A stretch of 64,000 bases of DNA from Tolypothrix brevis GSE-NOS-MK-07-07A. Its GTDB lineage: Bacteria > Cyanobacteriota > Cyanobacteriia > Cyanobacteriales > Nostocaceae. A program made the translations under genes and the position numbers. This document shows, one piece after another, positions 1 through 64,000 of the stretch. The notes beneath the pieces were generated by a model, which searched no databases, was not told the origin of the DNA, and saw only the letters and a program-made list of their open reading frames with translations. Position 1 is the first letter of the stretch; every line of letters begins with the position of its first letter. The stretch is from assembly GCA_019358985.1 (NCBI GenBank), contig JAHHIJ010000035.1, forward strand, positions 1 to 64,000, given 5' to 3'.

Positions 1-144
1 TTTATCCGGTGGAACGTCTTTATCCGGTGGAACGTCTTTATCCGGTGGAACGTCTTTATCCGGTGGAACGTCTTTATCCGGTGGAACGTCTTTATCCGGT
101 GGAACGTCTTTATCCGGTGGAACGTCTTTATCCGGTGGAACGTC
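1..144. repeat. 18-bp tandem repeat, eight copies
   Basis: Eight head-to-tail perfect copies of the 18-mer tttatccggtggaacgtc run from the window edge, so the array may continue to the left. One and a half more copies follow at about 283-312 after an interruption. There are no spacers, so this is not a CRISPR array. The unit contains ggaacgtc, which is also the arm of the palindromes behind clpB, so the array may be a slipped product of that repeat family. It lies downstream of nusB, outside coding sequence. Confidence 0.95.
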
Positions 145-147
145 TCT

Positions 148-282
148 CAATACGGTTCGGTTAAGGCAAGAGACGCGATAAATCGACGTCTCTACAAAGG
201 ACTTATTATTGTAAAGACGGCGATTCCCTTGCGTCTTTGTGATCTATAATTTTCATCAAAAAATCTTATCCGAACCGTATTG
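148..282. mobile_element. Small inverted-repeat element (MITE-like) inside the tandem array
   Basis: A perfect 13-bp inverted repeat, caatacggttcgg at 148-160 and its complement at 270-282, bounds 135 bp with no coding capacity. The 18-bp array stops just before it and resumes just after it, as expected if the element inserted into the array. It carries an inner agacgcg/cgacgtctctac arm like the dispersed palindromes elsewhere in the window. I see no clear target-site duplication. Calling it mobile is inference from structure and placement. Confidence 0.65.
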
Positions 283-326
283 GAACGTCTTTATCCGGTG
301 GAACGTCTTTACATTGTTATCAAACG

Positions 327-956
327 TTACGCAGTTTTTTTCTGCTCAGTGAATCGACGCAGAACACCATTAATAAATCGATGACCGTCCTCTCCGCTGT
401 AGCGTTTGGCTAACTCTACAGCTTCGTCGATTGTCACGCTGTCTGGAACTTCTAAAAATTCCATTTCTGCTACAGCGATTCGCAGAATATCGCGGTCGAT
501 TTGAGCCAGACGAGTTACTTGCCAATCTACCAAAGCGTCGGAGAGTAATTGATCGATCGCTTTTCGTTCTTCATTAACTATTTTGACAATTTCAATGGCG
601 TATCTGGCAACATCTTTATCTTGGTTCGCTAGCTGAATCAGTTCTGGAAACTCAAGAGTGGTGCCAAGTTGATTAATTGCCGTTTGGGTATATTCGATCG
701 CCTCTTTGACCATAGTTCTGGCAACATTAACATCGGTGGTGCGAGTTTGGCTGCTTAAAAGGCGATCGTTACTGCGTTGTAATTCCCCAGCAGCATTATC
801 TAAAGAGTCTTGCACTTCTAATGTCAGGGTACGTACTGCCGCTAGCACTAACTTCGGTAGTTGTTCTTCTGTCAATTTTTTGGGGTTAATTGGCATCTGA
901 CTAAGACTTAAAAGCGCCAATTCACGAGCAATTTGACGGGGTTTACGGGGTTTCAT
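327..956 (-). CDS. nusB: Transcription antitermination factor NusB
   Basis: A 209-aa protein that matches NusB along its length. NusB binds boxA RNA together with NusE (ribosomal protein S10) and promotes rRNA antitermination in the cytoplasm. The N-terminal [11 protein letters not shown] helix and the C-terminal [15 protein letters not shown] segment are the conserved ends of the fold. It is longer than the roughly 140-aa enterobacterial protein because of a central helical insertion, usual in cyanobacteria. It reads with the DUF502 gene upstream, 112 nt away, so the two are probably co-transcribed. The stop lies 15 nt from the residual 18-bp repeats. Confidence 0.95.
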
Positions 957-1068
957 AAAAGTGTATTTAGGGCTTGCTGAAAAGTGAATTGATTTTGGCT
1001 GCGAATTGGGAACTACACGGTGGAGAAACTATTTGCCAATTTCTCCACCGTGCATTTGCTCTACAATT

Positions 1069-1842
1069 TTAAGTCTCTTCTAAAGGTATAATCTGCCGTT
1101 TTGTTTCAGTTTGTGGCACTTCCAGTTTGCGATCTTTGGGGATAACTAAGGGAGGTAAGGGCGTATTTGGAGCGACAATGCCACCAGAAACAATTATTTT
1201 AAAGGCATCTTCTATCGATATTGATAGATTTACTGCCTCATCTTCTGGAAGTACTGCATACCATCCAGTAGTCGGATTTGGAGTGGTGGGGATAAAAACG
1301 CTCAACACTGGGCAAGACATTTGAGATTGAATCTCACTACTAATTGTGCCAGTGACGAAGCCGATCGCCCACATTCCCCGACGTGGATATTCTACCAAAA
1401 TTACGCGGCGAAACTTACCATTGGTATCTTTTAATAATGTTTCCAATAGCTGTTTCAGGGTTTTATACACCTGTCCAGCTAAGGGAATCGCCTGCAACAC
1501 TCGCTCACCAAAATCTAGTAACCAGCGCCCAGCAATATTCCGAGCCATTAAGCCAATCAAGAGAATACTGAATAGCGGTACTGCCAAACCCACGAAAAGA
1601 TTCAGTAGATTTACTACAATAGGGTGCATTCCCTGAAAGGGATTCACTTGTTTAGGAATTTGGGTGAGAAAGTTGATTACCCAAGTGGCAATGGTAATCG
1701 TTAGCCAGATGGTTGTCGCTAGGGGAATCACCACCAACAAACCAGCAATCAGGTCATTTTTGAAGTCCTGTTTTAGGCGATCGATTAACAAGCCCCTATT
1801 CTCCTTTTTTGGGTTACTGGAACTTCTGTTATTGGTATTCAT
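1069..1842 (-). CDS. DUF502 family membrane protein
   Basis: About 257 aa from the ATG at 1842; a TTG six codons upstream (1860) is also possible, and neither has a strong ribosome-binding site. Two hydrophobic stretches follow the charged N-terminus (the first includes LIAGLLVVIPLATTIW, the second LLNLFVGLAVPLFSILLIGL), then a soluble C-terminal half with the conserved VEYPRRGMWAIGFVTG segment typical of DUF502. The function of the family is not established; membrane location is predicted from sequence. In cyanobacteria this gene commonly sits next to nusB, as here. Confidence 0.85.
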   Translation of the reverse strand: MNTNNRSSSNPKKENRGLLIDRLKQDFKNDLIAGLLVVIPLATTIWLTITIATWVINFLTQIPKQVNPFQGMHPIVVNLLNLFVGLAVPLFSILLIGLMARNIAGRWLLDFGERVLQAIPLAGQVYKTLKQLLETLLKDTNGKFRRVILVEYPRRGMWAIGFVTGTISSEIQSQMSCPVLSVFIPTTPNPTTGWYAVLPEDEAVNLSISIEDAFKIIVSGGIVAPNTPLPPLVIPKDRKLEVPQTETKRQIIPLEET

Positions 1843-2383
1843 AACCAGCAGATTAGTCAAATTGCACTACTGTAGTTTGCTATCTTGCTTGGATCTGCTG
1901 CTGTAAATCCCTAGTAGAAGAAGGCAGAAGCGAATAATACATATATCATCTACCTTTTGGCTTTTCTATAACTGTGTAGTTATTTCTGCCGTTCTGTACT
2001 AGCTTTTACTCAATGGGATTTGACGCGATGCAAGTCCAAACAGCCTAAAGTTCTGATTCCGAGTCAAACCTCACTTTTAGTCCATATGGACATGTAGCAA
2101 CCAGAATGATGGCTGGGGTTATTCTCAGACACTGTTACTTTTCTTTATCAGACTTGTAAATGATTGTTGCAAGTCTTTTCGGCTTTTATTGATCCTACCG
2201 CGATCGCACTCAAAGCTGCCTATAATTCTGAAAGCTTTATTCCTTCAGCATTAGTATCTGTTTAGCTGGCACAATCGAAGATGATAAAAAAGTTATGTTA
2301 AAAATCTGAATTTATAATAAATGTAACATTATTAGGGAATAGAAAAGAAAATTATCAGAATACTGGTTGAAAACCCTGTGCGT
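1843..2383. other. Intergenic region with no recognised gene
   Basis: About 540 bp between the DUF502 gene and hpsK. It is AT-rich and holds one GCGATCGC site near 2200. I found no open reading frame with family features, no tRNA, no clear hairpin and no element of the repeat families seen elsewhere. It must carry the promoter of the DUF502-nusB unit and the 3' end of the hps transcript, but I cannot place either. Confidence 0.5.
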
Positions 2384-3268
2384 TCACGCTCCTTTGGATA
2401 GTTTTTCAGATGTTGTCATCTGGAGACTATTCTCGACTATATCTGAGTCGGGTTTCGGCATGTGCTTCATTTCCCAAACTTTCAGCAAAATTAGATATTC
2501 ATAGAATGCTTGTAGTGTACACCAAGCAGTGCCGGCGCGTCCGTCCAAGCAGCCGCCCAAAATAAAATACATATAGAAAAAGCGTAACAGGGGTCGAGCA
2601 GGTAAACGCAAAGACAAATCTTTTAAAGCGCGACGTTTTTCGACTTCTGACTTCCCAAAAAACAAATTTAGCCAGTTCACGTTTCCGTGTTCTAGTTGAT
2701 ACAAAGTTTCTTGAGCTTCATCTGTAGAGTAACGATTGTGCTTTTCTATCCAACGGTTCAAGCCTTTGCTACAAGTATAGTGAGGGTAAGTTTCCTTTAA
2801 AAAGCTGGTTTCGCCATGACAAACTTCACGTTCAGTATGACCGTAGTCGTCAAACCAAACTTTACCATGACGGAAGAGACGCAGTTGGTAACGCGGATAT
2901 TGGGTGCTGTAGCGAATCCAACGATCCATAAACATGACACGTTCAGCGACATAATAGCCGATGTAGTCTGGATTATTCATCGCTTGGAGGCATTCAGCAA
3001 ATAGTTCTGGTGTCATGCGCTCGTCAGCCTCTAGAATGTAAACCCATTCATATTTTGGGGCAATAGATTCTAGCATCCAGGTACGTTGTTTTCCGTGGCT
3101 TTCAAAAGCATGTTGAACAACACGTACAGGATAGTTTTTTGCTCTTTCGACAGTGCGATCGCTACTGCATGAGTCTACAACAATAATGTCATCCGATAGC
3201 ATCGCTGACTCAATACAAGCGGCAATATCTAATTCTTCGTTATATGTAAGTATGTATACTGAGAGCAT
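2384..3268 (-). CDS. hpsK: Glycosyltransferase family 2, HpsK-like
   Basis: A 294-aa GT-A fold glycosyltransferase. It opens with LSVYILTYNEE and carries IIVVDSCSSDRT and YEWVYILEADERMTPE, the nucleotide-sugar binding and acidic metal-binding motifs of the LPS-core type of family 2. A cluster of aromatic residues near residue 225 (LLRFFYMYFILGG) may touch the membrane. It is the last gene of the hps run; gene order matches hpsK of Nostoc punctiforme, and the symbol rests on that collinearity. The acceptor and sugar are unknown. A 223-nt gap with a strong palindrome separates it from hpsJ, so it may have its own promoter. Confidence 0.75.
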   Translation of the reverse strand: MLSVYILTYNEELDIAACIESAMLSDDIIVVDSCSSDRTVERAKNYPVRVVQHAFESHGKQRTWMLESIAPKYEWVYILEADERMTPELFAECLQAMNNPDYIGYYVAERVMFMDRWIRYSTQYPRYQLRLFRHGKVWFDDYGHTEREVCHGETSFLKETYPHYTCSKGLNRWIEKHNRYSTDEAQETLYQLEHGNVNWLNLFFGKSEVEKRRALKDLSLRLPARPLLRFFYMYFILGGCLDGRAGTAWCTLQAFYEYLILLKVWEMKHMPKPDSDIVENSLQMTTSEKLSKGA

Positions 3269-3397
3269 TTTTTAGTTTTATAAAGATTTTACTAATTTCT
3301 AAGTACAAATCAAACACGAAAACTCCGCGTTTAACTTTGCTTTTTTACACAAAGTTAAACCAAGTAGTCATGATCAACTGCGTACAAATATAACTCA

Positions 3398-3435
3398 TTG
3401 TAGTTGGCGCTTTAGGGCTAAAGCGCCAACTACAA
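3398..3435. terminator. Perfect 17-bp-arm palindrome between hpsJ and hpsK
   Basis: Arms of 17 bp (ttgtagttggcgcttta and its complement) with a 4-nt loop, gggc. There is no T-run, so it is either a dispersed repeat with processing or termination activity or a simple RNA hairpin. Related gcgctt..aagcgc palindromes with actacaa ends occur at 17493-17530 and 26013-26067, so it belongs to a family. Confidence 0.55.
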
Positions 3436-3491
3436 GCTAAGTCTGTCTCTGTTTTTCATGTTGACAGTATTACGGCACTACAAATCAAAGA

Positions 3492-4334
3492 TTAGCGTGC
3501 GGGTGCTTTTTTACGTCCACCACCTTGTAAAGCACCCATACCTCTTAATCCTGTCCAGCCGATGATAATGTAACCAATAGCCAATAGCAAACTACTCATA
3601 CCAATCCGTAGTCCAGACTTCAAAGCTTCTTGTTGAGCTTGTTTTTGGGCTTCTTCCTTACGCTGACGAATTTGGTTAAGTTTTTCATTTGCAAGTCCCT
3701 GAGGATCGCTTTGCTGCGCTAGAAATTTGTCAAGCTCTTGGGGATTTGCCTTAAACTTCTTGAGTAATTCTTTCTGAGTTGCAGGTAAGTTAGGATTCTC
3801 AAGTGCTTGCTTGTATTTTTGATCATCTTTGAGCAACTCAGTAAACTGAGCTTTGATTTGGCTCTTTTGCTGTTCTAATTGAGCCTTAACCTGAGCGTTA
3901 CCCAGTTGTGCTTGTAATTGAGTTAACTGGCTTTTGAGTTGATTTTCTGCCTGATCCGCATCTTGGGTGATTCGAGTTACTGTCTGAGACTTAGCTTGAT
4001 TCACGTTGTTGAGGTGCAAGGGAAAAATCAGTAAGAATAACAACCCCAAAATACTCGATAGTATCAGTGCGGGAAATCTTAAATCTACAGGTTGCGAGCG
4101 ATCGCTATCACTAGTACTATCAATCCAGTATCCCGCAAACAGCATCCCCAAACCAACCATAGGTACAATACCTCGGTCAACTAACGCTGTTGCCAAGCCG
4201 ATTTGCCACCCTTTATCAGTCGGTTGGAAGGGAAACAACAGAATCAAAAAGTCCAGCAAAAAGGACAAGATTAAGATAGTCCCAACCACTATTAGTGTGC
4301 GGGCAGCGTTTACAGTAGCCAAACGGTCAATCAT
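3492..4334 (-). CDS. hpsJ: HpsJ-like membrane protein with long coiled coil
   Basis: A 280-aa protein with four predicted membrane segments: two near residues 13-35 and 45-68, one near 85-105, and one near the C-terminus (about 243-263). Between the third and fourth lies a Gln/Lys/Ala-rich segment of about 120 residues (QLKSQLTQLQAQLG and onward) that should form a coiled coil. This layout and the position in the locus fit HpsJ, required with the other hps genes for hormogonium polysaccharide and motility in Nostoc punctiforme. Its molecular role is not known. It stands 292 nt after hpsI and 223 nt before hpsK, so it may be transcribed separately. Confidence 0.75.
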   Translation of the reverse strand: MIDRLATVNAARTLIVVGTILILSFLLDFLILLFPFQPTDKGWQIGLATALVDRGIVPMVGLGMLFAGYWIDSTSDSDRSQPVDLRFPALILSSILGLLFLLIFPLHLNNVNQAKSQTVTRITQDADQAENQLKSQLTQLQAQLGNAQVKAQLEQQKSQIKAQFTELLKDDQKYKQALENPNLPATQKELLKKFKANPQELDKFLAQQSDPQGLANEKLNQIRQRKEEAQKQAQQEALKSGLRIGMSSLLLAIGYIIIGWTGLRGMGALQGGGRKKAPAR

Positions 4335-4539
4335 AGTTTTTCAGTCTTGTAGTGAATATTATTGAATGTCATATTTAAAGTTACTGGAATATTATTCCCT
4401 TGACCTTATCTGTTATTTAGAATCTCAGAGCAAATTTAATACATTTAATTGAATTTTTACCCATTGATTTTAAACTACACCACAGTAACACCTGTAGTTT
4501 AGGGTGTCTTCCGGAAATTCCTCGTGTTTGACTATACAA

Positions 4540-4640
4540 ACGTTGACTAAGGGGAGAGGGAGAGGGGGGGGATGGGGGGAAAGAAGAATTATTATCCTTG
4601 TCCCCCACTCCCCCACTCCCTTGTCCCTACTCCCTAATCT
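4540..4640. repeat. Purine-rich / pyrimidine-rich low-complexity tract
   Basis: A run of G and A (ggggagagggagaggggg and on) is followed after an AT spacer by repeats of cccccact and tccct on the same strand. The two halves are partly complementary and could fold back. It lies between hpsI and hpsJ and overlaps the extreme 3' end of hpsI. Similar tracts occur at 34014-34114. Confidence 0.7.
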
Positions 4641-5262
4641 CTTGTTCCCAAATCGGCAGATCCTCTGGACGGTCAACATCAGCTAAGATCGGTAAGTAAG
4701 CCAGTGATAAATTAAGTTTCTGGGCAATCTCCACAGTTTGTGATAAAACTTGAGAAGTTCCCCAATCGATGTTAGTCAATAATTCGGGAAACGGCTGCTG
4801 TAAACCAATTAAATAATAGCCACCGTCTACCGCAGGACCGAGAACTAAGTCAAAGACTTGCAGTTGCTCAAAAGCTGTTGTTAGAATCTGAGGATTTACA
4901 CCAGGGCAATCAGTACCAATGATAACTACATATTCCGCATTTTTTTGAAAGGAATTTAAGAGCGATCGTATCATCCGCGAACCCAGATCGCCTTCACCTT
5001 GTAAGTGATAAACTAAATCAGACCCCAGCCAATCTTGCATCAATTGCAAACTACCACCCGCAAACCGTATTTCCAAAGAGATGGCAGTGCTTGCTTGTAA
5101 TTCTTTAACGTGAGATAATGTGTATTCAGTCATCTCTCGCTGAAGATTAGCAGCGCCAACACTGCCCAAAGCAGGTATCAACCGAGTTTTTGTCTTTCCC
5201 GGTTCTGGGTAGCGAGTAAAAATAATTAGATGCTGTTTCAAGTATTTTGGTGATTTCAGCAC
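4627..5262 (-). CDS. hpsI: DUF2064 / TIGR04282-type glycosyltransferase, HpsI-like
   Basis: A 211-aa GT-A-like protein starting at a GTG. It has the family start LIIFTRYPEPGKTKTRLIP, then VVIIGTDCPGV and LGPAVDGGYYLIGL, all hallmarks of the DUF2064 (TIGR04282) glycosyltransferase family. It is expected to transfer a sugar from a nucleotide sugar in the cytoplasm. It follows hpsH after 33 nt in the same direction, and the order agrees with hpsI. The sugar and acceptor are unknown; the family name in databases also mentions arsenosugar synthesis, which the context does not favour here. Confidence 0.75.
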   Translation of the reverse strand: MLKSPKYLKQHLIIFTRYPEPGKTKTRLIPALGSVGAANLQREMTEYTLSHVKELQASTAISLEIRFAGGSLQLMQDWLGSDLVYHLQGEGDLGSRMIRSLLNSFQKNAEYVVIIGTDCPGVNPQILTTAFEQLQVFDLVLGPAVDGGYYLIGLQQPFPELLTNIDWGTSQVLSQTVEIAQKLNLSLAYLPILADVDRPEDLPIWEQEIRE

Positions 5263-5295
5263 GCAATACCTTATTTTAAATCAACCAGAAATATC

Positions 5296-5895
5296 TTAAT
5301 AGCAATACTTGCCGCTTTCGTTAGCCGTAGCATGGTCTTTTCCCGTTCGCATTGCCCCTAAAATTGTAGAAATATAAACGCAGCGCTTGACTTTACCCGC
5401 ATACGAACTGTAAATGGTTATCTGTCCTAATGCTTGTAGTGATTTGTTGATACACTCATCTCCAACATTGTAGACAGGACAACCTTGGTAATTAAATATA
5501 ACTCGCCATGCCCCAGACACAGTTTGTTTTCTTAAAGTTGTCTCACTATCAATCCGAATATTTGAATCGAGATTATTCCATAGCTTATCGTTGGTAGTGA
5601 CGGCTTCAGGAATGAATTGTTCTGCTTTTGCTTGATGAACTGCCCACTGAACAATATTGTTTTGGTTGCGAAAGCTGACTTGCCAGGTTAACTTTTCTTT
5701 GGTGGCTTGACTTTGAGCCTGACGCATAGCACGGTAAACTTGATCTTGGGCAACATTGAGACGACGAGTATTTACAAAACTTACCCAACTGGGGATAGCG
5801 ATCGCGCTTAATATCCCGACCATAAAAATAACTACCAACATCTCTACCAGCGAAAAGCCACTGTTAGAAGAGTTTCTCAAAATATTTCTTTTCAT
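5296..5895 (-). CDS. hpsH: Pseudopilin, HpsH-like
   Basis: About 199 aa from the ATG at 5895; a GTG nine codons upstream (5922) would give 208 aa. A class III/type IV prepilin signal stands at the N-terminus: G13 followed by FSLVEML, with Glu at +5, then a hydrophobic helix and a soluble head. Prepilin peptidase should cut after G13. Four cysteines in the C-terminal part (including GCPVYN and KRCVYI) may pair. The ending RCVYIST..GAMRTGKD resembles the end of HpsD, which suggests the two are paralogues. It sits 43 nt after hpsG. Confidence 0.8.
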   Translation of the reverse strand: MKRNILRNSSNSGFSLVEMLVVIFMVGILSAIAIPSWVSFVNTRRLNVAQDQVYRAMRQAQSQATKEKLTWQVSFRNQNNIVQWAVHQAKAEQFIPEAVTTNDKLWNNLDSNIRIDSETTLRKQTVSGAWRVIFNYQGCPVYNVGDECINKSLQALGQITIYSSYAGKVKRCVYISTILGAMRTGKDHATANESGKYCY

Positions 5896-5965
5896 TAAAT
5901 AAACTAAATACGGTAAATGCACTAAGGATATTTATTTTTCAATTAAATTGTTAAAACCGCAAATA

Positions 5966-6931
5966 TCAGGTGTTTTTCACTTTATTAGCAAATATCTTCA
6001 TGCTTGTTAATAATGCCGTAGAAAAAGCAGACGGTAGCATCAGAATAACGACTATTTTAAAGAAAAATATCAATGTTAAACGTATACTCTGTAGACGGCA
6101 AGAATTATTTTTGACATACTTCCATAAAAACAAAGCCCCTGCTAAACCTTTTTGTCGATTAAGCGGATTTTGTAAAGCTTTCCATGTTAGGTATTTATAA
6201 AGATTTGCAAAACTGTAAGCTTTCAAATGTTGTAAAGATTCAGGACTTTTACTGTACGCTTTATTAAGAACTTGCAGACAAGCTTTTTCTTGTCTTGCAA
6301 GATTAGAAGATAGAGAATTAGCGCTTATTCTATATAAAATTTGCACTTCGGGTACAGCCACAAAATTGAATTCCCGCGCTAATCTCAACCACATATCCCA
6401 ATCCTGACCAGCAAGCAAAGATTCATCAAATCCACCAACTGCGAGCAGAGCATCTTTACAAATCAATGGGTTAGAACCATTCTCTAAAAAATTTTTAACT
6501 AATAGCTGTTCATAAACATTTCCATTCAAACTAATGTGAGTACCTGAATGGACAAATTTGCCATTTTCATCAATATAATCTGTCCAACTATAAGTAACTT
6601 TTGTAGTTGGATTTTCTTCTAAAGCCTGTAACTGAGTCGCTAACTTATCAGGTATCCAAATATCATCTGCATCTAAGAAACTAATAAATTCTCCTACTGC
6701 ATGGCTAATGCCACGGTTACGACTCACATTTCCACCAGCATTAGGATATGAAAAAATTTTTATCCTACTATCTTTAATTTTTGAAACAATATCTAAACTT
6801 GAATCAGTTGAACCATCATTAATTACAATTAATTCAAAATCAGTAAAATTTTGAATTAAGACTGACTCTATGGTTTGCTTAATAGTTTTAGCACAATTAT
6901 ATGCTGGTATAATGACAGAAATTTTCGACAC
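5966..6931 (-). CDS. hpsG: Glycosyltransferase family 2, HpsG-like
   Basis: A 321-aa GT2 enzyme that starts with GTG (SKISVIIPAYN follows at once). Motifs are VINDGSTDSS near residue 38, SRNRGI near 71 and SFLDADDIWIPD near 84; the DADD supplies the metal ligands. A later GQDWDMWLRL segment matches the ED/acceptor-side motif. The last 50 residues are hydrophobic and basic, consistent with membrane attachment. It lies 15 nt after hpsF in one operon. It is more distant from HpsE and HpsF than they are from each other. Confidence 0.8.
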   Translation of the reverse strand: MSKISVIIPAYNCAKTIKQTIESVLIQNFTDFELIVINDGSTDSSLDIVSKIKDSRIKIFSYPNAGGNVSRNRGISHAVGEFISFLDADDIWIPDKLATQLQALEENPTTKVTYSWTDYIDENGKFVHSGTHISLNGNVYEQLLVKNFLENGSNPLICKDALLAVGGFDESLLAGQDWDMWLRLAREFNFVAVPEVQILYRISANSLSSNLARQEKACLQVLNKAYSKSPESLQHLKAYSFANLYKYLTWKALQNPLNRQKGLAGALFLWKYVKNNSCRLQSIRLTLIFFFKIVVILMLPSAFSTALLTSMKIFANKVKNT

Positions 6932-6946
6932 TTTGGGATTTTTCTA

Positions 6947-7948
6947 CTAGGTTTTTACAACCTTATTCTTCCCAAAAATATTGCCAAAATAACATTTTAA
7001 AGAATAAAAAGGACTTATCATACTGCTTAAATAAAACTCAATTTCAAAACGTGCAATTATATCATGCTTTAATTGACCTTTATACTTAATTAAATGTCGT
7101 AAAACTCGCCGTAAGTTTGCCAGAAAAGTTCTAGCAAATACAATAGGTTTTTGCCAAGTTTTGGCATTGATAAAGCGTAGCTGACAATGACATAAACCGC
7201 AGCCTCTAGCCAAGCTTATTAAATAATCTTTTTCTAATCGCCAATGTGGTATTTGATGATAGGTATGCATCGCAGGGTTATACCAAATTTGCCAACCTGC
7301 TTTGTGTATGTAAAGCAATGGTTCATAATCATCACCCTGTACCATCAATCCTGGTAATTTTCCTGTTAAATTAGGTCGTTGTGGAACATTTTCGCACCAT
7401 GCTTGTTTACGAACTACAAGCGCTGCACCGGGAGGAAGCCTTAAATTATCTGGATCAAATAAATGGGATTCATTTCCATGCTCTCTAATAGCCATAAAGG
7501 CTTGAATTCTTTCAAAATTTTGTGGCGGTTTTACCTCGTATTCACCATGTATTTGACCGCTCCATACACCAGCTTGAGGATGTTTTTGACCAAAGTTATG
7601 AGCCTGTGCAACCCAATCAGATGCAGGTAAATTATCATCATCTAGAAATGCGATTATCTCACCTCTGGCTTCTTTTACGGCTCTCAATCGGGCAAATGCG
7701 GCTCCCTGTTGTTTTTCCAAAAAGTACCTCAACGGAATTTCACTATTCCAGGTTTTTTGGTAATTCTCAATTACAAGAGCAGTGTTATCTTTACTATTAT
7801 TATCAATAATAACTATTTCCCAATTTATATTTTCTTCAAAAATCTGATTTTTCAGCTTTTCCAAAAGTGTAGCTAAACGGTTTTCACTATTATATGTAGG
7901 AATAGCTAAAGTTAGATTTAAAATATTATTTTTACTTTTATCAGTCAT
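6947..7948 (-). CDS. hpsF: Glycosyltransferase family 2, HpsF-like
   Basis: A 333-aa GT2 enzyme: LTLAIPTYNSENRL at the start, IIDNNSKDNT, then AFLDDDNLPASDW with the DDD metal site, and PPGAALVVRKQAWCENVPQ. It overlaps the end of hpsE by 8 nt, indicating translational coupling. The sequence is plainly a sister of HpsE (same order and spacing of motifs, the same RKQAWCENVPQ block), so the pair looks like a tandem duplication. It probably adds a sugar during assembly of the hormogonium polysaccharide. Confidence 0.8.
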   Translation of the reverse strand: MTDKSKNNILNLTLAIPTYNSENRLATLLEKLKNQIFEENINWEIVIIDNNSKDNTALVIENYQKTWNSEIPLRYFLEKQQGAAFARLRAVKEARGEIIAFLDDDNLPASDWVAQAHNFGQKHPQAGVWSGQIHGEYEVKPPQNFERIQAFMAIREHGNESHLFDPDNLRLPPGAALVVRKQAWCENVPQRPNLTGKLPGLMVQGDDYEPLLYIHKAGWQIWYNPAMHTYHQIPHWRLEKDYLISLARGCGLCHCQLRFINAKTWQKPIVFARTFLANLRRVLRHLIKYKGQLKHDIIARFEIEFYLSSMISPFYSLKCYFGNIFGKNKVVKT

Positions 7949-8906
7949 AATTTTTCAAAAATTTTATTTTAAAAAGATAAAAAGGGCTAATTAAACTGCT
8001 TACTAGTAACTCCTTTTCACAAGCAGCAATTAAATCAGTCTTAATTGCACTTCGATATTTGAAAGAGTGAATTATAATCGTGCGTAAATCATTAACTAAG
8101 TATGCTAAACTCGCTAAAGGTCTTTGCCAGGGTTTTGTTCTTAGCATTCGTAAGTGATAACGACTTAAACCAACACAACGAAATAAAAGAATTAAATATT
8201 CTCTTTGCAATCGCCACGCAGGAATTTTATGATATACGTACATTTCTGGGTTATACCAAATCTCCCAACCACCTAACTGAATATGTAAGACAACTTCTAA
8301 ATCTTCACTTGCTAAACCCGCTTCTCTACCTTTGTGGTTTAAAACAGGTTGTTGTGGAACATTTTCGCACCAAGCTTGTTTACGAACTACTAAGCCTGCT
8401 CCTGGGGGTAGCATTTTCATTTTTGGCTGATATATATGGGGTTCATCACCTCGTTCGGTGATAGCTAAAAAACAGGCTATTTTATGAAAGTTTTCTGGAG
8501 GTTCTACTTCAAAATCACCGTGAATTTGGCTACCATAAGCTCCCGCTTTGGGATGCTTTTGAGCAAAATCATAAGCTGCTGTCACCCAATTTGATGCTGG
8601 ATAGTTGTCATCATCAAGAAAACCGATTAATTGACCTTTAGCTTCTTGAACTGCGCGTTTTCGGGCATAAGCTGCTCCTTGTTGAGATTCAAAGCAATAC
8701 TTTAATGGGTAAGCACATTGCCAATTTTCTTGATATGCCTGAACCACTTTAGCTGTATTATCACTGCTATTATTATCTACAACAATAATTTCCCACAATA
8801 ATTTTTCGGTGCAAATTTGATTTTGTAGTCGTTCTAAAAGTTCAGGCAAACGACTTTCGCCGTTGTAAGTTGGGATGGCTACAGTAAAGTCAAGGCATTC
8901 AGTCAT
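7941..8906 (-). CDS. hpsE: Glycosyltransferase family 2, HpsE-like
   Basis: A 321-aa GT2 enzyme. FTVAIPTYNGESRLPELL opens the domain, followed by IVVDNNSSDNTAKVV, GFLDDDNYPASNWV (metal site) and PPGAGLVVRKQAWCENVPQ. In Nostoc punctiforme hpsE-G are glycosyltransferases of the locus, and the position here agrees. A 215-nt gap separates it from hpsD, and hpsF overlaps its end, so E-F-G-H-I may form a unit with its own promoter in that gap. Confidence 0.82.
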   Translation of the reverse strand: MTECLDFTVAIPTYNGESRLPELLERLQNQICTEKLLWEIIVVDNNSSDNTAKVVQAYQENWQCAYPLKYCFESQQGAAYARKRAVQEAKGQLIGFLDDDNYPASNWVTAAYDFAQKHPKAGAYGSQIHGDFEVEPPENFHKIACFLAITERGDEPHIYQPKMKMLPPGAGLVVRKQAWCENVPQQPVLNHKGREAGLASEDLEVVLHIQLGGWEIWYNPEMYVYHKIPAWRLQREYLILLFRCVGLSRYHLRMLRTKPWQRPLASLAYLVNDLRTIIIHSFKYRSAIKTDLIAACEKELLVSSLISPFYLFKIKFLKNYD

Positions 8907-9121
8907 AGCGCAAAAATTGTATTGTTATTAGGGTAATTTTTTAGTATGCCTAGTCAAAGATCAAAAATCTAGTTAAAGTTACTATGTGACTAATTTGCCA
9001 TTATTCATGAGATAGATAAACAAAAATTGCACCTGATATTTCAAGTTTGCTCTGAAGGTGCAGTTTATGGTTCCGTATTTTTATGGAATTTTTATTCTAG
9101 TTTAGCGATCGCATTTATAAT

Positions 9122-9817
9122 TTAATTGCAATCACCATCTTTTTCAGTTCGCATTCCCCCTAGAAGAGTGTCTACAATCACGCATCGTTTTAGCTCACTT
9201 GCTGTGGTAGTTCCAGGGTTAGGTACAGCTACTAGAACTTTTAAAGGTGTATCAGAAGGATCACCATTAGCCTTAGTTGCTAAAATACCCATATAATCGA
9301 AAGTAATTGTTTGTGGTGCATTGGAATTGTAGACGGAAGCGTAAGTTGAAGAATTGCTAATACTGTTTCTATTATTTAGGTTTGTACCTAGCAATAATTG
9401 TCGTGGTTTAATTTCTAAATCTCCACCTAAATCACGCCAGTACTTATCAGGTGCAAAATCGCTAGGGTGTATGGCAATTTGTGGAACTTTATTAGTATTA
9501 TTAGTTGTAAAACTGACGCTGTAGCTGAGTTTTTTCTTTTTAGCTTCTCGTTGTGCGTCTTGCAGTGCAGCTAAGACAACATCGTTAGCTTTATTTACTC
9601 GCTGTCGATTGGTAAAACCAACCCAGCCGGGAGCAGCGATCGCGGCTAAAATTCCTACCATCAGCACCACTGCTATCAATTCGATCAGTGTGAAGCCGGC
9701 ATTCTGTTGGATATCTCCAGAAGCGTAGTAGTTTTTACCTGCGAATTGCTGCTTTAATATTGCCAGTACAGATTTTTTATGATTTTTTTTTAACATCAAT
9801 AAACCCACGCTATACAT
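9122..9817 (-). CDS. hpsD: Pseudopilin, HpsD-like
   Basis: A 231-aa protein with a long (41-residue) leader ending at G41, then FTLIELIAVVLMVGILAAIA, the classic prepilin cleavage site and helix. The start at 9817 is backed by AAAAAGG five nt upstream. Processed pseudopilins of this sort assemble short pilus-like pistons in type II/IV systems; here the suggested job is export of polysaccharide or its partner HpsA. Two late cysteines (KRCVIV and the final DGDCN) may bond. It follows hpsC after 38 nt. Confidence 0.82.
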   Translation of the reverse strand: MYSVGLLMLKKNHKKSVLAILKQQFAGKNYYASGDIQQNAGFTLIELIAVVLMVGILAAIAAPGWVGFTNRQRVNKANDVVLAALQDAQREAKKKKLSYSVSFTTNNTNKVPQIAIHPSDFAPDKYWRDLGGDLEIKPRQLLLGTNLNNRNSISNSSTYASVYNSNAPQTITFDYMGILATKANGDPSDTPLKVLVAVPNPGTTTASELKRCVIVDTLLGGMRTEKDGDCN

Positions 9818-9855
9818 AATACCTTTTTGTTAATTAATTAGATGAGTTATTAAGG

Positions 9856-10821
9856 TTATTTAGCAGGTAAAAATCCGCGTCCTTGCACTTGAATGCTTGC
9901 AGTAGGGAAATAAGTAGCAGCAGTGTTTGAATACTGAATTTGATTATTCTTGTCAAGGCGAAAATAGGCATTACCTCTTAGGTGAATCTTCGCTAATACT
10001 TTCTCTGCTTCTACGCAAGCATAAAATCCAGATGTGTTAGTTCCTATACCTACTGAACCAGTCGGACAAGTAATCGCAGGTCCACTAGTGCTAATATAAT
10101 CAAGCAAAGTCTCTACTCGTGCAGTGTAAGCTGCTGAGTCTGCTTTCCATTGGTTCATCTTTTCTTTGAGTGTAGAACCGGGAATGGTTGGGTCTAGAGG
10201 TGGTGGATTATATCCAGGACTAGAGTCTTCGCCTTTATTATAATTCTCTGCACTAACTTTACCTCGAATTTGAAATCTACCAATACGTGCGGAACGTGAC
10301 CAGGTAATGTTCCTCTCAGTCGAATTTGTAATTAAGTAATATGCCACCAATGAATAAGCAAAACCATCGTCTTTAACAGGATCTGTTTTAGAAGTCACGC
10401 CAACACTATCAGCCAAATATTCTCGCTTCCAAAAAACTAAAACTGGTGTACATATAGTTCCATCAGTACAGTTAGGAGCGCCTTTTAGGGGTGGTATTTG
10501 GTCTTTAATACCTGAATTAATAGGAGTAGTAGTATTTGCAATTCTAGTCAATCCATCAGTATCGTAAATATAAACTGCTTGCTGTAAATCACGCTCAATG
10601 AAATCAAGTGCAGCCTGAATTTCTTGCTCGCTGGTTGCTTTGGCTTGTTCTTTGCGATCGGTGTCTAGAATGTCAATCATAAATCCCAATAAAGGGGTGA
10701 TGATCAGTATAGCTAGCACCATTCCTATTAGCAGTTCAATTAGGGTAAAGCCACTATTTTTATTATTTATGCCAAAGCATTTTAACTTAAGGCTCAGTAT
10801 AAATTTGAGTGAACTCCTCAT
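9856..10821 (-). CDS. hpsC: Pseudopilin, HpsC-like
   Basis: A 321-aa protein with a prepilin signal at residues 18-45: NSG24 then FTLIELLIGMVLAILII. The head is larger than that of an ordinary minor pilin, Ser/Thr/Asn-rich, with two cysteine pairs (NCTDGTIC near residue 107 and TCPTG..FYACVE later). The size resembles GspJ/PilW-type minor pseudopilins. It lies 43 nt after hpsB in the same direction. Confidence 0.82.
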   Translation of the reverse strand: MRSSLKFILSLKLKCFGINNKNSGFTLIELLIGMVLAILIITPLLGFMIDILDTDRKEQAKATSEQEIQAALDFIERDLQQAVYIYDTDGLTRIANTTTPINSGIKDQIPPLKGAPNCTDGTICTPVLVFWKREYLADSVGVTSKTDPVKDDGFAYSLVAYYLITNSTERNITWSRSARIGRFQIRGKVSAENYNKGEDSSPGYNPPPLDPTIPGSTLKEKMNQWKADSAAYTARVETLLDYISTSGPAITCPTGSVGIGTNTSGFYACVEAEKVLAKIHLRGNAYFRLDKNNQIQYSNTAATYFPTASIQVQGRGFLPAK

Positions 10822-10864
10822 GTTACGGTTTCCCTTTTATTAACAGATGCTGAAGAATTAAGAT

Positions 10865-11623
10865 TCAATTGGTGGTGCAACCTTTGTCGAGTGCTACGTT
10901 AGTTGGGTCGGAACCTTGAAGACGGCTGCAAAGGTCGCCATAGCTAGGCACTGTATCGGTAATATCTGTTGACATTTCTACTAAAGGTGCTTGCAGTTTT
11001 GATAAGCCAGTTCCGCCAGTGAAAGTCTGTTGCTGTTTAACGCTGTCTTTCGATGCCTTAAAAGTAATGCCACTTTTAAAAGCATTTGCTCTGTAAACCC
11101 GCACACCTAAGGCATATCCCGTCTCAGAAGTTTTGTTACGAAAAACTTGCACAACCATATCGGTGGTACTGCTGTTTGTACAGGTATTATCACCATCCAA
11201 ATCTATGCAGTACAAATTAGTTGGAGTAGTTGATAGTGATCCTGTAGTTGTGCAGTAAGAGTTTGCTGCACAGCTTAAACTTCCTGGGTTTGTGGGAGCA
11301 TCATATGTTAAGAGGGCTTTTTCAGTTGCAGGGGCTACTAAGGTTGGGGCTAATGGGGGTTTAATTTGCTTAGTTCTGACTCCATCGATATAGGATTTAG
11401 CTGCTTGGGTTGCGAATTCTATCCTTCGGGCTTGAACGCGGGTTGCGACTGATAGGATAATAACTGGAGCGATCGCTGATAACAAAATGCTAACCACTAC
11501 GATCGCTACTAAAGATTCGATTATCGTAAAACCCTCTTGGCGAGATTTTGAGTAGAATGCAAGTATTTTTCCAGCTTTATTAACCTGTAGTGTTTGTTTG
11601 CTTGCTTGTTTTGCTGTGGTCAT
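10865..11623 (-). CDS. hpsB: Pseudopilin, HpsB-like
   Basis: A 252-aa protein with prepilin signal QEG31 then FTIIESLVAIVVVSILLSA and a soluble head. Paired cysteines are visible (LSCAANSYC, then YCIDLDGDNTC and DLCSR..KGCTTN at the end). It starts 30 nt after the end of hpsA, and the two are almost certainly co-transcribed. The DLDGDNT stretch could bind calcium, which is inference from the Asp spacing only. Confidence 0.82.
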   Translation of the reverse strand: MTTAKQASKQTLQVNKAGKILAFYSKSRQEGFTIIESLVAIVVVSILLSAIAPVIILSVATRVQARRIEFATQAAKSYIDGVRTKQIKPPLAPTLVAPATEKALLTYDAPTNPGSLSCAANSYCTTTGSLSTTPTNLYCIDLDGDNTCTNSSTTDMVVQVFRNKTSETGYALGVRVYRANAFKSGITFKASKDSVKQQQTFTGGTGLSKLQAPLVEMSTDITDTVPSYGDLCSRLQGSDPTNVALDKGCTTN

Positions 11624-11653
11624 GGCAATTTACCCTATATTCAAACCCGATTT

Positions 11654-14600
11654 TTAGCCATTGTCACTTGGTATGCTGGGACAGTCTGAACGATATTCGT
11701 TAGGAACAGCATTGGAGTAACTTACTGTGCCATTTTTTGGTGGAATTGCTGTGCGGTTAGTTGGTGATTCACCCGCACAGAGCAATGTTTTCACCCAAAG
11801 GTCATCTCGACCTACTTCTCGGAAGAACTCACTTGGACGACCTGCGGAAGGCTGGGTAAATCTCTGGGCAAATAAGTCAGGTTGCTCTGACAATAGCCCT
11901 ACATCAAAACCCCAGTTTCGAGTGGGTGCTGAGTAGAAAGGTAACAAACCATCGCCGTCTTCAATTGGGTAATTATCAAATGGGTAGTCATATATGCTGA
12001 GATTACCCAGAGTTGTGGTAGTGTCAGTACCCAATACCCCTCTGCTTTTCAAAAGGGGTGAAATCGGCGCTGTAGCAAAGGCACTCCGCTTAAGTTGAAT
12101 AAAGCCACCACGAATTTTGGTTGTTCTACCTTCCCAGTTTTCCAAAAAGCGTACTAAGTTTTGCAAACCTGCTGACACTTCACTAGGTCTACTAGGACTA
12201 TTTCCAACTACGAAGGTCACATTAAATATGGTGGAGGTAGGAGGGGTGGTGCCAGCATCGGCTTGTTTTAGCCAATTATCCCTAAACTGCGTTTGTACTG
12301 CTGAGTCCTGTCTGAGAGAATCATTTGGTCTGCTATTTGCATCATGAATTTGCAAAACAGGTACTAAAATTGGTTGACCATCTAAATCCGGATCTGTAAG
12401 AGCATCAGGACCATCAATGGGCGGTAAATAGAATAGAGACTGGTCATTTCTATAAGTTGGGTTAGTGGCTGGGGCACCACCTGTACTTGTTGTTCTGAAC
12501 CAGAGGGCATTGTTTCCTAATACTCCGTATTTATTACCTGGATCGGGAGGAAGAGAAGAATTATAGATACATCCATTACCGTTAGCATTACTACCTGTGG
12601 TGTCTACTGGACAACCTACGCCCATAGGTTTATAAATACCAGAATTGATTTCTACCAGATTATTGCCATTCCGTGCAAAGGCAACTCGGCGAGGATAAAA
12701 CCTATCTTCTATAGCGAAAGCTGAACTACCTGTATCGCCAGCCCCAAGCCGTTGTTTAATAGTCTTATTACCTTGTCCGTATGAAGTCACCCAATTGGCA
12801 GGAACAGCAGAACTAGCAGTTTTTGCAGTATCTATGGCTTGCCCTAATTTATTAGCTTTGACTACCTTCTCTGTATCATTAGCATTTACAGATCCGTCCC
12901 CATTAGCGTCAAAAGAAACCGTGTCATTTAAGTTATCATTTCCATTAACATCAAATCCAACGACCCAATCACCTGCTGTACATTCTGATATTGTCTCCCT
13001 GCGGCAGATTTCCATCACATACAAGGGGAAACCATTTGCCCTTCGCTGAATTGGTGTTACACCGTTGATTGTGTAAGAACCTAATGCAGTTTTTGGAATA
13101 ATGGTACTATTCCCATTAACTGATTGCCACCAATCGGTATTAGTGAGGTAGTTGTTTTCCAAAAAGCCGTTTTTCAGTCGAGGGTTATTTATGTCTGGGC
13201 TACTGAAATTTATGTTGTTTTGAAGTGGAATACCAGTGTTGTTGTTTAGGTCAAAATCGCCTTGATTGCGGGCGCCATCAACAAAAGCGCTAGATAGCAG
13301 CGTCATCGAATCAGCAACAACTGTTGCCGATCGCCAGTAGTCTCCCCCATCAGTAGGACAACCTGTTCTTCCTGGACGACAAGCAAACTTGGTTTGAGGA
13401 TCGCTGCGATCGTAAAAGCTGGTAGATTCTAATGTTTGAAATTCTTCAATTTCTGTACTACTGGTGGTGTCAGTACGGTGCAAGTTAAATCTACCTTTAA
13501 TATATGCGGGTAAATCCGTTGCTAAAATCAGACCTTTTTCTCTAGCGATGAAAGTATTGCTGTTATTCCTTGCTAACGTATCACCGTTGTAAAGGCGGAT
13601 ACCATTGGTGCGACGAGTGGGGTCAAGCTGAAAGTCTGTTGGACTAAGTAATTCTGACTGAGCAGTTGTGTTACTTTTATCTATTAATGCATCTTCTCTG
13701 GTGGCGTAAATAATGCCACTCATCGGTAGTAGATATTCTGTGCCTGTTCCGACTGTACCTGTAATCGATGTAGTGATTAGCTGGGCTACATTAATATCAG
13801 TTACCCGAACTTCTAAGGGTTGACGCTGTTCAAGGTCTAAAAGGTAGTCAGTGACAGGTAGAAAACTAGCCTGCTTGATTTCCCTAGCATCTAGGAAAGA
13901 TGCTTCTTTGATAGCGCCATGAGGAGGTTGGTTACTTGGAGTGACGAAACTGGTTTCATTATTCAGAATATAAATCGCACACAGGGCTGTATCAATTGCT
14001 GAATAATCTGCCAGTTCTAAGTTACTGGTTGAACCTGTCGGTACTGTAGTCCCAGTGCCAATTTTCTCTAGAGCATCCTTTAAGGGTTGATTTACTCGAC
14101 GCCCATTAGGAAAGACTAAGTTTGCTTGTCTTTCAAGACGAGCCTTGTTAGTAGCGAAGGTACTTCTGCCAGGGAAGTTGTAAACAACACCGTTGTTAGA
14201 CTTACCTTGTTGAATGTTGCCATCATTTAGCTCTGTGACGTTGGGTAGAGTACCTCTATTTTTCGCGGAATTGTATTCTACATCGCCTGCATCTCTAACG
14301 CCGTTACTATTAGCATCGGAGAACAAATATTTATAGCTGGGGTCGTGGTAGCTACTAACGCAAGCTATTGGGGTTTGGTCATCACCAGCGTTATTTTTGT
14401 AGTGATATACAGCAGTTGCCCGCATTAATAAATCGCCCTTGCGTGTTTCTCCTGGCTTAGGGCTACTCATGGGCATGGTATCAGACCACACGAGTATATC
14501 AGGCGGAGGTGGAGTGAAACCTAGAACAGTAGTTGGATCTGTCAAAAATGAATAAGTTGGGCGATCGTAACCCAAAGGACCATCAACATAAATCCCGGCA

Positions 14601-16603
14601 CCAGTTACAATGCGGACTCCACCGACGTTATCTAACTCATTTTCTGGAATCTTCGCGGCGTTTTTTTCCCAAAAGCCATTTCGTGCTGAAATACCGAGGT
14701 CGCCAAGACTTTGGCTTTGAGTGGTACGCCATCTTTGCGGAGAACCAGTTGGTCTTGTCCAGTTAACAGCAGCGCTGTTATTAAAAATTGGCTGTTGACC
14801 ATCCATGCCAACATATTTGTCACCTGATTTCCATAATGCAGGTAGATTGTTACCGACAAAAATGCGATCGCCTAACTTAGTCTGAACACCTTCCTGGTTC
14901 CGTTTTGTTGGTTCTGTAGCCTCTAACTGAGTAGGAGTCACAGTCACAGTTGTTGCGTTAGTCAACTGGTTGCTGCTGTTTATTGGCTCTCTCCAAATTG
15001 CTGGGGGTTCAAATGAACTGTAAGTAATAGCGCTATAGCCAGTTAATGCGTTTCCTCCGAAGGGTGCTTCAGCGAAGGGTACGCGGCGTGTACGATTTTT
15101 AAGGTAAAGTTCTATTTCATCTGCAAGAATCTTTCTCGCTGTGGTGTCATCATCACCAACTTGAACACGTTCGTCAACATTTTTTTTAATATCGTCTGGG
15201 TATCCACTAGCTGCAACAGCTGTTTTAACAGCACTACCAGTAGTTGCGCTGTTACATGATGAACAAAGAGCGATCGCATCAGTCTTCATCGTGGCAATGC
15301 GTTGATTGTATGCATCATCGTTAAAGCCGATAGATGCACCGCCGGCACTGTTAGTAGATCTGCTAGTACTCCTAATCTCTATATCTGCTGTACTTGTTGT
15401 TGGTGCATTACCAAAACCTTTATAAAAATGAACTTTAGCAGCTTTTTGATCGGTGGTTTGAGCAATGCTTCCAGTTCCTACATTACCTCCGACAGTAATC
15501 TGCCCATTTTCTTGGTTATAGAAACACGATGACTTACTGCTGACTTGTCGCAACTCAATAGTGCCTGAATTACCTCCTCCCCCAATAAGCAAGTTGCCAT
15601 TAGTGTGAATTCTCCCATTCACTGCCAAGGCTGTACCAGGTGTAATTTCTAGATCGTGTTCAGACCAAACTGCGTTATAAGCTATGGGAACGCGACTTCG
15701 GTCTTGTTGAAATTCTAATGCGACAAAACCTTTATCATTTGCGTATTGTTCAAATCCGTTTTTATCAGCCAATGCATCATAAGCTGTCTTCGTGATTGGT
15801 ACATTAACTGCATAGACAAAGAAGCTTTTACCCAGATTGCCCGATTGCAGTTTATACCAACTAGAATTACCCACCAAGCTAGAAAAGCCGCTAGCACTTG
15901 GACAGTTAATGTTTGTATTGGCATTATCCATTGGTGGGGTTTTAGCTTCCAAGGGATTTCTTTTGCGGTTAAACTGCCCTGTGGTAGTATTTCTAGTCGG
16001 TGAGCGGAAGTAAATTCCGTATAAAGTATAGGTATCTTTATTGCCGTTGTTATCTGTATCTACAGCAAATTTCCATCCCGTTTTTAATGATTCTTCATTC
16101 TCTAATGATAAAGGAGTTGAGGGAGTATTTTGTTGGATGTTGGTGGTACCGTTAAACTCATAAGCGAGCTTTAGACGAGTTTCATCACCAAGCCTGTATT
16201 TATCTTTTTTAATAGCGTCATATAAAGCGCTATCAGATGGTGTTCCCCGTGGCAATGTTGCGTCTTCAAATAAAGCATCTAATTTAGCTCTAGCTCTATC
16301 AATTGCAGGAGCCGCAGCATTTAGAACTGCCTGATTCACTCGAACATTACTAGCATTTTTGCTTCTATCAAAAGACCTAAATAAAATCGCAGTTGTTAGC
16401 AGTACAACTACAAGCGCTACCATTGCCACTGTTGGCAACACAAAACCAGCATTCGCTGATTCACGTCGTCTTCGGGTGATAAATAAAGTCCGCAATAGCC
16501 AATTAATTGGCTTGTTAATTACAGTTAGATATTTTTTACTAAACTTACTAAACCTTTTCGATAATATTTTTATTGCCTTGACTAGCCGGCGTTTTGAAGA
16601 CAT
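11654..16603 (-). CDS. hpsA: Giant prepilin-like protein HpsA
   Basis: A 1,649-aa protein, the largest in the window. A basic N-terminus is followed by NAG53-FVLPTVAMVALVVVLL, a prepilin-like signal with no Glu at +5, then about 1,570 residues of Ser/Thr/Asn/Asp-rich exported protein with no domain I can name. Asp-rich loops such as DVNGNDNLNDTVSFDANGDG near 13.0 kb look like calcium-binding or dockerin-like turns. In Nostoc punctiforme HpsA is required for hormogonium polysaccharide and gliding. It is the first gene of the run. The 950 bp upstream are filled with small inverted-repeat elements. Confidence 0.85.
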   Translation of the reverse strand: MSSKRRLVKAIKILSKRFSKFSKKYLTVINKPINWLLRTLFITRRRRESANAGFVLPTVAMVALVVVLLTTAILFRSFDRSKNASNVRVNQAVLNAAAPAIDRARAKLDALFEDATLPRGTPSDSALYDAIKKDKYRLGDETRLKLAYEFNGTTNIQQNTPSTPLSLENEESLKTGWKFAVDTDNNGNKDTYTLYGIYFRSPTRNTTTGQFNRKRNPLEAKTPPMDNANTNINCPSASGFSSLVGNSSWYKLQSGNLGKSFFVYAVNVPITKTAYDALADKNGFEQYANDKGFVALEFQQDRSRVPIAYNAVWSEHDLEITPGTALAVNGRIHTNGNLLIGGGGNSGTIELRQVSSKSSCFYNQENGQITVGGNVGTGSIAQTTDQKAAKVHFYKGFGNAPTTSTADIEIRSTSRSTNSAGGASIGFNDDAYNQRIATMKTDAIALCSSCNSATTGSAVKTAVAASGYPDDIKKNVDERVQVGDDDTTARKILADEIELYLKNRTRRVPFAEAPFGGNALTGYSAITYSSFEPPAIWREPINSSNQLTNATTVTVTPTQLEATEPTKRNQEGVQTKLGDRIFVGNNLPALWKSGDKYVGMDGQQPIFNNSAAVNWTRPTGSPQRWRTTQSQSLGDLGISARNGFWEKNAAKIPENELDNVGGVRIVTGAGIYVDGPLGYDRPTYSFLTDPTTVLGFTPPPPDILVWSDTMPMSSPKPGETRKGDLLMRATAVYHYKNNAGDDQTPIACVSSYHDPSYKYLFSDANSNGVRDAGDVEYNSAKNRGTLPNVTELNDGNIQQGKSNNGVVYNFPGRSTFATNKARLERQANLVFPNGRRVNQPLKDALEKIGTGTTVPTGSTSNLELADYSAIDTALCAIYILNNETSFVTPSNQPPHGAIKEASFLDAREIKQASFLPVTDYLLDLEQRQPLEVRVTDINVAQLITTSITGTVGTGTEYLLPMSGIIYATREDALIDKSNTTAQSELLSPTDFQLDPTRRTNGIRLYNGDTLARNNSNTFIAREKGLILATDLPAYIKGRFNLHRTDTTSSTEIEEFQTLESTSFYDRSDPQTKFACRPGRTGCPTDGGDYWRSATVVADSMTLLSSAFVDGARNQGDFDLNNNTGIPLQNNINFSSPDINNPRLKNGFLENNYLTNTDWWQSVNGNSTIIPKTALGSYTINGVTPIQRRANGFPLYVMEICRRETISECTAGDWVVGFDVNGNDNLNDTVSFDANGDGSVNANDTEKVVKANKLGQAIDTAKTASSAVPANWVTSYGQGNKTIKQRLGAGDTGSSAFAIEDRFYPRRVAFARNGNNLVEINSGIYKPMGVGCPVDTTGSNANGNGCIYNSSLPPDPGNKYGVLGNNALWFRTTSTGGAPATNPTYRNDQSLFYLPPIDGPDALTDPDLDGQPILVPVLQIHDANSRPNDSLRQDSAVQTQFRDNWLKQADAGTTPPTSTIFNVTFVVGNSPSRPSEVSAGLQNLVRFLENWEGRTTKIRGGFIQLKRSAFATAPISPLLKSRGVLGTDTTTTLGNLSIYDYPFDNYPIEDGDGLLPFYSAPTRNWGFDVGLLSEQPDLFAQRFTQPSAGRPSEFFREVGRDDLWVKTLLCAGESPTNRTAIPPKNGTVSYSNAVPNEYRSDCPSIPSDNG

Positions 16604-16985
16604 AGCTGCTTTCCTGTCAAGTGGATTTAACTAAAATTTGTATTTTTTGGAAATTGAAAATTAAGCCTATCGAATAATTTCGTAGGCAACGTGCAGAGAT
16701 TTTATTTATGTAACTACTTAAGTGTGTTTTAGGGATTTTTAAAGATGAAAAATCTCTGTTATTAGAGTTATGTCATTTGTAAATTTTGTAGATTATTCCG
16801 GTAAATACAGATTTGATATGAATTATTTAATTTATAGCCGACAAAGGATAATAGCGCCATAATTTCACATTAATTTTGCCAAAGGTATTTCAGCAACAGG
16901 TGATTTCCTGAAGCTGTTGTTAGCAAAGTAAACTTATAGTACCCATCTGTTAAAGAAAACATATCAGTTGATCAAAAATTCATAT

Positions 16986-17115
16986 TAAGTAAGTGGGCAT
17001 TAAAAAACATAACTATACTTTTGTCATTGCGAGGAGGCACGACGAAGCAATCGCAAGGTTTTCGAGGATTTTACATTTCGTTACATAGTTAGCTTTATTT
17101 GTGCCCACCTACTTA
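16986..17115. mobile_element. MITE-like element upstream of hpsA
   Basis: Terminal inverted repeats taagtaagtgggca (16986-16999) and its complement with one mismatch (17102-17115) bound 130 bp. Complementarity continues inward (cataactat / catagttag). The interior contains cattgcgaggaggcacgacg followed by aagcaatcgc, a motif common as a dispersed repeat in bacterial genomes. There is no coding capacity. Confidence 0.6.
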
Positions 17116-17157
17116 GATAGTTAAAAGCCTCTCCTAACTGGGCAGGCTTGAGTAGTA

Positions 17158-17272
17158 ATACCATTTCTGTATGAAGTGCGCCTAGTTTAGCCCACGCAGG
17201 TAAGCTCTCGTTTGTGTAGTCCCAGGCTTACAGCCTGAGAGCATTATGTGCAGCCTCACATAGAATTGGTAT
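17158..17272. mobile_element. MITE-like element with ataccaattct ends
   Basis: The ends ataccatttct (17158-17168) and agaattggtat (17262-17272) are inverted repeats with one mismatch around 115 bp. The interior has a hairpin of the form cccaggcttacagcctgag. No reading frame. Mobility is inferred from structure only. Confidence 0.5.
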
Positions 17273-17317
17273 AAGAGGATGTTTTAAAAGTCCTCTTGTC
17301 AGTATCAAAACGTTCTA

Positions 17318-17393
17318 GATCCCCCTAAATCCCCCTTTTCAAGGGGGACTTTGATTCCGGTTCCCCCCTTTTTAAGGGGGGCTAGGGGGGATC
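17318..17393. mobile_element. Palindromic element with gatccccc ends
   Basis: The ends gatccccctaaat and gctaggggggatc form an imperfect inverted repeat around two inner hairpins (cccccttttcaaggggg, and ccccccttttt paired with aagggggg). This 76-bp structure recurs in many cyanobacterial genomes as a short dispersed palindrome; that statement is from general knowledge and was not searched here. Confidence 0.6.
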
Positions 17394-17492
17394 AATAAGT
17401 GCCTAAAATCACAGCTAACCACTTTTCAAACAACCTCTAAGTATTCTTGTGTGCGGTTAGTGTGGTAGTTGACCAGATTAATTTTGGTGGGG

Positions 17493-17530
17493 TTGTAGTA
17501 AAGACTTAAGCGCTGAAGCGCTTACTACAA
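17493..17530. terminator. Imperfect palindrome downstream of rpmB
   Basis: Ends ttgtagtaa and ttactacaa enclose cttaagcgctgaagcgctt. It lies 28 nt beyond the rpmB stop codon on the rpmB strand and could act as its transcript end. It belongs to the same gcgctt/actacaa family as 3398-3435. Confidence 0.5.
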
Positions 17531-17557
17531 AAATGCGTTTTTATGAATTGGCGATTT

Positions 17558-17794
17558 TTAGTAATGATTGAGGTTAATGCCGGCTTCTTTTGCCATTGCG
17601 TGTAACCCTTTGGTTTCTAGGGTTTTGATGGCTTTGGTTGATATTTTCAGTTTAACCCAACGGTTTCCTTGGGGCCACCAAACGCGCTTGCTTTGCAGGT
17701 TGGGTTGCTGAAGCCGCTTGGTACGACGGTGGGAGTGGGAAATTGCAAAGGCGTTATTTGCTTTTCTGCCAGTTAGTTCACAGCGACGAGACAT
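17558..17794 (-). CDS. rpmB: 50S ribosomal protein L28
   Basis: A 78-aa basic protein that matches L28 throughout: [20 protein letters not shown], then [14 protein letters not shown] and [17 protein letters not shown]28 is a structural protein of the large ribosomal subunit. Length and start agree with the cyanobacterial family. It is monocistronic as far as can be seen, with repeats on both sides. Confidence 0.97.
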
Positions 17795-18080
17795 ACTTGG
17801 AATATCCTATTTATCTTGAACACAATCTCTTATTGTATTAAATTTTTATCGAGTAAGATGCAATATTATATTCTAGCGGCATTAGCAATGTGAGAATATG
17901 AGGCAGAGCCTAAGACTAGTACCGCTTCGCGGAAGTCAAAAGTCAAAAGTCAAAAGTAATATGGAGTAAGCTTTTTAGCGATTGAGAATGGTCTGTTTAT
18001 TTCCGCCGAACTGTACTAGACATTCCCTGGTAAGGTTTGCTTCCGTTACAGGACAATTTTGCAAGCCCTACGCCGATATA

Positions 18081-18258
18081 TTAGACATCTGCGAAAATTA
18101 ATTATGCGTTGTCCGAAACCCTTGTAGAGACGTAGCACTGCTACGTCTTTTTTGGAGATGCCTATTAGACATAGGAGTGAAAATTAATTATGCGTTGCCC
18201 GATACCAAGAGACGTAGCAGTGCTACGTCTCTACATTCATTCATATTCGGAGATGTCC
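18081..18258. mobile_element. Two tandem copies of a ttagacat / agatgtc MITE
   Basis: Copy one (18081-18165) and copy two (18165-18258) share ttagacat, then gaaaattaattatgcgttg, a gtagagacg/cgtctctac palindrome, and a ggagatg(t/c)c end. The palindrome cores are tagcactgcta and tagcagtgcta. Other members lie at 26797-26880, 27000-27064, 32735-32821, 50296-50411, 57156-57227 and 61055-61149. The ends are inverted repeats (ttagacatctcc / ggagatgtctaa in consensus). Confidence 0.7.
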
Positions 18259-18294
18259 ATTGTAGAGACGTGACCGTGGAACGTCTCTAAGGAA

Positions 18295-18320
18295 GGTGCG
18301 TTAGGGAACCGTAACGCACC
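18295..18320 (-). terminator. Hairpin downstream of htpG
   Basis: Nine-bp arms ggtgcgtta / taacgcacc around an 8-nt loop, 28 nt past the htpG stop codon. There is no T-run on the htpG strand, so it may be a processing hairpin or a dispersed repeat rather than a classical terminator. Confidence 0.5.
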
Positions 18321-18348
18321 CTACAATTTCCCGGCTCTGCCAGGGTGA

Positions 18349-20328
18349 TTATTTTGCGGCTTGTTCTGTCAGCTTGGTGAGGACTTCATTTGAGCGTTCG
18401 ACGAAGGATTTCATTCCTTCGGCGTCAAAGCCTTTTTGAGACATCAGTGCCAAATCGTAGACGTGTTGGCAAATCATGTTCACCAACTGACCTGTGGGCG
18501 ATTGACCATCACCTTGAATTATACTGCCTTGGTTGAGGTTCGCCAGATTTTGAATCAGGGGGTGAGCGGTATTCACTAGCAAAATGTGGTCTTCGGGAAA
18601 CCCTACGTTTTGTTGCTGCATCATGGCGTTCATTTCTCGCAGACGCCGCAGAATTTCTGGTAATAGTACCATTGCTGGTGGTGTTCCTTGGGGATCGTCT
18701 GATTTCAAAGCTTCGGTGCGGATGTTGAGTCTGGGTTTGTTGAGTGCTTTCTCAAAGAGTTCTTTGACGATTTCACTGCGAGTTTTGTTGGTTACGGGGT
18801 CTACAATTTCGCTCGCTTTGTCTTTATCGAGCAAGGTGTTATCTAAGTCGGAATCTACCCGCGTAAATTTAACATCGTTATATTCTTGCTCTAGAAAGTT
18901 GATAAAGTGGGTATCGATGAAGGAGTCCATAAATAGGACTTCTAAACCTTGGTTTTTATGCAATTCTACGTAGGTAGCTTGCGTTGCCGCATCGGTGCAG
19001 TAGAAAACGCGGTTTTCGTGGTGTTCTTTGTTACGTTCTAGGTATTCTTTGAGGGTGGTGTATGGGGATTCAGGGGTGGAATCAGCCGTTTTAGGGGTGA
19101 CATTTTGCCATGCATCGCCTTCATCTGATTGTACCTGTACTGCTGGGGTATCAGTGGTTTTTTCTGATAGCTTGGCGGTGGTGCGGAAGATGATGATGTC
19201 TTCGACTTGTTTTTTGAATTTGTCGTCGTTGAGAACGCCAAATTTAACGAAGGTGCCTAAGTCTTTCCAGGTGTTAATGTATTGTTCTCGGTTATCGCGA
19301 TAAACTTCTTTTAAGCGATCGCCTACTTTTTTTGCGATATAATCGCCTATTTTCCGCACGGTGCGATCGCTTTGCAAGGCACTCCGCGACACATTCAGGG
19401 GAATATCAGCGCTATCAATTACACCCCGCATCGGAGTCAAAAACTGCGGGATAATTTCTTCGCAGTTGTCACTAACAAAAACTTGGTTACAAAATAGCTT
19501 AATTTGCCCTTTTGTCGCATCCACATCTGGCTTCATCTTCGGAAAATACAAAATCCCGTTGATGATAAACGGATAATCTGTATTCAAATGCACCCACAAC
19601 AGCGGTTCTTCTTGGAAAGGATACAGGTAGCGGTAAAACTCTAAATAATCTTCTTGACTCAAGCTACTGGCAGATTCTCGCCAAGGTGCTTTCTGCCTGT
19701 TTAATACCTCACCCTCCAGTTTGATGGGTACTGGCATGAAATCGCAGTAAGTCTTGACAAGATTCTTAATTCGTGATGATTCTAAATATTCCTCTTCTTC
19801 CTCTTGCAGTGTGAGGGTAATGGTGGTGCCACGAGTTGTCCGGGGTGAATCTTCCAGGGTGTACTCTGGAGAACCATCACAAGTCCAGTGAACAGCTTGG
19901 GAACCTTCTTTATAAGATAAGGTATCAATTTCGACTTTTTGCGCCACCATGAAGGAGGAGTAAAAGCCCAGACCAAAGTGACCGATAATTGGTTGGTCTG
20001 ATTTGCCTTGGTACTTTTGAATAAATTCTTCGGCACTGGAGAAAGCAACTTGGGTGATGTATTTTTTCACCTCATCAGCGGTCATCCCGATGCCGTTGTC
20101 GGTAATGGAGAGGGTTTTGTTGTTTTTGTCAATGGCAATTTCTATTTCTGGTTCACCGATTTCACCTGAATATTCCCCAGCGCGAGATACCATGTTCAGT
20201 TTTTGGATGGCATCTACAGCGTTGGAAACCAGTTCTCGCAAGAATATTTGGTGGTCGGAGTAGAGCGACTTTTTGATAATCGGGAAAATATTCTCAGTAT
20301 GGATACTGATAGTGCCTTGTTCAAGCAT
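18349..20328 (-). CDS. htpG: Molecular chaperone HtpG (Hsp90)
   Basis: I start this protein at the ATG at 20328 (MLEQGTISIHTENIF, 659 aa), with AGGA four nt upstream; the frame is open ten codons further. The N-terminal GHKL ATPase has FLRELVSNAVDA (ATP/Mg Asn), SITDNGIGM and GHFGLGFYSSF; middle and C-terminal Hsp90 domains follow. HtpG is a cytosolic ATP-dependent chaperone, induced by heat and other stress in cyanobacteria. clpB lies nearby on the same strand, but a methyltransferase gene and a repeat array separate them. I did not find a clear CIRCE or heat-shock operator. Confidence 0.96.
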   Translation of the reverse strand: MLEQGTISIHTENIFPIIKKSLYSDHQIFLRELVSNAVDAIQKLNMVSRAGEYSGEIGEPEIEIAIDKNNKTLSITDNGIGMTADEVKKYITQVAFSSAEEFIQKYQGKSDQPIIGHFGLGFYSSFMVAQKVEIDTLSYKEGSQAVHWTCDGSPEYTLEDSPRTTRGTTITLTLQEEEEEYLESSRIKNLVKTYCDFMPVPIKLEGEVLNRQKAPWRESASSLSQEDYLEFYRYLYPFQEEPLLWVHLNTDYPFIINGILYFPKMKPDVDATKGQIKLFCNQVFVSDNCEEIIPQFLTPMRGVIDSADIPLNVSRSALQSDRTVRKIGDYIAKKVGDRLKEVYRDNREQYINTWKDLGTFVKFGVLNDDKFKKQVEDIIIFRTTAKLSEKTTDTPAVQVQSDEGDAWQNVTPKTADSTPESPYTTLKEYLERNKEHHENRVFYCTDAATQATYVELHKNQGLEVLFMDSFIDTHFINFLEQEYNDVKFTRVDSDLDNTLLDKDKASEIVDPVTNKTRSEIVKELFEKALNKPRLNIRTEALKSDDPQGTPPAMVLLPEILRRLREMNAMMQQQNVGFPEDHILLVNTAHPLIQNLANLNQGSIIQGDGQSPTGQLVNMICQHVYDLALMSQKGFDAEGMKSFVERSNEVLTKLTEQAAK

Positions 20329-20535
20329 GATTCCTAATGTTCTGTTTAAGTATCTCAATTATGACTCTGGCAAATACATCATAGCCATCTGCTTTCAAGG
20401 TTAAACCTGAAGAATGCTAAAGAGTATGATACCAATTAGGATTCTAAAGGCATAACTTAGGCGATCGCTTCTTTTTTCAGCGTTGTTTGCCCCCATAGAG
20501 TGATTCGGATTTCCCTACCCCTGCTAAATATCCTC

Positions 20536-21171
20536 CTACTTAGTATTTTTTTCCAATACTAAAAAATAGTGATATGGATGGATGGGGTCGATAAATTCTT
20601 CCTTGATGCTTAATCCTGCTTTGGCAACCGAGTCTAAAATCCGCTTTTTGGGATATCCTTTTAGCCCCATTTCCCAATAATGTTCGTTACAAACTGGTTT
20701 TGTACTCCAAAATTTTGGCACATGAAGTAATAAATACCTTGACCTATGTGCATAAGAATATTTAATTTGAAGTGCCAAAAATTGGGAATTATAGGGAATC
20801 GAAATTACTAAAAATTTCTTTGTAATAAATGCAAGTTGTTTTAAGGCTTCTTCTGATTGTTCATAAGGCAAGTGTTCTAATACCTGAAATAGTACAATCG
20901 CATCAAATTTATCTTTTAGTGTCGAAAAATCATTTGTTAGATCCAAAATTATGTCTGGTTCTAAGTTGGGGTCAATATCAGCAGTGGTGACATTGTAGCC
21001 ATTGCGTTTGAGGATATCCGTTAACAGGGAATTAAAAATCCCAATTTCCAGGATGTTTTTTACCTGTGAGCCTAATGTAAATATTAGACGCAATTGGTGG
21101 TGATAACTAATCAGCCTATCTTTTGATAAATATTCCGAATTTTTCAGGTTTAATGAGCTAATGAGTTGCAT
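20536..21171 (-). CDS. Class I SAM-dependent methyltransferase
   Basis: A 211-aa protein with a Rossmann-like SAM fold: VKNILEIGIFNSLLTDIL takes the place of motif I (the usual GxGxG is degenerate), TTADIDPN gives the acidic residue at the end of strand 2, and FDAIVLFQVLEHLPYE is motif IV with the EHL signature of small-molecule or glycan-linked methyltransferases. The substrate is unknown. It stands alone between clpB and htpG; the 94-bp repeats begin about 165 nt upstream of its start. Confidence 0.75.
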   Translation of the reverse strand: MQLISSLNLKNSEYLSKDRLISYHHQLRLIFTLGSQVKNILEIGIFNSLLTDILKRNGYNVTTADIDPNLEPDIILDLTNDFSTLKDKFDAIVLFQVLEHLPYEQSEEALKQLAFITKKFLVISIPYNSQFLALQIKYSYAHRSRYLLLHVPKFWSTKPVCNEHYWEMGLKGYPKKRILDSVAKAGLSIKEEFIDPIHPYHYFLVLEKNTK

Positions 21172-21299
21172 AAAATGGACTGACTAAAGTTATGGGTGAG
21201 TAATTAAATTTTTCCCAAAAAATCAGTCCGAGTAACAATTTTAGGTTAAAAATATCTTTGTCATTACCAACAGCCTGGGACTTAAGTCCCAGTCTGATA

Positions 21300-21656
21300 G
21301 CTAAAGTCGGATAAATCCGACTCAAATTATATATATTGTAAAGACGTTCAGGCGGAACGTCTCTAGGACGGTTACTATTCTTCCCGCGACTCGGACTCAA
21401 ATTATATCATGTCCGACAAATCATATATATTGTAAAGACGTTCCGGCGGAACGTCTCTACGACGGTTGCTATTCTTCCCGCGACTCGGACTCAAATTATA
21501 TCATGTCCGACAAATCATATATATTGTAAAGACGTTCCGGCGGAACGTCTCTAGGACGGTTACTATTCTTCCCGCGACTCGGACTCAATTATTATTATGT
21601 CCGACAAATCATATATATTGTAAAGACGTTCCGGCGGAACGTCTCTACGACGGTTA
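21300..21656. repeat. 94-bp tandem repeat (about 3.7 copies) derived from the clpB 3' end
   Basis: The string tgtaaagacgtt recurs at 21337, 21431, 21525 and 21619, exactly 94 bp apart. Each unit contains a hairpin of arms agacgttcc / ggaacgtct with loop ggc (the first copy has one change), the string actattcttcccgcgac and an AT-rich ttatatcatgtccgac segment. The string actattcttc is the complement of the final codons of clpB (Glu-Glu-stop plus two bases), so each unit carries a copy of the clpB end. The last copy runs into the real clpB stop. Confidence 0.92.
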
Positions 21657-24314
21657 CTATTCTTCGCGCGACAATGTGGTAATTTGTGACACTGGCACCT
21701 TAGCGGTCACTTTTTTGTTAAAGGTGAGTCCGTTATCGCCTTTGTCGATTATAATAGTGTCGCCAGAGATAAAGGTGTTCTCTAACAACTTGGTAGCGAT
21801 CGCATTTTCTACTTCTCGCTGAATTGCCCGTTTGATGGGACGTGCGCCATAAACTGGATCGTAACCGATTTCTACTAGGCGATCGCACGCCGCTTGCGAT
21901 ATCTCCAATGATATTTTTTGGTCTGCTAGTAAATTTTGCACCCGTTTGAGTTGAATCTGGACGATATGCCGCATTTCCGCACGACTGAGGGTGTGGAAAA
22001 TAATTATATCATCGACGCGGTTAAGAAACTCTGGGCGAAAGTGCGATCGCAAAGCTTCTGTTACCCGCTTTTGCATCATGTCATATTTGGAGTCATCACC
22101 AGATACATCCAAAATGTATTCGCTACCGATGTTACTGGTCATGACAATGACGGTGTTTCTAAAATCAACTAATCTCCCCTGCGAATCAGTAATTCTACCG
22201 TCATCTAAAACCTGTAACAAAAGGTTAAATACGTCAGGATGCGCTTTTTCCACTTCATCCAAAAGCACCACCGAATAAGGACGACGGCGAATCGCTTCCG
22301 AAAGTTGACCGCCTTCTTCATAGCCTACATATCCGGGAGGCGCTCCCACTAAGCGGGAAACCGAATGTTTCTCCATATACTCGGACATATCTAAGCGCAC
22401 CAATGCATCACTAGAATCAAAGAGAAACTGCGCTAATGTCCGTGCTAGCTCGGTTTTCCCCACTCCAGTGGGTCCCATGAACAAAAATGATCCAATTGGA
22501 CGACCTGGGTCTTTCATCCCCGCACGAGCGCGACGAATTGCCGCTGATACCGCTGCTACAGCTTCCTCTTGCCCAATAACTCGTTCGTGCAAATGGCTTT
22601 CTAATTGCAGTAACTTTTGCCGTTCTGATTCCAAAAGGCGATTTACGGGAATTCCTGTCCATTTGGCGACGATTTCGGCAATATCAGCTTCAGTGACTTG
22701 TTCCCGCAGTAAGGTAGTACCTTGGTTTTGAGTTTCCAGAAGTTGCGCTTCTTTGACTTCCAACTCCCGCTGTACTCGCTCCAAATCGTCATATTTTAGC
22801 TTGGCAGCTTTATTAAGATCGTAAGCGCGTTCGGCTTGCTCAATTTGTACCCGCAGCGCTTCTTCTTGTTTCTTTAACGCGCTGATAGCTTCTAATACCT
22901 GCTTTTCGCCTTGCCATTGCTCATTAAATTTCTGCTGTTTTTCAGTTAAATTGGCGATTTCTTGCTCAATTCGGTCTAAACGCTCTTTTGTTTGCGGCGT
23001 ACCTTTCTCTTCCCCAGCCAATGACAGCTTTTCCATTTCTAGCTGCATTAAACGACGGTCAACAATTTCTAATTCCGCAGGTTTGGAGGTAATTTCCATT
23101 TTCAACTGTGCTGCGGCTTCGTCTACTAAGTCGATCGCTTTATCTGGCAAAAAGCGATCGCTTATATATCTTGATGATAATGTAGCGGCTGCGACTAACG
23201 CCGAATCAGAAATCTTTACATTATGATGCACTTCGTAACGTTCTTTCAAACCGCGTAAAATGGAAATGGTATTTTCCACGCTCGGCTGATCCACAAATAC
23301 TTGCTGAAAACGTCTTTCTAATGCGGCGTCTTTTTCGATATACTTACGGTATTCATCCAAAGTTGTCGCGCCAATACAACGCAGTTCTCCCCGCGCTAAC
23401 ATTGGTTTGAGTAAATTCCCGGCATCCATTGCTCCTTGTTGGTTAGAACCTGTACCAACAACGGTATGCAACTCGTCAATAAATAAAACTATTTGACCGT
23501 TTGATTCAGTAACTTCACGTAAAACTGCTTTTAAACGGTCTTCAAATTCACCTCGATATTTTGCCCCAGCAATCAAACTACCCATATCTAGGGAAATTAA
23601 CTGGCGGTTTTTCAAAGATTCGGGAACGTCACCGTTAACCATGCGCTGTGCTAATGCTTCAGCGATCGCTGTTTTACCTACCCCAGGTTCCCCAATTAAT
23701 ACCGGGTTATTCTTACTGCGGCGCGATAATACTTGAATTACGCGGCGAATTTCATCATCGCGTCCTATTACGGGGTCTAGCCTACCAGCTTTTGCTTGTT
23801 CTGTCAAGTCTCTACCGAACTTTTGCAAAGCTTCGTAACGAGATTCTGGAGCTTGATCGGTTACTTTTTGGCTACCACGAACGGTTTTGATCGTCGCTTC
23901 TAACTTTGAAGAATCCAAATTAAAAGCTTTGAACATTTTGCGTCCGATGCGATCGTCTTCGGCAAAAGCCAGAAGCATGTGTTCTACAGAAATGAAGGAA
24001 TCCTTCATTCTAACTTTGGTTTCTTCGGCTCGGTCTAACATCATATCTAAATTGCGACCAAGATAAAGCTGTTCATTTTTGCCAACTTTCGGCTGACGTT
24101 GGATAAATGCTTCAACTTGCTGCTGCAAACGGAACGGATCAACCTCACATCGTCCGAGGATTCGTGTTGCTAATCCTGTGGGTTCTTCTAATAAAGCAAT
24201 CATTAAATGTTCAACATCTAATTGCTGTTGTTGATAAGCACGAACTACATCCTGAGATTTAACGATCGCTTCCCAGGCTTTATCAGTAAATTTATTTGGA
24301 TCTGTAGGCTGCAT
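21657..24314 (-). CDS. clpB: ATP-dependent disaggregase ClpB
   Basis: 885 aa from the ATG at 24314 ([17 protein letters not shown]); the frame is open 20 codons further but that part does not look like ClpB. Order: Clp N-domain, AAA1 with Walker [10 protein letters not shown] and Walker B LFIDELHT, the long coiled-coil middle domain (about residues 400-525), AAA2 with GPTGVGKTE and the [19 protein letters not shown] loop, and a C-terminal D2-small domain. It works with DnaK to dissolve aggregates after heat stress. The middle domain distinguishes it from ClpC. Its final codons lie at the border of the 94-bp repeats. Confidence 0.96.
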
Positions 24315-24352
24315 CTTTAAATAATTTAGGATTTTAGATTTTAAATTGGTAA

Positions 24353-24450
24353 TTGGGCATTGGGCAATGGGCAATGGGCATTGGTAATAATTCTTTTTCT
24401 AGTTCCCAGTCCCCAGTCCCCAGTCCCCAGTCCCTATTCCCCATTCCCTA
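24353..24450. repeat. Heptamer-type short tandem repeats
   Basis: Between clpB and the porin gene, attgggc/aatgggc units are followed by four ccccagt heptamers and then ccctattccccattccc. These short tandem repeats are typical of heterocystous cyanobacteria. They fill the whole spacer upstream of clpB, so any clpB promoter must lie within or beyond them. Confidence 0.8.
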
Positions 24451-24452
24451 AT

Positions 24453-26204
24453 TTAAAACGAAAACACCGTTCTGAGTGTACTTTGCCAGATGGTGCCGTT
24501 GGAGCTATCGTTATTAGGGTTGCTCACTAGTGATAGTATAGGGGTTATACTTACATTGTCGTTTAACTGTAGATTATAGAATGCCTCGAAGTTAGTTTGG
24601 GTAGCGTCACCAAAAGCTTCAGCAACAAAAGGTTGACCGATCGCTACACCGGCTACGGTTCCGGGAAGAACGAAGTTACGCAAACCCACACCAATAGCCC
24701 AACTTAAAGGCTGTAAATCTATATTTTGGTTGATGGCAGTGTTAAATCCTTGGTAGTTACCGACTCCCAAGCGAGTAAAAATTCCGGTGTTGCGATTTAA
24801 ACTATATTCGGCATTGACCCCAAAGGCGTTAATATCAGTGTTGTTAATTTCCGCATTAGTATATTGTAGCCGCAATGCGAAGCGCGAACTTGGGGAATAT
24901 TCCACTTCGACACTGGCTTGACGGCGATCGCCAAATAAACCTCCGTTTGTGGTTGAATTAGATTGATTGGCGTTGCCGGCGATGTAAAGCGATCGCACGG
25001 TGAATTTGCTATTTTTCGGTTTCCATGCGATGGCAGCACCGGCACCACCATCTCGATCTATTTGATTTTGAACAATCAGAGGGTTATTGATCAAAAAGGT
25101 GGAACTAAAATCAACCGCTTCGTTGTTAGCGTATTTATTGCGATCTATAAAATCCCGTGGTAGCATTTTTGCGCCAACGGTGACAGCTAAATCTGGAGAG
25201 GGACGAAACGAGTAGTATAATCGCCTTAGACGTAAGTTTTCGTCTACGTTGGTGTAATCGAGTCCTCCATAATTGCCGATAAAGCCGCTGTTTGCCAAAT
25301 TATTAGAATTTTCCTGCTGTGCCAAATTTATCGCATCAGCGCCATTATTACCAGATTCTAACTGAGTGACAAGTAAATCTTTTTCGTTAAAGCTGGTATT
25401 GAGATTTAACCGGGAACGGGCGACTATAGTACTGTTAGCATCACTACCGCTGGTGGGGGCAAAAATTAATTGACCTTTAAGGGTTGTTGTGGTAGAGAAT
25501 TGACGTGCTTCGAGATAATTTGCGCGATCGCTTGTTGTGTTGACACGTTTTTGCAAATCATCTAAAGCAGACCGATATTCTTTTTGTAAGCGTCGTAAGG
25601 TGATAATATCTTCTTGAATGTATTGATCGCCGATCGCTGTAGCAATCAACCCTTCAACTTTATCTAAAGTAGCCGCTAAACCTGCGGCAAATTCATCACG
25701 CGTCAGAGGACGATTGCCTTTAAAAGTGCCATCGCTAAAACCAGAGATAATATTATAGCGTTCCATAAGCGATCGCAATGCCTGATAAGCCCAATCTGTT
25801 GGTTGAACATCAGACAATTGAGAAACCGAAGTTTGCGGAGTTAAAAACTCAGAATCTGCCTCCACATTACCAGATTGATTTGCTACTTCGACAGTTGGGA
25901 ATTGGGCATTTATCTGGCTTATCTCCCCTTCCAGATTCATCTGTGCCTTTAATGGCAAGCAAGTCTGGAGGAATGTAGTGATAATACTTACTGCCACAAT
26001 CCAATAGGACTTACTCGTACTAGGCACTAAAGTGCCTAAAATAAGCGCTAAAGCGCTTACTACGAGTTTATATTTATCTTTCTTGTGCGATCGCGTAAGT
26101 TCTATCCAATAAAACTTGCGTCGGTTGCTGATAGTTTTGCAACCGACTAAGTTCTCAGACGACAACTTTTGAGAATTAATTTTTTGCCGCAGATATTGCT
26201 TCAC
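24453..26204 (-). CDS. SLH-domain iron-uptake-type porin (OprB-like)
   Basis: A 583-aa outer-membrane protein; the GTG at 26204 is the furthest start and is uncertain. A hydrophobic export segment (YWIVAVSIITTFLQT, near residues 67-82) ends near LPLKAQ. An SLH domain follows near residue 130 (DVQPTDWAYQALRSLMERY, then ISGFSDGTFKGNRPLTRDEFAAGLA), then a short coiled coil and an OprB-like beta barrel ending in the aromatic residue of TVFSF. The SLH domain binds peptidoglycan-linked glycan and anchors the barrel. Such porins are the main outer-membrane channels of cyanobacteria; several are implicated in inorganic ion uptake. A palindromic repeat lies in its leader (26013-26067). Confidence 0.87.
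   Translation of the reverse strand: MKQYLRQKINSQKLSSENLVGCKTISNRRKFYWIELTRSHKKDKYKLVVSALALILGTLVPSTSKSYWIVAVSIITTFLQTCLPLKAQMNLEGEISQINAQFPTVEVANQSGNVEADSEFLTPQTSVSQLSDVQPTDWAYQALRSLMERYNIISGFSDGTFKGNRPLTRDEFAAGLAATLDKVEGLIATAIGDQYIQEDIITLRRLQKEYRSALDDLQKRVNTTSDRANYLEARQFSTTTTLKGQLIFAPTSGSDANSTIVARSRLNLNTSFNEKDLLVTQLESGNNGADAINLAQQENSNNLANSGFIGNYGGLDYTNVDENLRLRRLYYSFRPSPDLAVTVGAKMLPRDFIDRNKYANNEAVDFSSTFLINNPLIVQNQIDRDGGAGAAIAWKPKNSKFTVRSLYIAGNANQSNSTTNGGLFGDRRQASVEVEYSPSSRFALRLQYTNAEINNTDINAFGVNAEYSLNRNTGIFTRLGVGNYQGFNTAINQNIDLQPLSWAIGVGLRNFVLPGTVAGVAIGQPFVAEAFGDATQTNFEAFYNLQLNDNVSITPILSLVSNPNNDSSNGTIWQSTLRTVFSF
26013..26067. repeat. Palindromic repeat inside the porin leader
   Basis: Outer arms actcgta / tacgagt enclose two adjacent hairpins, taggcact-aa-agtgccta and aagcgct-aa-agcgctt. 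It is read through by the porin reading frame, coding part of the segment LVVSALALILGTLVPSTSK just before the export helix. The gcgctaaagcgcttactac part is shared with the palindromes at 3398-3435 and 17493-17530. Confidence 0.75.
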
Positions 26205-26232
26205 GCGAAATTTTACCTATGGAACAATATAA

Positions 26233-26667
26233 TTACTGAGTTACAAGTTTTTCTTGTGACTCCTGTTTCGCATTTGAACCCTGAGTACTGAGTTCAATAA
26301 GTTCTACTTTGTACCCATCTGGATCTTCGACAAAAGCAATTACCGTTGAACCGTGTTTCATCGGTCCTGGTTCTCGGACTACTTTAGCACCAGTCTTTTT
26401 GATTTCGTCACAGGTAGAGTAAATATCATCGACTCCTAAGGCAATGTGACCGTAAGCATTTCCTAAGTCGTATTTTTCCACACCCCAGTTGTAAGTGAGT
26501 TCTAGCACCGTATTGTCTGTTTCGTCACCGTAACCGACAAAAGCGAGGGTAAATTCTCCACCTGGATAATCTTTTCGTCGCAGTAACTTCATTCCCAGGA
26601 CATCGCAATAAAATTTTAAGGATTCTTCGAGGTTGCCGACGCGTAACATTGTGTGTAGTAAGCGCAT
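26233..26667 (-). CDS. gloA: Lactoylglutathione lyase (glyoxalase I)
   Basis: 144 aa from the ATG at 26667 ([17 protein letters not shown]), supported by AAAAAGG five nt upstream; the frame is open ten codons further. The four metal ligands of the family are visible: H5 in LLHTML, Glu in TVLELTYN, His in YGHIALGV and Glu in YKVELIEL. The enzyme converts the methylglyoxal-glutathione hemithioacetal to S-lactoylglutathione in the cytoplasm. It is a single gene on the same strand as the porin, 29 nt apart. Confidence 0.95.
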
Positions 26668-27154
26668 AATACCTTTTTGTGTTTGGTTGGATGGCAATTG
26701 GACTTATAGCATAAATATATATAAAACTTACGCACCGTGACGCAATTACGTCCGTTGCGATCGCGAAGAGAAGCAATCTCAAACCTTGATTTTACATTAG
26801 ACATAGAAGTGAAAATTAATTATGCGTTCACCATAACCCTCGTAGAGACGCGAAATTTCGCGTCTCTACATAGATGTCTATTGAGAGTGCGTAATACCGA
26901 TTATTCTATGTAAAATCCTGCACAATTAGTGCAAACTTTTTCTCAATGTAATGAGCGATCGCCATAAAATTACTTTGGAATAGCTAATATCATGTCCGCA
27001 ACCGTCGTAAAGACGTAGCACTGCTACGTCTCTACATTGTTTTTCACTTCTTGTGTCTAATAGGAAAATTTCTTTGTCTGTAATGACTAGATGAGATGTT
27101 GTAGTGGTACTAGTGATAGTACGGGCTTATAGAAACCATTATATTTATTCTGTA
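26668..27154. other. Intergenic region with two MITE-family elements
   Basis: A 487-bp spacer between divergent gloA and the CHAT-nSTAND gene. It contains a complete ttagacat element at 26797-26880 (palindrome core cgaaatttcg) and a partial one at about 27000-27064 (core tagcactgcta). Apart from these I see no gene. Confidence 0.65.
26797..26880. mobile_element. MITE with ttagacat / atgtcta ends
   Basis: An 84-bp copy: ttagacat, then gtgaaaattaattatgcgtt, the palindrome gtagagacg-cgaaatttcg-cgtctctac, and an end tagatgtcta. The outer ends are inverted repeats. Its inner core differs from the tagcagtgcta type yet remains a perfect palindrome. Confidence 0.7.
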
Positions 27155-29543
27155 ATGAATAATAAAGCGGGTGTCCAAACGATTTTGCTGTTGGCAGCTA
27201 ATCCTAGAGATACTTCTAAACTGCAACTTGATGTAGAAGTGCGGGAAATTGATGAGGGATTGCAACGAGCGAATAAGCGGGAACAGTTTAAATTAGAACA
27301 AAAGTGGGCAGTGCGATCGCGTGATTTTTATCGCGCTATTCTCGACACTCGTCCTCAGATTGTTCACTTTTGCGGACACGGGACGGCTGAGGATGGCATT
27401 ATCCTGGAAAATGAGATGAAGCAGACGGTGTATGTACAAGCTGATGCGCTGGCAAGTATGTTTAAGCTGTTTGCGAAAAAGGGTGTGGAGTGTGTTGTTC
27501 TTAACGCTTGTTATTCAGAAGTGCAAGCAAAGGCTATTAGCCAACATGTCAAATATGTCATTGGCATGAATAAATCTGTGGGTGGCAGCTGTTGCCTTTG
27601 CTGTGGCATTTTACGATGCTTTAGGTGCTGGGGAAGATGTGGAGTTTGCCTATGAATTAGGCTGCTCTCAAATGATAGGTTTTTTGGAGCAGCAAACTCC
27701 GGTTTTGAAGAAAAATGAATTAACTGATGTCTCAACTGATGTCTCGACTGATGTCTCAACTACTTTTGAAACAGATGTTATTCCACCCAACCCTTACCAG
27801 GGATTGTCTGCTTTTGAGGAAGAGGATGCAGCTTTCTTTTTTGGACGGGAAACTTTTGTTAATGAGTTAGTTCAAACAACTCGCAAACAGGCTTTGGTAG
27901 GAGTGATTGGTCCGAGTGGTAGTGGTAAATCTTCTATCGTGTTTGCCGGACTGATTCCCAAGTTGCGAAGTCAGGGAAACTGGCTGATTTTATCTTTCCG
28001 TCCTGGTAATCAACCATTTTATCAGATCGCTTGTGCATTGGTGCGTTTATTAGAGCCAGAAGTTGGTGAAACTCAACAACTACGCGAAGCAGCGGGACTT
28101 GCAGGTGATATGCAGTCGGGTAGAATTACTTTGCAGCAAGTAGCGTCTCGCATCCAAGAACGCAACGGTGGGAAACGTCTGTTGTTGATTGCAGATCAAT
28201 TTGAAGAACTTTATACGCTTTGCCAGAAGGAAGAACAAGAAGGCTTTGCGGATGCAATCCTTGGTGGTATCTCTCCCGAAAATCTGACACTGATTTTCAC
28301 CTTACGAGCCGATTTTTACGGTTATGTGCTTTCCTACCGTCCGTTTCGGGATGCGTTGCAGGAGTTTACACCTCAGTTGTTGAGTTCGATGAAACGGGAG
28401 GAATTGAAAGCAGCGATCGCACTGCCGGCACAAAAGTTAGAGGTGCAATTAGAAGGGCAACTGACGCAACGAATTTTGGATGATGTCGGACAAGAACCGG
28501 GTAACTTGCCTTTGTTGGAATTTGCTTTAACTCGACTGTGGGAAAAGCAAGAAAATCGGGTGTTAACTCACCAAGCATACGATGAAATTGGGGGAGTTAA
28601 GAAGGCGATCGCTAATCATGCAGAACAGGTTTATCAACAACTTAGTGGAACACAGCAAAACCAGGCACAGCGCATTTTTGTGCAATTAGTGCGTCCTGGG
28701 GAGGGAACGGAGGATACTCGACGCATAGCGACTCGTGCGGAAGTTGGAGAAGATAGTTGGGGCTTGGTGAGTTATTTAGCGGGGTATCAAGCGCGGTTGG
28801 TTGTGACAGGACGCCGGGAAGACCTCACCTTGCCCAATCCGGCACCCCTCTCCTTAACAAGGAGAGGGGATGGGGGTGAGGTTTCTTTTGCAGAAGATAC
28901 GGTAGAGGTGGTGCATGAAGCGCTGATTCGGGAATGGGGAACTTTGCGAGAGTGGATGAATGCTAGCCGTCAGTTTCGCACTTGGCAAGAGCGCTTAAAG
29001 GTGGCATTACGAGAGTGGAAAAATGACAACCATGATTCTGGGGCTTTGTTGCGTGGTGTGCCGTTGACTGTGGCATCCGATTGGTTGCACAAACGTGCTG
29101 CGGAAATGACGCAGGAGGAGCAAGATTTTATTCAAGTTAGCGGACAACAACGGGATAGAGAGAAGCAGCAAGAGAAACGCCGGCGGCAACAAACTATTTT
29201 TGTCTTGACTGGTGGTTTTGTCGGTACTTTGATATTAGCTGGCTTTGGCTTTTGGCAATTGCAGCAAGCTGAAGAAAATCAGCTTGGTCAAATTGAGGCT
29301 CTGGCTAATTATTCCACTGAACTTAGGAATCGAGGGCAATACTTTGATGCCCTCATTGAAGCTTTACGAGCTGCAAAACCATTACACTCAAAAAACAATC
29401 CTTCGATGCAGGTGGTCTTACAGGTAAGCGAGTCAGAACAGAATAAAGTTCAGCAAAAGTATGGGTTGAAAGATAGCCGTCAATTTCCGAGACTTGCACC
29501 CGTTGTAACCACGGTAGACAAACACCATGCCGAGGATGGCTAG
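27155..29543 (+). pseudogene. CHAT protease - nSTAND NTPase, frame-shifted and truncated
   Basis: The start is the ATG at 27155. The first frame gives a CHAT domain with its catalytic pair (His in HFCGHG, Cys in VLNACYS). Near 27575-27590 the frame breaks: after MNKSV the protein continues in another frame as AAVAFAVAFYDALGAGEDVE, so a few bases (about 5, or 2 modulo 3) are missing. The second frame carries an nSTAND1-type NTPase: Walker A GPSGSGKSS near 27.91 kb, ADQFEELYTL, VVHEALIREW, and one membrane helix (TIFVLTGGFVGTLILAGFGF). Family members continue into WD40 repeats; here the frame ends at 29543, antisense to a PIN gene, without them. Proteins of this build are NLR-like and may serve in defence; this copy is probably inactive. 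Confidence 0.8.
28822..28882. repeat. Palindromic repeat inserted in frame in the nSTAND gene
   Basis: Outer arms acctcacc (28822-28829) / ggtgaggt (28875-28882) and an inner 11-bp-arm hairpin cccctctcctt-aac-aaggagagggg (28845-28869). The reading frame passes through, coding DLTLPNPAPLSLTRRGDGGE, a low-complexity patch just before the conserved VEVVHEALIREW block. A similar cccctcttt..gggagggg hairpin stands after metH (about 42801-42830). Confidence 0.85.
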
Positions 29544-29589
29544 ATTCAAAAGCTGCTACCAATACTGAAGTATCAAATAGGACTTTCAT
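29410..29589 (-). pseudogene. PIN-domain (VapC-like) toxin, 3' half lost
   Basis: From the ATG at 29589 the first 60 residues are a PIN domain: MKVLFDTSVLVAAF with the first catalytic Asp, then LSTHTFAELYSVLTRLPVRPP with the conserved Glu. After RPP the homology stops; the frame runs on for 18 unrelated residues antisense to the nSTAND gene. A full PIN toxin has about 130-140 residues and two further acidic residues that are missing here. It overlaps the antitoxin gene by 17 nt. It should be inactive as a nuclease. Confidence 0.75.
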
Positions 29590-29827
29590 AATCTGCAATT
29601 AAGCCATTGATTCGTTCTTCCCGCATTTGCTCAACAGACGTTTCCAGATTGCCAATTGGAGTAGATTGAACTACTAAAGTCGTCCCAACTCGATATACCA
29701 AAGGTTCAGCATTCAGTAAATTTTCAATCGCAGCTTTCAAAAATGCTTCGGCTGTCATACCCTGCGCTGCTGCTTGAGCTAGCAAACGCGCTTCAATTTC
29801 TGGAGTTAATTCAAGCGTAATTGCCAT
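29573..29827 (-). CDS. Antitoxin partner of the broken PIN toxin
   Basis: 84 aa from the ATG at 29827 (MAITLELTPEIEARLLAQAAAQGMTAEAFL). The N-terminal half resembles the ribbon-helix-helix type of small cyanobacterial antitoxins that precede PIN genes; the C-terminal tail (ETSVEQMREERINGLIADYE) would wrap the toxin. It overlaps the PIN start by 17 nt. It is intact although its partner is truncated, so it may be an orphan or cross-neutralise another toxin. Confidence 0.65.
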   Translation of the reverse strand: MAITLELTPEIEARLLAQAAAQGMTAEAFLKAAIENLLNAEPLVYRVGTTLVVQSTPIGNLETSVEQMREERINGLIADYESPI

Positions 29828-31438
<1,611 letters not shown>

Positions 31439-31483
31439 AGGTAAAATATAGATATTAACTTTTGCCTTTTGTTTTTAACTTTT

Positions 31484-31511
31484 GTAGAGACGCGACATGT
31501 CGCGTCTTTAC
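31484..31511 (+). terminator. Palindrome behind eno
   Basis: A gtagagacg / cgtctttac palindrome with core cgacatgtcg. It sits between the convergent eno and Uma2 genes and can form a long hairpin on either strand. It is a member of the dispersed palindrome family; use as a terminator is inference. Confidence 0.5.
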
Positions 31512-31578
31512 GGACAAAAAATTGTTCGGGAATTATTGACGCGAACTTACAACTTAAAAAAGTTATGAAAGTTAGGCG

Positions 31579-32172
31579 TTAGTTTATACGTCGAATAACA
31601 CGCTCAAACTCTTGAACAGCATCGTACTGGTCAGGCATTGCAATATATTGTAATAACAAATTTGGGTCTAAATCTGGGAAAAATCCACTACGGTTTACTT
31701 CTTCATATTCTCCTTGTTCAGTAAGACGAAATATTTTAATTTCATTCTTTTTCCAAAACCAAACTTCAGGCACTTTTTTAGGCTTATAAAGTTCCTTTCT
31801 ATTAATGGTTCCACTGGTGACAATAATTTCAATAACAATGTCTGGAGTTTCTTTATCAGTACCGATGCAATAAGACTCATCAGGTGTGCCAGAAGCATAT
31901 CCAGGTTCTTCCAGAGTGAAACCGCCACGTTTGTAAAATCGAATGCCTTTTACCCTCATATAAGCTTCTACTAACAAGCCAAGGGTGCTTTTCACTTTTT
32001 CATGTTTATCTCCAATCGGCGACATAATTTCTAAAATTCCTGAGAAATAAGACAGTCGGACATTATGGTTATCCTTTAGCTGTGCTTCAATACCTTTGAA
32101 TTGCTCCCAAGAAACATCAGGTAGAGTTACCAGTTTTTCTTGTGTGGGTTGTTCTATAAGTGGGATACTCAT
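31579..32172 (-). CDS. Uma2 family protein (DUF820, PD-(D/E)XK fold)
   Basis: A 197-aa member of the large cyanobacterial Uma2 group. Visible motifs: VSWEQFKGIEAQL, RLSYFSGILEIMSP with the conserved Glu, ETPDIVIEIIVTSG (core Asp and Glu) and PKKVPEVWFWKKNEIKIF with the Lys. The fold is that of a restriction-like nuclease, but no biological target is established. These genes occur in many copies per genome; a second one is at 44433. It lies 104 nt after the aspartyl protease gene on the same strand. Confidence 0.85.
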   Translation of the reverse strand: MSIPLIEQPTQEKLVTLPDVSWEQFKGIEAQLKDNHNVRLSYFSGILEIMSPIGDKHEKVKSTLGLLVEAYMRVKGIRFYKRGGFTLEEPGYASGTPDESYCIGTDKETPDIVIEIIVTSGTINRKELYKPKKVPEVWFWKKNEIKIFRLTEQGEYEEVNRSGFFPDLDPNLLLQYIAMPDQYDAVQEFERVIRRIN

Positions 32173-32276
32173 ATCGCTACTTCCTTAAAAAACTAAAGTA
32201 CTGCTCAATTTTCGGTCGAACATCACACATAAAACTGTACTATGTGCGTATGAATAATAATTGCTATATTTAATAA

Positions 32277-32696
32277 TCATAAAATTGAATGGTAAGTATC
32301 TTTACCAGTCTCAGGCAGCAAGATTAATCGCTGATTAATTACATCAGGTTGCAATCCTAATTCTTCAAGTGGAATTACACCCAAAAGTATATCCTCTCCA
32401 CCAGGTAATTCAGTACAGGTGAATTCACCTTTTCTTCCTTCTACTATTAGACTTACGCGCTTAAAAAGACGTGTTTTACAGATACCCGCTGCTGTTTTAA
32501 CATCTATTTCTCCGGCAAGCGGTAAGCCTAACTGAGCAATAATATTTGCTGGTAGACAAAGACGGGTTGCGCCTGTATCAACTAAAACATTATCTAGAGT
32601 AATAGAGCGAATTTGTTCTTTAGGAGTAAAACCCCGTTCTGCTAATATTTCATCGACTAGATTACTTACTGTAATTGTTGTAGTGATAATTCCCAT
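32277..32696 (-). CDS. Small retropepsin-like aspartyl protease (clan AA)
   Basis: About 139 aa from MGIITTTITVSN at 32696. Earlier in-frame ATGs at 32717 and 32741 exist; the last lies in a repeat element, and none has a clear ribosome-binding site. The motif VLVDTGATRLCLP is the DTGA active site of single-domain aspartyl proteases, and GEDILLGVIPLEELGL matches the ILLG hydrophobic motif near the C-terminus. Such proteins are active as dimers; substrates in cyanobacteria are unknown. Confidence 0.75.
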   Translation of the reverse strand: MGIITTTITVSNLVDEILAERGFTPKEQIRSITLDNVLVDTGATRLCLPANIIAQLGLPLAGEIDVKTAAGICKTRLFKRVSLIVEGRKGEFTCTELPGGEDILLGVIPLEELGLQPDVINQRLILLPETGKDTYHSIL

Positions 32697-32734
32697 CTTG
32701 TTATTAGATTTAGTCATAATAATGAATTCATAAA

Positions 32735-32821
32735 TAGACATAGGCGTAGAGAAAATGTAGAGACGTAGCAGTGCTACGTCTCTACAAAGATTTCGGGTAA
32801 TGCACAGTTAATCTTCACGCC
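32735..32821. mobile_element. MITE copy, reverse orientation
   Basis: Begins tagacataggcg, has the palindrome gtagagacg-tagcagtgcta-cgtctctac, then tcgggtaatgcacagttaat and cttcacgc, the reverse of the gtgaa..taattatgcgt arm in other copies. It lies between argC and the aspartyl protease gene, and its left end contains the furthest possible ATG of the latter. Confidence 0.65.
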
Positions 32822-32841
32822 CAAAATCCCATCAATGAAGA

Positions 32842-33900
32842 CTAAGGATAAAATCCTAACTTGGGCAATCCTAAGGTTTCGTCCCAACCCATCATAATGT
32901 TCATACATTGGATAGCTTGACCCGCCTGACCTTTAATTAAGTTATCGATTGCTGACATAACAATGACACGACCGGTGCGCGGGTCAACTTCTAAACCGAC
33001 ATAACACATATTACTACCGCAAGCCCATTTCGTTTGCGGATATTCGCCACTTTCGCAAATTCTCACCCAAGGAGAGTTACGATAAAAGGCTCTAAAAATA
33101 GTAATTAAGTCGTCTCGCACTAAGCCAGGATCGCGGAGGGTAGCGTATACGGTTGCTAAAATACCCCGCACCATTGGGATAAGGTGGGGTGTAAATTGAA
33201 TCATAACTTCATGCCCCGCCAAATCACTGCAAATCTGCTCAATTTCCGGGGTGTGGCGGTGACGAGTGACACCATATGCTCCTAGAGAGTTGTCTGCTTC
33301 GGCTAGCAATAAGTTGATTTTCCCTTGCCGTCCGCCGCCGGAGGTGCCAGACTTAGCATCGACTATGGCGGTTTCTGGGACGATTAAACCTTGTTTCAAA
33401 AGTGGCGAAAGTGCGAGGAGGCTGGCGGTAGGATAGCAGCCGGGACAGCCAATTAACTGCGCGTCGGCAATGCGATCGCGGTACAATTCTGGTAAGCCAT
33501 AAACTGCTGTAGCCGCTATGGCTTTATCGTTTCTCTGTTTGCCATACCAAGTTGTGTAAGTTGTCAAGTCACTAAACCGATAATCTGCACTGAGATCGAG
33601 TACTAAACATCCTTTTTCCAACAGTTTTGGAGTCATTTCGCAAGCCAGACCATTTGGAAGAGAGAGAAACACCACTTCAGTGCGTTCGGCGATTTTTTCT
33701 GGATCTACCTCCTCAACTGGTAGATTTACTACATGAGCCAAATGGGGGTAAAGTTCGCCAAAGGGTTTGCCAGCGCTACTTTCACCACCTAAATAAACAA
33801 CTTCGACCTCTGGATGATCCATTAGTAGTCGAACTAACTGTACTCCGCCGTAGCCTGACGCGCCAACAATGCCAACGGGTACGCGTCTTAAATTGCCCAT
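32842..33900 (-). CDS. argC: N-acetyl-gamma-glutamyl-phosphate reductase
   Basis: A 352-aa enzyme of arginine synthesis that reduces N-acetylglutamyl phosphate to the semialdehyde with NADPH. The N-terminal [17 protein letters not shown] is the NADP-binding loop, and [15 protein letters not shown] holds the catalytic cysteine. GTSGGGRQ and [12 protein letters not shown] are also conserved. Length and start are typical. It is divergent from ribBA with a 284-bp spacer. Confidence 0.96.
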
Positions 33901-34013
33901 GATATGAAATCCTTATCCGATAAATGATTAAATTCGTTATTGGCTATCAACTATCATCAACTAAATGCGCCCATTCGCGTTATGTTACTTATGCGATCGC
34001 TCTTTTGAAAAAT

Positions 34014-34114
34014 GGAGTGGGGGAGTGGGAGACAAGGGGGACAAGGGAGACAAGGGGACAAGGAGGCAGGGGGAGTTTGTCTCCCTCATCTCCCCATCTC
34101 CCCATCTCCCCTTT
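34014..34114. repeat. Purine-rich then pyrimidine-rich tract upstream of ribBA
   Basis: Repeated gggag/gacaagg units (34014-34078) are followed at once by repeats of ctccccat (34080-34114). The halves are roughly complementary and could form a hairpin or an unusual helix. It occupies the spacer between argC and ribBA, close to where the ribBA promoter should be. Confidence 0.75.
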
Positions 34115-34184
34115 AAAGGTTGTACAATCGAAAAGTAGGTTTTGTTAAAAAAATTTACATTTATTTGGTCGTTGGAAATACTCT

Positions 34185-35864
34185 GTGTTGCAGTCTCAGA
34201 CCACATCCCCAGCTTTTGAATTTGATTTGATTGATGCCGCTTTAGCAGACCTAAAAGCCGGTCGCTCGGTGGTGGTAGTAGATGATGAAAATCGAGAAAA
34301 TGAAGGCGATTTGATTTGCGCTGCTCAGTTTGCTACCCCGGATATGATTAATTTTATGGCGGTAGAAGCGCGAGGGCTGATTTGTTTGGCGATGACAGGC
34401 GATCGCCTTGATGAACTTGATTTACCATTAATGGTAAGCAATATTACAGACACTAACCAAACTGCCTTCACTGTCAGCATTGATGCTGGTCCTCATTTAG
34501 GTGTCAGTACTGGCATTTCCGCCGAAGACCGCGCCCGAACTATTCAAGTGACGCTAAATCCAAGTACACAGCCTTCAGAATTGCGTCGCCCCGGTCATAT
34601 TTTCCCGATTCGCGCTAAGGAAGGTGGTGTACTAAAACGCGCCGGACATACGGAAGCTGCGGTTGATTTATCTCGATTATCTGGGCTATATCCAGCTGGG
34701 GTAATTTGTGAAATTCAAAACCCTGATGGCTCGATGGCGCGATTACCTCAGCTATTTGAGTATGCTAAACATCATAATCTGAAAATTATTAGCATTGCCG
34801 ATTTAATCAGTTATCGTCTCAAATACGATCGCTTGGTTTATCGCGAAATCGTGACAAAATTACCGAGCCAATTCGGGCTATTTGAAATTTACGGCTACCG
34901 ACATAGTGTAGATAATACTGAACATGTAGCGATCGTCAAAGGCGACCCAGCTACCTTTAAAGATGAGTCTGTGATGGTGCGAATGCATTCAGAATGCTTG
35001 ACAGGTGACGCTTTAGGTTCTCTGCGCTGTGATTGTCAACTGCAACTGCAAGCCGCTCTGAAAATGATTGAGCAGGCGGGTCAAGGTGTTGTAGTATACC
35101 TGCGACAAGAAGGACGGGGCATCGGCTTGATTAATAAGTTGAAGGCTTACAGCTTGCAGGATATGGGACTGGATACGGTCGAGGCAAACGAGCGTTTGGG
35201 ATTTCCCGCCGATTTGCGAGACTATGGGATGGGAGCGCAAATTTTGATGGATTTGGGCATCCACAAGATTCGCCTAATTACCAATAATCCGAGGAAAATT
35301 GCTGGAGTTAAGGGTTACGGGTTGGAAGTAGTCGATCGCGTACCACTGTTGATTGAGGCAACCGATTACAATTCTTATTATCTGGCAACAAAGGCGAAAA
35401 AGCTGGATCACATGTTGTTGCAGACGTATTTGGTAACGGTAGCAATTCATTGGCAAGATGACCCAGAAGCTGTAACCGAACGTTATGAACGTTTAGAAAA
35501 ACTGCGTCATTTAGCGAAAAGCCATGATTTATTGTTGCAAGAAGAAGCGCGTCCGTTAGCGATCGCTTTATTTGACAAACCCTCTTTAACTGTACATTTG
35601 GGTTTGGATCAAGCGCAACTAGCTGCACCTGATTGGTATCAGCAAAACAGTCATCCTTATGTCCAGGCGATCGGTCAAATATTTGACAATTTAGCCACTT
35701 TGCCTTATATAGAGAAGTTTGAATTTCTGATTTCTCCAGGGATTGATCCTTTGAGTCATTTGCAAGTGCAATGCGTGAGGCAAACCTTTCCTCCTGGAAC
35801 TTTACCTTCATCGATTTGTTGCGAACAACTCAAGACGCAAACAATTTATAGTTTTGGGAAGTAG
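34185..35864 (+). CDS. ribBA: Bifunctional DHBP synthase / GTP cyclohydrolase II
   Basis: A 559-aa protein with a GTG start. Residues about 10-210 form the RibB domain: [16 protein letters not shown] and [12 protein letters not shown], making 3,4-dihydroxy-2-butanone 4-phosphate. Residues about 215-425 form Rib[20 protein letters not shown] holds the zinc cysteines, QEGRGIGL the catalytic loop. Together they start riboflavin synthesis. The last 115 or so residues are an extension typical of cyanobacterial and plant enzymes. I see no FMN-riboswitch-like fold upstream. Confidence 0.95.
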
Positions 35865-36102
35865 AGGCAAAGCTTTGCTTGACTTTCAAAGCATTTATAG
35901 ATTTATATAGTTTTACCCTAAGAAAGTAAAACTATTAATTTTCTTATGCCTGTATGCTTGAATTAGCCCATAAGTACAATTTAAGTGTCAGACTAACGCA
36001 GCGCAAATCAGCTATTTAGTCCGTGGACACTTCGTCGTGTAATTTTTACGATGTCAAAACATTTTGTGGGTTATATGCAGATAATCAACTAAGATTATAG
36101 TC

Positions 36103-37407
36103 ATGCTTATCGAGTTCAGCGTAGAAAATTATCGTTCAATACAGGAACAGCAAACTTTCAGTATGGTGGCATCTGAAAATGATACCATGCTAGATAGCAA
36201 CACTTTTCCTATGCCGAGTTCTAAGAATCTGCGCTTACTGACAAGTGCTGTAATTTATGGTCCTAATGCCTCAGGCAAAAGCAATTTGTTGCGGGCAATG
36301 CAAACGCTCAGGAGTCTTGTAGTCAACTCAGCTAGTAGGATGCAGATCGGTGATAAGTTTTCTATTGAACCATTTCGATTAAATACTGAATCAGAAAAAA
36401 AGCCTACGAACTTTGAAGTAATTTTTATTCATAAAGAGATCCGCTATGAATATGGACTTTCGTTAAACCGGGAACGGGTACATGAAGAATGGTTAACTGC
36501 CTACCCAAATGAAAAGCCACAAAACTGGTTTTCTCGCAGATATATTTCAGAGAATCTAGAACGACAACCAGATGAAGCATATGAATGGTTTTTTGGCAAA
36601 GGATTGAAGGGAGAAAAAGCACGTATCAAAAAATTTGTTCGTTCTAATTCTTTATTCTTGTCTCATGCAGCACAAAATAATCATCCTCAGTTAACAGAAA
36701 TATTTGAATGGTTTAAGGAAAAAATAAATATTCTTACCCCAAATTTTCGTGCCAGAGAATTTACACTTGGAATATGTGACGATGATAATACCTTTCGCGA
36801 GCAAGTTGTTAAATTACTTAACGAAGCAGATATTGGTATTTCAAATATAAAACTTGAGAGCAAATCTGTACCGGAAGGATTTAAATCTCTCATTAAACAA
36901 TTAATTAAACAGGAAATTGAAAAGCAAGAAATAGAAGAGTTCGTTGATATTGATGAACTTCAAACATTGGATGTCATAACTCTTCATAAAATGAATGACT
37001 CGGAGAACGAAATTGAATTTGACATGGCTGATGAATCTGATGGAACACAACGTTTGTTTGAACTTGCAGGACCTTGGCTATATGTATTACAGCATGGAGA
37101 AGTCTTGATTGTAGATGAACTAGGTAGAAGTTTACATCCAGTTCTATCAAAATCATTATTGAAAATGTTTAACGATCCAAAAATAAATAAAAACAACGCT
37201 CAGTTAATTTTTACAATTCATGATACTACGCTTTTAGACGCAGAAATGTTTCGGCAAGATCAAGTATGGTTTACAGAAAAAGATAGAAGTATGACCAAGT
37301 TATATTCATTACTAAATTTTCGACCTCTTCAAGATGAATCACTCCAAAAAGGTTATCTACTAGGTCGATATGGAGCCATTCCTTTTATCAGCGGGCTGAG
37401 TATCTGA
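36103..37407 (+). CDS. AAA family ATPase, RloA-like
   Basis: A 434-aa ABC/SMC-like ATPase. MLIEFSVENYRSI opens it, Walker A is YGPNASGKSNLLRAM near residue 51, DGTQRLFELAGP is the signature region near 312, VLIVDELGRSLHP is Walker B near 334, and FTIHDTTLLD gives the switch His. This is the AAA_15/AAA_21 arrangement of RloA, AbiLi and related proteins. The next gene starts 4 nt after its stop and encodes an RloB-like protein, the usual partner. The pair is a likely phage-defence or nucleic-acid-processing system; its activity is not shown here. Confidence 0.85.
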   Translation: MLIEFSVENYRSIQEQQTFSMVASENDTMLDSNTFPMPSSKNLRLLTSAVIYGPNASGKSNLLRAMQTLRSLVVNSASRMQIGDKFSIEPFRLNTESEKKPTNFEVIFIHKEIRYEYGLSLNRERVHEEWLTAYPNEKPQNWFSRRYISENLERQPDEAYEWFFGKGLKGEKARIKKFVRSNSLFLSHAAQNNHPQLTEIFEWFKEKINILTPNFRAREFTLGICDDDNTFREQVVKLLNEADIGISNIKLESKSVPEGFKSLIKQLIKQEIEKQEIEEFVDIDELQTLDVITLHKMNDSENEIEFDMADESDGTQRLFELAGPWLYVLQHGEVLIVDELGRSLHPVLSKSLLKMFNDPKINKNNAQLIFTIHDTTLLDAEMFRQDQVWFTEKDRSMTKLYSLLNFRPLQDESLQKGYLLGRYGAIPFISGLSI

Positions 37408-37410
37408 ATC

Positions 37411-38088
37411 ATGCCTAAGGAAGTTCCTCGTAAGTCGTTGAGAGGCAAATCCAGTAGTGAACTAGAGCGACGTGCGGGAAATAAAGAGCCGAGAAAATAT
37501 CTTTTAATTGTGGTTGAAGGTCAGGAAACAGAATACAACTATTTCTGCTCTATTAGAAGTGAACTGAGACTAAGGACAACTAAATTAGAAGTGGTTTCTA
37601 CTTCAGGTGGAGATCCCTTGGTTATTGTAAAGAAAGCTTATGATTTATTCCAAGAAAAAAAGCAGGAGAGCAAAAGGGGAGGTGAACCTGAATATGATGA
37701 AGTGTTTTGCGTATTTGATGAGGATAATAAACGAGAAAAATACAAAGAAGCACTTACCAAGGCAAAAGAATATAAATTTATATCTATAACATCGATTCCA
37801 TGTTTTGAATTTTGGTTTTTACTGCATTATTGCTACACTACCAGTTCCTTTGAAAGTTGTCATAATTTAATTAAGAGACTAGAAGCAGAACAGAAAAAAG
37901 AAGGTTTCATAAAATATGACAAAAGCGATACAAATTTATATGAAAAACTTAAACCAAAACTAAATGATGCGCTTACTCATGCCAAGCGTTTAGAAAACCA
38001 CCATGAAAACATTGATGGATGCACGAATCCATCAACAAAAGTACATATTCTAGTTGAAAAGCTGCAAAAACAAAAAGACTTTGAATGA
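37411..38088 (+). CDS. RloB-like protein, partner of the ATPase
   Basis: A 225-aa protein with the RloB features: a basic N-terminus, YLLIVVEGQETEYNYF near residue 29 (a Toprim-like EGxxxE motif), DEVFCVFDEDNKRE near residue 93 (a DxD-like acidic motif) and SIPCFEFWFLLHYCYTT near 125. The acidic motifs suggest a metal-dependent nuclease, by analogy with OLD-type Toprim proteins; that is inference. Three bases separate it from the ATPase gene, so the two are one operon. Homologues act in Abi-type (AbiL) systems. Confidence 0.82.
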   Translation: MPKEVPRKSLRGKSSSELERRAGNKEPRKYLLIVVEGQETEYNYFCSIRSELRLRTTKLEVVSTSGGDPLVIVKKAYDLFQEKKQESKRGGEPEYDEVFCVFDEDNKREKYKEALTKAKEYKFISITSIPCFEFWFLLHYCYTTSSFESCHNLIKRLEAEQKKEGFIKYDKSDTNLYEKLKPKLNDALTHAKRLENHHENIDGCTNPSTKVHILVEKLQKQKDFE

Positions 38089-38145
38089 GCGGTACATCAC
38101 TTAGCAGGTCTAAGTCTGTATTTTTAGTGCGATAATTTGTATATG

Positions 38146-38997
38146 TTATTTTTTATCGGTACTAATTGTATTTACTTGACGAAAGTTATGAAGTAATTTG
38201 AGAAACTTCAGACCATCAAAACTTCTGGGATCGATTCGTGTTCCGGAACGATCTACTATCTGATGGGTGGTAATGCGATCGTCTGGAACATCACTTTGAG
38301 CAATTAACCAAGCCAGAGAATAATATTGAGCATCAGTATAACCGCTATGAATTGCTTGGGTGTTAGTCCAACCATCTAGCGGGGTTTCCAAAGAGACGTG
38401 ATAAGCAAAGTTATTTACAGATGGTGGTAAATTCAAATTAGTTTTCACAGCTTCGGAACCATTAGCACTTTCAAAAACTGAATTAGCTGCACCATAAGCG
38501 CGTTTATCTGGTGGAACTGTATAAATAACTGTCCCATCTAACTTTATCATCGCGTGGTAACTCGCTTGAACATTTTCGTCGCTATGAGGTGTTTGAAAAA
38601 AATTAACGGCGCTAGATGCTGAATTAGAAGTTTCATGAAGGACTATAATCGGTAAATTGTTGACTCTTATGCCATTAACGTCTTTGGTATAACGCTCTCC
38701 GTAGTTGCTCGGATCTGCCCAAGCAATCTCATATCTGGGTCTGTACTTTGTAAAAGCCTCAGTGGTTTTAAACAGAGATTTGGGAGGATTTACAGCGCTG
38801 CTTGGTTTTTGTGATGCTAGAATTTGTCCATTTGGATATTGACTCCAAGGAGCGATGCCTGGATTGGGCTGCGCCAACGCACTTTCTGGTGTATTATTTT
38901 GTAGTTGTGTGGCTCTCCCGGCAAGCAGTGCCACAATTAGAGCGATGAATATCAGAGAAATTAGCATTACTCTGGTCGCCCAGTCCTTAAATTTCAT
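38146..38997 (-). CDS. N-acetylmuramoyl-L-alanine amidase (Amidase_2 type)
   Basis: A 283-aa exported enzyme. The N-terminal helix VMLISLIFIALIVALLAG is an uncleaved anchor or signal, followed by a Pro/Ser-rich linker. The amidase domain starts near residue 110: LPIIVLHETSN with the first zinc His, NVQASYHAMIKLDGTVIYTV, FAYHVSLET, and ITTHQIVDRSGTRIDPRSF with the last zinc ligand region. It is expected to cut the bond between muramic acid and L-Ala in peptidoglycan outside the cytoplasmic membrane. It is convergent with the RloAB pair. Confidence 0.85.
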   Translation of the reverse strand: MKFKDWATRVMLISLIFIALIVALLAGRATQLQNNTPESALAQPNPGIAPWSQYPNGQILASQKPSSAVNPPKSLFKTTEAFTKYRPRYEIAWADPSNYGERYTKDVNGIRVNNLPIIVLHETSNSASSAVNFFQTPHSDENVQASYHAMIKLDGTVIYTVPPDKRAYGAANSVFESANGSEAVKTNLNLPPSVNNFAYHVSLETPLDGWTNTQAIHSGYTDAQYYSLAWLIAQSDVPDDRITTHQIVDRSGTRIDPRSFDGLKFLKLLHNFRQVNTISTDKK

Positions 38998-39254
38998 TAA
39001 TTTTATAATTAAATAATGAAAATAATCTTAATATCTTGATTTTAATGAAAAATAGCTTGCTAGGATACTTTGCGGCGGAGTTAAATAACGAACCGCACTC
39101 GTAGCAGAGAACACAGAGGATGTATATTACACCTAATTTACACAATCTTTATACATAGTTGTTTTGAATAAATACTCCCGAAGAGCGAGAAATTGAGGAA
39201 AATATTAAATTAAGTAGAGTATCACTCGACTTATGTAAATTCTTCTAGGAAAAT

Positions 39255-42200
39255 ATGACTCATTCCTTTCTAGAACGCTTGCACAGTCCAGACCGTCCCG
39301 TTCTCGTCTTTGATGGAGCGATGGGAACGAACTTGCAAACGCAAAACCTCACTGCTGAGGATTTCGGTGGTGCTCAATACGAAGGTTGTAACGAATATCT
39401 CGTTCACACCAAACCTGAAGCTGTTGCCAAAGTTCACCGCGATTTTCTCGCTGCCGGTGCAGATGTCATCGAGACTGACACTTTTGGTAGTGCGTCAATT
39501 GTACTTGCCGAGTACGACCTTGCAGACCAAGCATACAACCTAACCAAAACAGCCGCAGAACTTGCCAAGGGTGTTGCGGCTGAATTCTCCACCCCAGAAA
39601 AACCGCGATTTGTCGCGGGTTCTATGGGACCGACAACAAAATTACCTACCTTAGGACATATTGACTTTGACACGATGAAAGCTTCTTTTGCCGAACAAGC
39701 AGAAGGGCTGTGGGATGGTGGTGTCGATTTATTTTTGGTGGAAACTTGTCAAGATGTGCTGCAAATCAAAGCGGCGCTGAATGGAATTGAAGAAGTTTTT
39801 GCTAAAAAAGGCGATCGCCGTCCGGTGATGGTTTCTGTCACAATGGAAACTATGGGGACAATGTTGGTCGGGACGGAAATTAACGCCGTTGTCACCATTT
39901 TGGAACCCTATAAAATTGACATTCTCGGTCTGAACTGCGCTACTGGTCCAGATTTGATGAAACCACACATCAAATATCTCTCAGAACATTCGCCTTTTAT
40001 CGTTTCCTGTATTCCCAACGCGGGTTTGCCGGAGAACGTCGGTGGTCACGCACACTACCGTCTGACACCGATGGAATTACGGATGTCTTTGATGCATTTT
40101 GTTGAAGATTTGGGTGTCCAAGTGATTGGGGGTTGCTGTGGGACGCGTCCAGAACACATTCAACAAATGGCAGAAATTGCTAAAGAATTAAAGCCAAAAG
40201 TTAGACATCCGGAACTTGAACCAGCAGCAGCATCAATTTACAGCACCCAAGCCTACGACCAAGATAACTCTTTCTTGATTGTCGGCGAACGTCTCAACGC
40301 CAGCGGTTCTAAAAAGTGCCGCGATTTGCTAAACTCGGAAGATTGGGATGGACTCGTTTCAATGGCGAGAGCGCAGGTCAAAGAAGGCGCACACATTCTT
40401 GATGTCAACGTCGATTACGTGGGACGTAATGGCGAACGAGACATGCACGAATTGGTTTCGCGCATTGTCAATAATGTTACACTGCCTTTGATGCTCGACT
40501 CCACCGAATGGGAAAAGATGGAGGCGGGTTTAAAGGTTGCCGGCGGTAAGTGTTTGCTCAATTCCACCAATTACGAAGACGGGGAACCGCGTTTCTTGAA
40601 GGTGTTGGAGTTGGCGAAGAGGTATGGTGCTGGTGTAGTCATTGGCACTATCGATGAAGATGGGATGGCGAGAACTGCTGAGAAAAAATTCCAAATTGCT
40701 CAACGTGCTTATCGTCAAGCTGTAGAATTCGGCATTCCGGGTACAGAAATATTCTTTGATACTTTGGCTCTACCAATTTCTACGGGGATTGAAGAAGACC
40801 GGGAAAACGCAAAAGGGACAATAGAAGCGATTCGGCGCATTCGTCAAGAATTGCCGGGAAGTCATGTAATTTTGGGTGTATCGAATATTTCCTTCGGTTT
40901 AAACCCAGCAGCGCGGGTAGTGTTGAACTCGATGTTTTTGCACGAAGCGATCGCAGCAGGAATGGATGGGGCGATCGTTAGTCCTAACAAGATTTTACCA
41001 CTTTCTAAGATTGAAGAACGCCATCAAGAAGTTTGCCTTGAGTTGATTTATGATCGACGGAGATTTGATGGTGATGTCTGCGTTTATGACCCCTTGGGAG
41101 AACTGACAACATTATTTGAAGGAGTGACAACCAAACGCGATCGCTCTTTGGATGAAAGTCTCCCCATCGAAGAACGGTTGAAGCGTCACATCATCGACGG
41201 TGAACGCATTGGTTTAGAGGAACATCTGCAAAAGGCTTTAGAGAACTATCCCCCCTTACAGATTATAAATGTCTTTTTGCTCGATGGAATGAAAGTTGTT
41301 GGTGAATTGTTCGGTTCCGGGCAAATGCAGCTACCTTTTGTATTACAATCTGCGGAAACTATGAAAGCGGCGGTTGCTTTTTTAGAACCGTTGATGGAAA
41401 AGTCTGAATCAGGTAATAATGCTAAGGGAACGTTTATTATCGCTACCGTAAAAGGCGATGTTCACGACATTGGGAAAAACCTGGTGGATATCATCTTGTC
41501 GAACAACGGTTACAAGGTGATTAATTTGGGAATTAAACAACCGGTGGAAAACATCATTGAAGCATACGAAAAGCATCAAGCTGATTGTATTGCCATGAGT
41601 GGTTTGTTGGTGAAATCCACCGCGTTTATGAAGGATAATTTGCAGGTTTTCAACGAAAAGGGAATTACTGTCCCCGTAATTTTAGGTGGTGCCGCGTTGA
41701 CACCGAAGTTTGTCCATGAAGATTGTCAAAACGCTTACAAAGGTAAAGTTGTTTACGGCAAAGATGCTTTTTCTGACTTGCATTTCATGGATAAATTAAT
41801 GCCGGCAAAATCCCAAGGAGATTGGGATAATTTGCAGGGATTTTTGAATGAAGCTGTACAAGAGTTAGAAAATGGGCATAAAGAAGCTGAAGAAAAAACC
41901 AAAGAAGAAACTGATGAACCTAAGGTAATAGATACTCGTCGTTCTGAAGCTGTGACGGTGGATATTGAACGTCCGACACCACCTTTTTGGGGTACGCAAT
42001 TGTTACGCGAAAGTGATATTTCACTTGAGGAGATATTCTCTTATTTAGATTTGCAAGCTTTGATTGCGGGACAATGGCAATTCCGCAAGCCGAAGGAACA
42101 ATCTAAGGAAGAATATCAGGCTTTTTTGAATGAGAAGGTGTATCCGATTTTAGATAGTTGGAAGCAGCGAATTATTGAGGAGAATTTGTTGCATCCACAG

Positions 42201-42779
42201 GTGATTTATGGGTATTTTCCTTGTCAGGCTGAGGGGAATACGCTGTATGTTTATGACCGCAGAGACGCAGAGAACGCAGAGGTAAGAGCAAGTTTTGAGT
42301 TTCCGAGGCAGAAGTCTTTGAGGAGACTTTGTATTGCAGATTTCTTTGCGCCGAAGGAATCGGGAATTATTGATGTGTTTCCGATGCAAGCGGTGACTGT
42401 GGGTGAGGTTGCGACGGAGTTTGCTCAGAAGTTATTTGCAGCTAATCAATACACTGATTATCTGTATTTTCACGGCTTGGCGGTGCAAGTGGCGGAAGCT
42501 TTGGCTGAGTGGACACACGCTCGAATTCGCCGGGAATTAGGCTTTGTGGCTGATGAACCGGATAGTCTTCGCGATATTTTGGCACAGAGATATCGCGGTT
42601 CGCGGTATAGTTTTGGCTATCCGGCTTGCCCGAATATGCAGGATCAGTATAAGCAACTGGAGTTGTTGGGGACTGACAGGATTAAGATGCACATGGATGA
42701 AAGTGAGCAGATTTATCCAGAACAGTCTACAACGGCGATTATTTGCTATCACCCAGTAGCGAAGTACTTTAGCGCGTAG
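39255..42779 (+). CDS. metH: Cobalamin-dependent methionine synthase
   Basis: A 1,174-aa enzyme with all four modules: homocysteine binding ([11 protein letters not shown] at the start, zinc motif [12 protein letters not shown] near residue 295), folate binding from about 340 ([15 protein letters not shown]), B12 binding near 735 ([13 protein letters not shown], with the His below cobalt), and the SAM-reactivation module ([15 protein letters not shown] and [14 protein letters not shown] near the end). It makes methionine from homocysteine. The part coding [10 protein letters not shown] near 42.26 kb matches a dispersed repeat and looks inserted. No B12 riboswitch was recognised in the 257-bp leader. 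Confidence 0.96.
42257..42282 (+). repeat. cgcagaga-type dispersed repeat inside metH
   Basis: The sequence ccgcagagacgcagagaacg followed by cagagg lies in frame in the last third of metH. A similar string (accgcac..agcagagaacacagagg) lies outside genes at 39091-39119 in the metH leader. The repeat adds about nine residues (DRRDAENAE) between TLYVY and the [10 protein letters not shown] block. Confidence 0.6.
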
Positions 42780-42800
42780 TCTTTCTTACTTACGCCTTAG

Positions 42801-42830
42801 CCCCCTCTTTCTTTACGGGGAGGGGGAATT
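42801..42830 (+). terminator. Hairpin after metH
   Basis: The arms ccccctcttt and gggagggg, with tttacgg in the loop, form a GC-rich hairpin about 22 nt behind the metH stop codon. It resembles the inner hairpin of the palindrome at 28845-28869. It may end the metH transcript. Confidence 0.5.
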
Positions 42831-42868
42831 TATATATAGGATGTATTTGGGTTGCAATCAGTATTTTT

Positions 42869-43435
42869 ATGCCAAGTCTTTACATTATTGGTGGTGCTAA
42901 TGGTTCGGGTAAAACGACTGCTGCAATGAATTTGCTGCCTAATTTTCTTAAGTGTTTTGAGTTTGTCAATGCAGACGCTATTGCTGCTGGACTTTCGCCG
43001 TTTAATCAGGAGTCGGTTGCTATTGAAGCTGGGCGTTTGATGCTACAACGATTGCGATTTTTATCAAATTCAAGTAGTAATTTTGCTTTTGAAACGACAC
43101 TTGCAGCACGAACTTTTACACCATTTATTATTGACTGCAAACAAAAAGGTTATACAATTAATCTAATATACTTTTGGCTCCAAAGTCCTAATTTGGCAGT
43201 AGAAAGGGTAGCTAGGCGAGTTGCAAGCGGTGGACACTCGATTCCAGAAGATGTGATTCGTCGGCGCTATGAACGAGGACAAAAAAATCTGATTTATTTA
43301 TATTTGCCTTTATGTGATGGTTGGATGGTTTATGACAATTCAACTTTATCACCGATATTAGTTGCTGAACGAATTATTAATCAACAGCCGACAATTTATG
43401 AAGATGGAATCTGGAATAAAATTACAGGAGGATAA
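42869..43435 (+). CDS. Zeta-toxin-like P-loop kinase
   Basis: A 188-aa protein with IIGGANGSGKTTAAMNLLP (Walker A), FEFVNADAIAAGLSPF (zeta Asp in the NAD motif) and NFAFETTLAARTF (Glu), then HSIPEDVIRRRYERG. These are the motifs of zeta/PezT-like toxins that phosphorylate UDP-N-acetylglucosamine, and also of related nucleotide kinases. The stop codon is separated from the next gene by one base. Growth inhibition is inferred from the family and not all members are toxic. Confidence 0.8.
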   Translation: MPSLYIIGGANGSGKTTAAMNLLPNFLKCFEFVNADAIAAGLSPFNQESVAIEAGRLMLQRLRFLSNSSSNFAFETTLAARTFTPFIIDCKQKGYTINLIYFWLQSPNLAVERVARRVASGGHSIPEDVIRRRYERGQKNLIYLYLPLCDGWMVYDNSTLSPILVAERIINQQPTIYEDGIWNKITGG

Positions 43436-43436
43436 A

Positions 43437-43652
43437 ATGACGGAAGAAGAAATGAAAAAGCTGCATAGCATAATTGATGTGGGTATTAAAGAAGCTGTTG
43501 CTCAAGCAATCGAACGACATCGGCAACTCGGTCAACCTATAACTATTATGCAAAATGACAAGGTTGTGATTTTATCTGCTGAGGAAATATCTCAGATTAA
43601 AAGTCAGCTATCAACAAAATCTATAAACGTCCAACAATCACTTCCAGAATAG
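43437..43652 (+). CDS. Small protein paired with the zeta-like kinase
   Basis: 71 aa from the ATG at 43437, directly after AGGAGGATAAA, a strong ribosome-binding site inside the end of the kinase gene. It is mostly helical (EEEMKKLHSIIDVGIKEAVAQAIERHRQLG) with a PITIMQNDKVVILSAEEI strand segment. I do not recognise a family with certainty. Position and coupling suggest an antitoxin or accessory partner. Its last 32 bases overlap the converging GUN4 remnant. Confidence 0.7.
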   Translation: MTEEEMKKLHSIIDVGIKEAVAQAIERHRQLGQPITIMQNDKVVILSAEEISQIKSQLSTKSINVQQSLPE

Positions 43653-44293
43653 AGAAATCAATTTCATCACATCGCTCTGTCTTTCCTGAACGCAGCATTA
43701 AAGCTAATGGAAGATGTCCAGGAGGTGCTGTTCGTAGAGAATCATACAGGTCAACATAGTACAACCAATTTCTCTCTTTACGCCAGCCAACTACGGCACC
43801 AAATTTTTCTTCTACTTCGTAATTTGTATAATCAGTATCACAACCACCTCCAAGCTTTTTCCAAATTTTCTTTTGAACACTAAAACCAAAGCGCCCATTG
43901 CTATGCTTTACCCACAATTTATTTATAGTGTTCAAGTCTTTCCTCGGAAGAACTTTAATATGTTCCGAGCCAAAATAGTTTCTAAGGTAAGTCCTGTATC
44001 GTGAGGATTCAGGTAATTCGTTTTGAGATACAGTATAGTTTACCTTTAGCTTTAGGGTCGTTTTTAGCTTCATTTGCCCAATCATTGGCTACTTTCCGTT
44101 GAGCATCCGTTGGACTATATCCCTGAGATTGTAGTTGAGTTAACAACTGTTGTATCTGAGCAGCAGCTTGGGATAAATTCTGGCTCATGTTTATGTAATT
44201 ACCATGTACTTCTGTGTAATTTCCTTGTATAGATTGGTTGAAATTACCGCCAATACTGCCAATATTGTATGTATTACGATTTTCTTCGTTCAT
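43621..44293 (-). pseudogene. GUN4-domain protein, broken by frameshift and deletion
   Basis: From 44293 one frame codes an N-terminal part (NTYNIGSIGGNFNQSIQGNY, then a coiled NLSQAAAQIQQLLTQLQSQG) and ends at about 44009. A second frame, which runs to 43621, codes the C-terminal half of a GUN4 domain: DLNTINKLWVKHSNGRFGFSVQKKIW, VGWRKERNWLYYVDLYDSL and PPGHLPLAL. The N-terminal helices of GUN4 are missing, so a deletion joined the two parts out of frame near 44040. GUN4 domains bind porphyrins and, fused to other domains, may sense them; this copy should be non-functional. Confidence 0.72.
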
Positions 44294-44432
44294 ATACAAG
44301 CTTCTTGCAAAGTTTTTACTACTGCATACTATTACCAGTTTGCAAGAAGACTGTATGTGACTAAAATCACAGTTTTCTCGATTAGCTTGAGGCAGGCAAA
44401 AATTAGAAGGCTATATTTCACCTCATATCTCA

Positions 44433-45077
44433 TTACCGTTGCATATGTTGTCGCACCCAAAGACGAAAAGCTTTGAGTGTTGCATTTCTACCTGCTGTTG
44501 TACTTCGCTCACGATATTGAGGAATCACCTCTATCAGCGCAAATCTGGCAAAATTTAAGCTTTGTTGAGACTCTGCATAAGTTCCATCTTGCAGTATATT
44601 AATTTGTAACTTACCTTTCTCAAAACGCCAAAGTTCCGGAACTTTTAATGCTTGATAAATATTAGGATGAGTGCGTGAAGTAATATCAACTTCTAAAGCT
44701 AAATCTGGAGGGGGATCTATTGTTAAATCTAGTCGTTTCTTTCCGCGAATCTTGGACTCGTTTTTTATATAAAAACACTGATCGGGTTCTATACCTTGAG
44801 CCATTGCTTGATTTTTGAAAGTCGTAGAACCAAGACATCTAAACTCAATATCGAGTTCTTCTAGAAGCGCTTTAACTAAATCGCTAATAATTTCTTTATC
44901 GTCTTCATGTTCTGGCAATGGTGCCATAATTTCCAGTATTCCCCTGTCGTATGCAATTCTGGCTGCACGGTGTTCTCCTAAATCTTCGAGAATTGTTTCC
45001 AATTCTTGCCAGGTTACATCTTTGAGTAGGACTCTTTGTCCTGGTGGAACTTGGATGCGCTTTAATTCCAACAACAT
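44433..45077 (-). CDS. Uma2 family protein (second copy)
   Basis: About 214 aa from the ATG at 45077, which has AAGGAG eight nt upstream; a GTG at 45086 is the alternative. Motifs: VTWQELETILEDLGEHRAAR, IAYDRGILEIMAPLPEHE with the conserved Glu, PPPDLALEVDITSRTH (core Asp/Glu) and ALKVPELWRFEKGKLQI. It belongs to the DUF820 nuclease-fold family. It diverges from the copy at 31579 in sequence and is not a recent duplicate. Function unknown. Confidence 0.85.
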   Translation of the reverse strand: MLLELKRIQVPPGQRVLLKDVTWQELETILEDLGEHRAARIAYDRGILEIMAPLPEHEDDKEIISDLVKALLEELDIEFRCLGSTTFKNQAMAQGIEPDQCFYIKNESKIRGKKRLDLTIDPPPDLALEVDITSRTHPNIYQALKVPELWRFEKGKLQINILQDGTYAESQQSLNFARFALIEVIPQYRERSTTAGRNATLKAFRLWVRQHMQR

Positions 45078-45144
45078 CTTCTCCACTCCTTGAAGTTCAT
45101 ATCTAAGTTTAGGTTACTTCAGTTTTATCCAGAAAAGTCTATTT

Positions 45145-47013
45145 TTATGGCTGAATCAAATGTTGCTCAGATTTACGGTATTTGGCAATGAATCTGCGGT
45201 GTTTGAAGAGTGAATAAAGCAGGATGGTGAAAAAAGGTAATGCGGTTCCGGTTAATGCTAATAGGATGAAGGGGTTATGAAATCCGAGAATAAAACCCAT
45301 ACCTACACTAACGCCTAAGCCTGCGGTTAATGGCAAAAATATATCATCAAACAGCCAATCTATAATTGTACATAGAAGACAAAGCACGGAAAATATGCTA
45401 GAGAAAACTAAAAACCCGATGATAGCAAAGAATATTGCATCCATCAAAATCACCAAAATAGTTCCTATCAAATTAATAGGACCAGGTTGAGCTATAGAGC
45501 GAACTACAGCTCCAACAATGAAGCCAACTACACCCATAGCTATAGAGCCAAATGCACCCCCAGCCGCACTTCTCTCAATCGCAGCCACCATATCACGATT
45601 TGAATAGTCAGAGCGACGGTTAAACTTTTTCCACAGGATAAATATAGGACAAATGATAGTTGCAATTACAGCTCCAAATTTCATGCCAACAATACTTCCA
45701 GACAATATCGAATCCCAAGCTAAATTGATACCCAAAACGACACCCTTCGCAGCAATCACAGGCACAACCCAGGCTATAGCCATAGTTGTTATCTCACAAA
45801 TTAAAAACAGCCAAATCAGATTAGCATAGGATATTTTTTGCCGCTCAATTGGCACAGGTGCAGTTGATACTTCAAGGTTGACAATATGAATATCTGGGTA
45901 TGCATTTGTATGCAAGAAAAGCTGACGTTTATACAACTTATCTGCCATTAACTTACTCGTATCAACTTGGATATAACACTCAACACGATTGCCGATAAAT
46001 TTAGCAGGTGTTATAGAAATCCAAGCATGGTAATCTGGTGTGTGTGGTGGGTCGTGGGGATGAGGTGCAACTTCCCATCTACCCTCCAAATGTGTTTCTG
46101 GTACTGAGTTACTAATAGTAATTGTTTGCGTTAATTTTTCACCTAATCTAGTCGCCCGAAAGTTCAGCGTTGTTGTGCTGAATTCAACATTTGGCTGACG
46201 TATAATATTGCGTGAATCTAATGCCTTTAGTGCCTCAAGCGCTGTTTGTGCATTTGCAAAGCGGTTGCTCTGTCGCGGTTGCACCATCTTTTCTAGCCAG
46301 TTGATCAAGCTTAAATTCAATTTAGGCAATAAATGCCGAAAGTTAATCAAATAGGGGTCATCATGATCGGTTAAATTCTGAATCTCGGCAGACTTAACGC
46401 TTGTAAGCAGACAAATTAAGGTTGCTCCTAAGCCATATAGGTCAGATGCTTTTGTAGGCTGACGCATTTGCTCTGGTGGAATAAAACCGGGAGTACCTTT
46501 GAATACACTACTACCAAATACTTCCTGAGTGCCAATTCTAGCAAAGCCAAAATCAATTAGATACACCTCAAGTTGGTCATTTACTAAGATATTTTCTGGT
46601 TTGATATCCCGATGAATAACTACCAAAGTGCGATTTTGCAAATAAACCAAAATCTCTAGTGCTTTGACAGCAATTTCCTTAATTTCCTCTGGTCTAAAGC
46701 TACGTGCGACACCTAACGATGGAGCGTCAATATATTTTTGAATCATACAAAAGCCATCAGGTGTACCAAAAGACCCCAAATAGCTAGGAATACCGGGATG
46801 GTTTAGTCCCCGCAAAACTTCAATTTCTCGCTGGTAAGTGTCGTAAGCTGACCAAGTAGAACCTGCTTGGGCAAAGCAAAACTGCTTCAGTACAACCTGT
46901 TTACCTGTGTCAATATTTGATGCCAGCCAAGTTATCCTTCCCCCCTCTCGATTTCGTCCCAGTTCGCTGATGATTTGATAGCCATGTGGAGAAAAATCTG
47001 AGTAGTTACTCAT
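45145..47013 (-). CDS. Membrane-bound Ser/Thr protein kinase
   Basis: A 622-aa protein. The kinase domain covers about residues 10-270: a degenerate glycine loop (ELGRNREGGRITWLA), VVLKQF with the ATP Lys, VIHRDIKPENIL (catalytic loop), LIDFGFARIG (DFG) and GTPGFIPPEQ. Residues about 285-400 form a beta-rich sandwich segment (TLNFRATRLGEKLTQTITIS and on). The last 220 residues hold five or six membrane helices. It likely senses and signals at the cytoplasmic membrane. Its targets cannot be read from the context. Confidence 0.85.
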   Translation of the reverse strand: MSNYSDFSPHGYQIISELGRNREGGRITWLASNIDTGKQVVLKQFCFAQAGSTWSAYDTYQREIEVLRGLNHPGIPSYLGSFGTPDGFCMIQKYIDAPSLGVARSFRPEEIKEIAVKALEILVYLQNRTLVVIHRDIKPENILVNDQLEVYLIDFGFARIGTQEVFGSSVFKGTPGFIPPEQMRQPTKASDLYGLGATLICLLTSVKSAEIQNLTDHDDPYLINFRHLLPKLNLSLINWLEKMVQPRQSNRFANAQTALEALKALDSRNIIRQPNVEFSTTTLNFRATRLGEKLTQTITISNSVPETHLEGRWEVAPHPHDPPHTPDYHAWISITPAKFIGNRVECYIQVDTSKLMADKLYKRQLFLHTNAYPDIHIVNLEVSTAPVPIERQKISYANLIWLFLICEITTMAIAWVVPVIAAKGVVLGINLAWDSILSGSIVGMKFGAVIATIICPIFILWKKFNRRSDYSNRDMVAAIERSAAGGAFGSIAMGVVGFIVGAVVRSIAQPGPINLIGTILVILMDAIFFAIIGFLVFSSIFSVLCLLCTIIDWLFDDIFLPLTAGLGVSVGMGFILGFHNPFILLALTGTALPFFTILLYSLFKHRRFIAKYRKSEQHLIQP

Positions 47014-47227
47014 ATTTATTTTGAGGTAGGGAAAAGTTTCAGTATATTCTCTAATAAATTATAAAAAATCTAGTGAAGAGTTATTGTAAATATTTTTTAC
47101 AGCAGAGCGATCGCACTTTTAGTGCTTTTTTGCGATCGCAACACCAGAAAAAGCTATTCTGGCATCAGTCTACACGAATTTCTTCACCTGTAAAGCTTTA
47201 TCCTATAAATAAACAAGGAGTAAAAAT

Positions 47228-47509
47228 ATGCAAGCTTACAAACTCAAAGGAAAAATTGACGACGCAGGTAATTTAATAATTGCAGAACCTGTGAAAATGC
47301 CTCCTGGAGATGTGGAAGTGATTGTTTTGCAAGCAGTTGAGAGTGCGAGTTCCACAGATACCGAAACCGAGTCACAAGCACAGACACCAAAGAGAAAATC
47401 TAAGGTAAAATCACTTAAGGAGTTACTAGAAAATGCTCCTCCTATTCCGCCTGACTTTGACCCGGAACAGGCAAGATGGGAAGGATTGAAGGAAAAATAC
47501 GATTTGTGA
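47228..47509 (+). CDS. Antitoxin of a PIN-domain pair
   Basis: A 93-aa protein with AAGGAG seven nt upstream of its ATG. The first 35 residues (YKLKGKIDDAGNLIIAEPVKMPPGDVEVIVL) resemble a beta-strand DNA-binding region of cyanobacterial antitoxins; a Ser/Thr/Glu linker follows; the C-terminal SLKELLENAPPIPPDFDPEQARWE is the part expected to bind the toxin. Its TGA overlaps the GTG start of the PIN gene (GTGA). Confidence 0.75.
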   Translation: MQAYKLKGKIDDAGNLIIAEPVKMPPGDVEVIVLQAVESASSTDTETESQAQTPKRKSKVKSLKELLENAPPIPPDFDPEQARWEGLKEKYDL

Positions 47510-47922
47510 TAGTACTTTTAGATACCAACATTATTGTAGACGTAGCCCTTGAACGACAGCCTCATTTTGAGGCAAGTCAACAAGTACTATTACTAGTTGA
47601 GCAAGGTCTAATTGAAGGTTATATATCAGCTTCAACCTTCAGTGACCTTTATTATATTATCCGTAAATCAAGAGGTCGAGAATGGACAACAGATTTTTTG
47701 AATTGGTTGGTCACATATTGCCAAGTTGCTACTGTTAATGAAGCAGTAATTAGAATGGCACTAACTGCCAACTTTAGGGATTTTGAAGATGCTATTCAAT
47801 ACAGCACTGCGGTAGTTAATCAATTGGATGCTATTGTTACTCGCAATCCTCAAGATTTTCCGGTTACAACTCCGCAAATTATTACACCTGAACAGTTGAT
47901 TCAATTAACAATTTCTTCCTAG
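47506..47922 (+). CDS. PIN-domain ribonuclease toxin
   Basis: 138 aa from the GTG at 47506, overlapping the antitoxin stop by four bases. VIVLLDTNIIVDVAL gives the first Asp, SASTFSDLYYIIRKSRG follows, and NFRDFEDAIQYSTAV and DAIVTRNPQDFP supply the further acidic residues, so the active site is complete. Toxins of this family cut RNA. The last residues and stop codon touch the border of a repeat element (47920-48026). Confidence 0.85.
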   Translation: MIVLLDTNIIVDVALERQPHFEASQQVLLLVEQGLIEGYISASTFSDLYYIIRKSRGREWTTDFLNWLVTYCQVATVNEAVIRMALTANFRDFEDAIQYSTAVVNQLDAIVTRNPQDFPVTTPQIITPEQLIQLTISS

Positions 47923-48026
47923 TAGTCTGTCAAATTCATTTTGACGGGTTGGTAGTGTGAGCGAGACGCTCACGAAGCGAGCAAGATGCTCGCACTACCC
48001 ATCAATTTAACCTTGACAGACTACTA
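47920..48026. mobile_element. MITE with tagtagtctgtcaa ends
   Basis: Perfect 14-bp inverted repeats tagtagtctgtcaa (47920-47933) and its complement (48013-48026) bound 107 bp that include an inner hairpin of gagcgagacgctc and gcgagc..gctcgc type. The TAG stop of the PIN gene (47920-47922) is the first three bases of the element. Confidence 0.75.
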
Positions 48027-48087
48027 GAGACATATCTATTTTCTCGTTGTAACCGGATTAGTGGTGGCAGCAGTCCTCCCGGATATA

Positions 48088-48112
48088 CGTTCCCACGCTC
48101 TGCGTGGGAACG
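48088..48112 (-). terminator. Hairpin downstream of the carotenoid oxygenase gene
   Basis: Eleven-bp arms cgttcccacgc / gcgtgggaacg with loop tct, 17 nt past the stop codon of the oxygenase on its strand. It could end that transcript. There is no T-run; similar hairpins are common dispersed repeats in cyanobacteria. Confidence 0.55.
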
Positions 48113-48128
48113 AGATTGCAGTGTTCAT

Positions 48129-49523
48129 TTACACAGAGGCACTCAATTGTTCTTCAGAAATCCAAGCACCGTGAAAGCCGTAGGGGACACGTTGCGGAAT
48201 TAACACACGCGCTACAGGTTCGGCATTTACATCTTGGGCATTGACTACGACGAGTTCAGATGTGTCTTCTGTGGTATCGTAAACAAAAGTTATCAGCCAG
48301 CCTTCATCTTCTGATGTAGCATTGGGAAAAGGTACAAAAATCGCTTCACCACCATAGCGTCCTTGTCCGAATTCGTGGGTTTCGGATTTACCACTGCTGA
48401 AGTCATACTTAATCAAACCATCGAACAGCAGCACGGTACTAGGTGTGATTTTTGCTGTATAGCCGTACCGCATTTTTCGCCCCAATAGCTGTTCATTCAC
48501 GCGCGGGAATTCCCCAGGCACATCGTCCAGCATCTCTTCCCGCACAGTGCCGGTAGTGAGGTTAAACCGCCAACGATATAGGCGGGGAATATCTGCATCG
48601 GGATCATGGGATGCCTGAGAGAATCCTAGCATCGTAGAAGTCACACGGCATCCAATAAGCACTACTTCATTCCCCTCCTCATAGGCGTTGAGGGTATGAG
48701 AGACGAAGCAAGCGGGACTTTCAAACCAGCGGATATTACTGTTGTCGCCGTGACGTGGGACAATACCAAAACGACTGGGGCGATCGCTCTCAAACATCAT
48801 CATCGGTTCTCCCTTTTGCATCCGTTCGATGCTAAAAGTCAAGGGCAAATCCATAAAAATTGTATAATTTTCGGTGATGGCGAAATCATGCATCATCACT
48901 CCCATCGGCAAGTCAATCGGTACTGTTCGCAATAGTTCACCTGACGCAGAAACTACACTATATTGCAGATATGGTGGTGCGAAGGAGTAACCAAAAAACA
49001 TCATCTCACCCGTTACCGGATCTACCTTGGGATGTGCCGTAAAAGCAGATTTTAGCTTACCGTTATAGTTATATTCGCCAATTGTATCTAAATTGGGAAC
49101 TTTGATGACGTGAGGCGCACCGCCTTCCCACAGCGCTAAAAATTGACCTGCGTGCCAAGTTAAAGCAGTATTACCAGCATTCTTGTAGAAATCGTGGGGA
49201 TTATCTTTCTGTGACGGTTCTAACATGCCACTCCAAAGAGCTTTACCTGCTTCATGCTCAATTTTCCATCCTTTTGTTTGCACGTAGCGATTGCGGTAAG
49301 TAGCTTTACCGTTGCTAATTCGCACACCATGCAACATTCCATCCCCATCAAACCAATGATACTGTCCAATGGGTGTCCATTGCGGATTGGAACCATTTCG
49401 CACGAGCATCCCCGATAAGTCGTCCGGTAGTTCACCAATGACTTTCAGCGTTTGGGTGGTGATTTCTTTGTGTACTGGTGCAAAGTTTCCATCAAGATAG
49501 GGATTGACTGGTGTTGTAACCAT
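48129..49523 (-). CDS. Carotenoid oxygenase (retinal pigment epithelial membrane protein family)
   Basis: A 464-aa protein that matches the carotenoid cleavage dioxygenase family from start to end. The four iron-binding histidines are visible: FTAHPKVDPVTGE, MMHDFAITENY, CFVSHTLNAYEEG and the C-terminal PYGFHGAWI. GNFAPVHKE and LVRNGSNPQW near the N-terminus are also conserved. It cleaves carotenoids or apocarotenoids with O2. Which bond is cut cannot be decided. It stands alone, divergent from the phosphatase gene. Confidence 0.93.
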   Translation of the reverse strand: MVTTPVNPYLDGNFAPVHKEITTQTLKVIGELPDDLSGMLVRNGSNPQWTPIGQYHWFDGDGMLHGVRISNGKATYRNRYVQTKGWKIEHEAGKALWSGMLEPSQKDNPHDFYKNAGNTALTWHAGQFLALWEGGAPHVIKVPNLDTIGEYNYNGKLKSAFTAHPKVDPVTGEMMFFGYSFAPPYLQYSVVSASGELLRTVPIDLPMGVMMHDFAITENYTIFMDLPLTFSIERMQKGEPMMMFESDRPSRFGIVPRHGDNSNIRWFESPACFVSHTLNAYEEGNEVVLIGCRVTSTMLGFSQASHDPDADIPRLYRWRFNLTTGTVREEMLDDVPGEFPRVNEQLLGRKMRYGYTAKITPSTVLLFDGLIKYDFSSGKSETHEFGQGRYGGEAIFVPFPNATSEDEGWLITFVYDTTEDTSELVVVNAQDVNAEPVARVLIPQRVPYGFHGAWISEEQLSASV

Positions 49524-49638
49524 TTGTGATGATATGTGAATCTGTGATTAGCCTTTTGTTCAATATATTAGCGATATTCTATTTCTGACTACAGTTATAG
49601 ATATCCGCCCTGCATAACAATCCAAAATCCAAAATCCC

Positions 49639-50277
49639 ATGACCTTAACTCTTTATTTCCTGCGTCACGGACAAACAGAATGGAGTCGCAATAATGCTTT
49701 TTGCGGTTCGCTAGATCCAGAACTTACCCCAGATGGTATGGAAATGGCTTCATCTTTTGCTTCCTCATATAGTTCTATTCCTTGGGAAGCAATTTTTTGC
49801 AGTCCGATGCACAGAACTTTGGCAACTGCAAGACCTTTGTGCGAAGCTGTAGAAATGCAACCACAACTGCGGGATGGTTTAAAGGAAATTCACTACGGTA
49901 AGTGGGAAGGAAGCACACCAGAAGCGGTTACTATGGAATTTCACGATGATTATATCCGCTGGTTAGCAGATCCGGCGTGGTATGCGCCGACTGGTGGAGA
50001 AATGGCTGTTGCGATCGCTTCTCGTGCTACTCAGATTATTGAAGAAATTAAGCAGCTTTATAGCGATGGCAATGTGTTAATTGTTTCTCACAAGGCAACT
50101 ATCAGAATTATGCTGTGCAGTCTGTTGGGAATTGATGTCGGACGCTTTCGTTTTCGTTTGGGATGTCCGGTTGGGTCGGTGAGTGTTGTAGAATTTACTT
50201 CCCACGGTCCATTATTGAAGGTTTTGGCTGACCGCACTCATTTAGATGAACGGTTGCGGAATTTACCAGGAACGTAA
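49639..50277 (+). CDS. Histidine phosphatase family protein
   Basis: A 212-aa member of the phosphoglycerate mutase-like family. LYFLRHGQTEWSRN holds the phosphorylated His and the RHG motif, FCSPMHRTLATARPL the phosphate-binding Arg, GLKEIHYGKWEG the Glu, and VLIVSHKATIRIML the second His. It is probably a phosphatase on a small metabolite rather than the glycolytic mutase. It sits in front of the aspartoacylase-like gene, separated by a MITE. Confidence 0.88.
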   Translation: MTLTLYFLRHGQTEWSRNNAFCGSLDPELTPDGMEMASSFASSYSSIPWEAIFCSPMHRTLATARPLCEAVEMQPQLRDGLKEIHYGKWEGSTPEAVTMEFHDDYIRWLADPAWYAPTGGEMAVAIASRATQIIEEIKQLYSDGNVLIVSHKATIRIMLCSLLGIDVGRFRFRLGCPVGSVSVVEFTSHGPLLKVLADRTHLDERLRNLPGT

Positions 50278-50295
50278 AAAATTCCAAATTCAAAA

Positions 50296-50411
50296 TAGGC
50301 ATAGAAAGTCCAGAGAGACGTAGCATTGCACAGACGTAGCATTGCACAGACGTAGCATTGCACAGACGTAGCATTGCTACGTCTCTACATTGTTTTCTTC
50401 TTGTGTCTAAT
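50296..50411. mobile_element. MITE copy with an expanded arm
   Basis: A member of the ttagacat family (cataga at the left, ttcttgtgtctaatt at the right). Its palindrome arm has been multiplied: three 16-bp copies of agacgtagcattgcac at 50316-50363, then the closing palindrome agacgtagcattgctacgtct at 50364-50384 within the longer arm. It looks like slippage inside one arm. Confidence 0.75.
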
Positions 50412-50451
50412 TCCAAATTGAGGATTTGTAAACTTAAAACCAGGTATTACC

Positions 50452-51588
50452 ATGCTTCCTGCTATTTCTACCATTCCACTTCGGCAAATGGCTAGTGGTG
50501 ATGTTTTATCGCTACAAGTTTACAAGTTTATTGGCGCTAATGCTGGTAAGAAGGTTTACATTCAATCTAATCTGCATGGTGCGGAAATTGCTGGTAATGC
50601 TGTGATTTATCAGCTTATCGAGTTTTTGTTAATGATAAATGATACCGATTTGGCTGGGGAAGTTTGGCTGGTTCCTGTTTGTAATCCGATGGGAACTAAT
50701 GAGCGATCGCATGTTTTTTCTTCTGGTAGATATTGCGTTTATGAAGCGAAGGATTGGAATCGCATTTTTTGGGATTATGAAAAGGCAACTGATGATTTAA
50801 TCGCTTTTGCTAAATCTCAACTTGATTTTGATATTCAGGTTGTCAGACAGAATTATCTGGGCAGTATCAAGGGTAAGTTTGAAGAACTTTTAGATAAAAT
50901 TAATTCTCCTAGTAGCGTACCCTATACTGAGCGGTTCCGCTATCATTTACAATCTCTCAGTTTAGATGCAGACTACTTGATTGATTTACACACTGCTTCT
51001 AATCAAGGCATAAATTACCTTTATTATTTCCGAAATCGTGAAGAAAGCGCCAAATACTTTTTACTGAAAGACGGATTTTTACTTGACAAATACGATGGTG
51101 ATGCTTTTGATGAAGCGTTTATTAAACCTTGGTTAGCATTGGAAGATTGTTTTCAACAACTTGGTAGAGAAGTTAAGTTTGATGTGGAAGCTTGGACACT
51201 GGAACTGGGTACGGGAATGCAGATGATTCCTGATTCAGTTGCTAAAGGTGTATGTGGTGTGAAAAATTATTTAATTAAAAAAGGCGTTTTGCAACTTGAT
51301 TTGACTGTGGATGAAAGCATTTATCAGGAAATGTGTTTTCGAGCTAGCAGTAATGTGCTAAAATATTACGCTTCCTGGGGGGGAATGATTCAATCAAGGG
51401 TTGAATTGGGTAGTGAAGTCAAAGCTGGAGAACGACTTTATCAAATTCTCAGTTTTAATAAAGAGGCTAAGTTACCTGTTGTTGTTGATGTGTGCTGCGA
51501 ACAAGATGGATTAGTTTATGATGTTTCCAGCAATCAAGCTGTGAATGAAGGTGAGTTTGTGATGGGAGTTATCGAAATGAGGAGTTAG
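50452..51588 (+). CDS. Succinylglutamate desuccinylase / aspartoacylase family protein
   Basis: A 378-aa zinc carboxypeptidase-like enzyme. IQSNLHGAEIAGNAV carries the HxxE zinc motif, VPVCNPMGTNER and YLIDLHTASNQG (the third zinc His) follow, and VEAWTLELGTG holds the catalytic Glu. A C-terminal beta domain with LGSEVKAGERLYQIL resembles a biotinyl/lipoyl-like fold common in this family. It should hydrolyse an N-acyl amino acid or a related amide; the substrate is unknown. A 10-bp-arm hairpin begins at its stop codon. Confidence 0.85.
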   Translation: MLPAISTIPLRQMASGDVLSLQVYKFIGANAGKKVYIQSNLHGAEIAGNAVIYQLIEFLLMINDTDLAGEVWLVPVCNPMGTNERSHVFSSGRYCVYEAKDWNRIFWDYEKATDDLIAFAKSQLDFDIQVVRQNYLGSIKGKFEELLDKINSPSSVPYTERFRYHLQSLSLDADYLIDLHTASNQGINYLYYFRNREESAKYFLLKDGFLLDKYDGDAFDEAFIKPWLALEDCFQQLGREVKFDVEAWTLELGTGMQMIPDSVAKGVCGVKNYLIKKGVLQLDLTVDESIYQEMCFRASSNVLKYYASWGGMIQSRVELGSEVKAGERLYQILSFNKEAKLPVVVDVCCEQDGLVYDVSSNQAVNEGEFVMGVIEMRS

Positions 51589-51619
51589 ATTCCCGACAAC
51601 TTATGCGAAGTCGGGAATC
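51588..51619 (+). terminator. Hairpin at the stop codon of the aspartoacylase-like gene
   Basis: Ten-bp arms gattcccgac / gtcgggaatc with a 12-nt loop. It begins at the last base of the stop codon. There is no T-run, but the place and strength fit a transcript end. Confidence 0.6.
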
Positions 51620-51889
51620 TGAACACAAAATTGCCTCAAACTTCTAAACCTAATTGGTCATAGCCTGCAATAATTGAATGAGAGCGATCGCACCGTACCA
51701 CCAGCGGCTAGCTGCACTAGTCAGAATTCCCAGAGCGTTTTGGTTCTCCTAATATCTTTTATGACATTATGCTCCGAAAAATATAATTAGTAGTAAATTA
51801 AACTTAAGTAAAGGCAATTGTCTAAATTTTCAGGGTGATTTTATGTTTGTTTTGTCTGTAAAAAAATTAACTTATCATATATATAAATT
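51620..51889. other. Intergenic region upstream of era
   Basis: About 270 bp, AT-rich toward era, with one gcgatcgca site near 51686. No gene or repeat of the known families. It probably contains the era promoter. Confidence 0.45.
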
Positions 51890-52864
51890 ATGACGGTGGA
51901 GCCAAAGGTGAAAAGTATTGATAATTATACCTTATCTTTTTTAAGAGAAGTAACTGTACCTCAGGCTCCTCCTGAGTTCAAATCGGGTTTTATCGGCATT
52001 ATTGGTCGTCCAAATGTCGGTAAATCTACGTTGATGAATCAATTAGTTGGGCAGAAAATAGCCATAACTTCTCCAGTAGCGCAAACTACACGCAATCGTT
52101 TGCGAGGCATTTTAACAACACCAGAAGCGCAGTTAATATTTGTTGATACACCAGGAATTCACAAACCCCATCACCAATTAGGGGAAGTGCTGGTGAGAAA
52201 TGCGAAAATTGCCATTGAATCTGTGGATGTAGTGCTGTTTGTGGTGGATGGCTCGACAAGTTGTGGTACAGGCGATCGCTATATTGCCGATTTACTGATT
52301 AAAAGCGAAACACCAGTAATTTTGGGTGTAAACAAAAGTGATCAACAACCGAAAGATTCTCAAGTTATAGACGATAGTTACAGTGAATTAGCACAATCTT
52401 TTGAATGGCAAACAGTAAAATTTTCCGCCAAAACAGGGACGGGATTGCCAGAACTGCAACATTTATTAATTGAAGATTTAGAAATTGGACCTTTCTACTA
52501 TCCACCCGACTTGGTAACTGACCAACCGGAACGCTTTATTATGGGAGAATTAATTCGAGAACAAATTTTGTTGTTAACTCGTGAGGAAGTTCCCCATTCG
52601 GTAGCGATCGCGATCGAGAAAGTGGAAGAAACACCAGCTATAACTCGTGTACTCGCAACCATCAACGTTGAACGAGATTCCCAAAAAGGCATTCTCATCG
52701 GCAAAGGTGGAGCTATGCTCAAAGCTATAGGTAGTGAAGCTCGCGAACAAATTCAAAAGTTAATCGCCGGCAAAGTCTATCTAGAATTGTTTGTCAAAGT
52801 GCAACCAAAGTGGCGTCAGTCTCGCGTCAGTTTGGCAGAACTGGGTTATCGCGTGGAAGAATAA
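51890..52864 (+). CDS. era: GTPase Era
   Basis: A 324-aa GTPase with GRPNVGKSTLMNQ (G1), TTRNRLRG (G2), FVDTPGIHKP (G3) and NKSD (G4), then a C-terminal KH domain near residue 250 (SQKGILIGKGGAMLKAIG). Era binds 16S rRNA and helps assemble the 30S subunit. The N-terminus is about 25 residues longer than in enterobacteria. A 110-bp spacer of heptamer repeats separates it from the response regulator gene downstream. Confidence 0.96.
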   Translation: MTVEPKVKSIDNYTLSFLREVTVPQAPPEFKSGFIGIIGRPNVGKSTLMNQLVGQKIAITSPVAQTTRNRLRGILTTPEAQLIFVDTPGIHKPHHQLGEVLVRNAKIAIESVDVVLFVVDGSTSCGTGDRYIADLLIKSETPVILGVNKSDQQPKDSQVIDDSYSELAQSFEWQTVKFSAKTGTGLPELQHLLIEDLEIGPFYYPPDLVTDQPERFIMGELIREQILLLTREEVPHSVAIAIEKVEETPAITRVLATINVERDSQKGILIGKGGAMLKAIGSEAREQIQKLIAGKVYLELFVKVQPKWRQSRVSLAELGYRVEE

Positions 52865-52867
52865 GAA

Positions 52868-52968
52868 GTTAGTCAATAGTCATTAGTCCATAGTCCATAG
52901 TCAATCATTAATGACTATTAACTATTAATTATTGACTGTTGACTGTTGATTGTTGACTATTGACTAAA
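52868..52968. repeat. Heptamer-type short tandem repeats between era and the regulator
   Basis: Copies of agtcaat, agtccat and tgactat/tgactgt run through the spacer. The two halves are partly complementary (gtcaatagtc against gactattgac), so they can fold into a long imperfect hairpin. Confidence 0.8.
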
Positions 52969-52972
52969 TAAA

Positions 52973-53650
52973 ATGTCTTCAAATACAGTCTCTGCGTTTA
53001 ATCTGCCCACCGATGCTGCACCTTTACGGGTGTTAATTGTTGAGGATGATCCGATGATGCAACTCGGATTAGAGCAGTCGTTAATGGGTCATCCTCAGTT
53101 GGAAATCGTCGGACAAGCGGAAGATGGTTATTTAGGTGTGCAAGCTGCACTGAAACTCAAACCTGATTTGGTGGTAATGGATATTGGTTTACCGCGATTG
53201 GATGGAATTGCGGCAACACAACAAATCAAAGCAGCATTACCACAAACCCATGTAGTAATGTTGACATCTCACAAAACAGAAACAGAAATAATTGCTGCGT
53301 TATCAAGTGGTGCTGATGCTTATTGTATCAAAGGGGCGAGTGTAGAGCGGTTGTTGAATGCGATCGCAGCTGCGGTTGAAGGTGCAGCTTATCTCGATCC
53401 GCAAATTGCCAGACAAGTAATTGAAAATCTTAAACCTCCTACCCCCACAGGTAATACAGCAAATTTATCAGGACGGGAGTTAGAAGTTTTGAAGTTGATG
53501 GTAGACGGATTAAGCAATCCCCAAATTGCCGAAAGACTCTATCTCAGTCCCAACACGGTGAAAACTCACGTCCGAGGGATTATGAACAAATTAGCAGTTG
53601 ACGATCGCGTACAAGCAGCAGTTGTTGCCCTGCGTTCTGGGTTGGTGTAA
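52973..53650 (+). CDS. LuxR/NarL-type response regulator
   Basis: A 225-aa two-domain regulator. The receiver domain has LIVEDDPMMQ (acidic pocket), LVVMDIGLPRLDG with the phospho-accepting Asp, and LTSHKTETE. The C-terminal LuxR-type HTH spans about residues 160-225 (LSGRELEVLKLMVDGLSN and LYLSPNTVKTHVRGI). It should bind DNA when phosphorylated. No sensor kinase gene is next to it, so the signal is unknown. Confidence 0.93.
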   Translation: MSSNTVSAFNLPTDAAPLRVLIVEDDPMMQLGLEQSLMGHPQLEIVGQAEDGYLGVQAALKLKPDLVVMDIGLPRLDGIAATQQIKAALPQTHVVMLTSHKTETEIIAALSSGADAYCIKGASVERLLNAIAAAVEGAAYLDPQIARQVIENLKPPTPTGNTANLSGRELEVLKLMVDGLSNPQIAERLYLSPNTVKTHVRGIMNKLAVDDRVQAAVVALRSGLV

Positions 53651-53733
53651 TTAAAAGAAAGTGCGCTGCACTACTCTAAAACTTTCGATTAAACTAAGCT
53701 TATGACAAGGTTGCAGGTTGATCCCATTGCTCT

Positions 53734-53943
53734 ATGCCCGAAATTATCGAGATTCCCATTGAACTGACCCGATTCCAGCTTCCCCAAGCGGTTCAAGCAC
53801 GCTTGCAATTTCTACTGGATTGTCAAGATGAAGGAAATACGCTGTCTCAGGCAGAGCGACAGGAAGCGGAGGGACTTGTTGAACTAGCAGAATTCTTATC
53901 CTTATTGCGTTTGCGCTCAACACGAGTGATGAAGCAAGCCTAA
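53734..53943 (+). CDS. Small protein that normally precedes an HNH endonuclease gene
   Basis: A 69-aa helical, acidic protein (PEIIEIPIELTRFQLPQAVQARL, ending SLLRLRSTRVMKQA). Cyanobacterial genomes hold many such pairs: this small gene followed at once by an HNH endonuclease gene. Here the second gene follows after no gap but is reduced to 22 codons. The function of the small protein is unknown; a regulatory or antitoxin-like role is a guess. Confidence 0.7.
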   Translation: MPEIIEIPIELTRFQLPQAVQARLQFLLDCQDEGNTLSQAERQEAEGLVELAEFLSLLRLRSTRVMKQA

Positions 53944-54012
53944 ATGACAACGATTCCAGCTTCTCTTCGTCGATTGGTGATTCAAAGAGCCGACAATCGC
54001 TACCACCATTAG
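53944..54012 (+). pseudogene. HNH endonuclease gene fragment (first 22 codons)
   Basis: It starts with ATG directly after the TAA of the preceding gene and reads MTTIPASLRRLVIQRADNRY before His-His-stop. This is the N-terminus of the cyanobacterial HNH endonuclease family, where RADNRC is normally followed by the first zinc-knuckle cysteines. Here the sequence diverges after NR, at about 54000, exactly where the hic cluster begins. The rest of the gene is absent, so no nuclease can be made. Confidence 0.75.
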
Positions 54013-54227
54013 GCAACCTGAAGCGTCCTGGGTTCAGGGATAGGTTCACCTTCTGCTTGCCAAGCTTCCAAGTACATTTCAATAACTTCTTCACCGTTAT
54101 GAATTGCTTCCTCACGATTTTTGCCATGAGTGCAAGGCATCACAACAAGATCGGCAAACTCTGGGATCGTGACTAGGAAAAGCTGATCTTCATCAGACCA
54201 TTGAACAATCATGCTGTACCGATTCAT
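54009..54227 (-). CDS. hicB: HicB-family antitoxin (first copy)
   Basis: A 72-aa protein with the HicB partial RNase-H-like fold: MIVQWSDEDQLFLVTIPEF, CTHGKNREEAIHNGEEVIEMYL, and a Pro-rich tail (GEPIPEPRTL). There is no C-terminal DNA-binding domain, as in short HicBs. It overlaps the end of hicA by four bases and should neutralise it. Its stop lies within three bases of the HNH fragment on the other strand. Confidence 0.88.
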   Translation of the reverse strand: MNRYSMIVQWSDEDQLFLVTIPEFADLVVMPCTHGKNREEAIHNGEEVIEMYLEAWQAEGEPIPEPRTLQVA

Positions 54228-54448
54228 GAATCCTCGTCCTCCCTTAACTCTTCCAGTCCAGTAAGTAACTTTGCTAGTTGTTTTTCTAGGTAGAGTGGCA
54301 CATCATCTCCATCCTTGCCTGAGATTGTCAGTGTTTTTCCCAGCAGAGGATGTCGCCAACGCTCATGGCTACCCTTACCGCGCTTGGGCAAGTAAACAAA
54401 TCCTTCACGCGCAATCTGAGATTTCAACTCTCGAATCTTCCTGGGCAT
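54224..54448 (-). CDS. hicA: HicA-family mRNA interferase toxin
   Basis: A 74-aa double-stranded-RNA-binding-like protein: IRELKSQIAREGFVYLPKRGKGSHERWRHP with the active-site His in GSH, then a Leu-rich C-terminal helix. HicA cleaves mRNA and is held by HicB. The gene order is hicB2 - hicA - hicB1 on the minus strand; most loci have a single hicB. Confidence 0.87.
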   Translation of the reverse strand: MPRKIRELKSQIAREGFVYLPKRGKGSHERWRHPLLGKTLTISGKDGDDVPLYLEKQLAKLLTGLEELREDEDS

Positions 54449-54466
54449 GGATATTGTTTTGGTGTT

Positions 54467-54640
54467 CTAGTCAAGAATGTCCTTACCGAAGACTTCGATA
54501 TAACAAGCAATTGCCGACTTCACATCGGCTAAGGCTTCTTCATAGGTATCACCCTGACCAACAACTGCTCCCACAACACCAACTGGGTAGGCAACATACC
54601 CATCTGAATGCTTTTCAATAATGATTTTAAATTGCTTCAT
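54467..54640 (-). CDS. Second short HicB-family protein upstream of hicA
   Basis: A 57-aa gene that begins with the ATG at 54640: MKQFKIIIEKHSDGYVAYPV, then GQGDTYEEALADVKSAIACYIE. It has the HicB pattern of a beta-hairpin, a GxGDTxEEA turn and a helix. It ends 18 nt before the hicA start. The sequence is unlike the HicB at 54009, so it is not a recent duplicate. It may be a remnant antitoxin of another pair or a second regulator of hicA. Confidence 0.75.
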   Translation of the reverse strand: MKQFKIIIEKHSDGYVAYPVGVVGAVVGQGDTYEEALADVKSAIACYIEVFGKDILD

Positions 54641-54806
54641 GGGCTTCTCATCGCAAGAGCATCAACGCTCAGTTCGGCTTGAATGTTATTTGGCTAGAAT
54701 CAATTCCCCCCATATTCTCACACACATCCGTTTTAATCGCCTCCCGCGCTTTGTAAATTTTTTTTTGGCACACTAGAATATATGCCTAATCATTTTTCAT
54801 CCTACT

Positions 54807-55955
54807 TTGTCTACTCAAACTTCTAATTCATTATTTACTCTAACGATCGCACCTGCAAAAGTCATCCGTGGTGTGGGAGCGTTGACGAATTGCGGTGAAG
54901 CAATTTCTCGTTTGGGAAATCGTCCGCTGATTTTGGGAGGCGATCGCACTCTCGCTTTGATTCAAACTCATTTACAACCGATTTTACAGCAATTGCAGGT
55001 TGCTCAAGCATCTTACGGTGCAGATTGTTGTGAAGCTAGTTTAAAATCTTTACACTCTTCAGCTACATTACATCAAGCTGATGTAATTATCGGTGTTGGT
55101 GGTGGTAAAGCGCTGGATACAGCGAAGTTAATCGCGCATCAATTACAGTTGCCTGTAGTAACAATCCCTACCTCAGGTGCAACTTGTGCGGCTTGGACTG
55201 CCCTTTCAAATGTATATTCAGAGACGGGTGCGTTTTTATATGATGTGACGCTTTCTCAGTGTCCTGATTTATTGATACTCGATTATGACTTAATTGAAAC
55301 TGCTCCACAACGTACTTTAATCGCGGGAATTGGGGATGCGATCGCTAAATGGTACGAAGCCTCAGTTAGCAGCGGACACTCAGAACAGACCTTAATTATA
55401 TCCGCAGTCCAACAAGCGCGGATTTTGCGGGATATTTTGTTTCAAAAGTCAGCCGCAGCGCTCCAAACCCCAGGAAGCGACATTTGGCGGGAAGTTGTAG
55501 ATGCTACCATTTTACTCGCTGGGGTAATTGGCGGAATTGGTGGCGCACAATGTCGTACAGTTGCGGCACATGCAGTGCATAATGGTTTAACCCACATTTG
55601 CAAACACGACAGTATTCACGGCGAAAAGGTCGCTTACGGTATCTTGGTGCAACTACGCTTAGAAGAAATGGTACAAGGAAATCAACTAGCTGCTGCCGCA
55701 AGACAACAGTTGCTGAAATTCTATACAGAAATTGGGTTGCCGCAAAAGTTGAGCGATTTAGGATTGGGCAACATCACTTTAGGTGAGTTGCAAACAGCGG
55801 CAGAAATTGCTACTTCGCCTAATTCTGACATCCATCGGCTACCATTTAAAGTGGTATCAGAACAGTTGATGGCGGCGATGGTTTCCACCACTGCACCAAT
55901 AGATACTACAGCATTGCGGGTATCAAGAAGGGGAATTGACGAGGTTCAGGAATGA
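54807..55955 (+). CDS. Iron-containing alcohol dehydrogenase / glycerol dehydrogenase-like protein
   Basis: A 382-aa protein; the start is probably the TTG at 54807. The dinucleotide loop is IIGVGGGKALDTAKLIA near residue 95; PTSGATCAAWTALSNVYSE is the substrate-side loop; metal ligands are Asp in IAGIGDAIAKWYEA and His in AAHAVHNGLTH and HDSIHGEKVAYG. It should oxidise or reduce a polyol or aldehyde with NAD(P). It overlaps the aminotransferase gene by four bases (ATGA), so the two are translated together and may act in one pathway. Confidence 0.82.
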   Translation: MSTQTSNSLFTLTIAPAKVIRGVGALTNCGEAISRLGNRPLILGGDRTLALIQTHLQPILQQLQVAQASYGADCCEASLKSLHSSATLHQADVIIGVGGGKALDTAKLIAHQLQLPVVTIPTSGATCAAWTALSNVYSETGAFLYDVTLSQCPDLLILDYDLIETAPQRTLIAGIGDAIAKWYEASVSSGHSEQTLIISAVQQARILRDILFQKSAAALQTPGSDIWREVVDATILLAGVIGGIGGAQCRTVAAHAVHNGLTHICKHDSIHGEKVAYGILVQLRLEEMVQGNQLAAAARQQLLKFYTEIGLPQKLSDLGLGNITLGELQTAAEIATSPNSDIHRLPFKVVSEQLMAAMVSTTAPIDTTALRVSRRGIDEVQE

Positions 55956-57157
55956 ATTTGGATTGGATTGTCCCGGCAGAACGTATACAAAAACTACCAC
56001 CTTACGTATTTGCACGGTTAGATGAACTGAAAGCGAAAGCGCGAGAACAAGGATTAGATTTGATTGATTTGGGCATGGGAAACCCCGATGGTGCGACGCC
56101 GCAACCAGTTGTAGAAGCCGCGATCGCTGCTTTGCAAAACCCCGCCAATCACGGTTATCCACCGTTTGAAGGGACTGCGAGCTTTCGCACCAGCATTACT
56201 AATTGGTATCATCGTCGCTATGGTGTAACTCTCGATCCTGATAGCGAAGCTTTGCCGCTACTTGGCTCTAAAGAGGGATTGACACATTTAGCGATCGCCT
56301 TTATAAATCCTGGTGATTTAGTTTTGGTTCCTTCTCCCGCTTATCCCGCACATTTTCGCGGACCGGCGATCGCTGGAGGCAAAGTCCACAGCTTAATTCT
56401 CAAACCGGAAAATGACTGGTTGATTGATTTAGGAGCAATTCCCGATGATGTTGCTCAAAGCGCGAAAATGCTGTATTTCAATTATCCCAGCAATCCCACC
56501 GCTGCCACTGCCCCCCGCGAATTCTTTGAGGAAATCGTCGCCTTCGCCCGGAAACATGAAATTATTCTCGTACACGATTTATGTTATGCTGAGTTGGCTT
56601 TTGATGGCTATCAACCCACAAGTTTGTTAGAAATTCCCGGTGCCAAAGAAATCGGTGTAGAGTTTCACACCCTTTCTAAAACTTATAATATGGCAGGTTG
56701 GCGCGTCGGTTTTGTGGTGGGAAATCGCCATGTAATTCAAGGTTTGCGGACATTGAAAACCAATCTTGATTATGGCATCTTTGCAGCTTTGCAAACTGCG
56801 GCGGAAACAGCTTTACAACTGCCTGATGTATACTTGCATGAAGTCCAGCAACGCTATCGTACCCGTCGCGACTTTTTGATTCAAGAGTTAGGAAAGTTAG
56901 GTTGGGATATTCCCAAAACCAAAGCGACGATGTATCTGTGGATTCCGTGTCCTGAAGGTATCGGTTCAACAGATTTCGCGTTGAATGTATTGCAGCAAAC
57001 TGGTGTGGTAGTGACACCAGGTAACGCTTTCGGCATTGCTGGTGAAGGATATGTGCGGATTAGCTTGATTGCGAATTGCGATCGCTTAGGTGAAGCTATG
57101 CGACGTTTTCAACAAGCCGGTATTCGCTATCAAAGCGAGGTTGTTGTCTCTGGTTAA
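55952..57157 (+). CDS. Class I aminotransferase (LL-DAP/aspartate aminotransferase-like)
   Basis: A 401-aa fold-type I PLP enzyme. DLGMGNPDGATPQPVVEA, GSKEGLTHLAIAF, NYPSNPTAATAP and HDLCYAELAFDG line the cofactor; SKTYNMAGWRVGFVVG holds the Schiff-base Lys; VRISLIAN is the carboxylate-binding Arg region. It resembles the DapL/AspC-like group of cyanobacteria; the true substrate is unclear. It is coupled to the dehydrogenase-like gene upstream. A MITE follows right after its stop. Confidence 0.87.
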   Translation: MNLDWIVPAERIQKLPPYVFARLDELKAKAREQGLDLIDLGMGNPDGATPQPVVEAAIAALQNPANHGYPPFEGTASFRTSITNWYHRRYGVTLDPDSEALPLLGSKEGLTHLAIAFINPGDLVLVPSPAYPAHFRGPAIAGGKVHSLILKPENDWLIDLGAIPDDVAQSAKMLYFNYPSNPTAATAPREFFEEIVAFARKHEIILVHDLCYAELAFDGYQPTSLLEIPGAKEIGVEFHTLSKTYNMAGWRVGFVVGNRHVIQGLRTLKTNLDYGIFAALQTAAETALQLPDVYLHEVQQRYRTRRDFLIQELGKLGWDIPKTKATMYLWIPCPEGIGSTDFALNVLQQTGVVVTPGNAFGIAGEGYVRISLIANCDRLGEAMRRFQQAGIRYQSEVVVSG

Positions 57158-57227
57158 TTATGCCTTGCCCGAAACCCTTGTAGAGACGTAGCAGTGCTAC
57201 GTCTCTACGTCTTTTATGGAGATGTCT
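57156..57227. mobile_element. MITE copy fused to the higB remnant
   Basis: The element reads taattatgccttgcccgaaa, then the palindrome gtagagacg-tagcagtgcta-cgtctctac, and ends ggagatgtctca. It starts within the aminotransferase stop codon region. The ATG that opens the higB remnant (57216) is inside it. Confidence 0.65.
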
Positions 57228-57380
57228 CATATCTATCAGCCTAAAAAGCCTAAACTTCACCAGCTAAAAGGTAATCGAAAAAGCGAATGGTCAATAGCAG
57301 TATCTGGTAATTGGCATGTAACCTTTGAATTTGAAAACGGCAATGCTTACGTTGTTAATTACGAAGATTACCACTCTTAG
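57216..57380 (+). pseudogene. HigB-type toxin, 5' part replaced by a MITE
   Basis: A 54-codon frame: the first few codons (MEMSHI) come from the repeat element, then PKLHQLKGNRKSEWSIAVSG and NWHVTFEFENGNAYVVNYED match the C-terminal half of HigB/RelE toxins. About 40 N-terminal residues are missing. The stop lies 8 nt before higA, the normal spacing of the pair. The remnant keeps part of the fold but is unlikely to be active. Confidence 0.75.
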
Positions 57381-57388
57381 TAAAAATT

Positions 57389-57688
57389 ATGACAAATAAA
57401 AGAAAACCAAGACACCCCGGTGCTTTGATTAAGAGGCAATATCTAGAACCTTTAGAAATGACTAATACTCAACTTGCTGAAATTTTAGGTGTTTCACGTA
57501 AAACCGTTTCCGAAATTGTTAACGAACAAGCTAGTGTTTCTCCCATTATGGCGCTTCGTTTAGCAAAGGCTTTTCAAACGACTCCGGAACTTTGGTTAAA
57601 TCTCCAACAAAAATATGACCTCTGGAATGCTGCACAAGAATCTGAAATATTGAATAAAATATCTCCTATCAATTTACAGGCTTGCTAA
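57389..57688 (+). CDS. higA: HigA-type antitoxin
   Basis: A 99-aa HTH_XRE protein: PRHPGALIKRQYLEPLEMTNT at the start, LAEILGVSRKTVSEIVN as the DNA-recognition helix, and PELWLNLQQKYDLW at the end. It is the HigA family antidote and repressor. It is intact although its toxin is truncated. Confidence 0.9.
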   Translation: MTNKRKPRHPGALIKRQYLEPLEMTNTQLAEILGVSRKTVSEIVNEQASVSPIMALRLAKAFQTTPELWLNLQQKYDLWNAAQESEILNKISPINLQAC

Positions 57689-57704
57689 ATAGCCATTTTG
57701 ATAA

Positions 57705-57858
57705 CTCTTGTGCTTGCTCAAAACCTCTATCGCACCATAGTATTATTGTACTATATTTGTGGAATTTACCCCTGCATGATTGCATCTAACAACAAACCTG
57801 CATCAAAACGAATCGGATCTGTACAAGGTAGGTTCGTTTCTGATTGTACCTGAGCGAT
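57705..57858. repeat. Direct repeat A: orphan copy of the DUF1611 gene tail
   Basis: 154 bp that match 58814-58967 with two mismatches at a constant distance of 1,109 bp. It contains the last 31 or so codons of the DUF1611 gene (stop complement at 57766-57768) plus the 61 bp beyond. No start or body of the gene is attached. At its right end it runs into a different palindromic repeat (57855-57911). Confidence 0.95.
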
Positions 57859-57911
57859 GCCTTCTCTTCGAGAGGCTCCGCCAACGGCGCTACGTAGAGC
57901 GTAGATCGCCC
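57855..57911. repeat. gcgatgcc-type palindromic repeat
   Basis: The string gcgatgccttctcttcgaga, then ggctccgccaacggcgctac and gtagagcgtagatcgcc form an imperfect inverted repeat with hairpins ctcttcgagag and gcgctacgtagagcgt. This type is dispersed in Nostocales genomes (general knowledge). It separates repeat A from the end of the next gene. Confidence 0.6.
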
Positions 57912-57929
57912 TTTGTTTTACAAGGTGAA

Positions 57930-58364
57930 TTAAGAGTAAAGTCTATGATCTGGATCTAACCAAACAATGTAAAAGATGTTTTCGATAAAGAATCCATGAA
58001 CTCTACCATACTCGTTTGATGAAAGTTGAAACTGATATGGTGTATCCACCAGCTGCTCTTCATTAGGAAGATCAAAGCAAGTTTCAGTAGTTCTATCCCA
58101 GTCTATTGTATGGCATCGCAAACGTTTGGCATTTATAACCGTAATTTCATTAACTGTCATACTTGACAAATCGCGGAGTCTTTGAATTAGCGCTTCTAAA
58201 TATCGCGCATCCTTGTTGCTAATCAAAAACTTCTCGTTGTCGTCTTTGAAATACCTGTAGGAAAAACTAATTCCTTGAGGAGGCTTTACTTTTGTAGGTT
58301 TTATTCTAGATAAAGGTGGAGTCTGTTTGGAGTCAAGCTTCTTGATTTTCTTCGGCTTCGGCAC
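57930..58364 (-). CDS. Unknown protein paired with a Panacea (DUF4065) protein; candidate toxin
   Basis: A 144-aa protein with a GTG start that overlaps the end of the Panacea gene by 32 nt. The first 35 residues are Lys/Pro-rich (MPKPKKIKKLDSKQTPPL), then a compact region: ISFSYRYFKDDNEKFLISN, DARYLEALIQRLRDLSSMTV, RCHTIDWDRTTET and a final YGRVHGFFIENIFYIVWLDPDHRLY. The last block resembles the end of small proteins that fold as RelE/BrnT-like or PRTRC-like beta sheets, but I do not recognise a family. Its place next to a Panacea antitoxin suggests a toxin. Confidence 0.7.
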   Translation of the reverse strand: MPKPKKIKKLDSKQTPPLSRIKPTKVKPPQGISFSYRYFKDDNEKFLISNKDARYLEALIQRLRDLSSMTVNEITVINAKRLRCHTIDWDRTTETCFDLPNEEQLVDTPYQFQLSSNEYGRVHGFFIENIFYIVWLDPDHRLYS

Positions 58365-58806
58365 GAGTTTTGTAATAGTCTTTTATTGATGCTTTAGAAA
58401 TTATCGCCCTGCAAGGTGCATCCAAAGAAAGATTTCCTCTAGCTTGAATCCAAGGATCTTCACGATGAGACATCTGCTCTAGTTCAAAAGCATCGCACCC
58501 AAAATAGACTTCTGTCAATTCTTCCAAGAAATCTCGAATTTCTTCAGAAAAATCTGGTGGTTCAACATCCCTTAAAATAGGTTTCCACCCAAAGTTTTTG
58601 TATTCTTGATACAAGGCAGAAATTACAGGTCCATGAATCCATGCTTCAAAATCTTCATCAAACAGAGGCTGTCCATAAAGAGCAAGATACCAAGCTTGGG
58701 CATAATAAACAAGTTTTTGCAGTTTCAGGTTGCTGATATACGAACCTGTTTCGTTAGCTAGCCAGATGAAGTAATTGGCGATCGCTGCTGCTGTAATATG
58801 AACCAT
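58333..58806 (-). CDS. Panacea-domain (DUF4065, SocA-like) antitoxin
   Basis: A 157-aa protein with the DUF4065 pattern: IANYFIWLANETGSYISNLKLQKLVYYAQ, YLALYGQPLFDEDFEAWIHGPV and a later MSHREDPWIQARG. Panacea domains neutralise many unrelated toxins, and SocA is an antitoxin acting as a proteolysis adaptor. A ribosome-binding AAGAGG lies seven nt upstream, at the border of repeat B. It is translated together with the overlapping 144-aa gene. Confidence 0.87.
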   Translation of the reverse strand: MVHITAAAIANYFIWLANETGSYISNLKLQKLVYYAQAWYLALYGQPLFDEDFEAWIHGPVISALYQEYKNFGWKPILRDVEPPDFSEEIRDFLEELTEVYFGCDAFELEQMSHREDPWIQARGNLSLDAPCRAIISKASIKDYYKTRAEAEENQEA

Positions 58807-58813
58807 AGTTTAC

Positions 58814-58967
58814 CTCTTGTGCTTGCTCAAAACCTCTATCGCACCATAGTATTATTGTACTATATTTGTGGAATTTACCCCTGCATGATTGCATCTAACA
58901 ACAAACCTGCATCAAAACGAATTGGATCTGTACAAGGTAGGTTAGTTTCTGATTGTACCTGAGCGAT
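58814..58967. repeat. Direct repeat B: tail of the DUF1611 gene and its downstream sequence
   Basis: The partner of 57705-57858. It spans the final codons of the intact DUF1611 gene and 61 bp behind it, and ends seven bases before the Panacea ATG. It therefore also contains the promoter region of the Panacea pair, if that pair has its own promoter. Confidence 0.95.
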
Positions 58968-59921
58968 CGCCTGTTTTGCTGCTGACTCACTTAATTTATA
59001 TGTATTCAGCGCTATACCCACCACAGGGACAGATGCAAAAGCACCACCTGCACTAGCAACCATTTCATACAGCCGAATCACCTCTGGTAAAGGTGGAATT
59101 AGTACATGTTCCATATTCCTTATATGAGTTTGTCCGGCACGATGTACCAGTATCATTTGTGTTGGTTGCGAACCGCGTATCAAGGGCAATGTTGCTGTAG
59201 AACCAGGGTGTAATAGCGAACCTTGTCCTTCTATATGCAAGATGTCGTAATTTTTGCCGAAGCGCATCACCATCTGTTCCACCGCACCGGCAGCAAAGTC
59301 TACCCGCACGGCATCTAATGCCACACCATCACCTTCTAACATCAAACCAGTTTGCCCGGTTGGGAGAAACTTAGAACGCCAATTTCGCAAACGTGAAGCC
59401 CAATTTAGTTCTATGCTTGTAGACATTTTCCCCACAGCCATATCAGTTCCCACCGTCAACACTCGTCGGCAAGGAAGGGTGCGTGCCAACCCAGTAGCAA
59501 TACTTAGATTAGGCGGTTCTTTTCGCACATCCCAAATTAATTGTCCTGGTTTCAGCAGTGATTTTAAATCTGGCATGTTTGCCAATGGTGTGTGCAAACC
59601 GTTTACCAATGACATGCCGGCGCTTAACGCATCTTTGATATCATGCCAATAATCATCGGGCAATACACCACCTTTGGAAGCAATGCCAATTACCAAAACT
59701 TGGGGTTGATATTGTAATGCATCGGCAACTGATGCGACAATCGGCACATCACGCTTGATGAGAGTTAATTCGCTTAAAGATTGCCCTGCACAAGTGCGAT
59801 CGATAACGGCGACAATTGAAGCTTCACTGTAGCGTAAAAGTGACAGCCCCGTTTTGCCATGAGTCCCTTTGATTCCGTCATGTAGCAAAATCGCTACTCG
59901 TTGATCAAGCGATAGACGCAC
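58875..59921 (-). CDS. DUF1611 family P-loop protein
   Basis: About 348 aa from the GTG at 59921 (VRLSLDQRVAILLHDGI), which overlaps the epimerase end by 17 nt; an in-frame ATG at 59999 would overlap it by 95 nt and adds sequence unlike the family. A Rossmann-like N-terminal half (IVAVIDRTCAGQ, VLVIGIASKGG) is followed by a P-loop GTDMAVGKMSTS and LMLEGDGVALDAVRVDF, HIEGQGSLLHPG. DUF1611 genes often pair with enolase-superfamily epimerases; one such pair (DgcN/DgcA) acts on D-glutamate through N-acetylation. Whether this protein does so is inference. Confidence 0.8.
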   Translation of the reverse strand: MRLSLDQRVAILLHDGIKGTHGKTGLSLLRYSEASIVAVIDRTCAGQSLSELTLIKRDVPIVASVADALQYQPQVLVIGIASKGGVLPDDYWHDIKDALSAGMSLVNGLHTPLANMPDLKSLLKPGQLIWDVRKEPPNLSIATGLARTLPCRRVLTVGTDMAVGKMSTSIELNWASRLRNWRSKFLPTGQTGLMLEGDGVALDAVRVDFAAGAVEQMVMRFGKNYDILHIEGQGSLLHPGSTATLPLIRGSQPTQMILVHRAGQTHIRNMEHVLIPPLPEVIRLYEMVASAGGAFASVPVVGIALNTYKLSESAAKQAIAQVQSETNLPCTDPIRFDAGLLLDAIMQG

Positions 59922-60957
59922 TGTATTGTACCCCCAAACCTGGTAAATCGTTCGGTAAAATTTTTCCGTCAAGAGCGATCGCACCCGTGAAGGGGTCATC
60001 GATTAAGTTAAGATGACTGTCTAAGTCTAAATAATCAGCTAGTGGTGCAAGCTGTGCTGCTGCGGTATTCGCTAACGTACTGTCAGAATAACACCCAAAC
60101 ATGACTTGCAACCCTAACGCACGCGCTGTATGTACCATCCGCATCGCTTCACTTAAACCACCCGATTTCATCAGTTTGATATTAACACCATCTACACAGT
60201 TTGCCAGATCAGGAATATCAGCGCTTGTAAAGCAACTTTCATCAACAAAGATAGGTAAAGGAGAATGCTGCTTTAGTTCTAATAAACTCTTTTCTTGCCC
60301 GCGTGCAAGTGGCTGTTCCACATATTTTACACCCAAATCAGCCAAAAAAATGCACATATCAACTGCATCAGACAAACTCCAACCGCCATTTGCATCAACG
60401 TATAATTCTAAATCGGGTGCTTCTTCGCGCACTGCCATCAGCATATTTCGATCGCAGGCAATGCCATCGGGATTACCTAACTTTACCTTGAAAATACGAA
60501 CATCAGTAAATTGTAACCAGTCTCGCGCCCTTGCTCTTGCTCCTTCGGGCGTATTAATCCCTATTGTCACCGAAGTGGGTACAATGGCGTTTTTGTCAAG
60601 TCCCCACAGTTGCCACAGTGGTAATTTTACATATTTGCCCAGCCAATCGTGCATCGCCATATCCAGCGCTGCCTTGACAGAGGAAGGAACTTCAGCTTTA
60701 TTTAACACTTGCTGAATTAGCGATCGCTCCAATGGATTGTATGCTTGCAATATTGGTGCAACTTGGAGCAAAGCATCTTTAATTATTGTTGTTGATTGTC
60801 CTCCAGCACCTACACTAAAAGGTGATGCTTCCCCCCAACCCTCGATACCATCTTGGGAAATTTTTACCCAGACATTGGTCGTCTGTGCCGTTGTCCCGCG
60901 AGCGATCGTTAAGGGAAACCGTTTTTTAACCGTAAATGTATTTACCTCAATTTGCAT
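59905..60957 (-). CDS. Dipeptide epimerase (enolase superfamily)
   Basis: A 350-aa protein of the L-Ala-D/L-Glu epimerase group. The capping domain (ARGTTAQTTNVWVKI, GWGEASPF) is followed by the barrel with FKVKLGNP (catalytic KxK), LYVDANGGWS (Asp), VEQPLARG (Glu), FVDESCF (Asp-Glu) and NIKLMKSGGL (Lys). Substrates may be L-Ala-D-Glu from peptidoglycan recycling, other dipeptides, or an N-acyl amino acid as in DgcA. It overlaps the DUF1611 gene downstream, so they form one operon. Confidence 0.88.
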   Translation of the reverse strand: MQIEVNTFTVKKRFPLTIARGTTAQTTNVWVKISQDGIEGWGEASPFSVGAGGQSTTIIKDALLQVAPILQAYNPLERSLIQQVLNKAEVPSSVKAALDMAMHDWLGKYVKLPLWQLWGLDKNAIVPTSVTIGINTPEGARARARDWLQFTDVRIFKVKLGNPDGIACDRNMLMAVREEAPDLELYVDANGGWSLSDAVDMCIFLADLGVKYVEQPLARGQEKSLLELKQHSPLPIFVDESCFTSADIPDLANCVDGVNIKLMKSGGLSEAMRMVHTARALGLQVMFGCYSDSTLANTAAAQLAPLADYLDLDSHLNLIDDPFTGAIALDGKILPNDLPGLGVQYSASIA

Positions 60958-61054
60958 GATAATGCTTAATTTTAAGCAAAGGCAAAGAATAGCGTAGATG
61001 TAGATTTTAATATTTTTAACGCATCTGTGATACTTTTTTACAATTCTTTACTAA

Positions 61055-61149
61055 ATAGACATCTCCAGAAAAGACGTAGAGACGTAGCAATGCTACGTCT
61101 AATCAAGGGTTGTGGACAACGCATAGTTCATTTTCACTCCTACGTCTAA
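61055..61149. mobile_element. MITE copy, reverse orientation
   Basis: The ends tagacatctcc and ctacgtctaa are inverted repeats with changes. Inside are the palindrome gacgtagcaatgctacgtc and gcatagttcattttcact, the reverse of the gtgaaaattaattatgcg arm of the family. It lies between the divergent epimerase and NUDIX genes. Confidence 0.65.
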
Positions 61150-61239
61150 TTTCTTTTATTAGGAACTTCGTTGATTTGGTTAAAACAACGCGAATCGCGG
61201 GTAAAATTCTTTCCTAGTCCCCAATCCCCAATTTCTTGT

Positions 61240-61800
61240 ATGCACAAATTAAAAAAATGGAAAATTTTGCAATCAAAAATGGTCTTAGATAATGTTTGGT
61301 GCAAAGTGAGACAAGATGAAATAGAATTACCCAATGGTCAAATAATAGACGATTTTTTTGTCATCCTTAGACCAGAAATAGCCTTAATTTTACCTATTAC
61401 GAATAATCAAGAAATTGTTTTTGTACGGCAATACAGACACGGAGCAGGTGAAATATTATTAGAACTGCCTGCTGGAGGTTTTGATGCAACAGATGAAAAT
61501 GTAGAAATAGCAGCAATCAGAGAACTCAAAGAAGAAACAGGTTATACAGCGGAAAAAATTATAAAATTAGCTACTTTATACGATAATCCGGTTAAAAACA
61601 CGAATAAAATACATTTATTTCTCGCAGAGAACGTGATTAAATCTGGAGAGCAAAATTTAGATATTACAGAAGAAATTGAAGTAGTCTTAATTCCTGTAGA
61701 ATCCGTCTTAGAGAAAATAACCCAAGGAGAAATTTCAGTTTCAGGTAGCATTGCTGCCCTTTTCTTGGGTTTGAATTTTCTGAAGCGTAGAGTGCCTTAA
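61240..61800 (+). CDS. NUDIX hydrolase (ADP-ribose pyrophosphatase-like)
   Basis: 186 aa from the ATG at 61240 (MHKLKKWKILQSKMV); the open frame reaches 61171. The full NUDIX box is present: GFDATDENVEIAAIRELKEE then TGY. Before it, IVFVRQYRHGAGEILLELPAGG is the substrate loop typical of ADP-ribose pyrophosphatases of the NudF type. It splits nucleotide diphosphates linked to another group. It is convergent with the nucleoside hydrolase gene. Confidence 0.9.
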   Translation: MHKLKKWKILQSKMVLDNVWCKVRQDEIELPNGQIIDDFFVILRPEIALILPITNNQEIVFVRQYRHGAGEILLELPAGGFDATDENVEIAAIRELKEETGYTAEKIIKLATLYDNPVKNTNKIHLFLAENVIKSGEQNLDITEEIEVVLIPVESVLEKITQGEISVSGSIAALFLGLNFLKRRVP

Positions 61801-61802
61801 TT

Positions 61803-61875
61803 AACCGCAGATAAACGCAGATAAACGCAGATAAAAGAAATCAAAATCCGCGTTCATCCGCGTTCATCTGCGGTT
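61803..61875. terminator. Inverted repeat between convergent NUDIX and nucleoside hydrolase genes
   Basis: aaccgcagataaacgcag and repeats on the left pair with ccgcgttcatctgcggtt on the right. The long imperfect hairpin can form in either transcript, so it could serve as a bidirectional transcript end. The same repeat type (cgcagat, cgcagag) is scattered in cyanobacteria. Confidence 0.55.
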
Positions 61876-61888
61876 CAAAATCTAAATT

Positions 61889-62812
61889 CTACCTTGCCCA
61901 TTGCTGCAAAATATAATTGTAAAAAGCCTCTTTATCAACTTTATCCATTGCCGAAATTTTCCGACCACCAGACACAACCTTAGTACGTCCTTGACTTAAA
62001 CCAGTTGTGATAACTTCTGTTTCCCATTCCCGCAGTTGATAAAACTCAGGATGACCTAGATAAGCTGTAGCTAACACATCCCAAAAATAATAATCTTGGG
62101 GAATAACTAACGCATAACATTGTCCTGCCAAATCAGAAATGGGATAATTGCGTTGTCGTCCCATTTTGTAAACAACCTCAGATGTCACAGGTACATTGTT
62201 AGTTAAATCCAAAGGACACATGATAATTTCAATTTGACTTTCCCACACTCGTGCGGCAGAAATTGGGTCCCAATAAACATTCCATTCAGCAGAACCATCT
62301 TGTCCTGCTTCCAAACTTTTCTCTACATTACCAATAACATTTAACGCACCACCCATCCAGACAATCTTTTGAATTTTCGCTTCAATTTCTGGTGCTTTAT
62401 CTAATGCTACTGCAACCGTCGTCAAAGGACCAGTTACCATCAAAGTTACTGGTTCAGGTGCATCCCGCAACACTTGTATCATGAAATCTTGACCTGATTG
62501 TGCAAGCAAAGGTGTGCTAATTGTTTCGTTTTGATTGAGAATCGGTAGATGATCAACAATAAACGAATCGCGACGGTAGAGACGGGGGAAAGGATTTATA
62601 CCGCGCACAGTGCTGAGAGCTACGGGGATATGAGAAGATTTCATCAAATCGAGAATTTTGCGTGTAGCGCTGACAGCGGGTTCAGCATAGCAATCAGCGG
62701 GAGTGACAACGACACCCAAAAGTTGGATATGATCCATCGTCATCAGTAGCATAGTTGCTAGATAATCATCAACACCACCATCGTGATCCATCAATACAAG
62801 TTGTTTAGACAT
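61889..62812 (-). CDS. Nucleoside hydrolase (IUNH family)
   Basis: A 307-aa enzyme that hydrolyses ribonucleosides to base and ribose. LMDHDGGVDDYLATML is the calcium-binding DxDxxxDD motif near the N-terminus; LMVTGPLTTVAVAL, WMGGALNVIGN and AEWNVYWDPISA are the further conserved blocks. It is divergent from the deaminase gene with an 18-bp gap and near ribokinase, which fits nucleoside salvage. Which base it prefers is not clear. Confidence 0.9.
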   Translation of the reverse strand: MSKQLVLMDHDGGVDDYLATMLLMTMDHIQLLGVVVTPADCYAEPAVSATRKILDLMKSSHIPVALSTVRGINPFPRLYRRDSFIVDHLPILNQNETISTPLLAQSGQDFMIQVLRDAPEPVTLMVTGPLTTVAVALDKAPEIEAKIQKIVWMGGALNVIGNVEKSLEAGQDGSAEWNVYWDPISAARVWESQIEIIMCPLDLTNNVPVTSEVVYKMGRQRNYPISDLAGQCYALVIPQDYYFWDVLATAYLGHPEFYQLREWETEVITTGLSQGRTKVVSGGRKISAMDKVDKEAFYNYILQQWAR

Positions 62813-62830
62813 AAGTAGGAGAATTTACAA

Positions 62831-63262
62831 ATGGATGAATTTATGCAAGCTGCTGTAGACGAAGCAAAACAAGGTAGACAAGAAGGTGGAATTCCCATCG
62901 GTTCCGTTCTCATCAAAGATGGCAAAATCGTCGGCAGAGGACACAACAAGCGCGTACAAGACAGCGATCCTGTTACCCATGCCGAAATTGATTGTCTCCG
63001 CAACGCCGGCAGAATTGGCAGCTACAGAGGTACAACACTCTATTCAACCTTAATGCCGTGCTATTTGTGCGCTGGAGCCGTGGTACAATTTGGCATCAAA
63101 AAAGTCATCGCCGGCGAATCCAAAACCTTTCCTGGTGCCAAAGAATTCATGGTATCCCACGGTGTCGAAGTTATTGATTTAAATTTAGATGAATGCGAAC
63201 AAATGATGAGTGAATTTATCGAAACCAACCCCGAATTGTGGAATGAAGACATTGGGAAATAG
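62831..63262 (+). CDS. Nucleoside/nucleobase deaminase (CMP/dCMP deaminase family)
   Basis: A 143-aa zinc deaminase: THAEIDCLRNAG is the HAE motif, and STLMPCYLCAGAVVQFG the PCxxC motif. The pattern and length are close to cytosine/guanine deaminases such as yeast cytosine deaminase (FCY1) rather than tRNA adenosine deaminase. It should deaminate a free base released by the hydrolase next door. Its TAG stop shares a base with a perfect palindrome. Confidence 0.88.
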   Translation: MDEFMQAAVDEAKQGRQEGGIPIGSVLIKDGKIVGRGHNKRVQDSDPVTHAEIDCLRNAGRIGSYRGTTLYSTLMPCYLCAGAVVQFGIKKVIAGESKTFPGAKEFMVSHGVEVIDLNLDECEQMMSEFIETNPELWNEDIGK

Positions 63263-63289
63263 TAGAGACGCGATTAATCGCGTCTCTAC
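63262..63289. terminator. Perfect 28-bp palindrome between convergent genes
   Basis: The outer arms are gtagagacg / cgtctctac with core cgattaatcg. The G of the deaminase stop (63260-63262) is the first base of the palindrome, and the ribokinase stop (complement of 63286-63288) is inside the other end. It may terminate both transcripts. Confidence 0.65.
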
Positions 63290-64000
63290 AAAAGTTCGGA
63301 ATTAGGAGTTAGTTTTCTTTTTATCCCCCCTTGTCCCCTCTCCTTCAAAAACGCATCAAACGTAACTCTATCCGGTAGCGAAGGTTGGGCGCCCAATTTC
63401 GTTGCGGCTAAAGCACCTGCTGCTGCACCCCAAATAACGCTGTCGTGCAAAGAATGTCCTTGGGAAAGCGCTGCGGCTAAACCACCATTAAAAGCATCGC
63501 CAGCAGCAACGGTGTCAACAGCTTGCACTGCAAACGCAGGTATAAAAAAGGTTTCTTCAGGTGTTGCACAAAAAACACCTTTAGCGCCTAATTTAACGAT
63601 CGCATTTTTCACGCCTTTTTGCAACAACACCGCCGCTGCCTTCTTTGCTGACTCTTCCCCATCCACCGGAAAACCCACTAATTGCGCCGCCTCAACTTCA
63701 TTTGGTGTAATAATATCCACCAAGGGGTAAAGTTCATCTGGTAGATTATTTTGTGCCGGTGCGGGATCGAGAATTACTTTTACTTGTGCATCTCGTGCTG
63801 CTTTCGCAGCAGCGACAACAGCAGACATGGGAATTTCAAGTTGTAAAAGTAACACTTTTGCCGTTGGGAATAAGTGCGATAATCTTTCTACATCTTCGTG
63901 ATTTACACGTCCATTTGCACCGGGAATCACAATGATTTGATTTTCACCTTTGACATCGACGTTGATAATTGCAACACCAGAACTGACAGTTTCATCTACA
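63286..64000 (-). CDS. rbsK: Ribokinase (PfkB family), cut by the window edge
   Basis: The C-terminal 237 or so residues of a PfkB-type sugar kinase; the frame is open to the window edge, so the N-terminus lies outside. Visible motifs: IPGANGRV, LLQLEIP, VILDPAPAQNNLP, DIITPNEVEAAQLVG, and DTVAAGDAFNGGLAAAL, the PfkB signature with the catalytic Asp. Ribokinase phosphorylates ribose set free by the nucleoside hydrolase. The last residues (GGIKRKLTPNSELL) run into the palindrome. Confidence 0.9.
   Translation of the reverse strand, partial: VDETVSSGVAIINVDVKGENQIIVIPGANGRVNHEDVERLSHLFPTAKVLLLQLEIPMSAVVAAAKAARDAQVKVILDPAPAQNNLPDELYPLVDIITPNEVEAAQLVGFPVDGEESAKKAAAVLLQKGVKNAIVKLGAKGVFCATPEETFFIPAFAVQAVDTVAAGDAFNGGLAAALSQGHSLHDSVIWGAAAGALAATKLGAQPSLPDRVTFDAFLKERGQGGIKRKLTPNSELL

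Follow-up and report, generated by a model that had tools for sequence, protein, structure and literature searches.

The tandem array behind clpB in Tolypothrix brevis GSE-NOS-MK-07-07A is, with a probability that we put at roughly 0.8, the remnant of a decayed miniature inverted-repeat element which carries a dispersed REP/SDR-like palindrome and was amplified together with its host flanks. The array belongs to a known kind, that of REP/SDR-like palindromes reiterated with flanking DNA, and does not constitute a new system. We refer below to the window (the whole stretch of 64,000 nucleotides that was analysed), to its own genome (G000, 6.52 Mb), to the relatives compared with it (G001, G002 and G004) and to individual sequence stretches, which are designated by L-numbers.

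Structure of the array at the 3′ end of clpB

Tandem Repeats Finder (TRF) reported a single array at 21323-21672, with a period of 94, 3.7 copies, 95% matches and a score of 635. The unit starts are spaced exactly 94 nt apart and each unit opens, in the sense of clpB, with GTCGCG[C/G]GAAGAATAG, so that every unit contains the last 16 nt of clpB with the stop codon, plus a hairpin. The 94 bp are made up of 16 bp of clpB end, 65 bp corresponding to the right part of an element of about 99 bp, and 13 bp of downstream flank; the element part spans TAACCGTC to CGGACATGATAT, the left ~43 bp being absent. The preliminary description had proposed four units at this spacing, each with a near copy of the gene end and a hairpin, as well as a genuine end slightly different from its copies, and both points were borne out: TRF and the alignment of the units agree, and clpB itself ends in GCGCGAAGAATAG where the three copies read GCGGGAAGAATAG. 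The units differ from each other by 2 to 6 point changes per 82-94 aligned positions. Downstream of clpB, the methyltransferase-domain gene is followed on the same strand by htpG. Coordinates are collected in Table 1.

Table 1. Features at the 3′ end of clpB, in window coordinates
Feature	Position	Strand	Remarks
clpB	21657..24374	-	905 aa with the listed TTG as start; domains of ClpB; stop TAG 21657-21659
Final 16 nt of clpB	21657..21672	-	GTCGCGCGAAGAATAG; portion copied into the array
Unit 1	21579..21672	-	94 bp; holds the true end of clpB, the element remnant and 13 flanking bp
Unit 2	21485..21578	-	94 bp; copied clpB end GTCGCGGGAAGAATAG
Unit 3	21391..21484	-	94 bp; 2 differences in 94 versus unit 2
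Unit 4 (distal)	21316..21390	-	75 bp; 19 bp missing from the right end of the element; continues into single-copy flank GAGTCGGATTTATCCGAC
Palindrome core, unit 1	21624..21644	-	AGACGTTCCGCCGGAACGTCT; stem extends to GTAG..TTAC, 13 pairs
Palindrome core, unit 2	21530..21550	-	
Palindrome core, unit 3	21436..21456	-	
Palindrome core, unit 4	21342..21362	-	one stem mismatch, 11 pairs
Methyltransferase-domain protein	20536..21171	-	211 aa; next gene downstream of clpB

A CRISPR array was considered and rejected: the units are alike along their whole length and have no variable spacers. Searching positions 20000-22500 against Rfam returned nothing at gathering scores, and a search of PLSDB in distant mode gave no match for plasmid copies of the array. 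A scan of genome contigs, limited to the best 80 of 584 stretches and to a collection that may omit records near the window, yielded ClpBs of at most 71% identity; these best ClpB matches, together with the GCGATCGC sites present in the window, were taken as a sign of a cyanobacterial genome.

A dispersed family of palindromes

The hairpin is not a 3′ signal of clpB itself, a point missed by the preliminary description: it is one of about 694 dispersed palindromes and lies inside what is left of a miniature element. The core AGACGTTCCGGCGGAACGTCT (hereafter the TTCC palindrome), searched with at most two mismatches, has 694 forward and 697 reverse matches in the 6.52 Mb of G000 and none for the reversed control; since the pattern almost equals its reverse complement, the two counts describe the same sites. 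With a length of 21-29 bp, it is short and present in high copy number, as are the GTAG REPs. Among the other four members of the genus we counted 39, 140, 173 (in a genome 54% complete) and 289 matches to the core. Over the 59 genomes searched, the own one included, 14 contain matches, and of the 54 that lie outside the genus 45 contain none. The palindrome does occur beyond the genus: G023 has 43 matches, more than the genus member G001, and G027 has 17.

A strict pattern applied to the first 464 kb (20 stretches plus the window) gave 57 cores, which fall into 39 clusters, 31 with a single core. The family of hairpins is broader than the TTCC palindrome, since its outer arms AGACG/CGTCT also enclose other inner sequences, mainly TAGCACTGCTA and TAGCAATGCTA. 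Placement in these 464 kb is predominantly extragenic, with two of 33 TTCC clusters inside ORFs, after six edge cases had been dropped and with ORFs called mechanically. Only one of the 31 intergenic TTCC clusters lies between divergent genes (P about 0.0015 versus intergenic length), and divergent gaps are less strongly avoided by the sister TAGC palindromes (6/36 intergenic clusters). In co-directional gaps, with all palindrome types pooled, 28 of 46 clusters are nearer to the 3′ end.

Related repeats were also seen at other places. About 60-200 bp downstream of htpG, at 18128-18286, stand three palindromes of the family, two of TAGC and one of TGACC type, and both chaperone genes of the window, clpB and htpG, thus precede such repeats. 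The very start of the contig (window 1-145) consists of eight copies of the 18-bp unit TTTATCCGGTGGAACGTC, which is half of the TTCC palindrome; because this unit begins again near 282 (about 282-300), the assembly broke inside an array of half-hairpins. L048:10624-10938 is an array of 13.7 copies of a 23-bp unit, each copy a palindrome truncated on one side.

The miniature inverted-repeat element

Aligning the flanks of palindrome copies, we found that some of them form the middle of an element of ~99 bp with matching ends, ATATCATGTCCG.. / ..CGGACATGATAT, the palindrome being near its centre. A sample of 1.264 Mb contains 13 pairs of such ends 40-320 bp apart: ten enclose one or both arms of the TTCC palindrome (in L052, two of the ten have a common left end), two enclose none and one encloses another palindrome. 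Eight of the ten measure 98-100 bp with matching ends (L043, L052, L054, L190, L196, L199, L201 and L209), with an exact TTCC palindrome in six and an imperfect one in two (L052, L201). Allowing one mismatch, the element end ATCATGTCCGNTNAATTA matches G000 85 times forward and 76 times reverse, with a control of 0. The palindrome is not always cargo of the element, since among 92 TTCC clusters examined by loose motif matching 60 have none of the three end motifs looked for, 20 have one or both element ends and 12 have other end motifs.

The element resembles a MITE: it is short and non-coding, has terminal inverted repeats, and its insertion is shown by an empty site. This site was read for the copy L054:18520-18618, which is cleanly missing at the same position in three of three relatives (G001, G002 and G004) and therefore probably arrived after the lines had parted; a target-site duplication of 2-3 bp at most is readable. 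Comparing all eight palindrome clusters of L054 with these relatives, two correspond to a clean empty site in all three, another two are likewise missing from every relative, one is common to all three, two are absent where one or two relatives were resolved, and one was unresolved. In hairpin repeats of Nostoc and relatives, which are reportedly 21-27 nt long, location inside minitransposons and nesting in their own copies are said to be frequent.

As to a parent transposase, three long end-pairs (L193, L201 and L204) of the 1.264-Mb sample contain no transposase-like ORF by eye. The profile Y1_Tnp has six matches in G000: one is RAYT-like (L083), two belong to one apparently broken gene (L082/L084) and three look like IS200/IS605 loci. 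No AGACG..CGTCT palindrome was seen within ~1.5 kb of the RAYT-like or the broken gene, and mobilisation by a RAYT, which we considered, finds no support in G000, where no RAYT gene flanked by the TTCC palindrome was found. The broken gene (L082/L084, G000:C38:48594-48936) is a Y1 transposase-like one that occupies two reading frames. At one of the three IS200/IS605-like loci (L079), the distance between the tnpA match and a full copy of the element (L209:17185-17283, on G000:C50) is 161 bp.

The clpB locus in relatives and the order of events

Comparison of the clpB 3′ flank in relatives, which had been proposed as a check, was carried out and indicates which sequence was copied. In G001, clpB ends in the homologous GTCGCGGCAAGAGTAG without an array; one truncated copy of the element lies 184 bp downstream of its stop and there are no copies of the clpB end, while a second hairpin, 40 nt past the stop, has the same outer arms and a different inner sequence. 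G004 presents exactly the duplication junction of G000, TTTGAGTCCGA-GTCGCGG, and two units after clpB; these hold the hairpin five and two times, as nested copies at 28-bp spacing. In G002 (L015) the clpB end and flank differ and the element is absent, but directly after the stop there is a hairpin of unrelated sequence followed by a T-run, plausibly an intrinsic terminator. A hairpin of TAGC type also occurs in G011 (L028), 53 nt past the clpB stop. Among 29 other clpB orthologue loci, 28 include 500 nt of flank (L042 reaches its contig end first); within these 500 nt the TTCC palindrome is present in two of the 28, as an exact match in G004 and with a single changed base in G001, and absent from 26.

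The preliminary description was also right that a segment with gene end and hairpin had been multiplied, and the homologous end of G001 without an array identifies the gene end as the source. Because G000 and G004 hold the same junction and G001 is without clpB copies, the duplication most likely took place in the line shared by these two, before they split, and went from gene to array, growth then being separate. The gene end of G000 has the codon CGC, and CGG is found in its three copies, in the gene and copy of G004 and in the gene of G001, both codons standing for Arg; the array copies keep an older letter, clpB itself having changed synonymously in G000. One base hints that the G004 copy may have been made before the Gln codon of the gene became Glu, as the copy reads CAAGAA, like CAAGAG of G001. 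The left end of the G001 element is degraded too and no intact insertion is found at the clpB locus; we infer from the alignment that the element lost its left end there.

From the comparison of present-day sequences, we propose a scenario in four steps. An element of ~99 bp (ATATCATGTCCG.. / ..CGGACATGATAT) would have inserted downstream of clpB in the ancestor of G000, G001 and G004. It would then have lost its left ~43 bp and, in the line of G000 and G004, the remainder would have come to abut the clpB stop codon. Next, a tandem duplication may have joined the downstream flank TTTGAGTCCGA to the point 16 nt before the clpB end, which is why each new unit would comprise the gene end, the hairpin and 13 flanking bp. 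Once the two lines had split, growth to four units would have followed in G000 and, in G004, the hairpin would have multiplied inside two units. The TTCC palindrome is surrounded by repeats with periods of 18, 28, 29, 36, 41, 69, 94 and 104 bp, and because so many periods surround one palindrome, the duplications most likely arise by slippage or template switching at the hairpins; palindromes may trigger them by stalling or slippage of replication.

Other arrays and captured gene ends

The 1.264-Mb sample contains 155 tandem arrays of period at least 20, of which 27 contain a hairpin of the family; their classes rest on mechanically called ORFs. The hairpin arrays comprise 16 intergenic ones, 3 inside ORFs, 2 over predicted gene starts and 6 over gene 3′ ends (overlaps of 1, 1, 4, 16, 18 and 46 nt), and the 128 others 58 intergenic, 58 inside ORFs, 6 over gene starts and 6 over gene 3′ ends (overlaps of 1, 1, 6, 9, 11 and 31 nt). 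An excess of hairpin arrays at gene 3′ ends is hinted at: leaving out the window, which was chosen for its array, 5 of 26 hairpin arrays overlap such an end versus 6 of 128 others (Fisher P 0.02), with P 0.09 for overlaps of at least 4 nt and P 0.07 for overlaps of at least 16 nt (2/26 versus 1/128).

At least one gene end besides that of clpB was captured likewise: in L062:9625-9820, a 98-bp unit in two identical copies takes in the final 18 nt of a SIS-domain gene, its stop included. The lnt-like gene of L206 is the reverse of the clpB case, the element supplying the gene end, for the gene ends in a duplicated hairpin unit (L206:11490-11579) which gives it its last codons and stop (46 nt). 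A similarity search outside the 1.264-Mb sample led to L011:1-274, at a contig end, where a 143-bp unit in 1.9 copies apparently covers the final ~19 nt of an ORF of 466 aa; this may be a third capture, next to the 16 nt of clpB and the 18 nt of the SIS-domain gene.

RNA folding and rival explanations

Folding of the 381-nt RNA strand gave −138.8 kcal/mol versus −95.9 ± 4.8 for 100 shuffles (z −8.9, no shuffle being as low), and the four hairpin variants, each folded alone, gave −12.1 to −17.9 kcal/mol. The idea of about four stacked hairpins survives as one folding option, but the minimum-energy fold pairs neighbouring units with each other instead. The hairpin had also been called terminator-like, a label that finds no support: the terminator scan found no site with hairpin and T-run on the clpB strand, and its only hits were two sites on the opposite strand, near the shuffle level (1.4 ± 1.2). 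An intrinsic terminator is not supported because T-runs are missing behind the hairpins on the clpB strand. Since a strong fold is combined with the lack of such a site, we prefer protection of the 3′ end over termination: hairpins with stems of 11-13 bp right after the stop might passively hinder the 3′ decay of the clpB mRNA, an effect predicted from the fold to which we give somewhat less than an even chance.

That the array is a functional terminator or mRNA stabiliser of clpB, multiplied under selection to tune heat-shock expression, seems to us unlikely. The strong fold (z −8.9), the position immediately 3′ of the stop, the separate rise of hairpin number in G000 (4) and G004 (7), and the hairpins of other sequence that follow clpB in G002 (stem plus T-run), G001 and G011 would all fit with it; however, the clpB strand of G000 has no T-run site, the same hairpin is present hundreds of times elsewhere with arrays also behind unrelated genes, and nearly all orthologous loci (26 of 28) do without the TTCC palindrome in the 500 nt after clpB. 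An assembly artefact, in which one true unit was repeated by the assembler, is very improbable. Short repeats with exact spacing are classic assembly traps and the contig of the window starts inside another repeat, but this array is no assembler echo of one unit, since the units differ by point changes and the distal one lacks 19 bp, and the same junction recurs in G004.

Hardly any credit can be given to a mobile element that itself carries GAAGAATAG and supplied clpB with its 3′ end and stop, even though GTAG repeats are reported to do so for other ORFs (PMC3733652) and the lnt-like gene of L206 does end inside a hairpin unit: the clpB of G001, with its homologous GTCGCGGCAAGAGTAG and no array, largely refutes it, and the aligned dispersed copies of the element have other letters to the left of AACCGTC. 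We retain the amplification of a decayed element with its host flanks. A wider interpretation would make the palindrome a hot spot of duplication by which gene ends are occasionally drawn into arrays, the arrays then providing spare copies of the last codons and stop; clpB and the SIS-domain gene fit it in the 1.264-Mb sample, but it is speculative and rather doubtful. A change in unit number through recombination between units should spare ClpB, because every unit of G000 encodes the same last residues and the stop; if the hot-spot interpretation were true, copy number would be free to change and gene conversion could rewrite the C-terminal codons with the gene unbroken.

Relation to known repeats

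GTAG palindromes of filamentous cyanobacteria form clusters that are tandemly reiterated with flanking DNA of variable length, and the ends of these repeats supply stops to ORFs, according to Di Nocera et al. (2013, PMC3733652). PMC6006769 describes cyanobacterial TnpA-REP subclasses with GTAG-type repeats. The clpB palindrome resembles the GTAG REPs described there in being short, high-copy and mostly extragenic, many copies having a 5′ GTAG; this likeness is one of description. Two features set it apart: the 5′ GTAG/GTAA/GTAC is here commonly matched by a 3′ CTAC/TTAC/GTAC with which it pairs in the fold, leaving no unpaired tag at one end, and G000 has no RAYT gene flanked by the TTCC palindrome. 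Similar by description are the SDR, the small dispersed repeats that Elhai et al. (2008, cited in PMC4390886) reportedly found in Nostoc: very small, mobile, self-nested hairpins inside minitransposons. The likeness to MITEs lies in the ~99 bp, the matching inverted ends, the lack of visible coding capacity and the empty site in relatives, whereas the clpB locus retains only the right part of the element. None of the papers listed in the literature searches dealt with the multiplication of a gene end in the manner of clpB, and a search with the stem letters gave no title on such repeats among the matches listed.

Significance

The array at clpB is a well-dated case of small palindromic repeats that expand through tandem duplication and take coding sequence along. 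Its 16-nt clpB tag marks both the direction and the order of events, and the related genomes present states with one, two and four units. Sequence tags of this kind could measure how often hairpins seed duplications in cyanobacteria.
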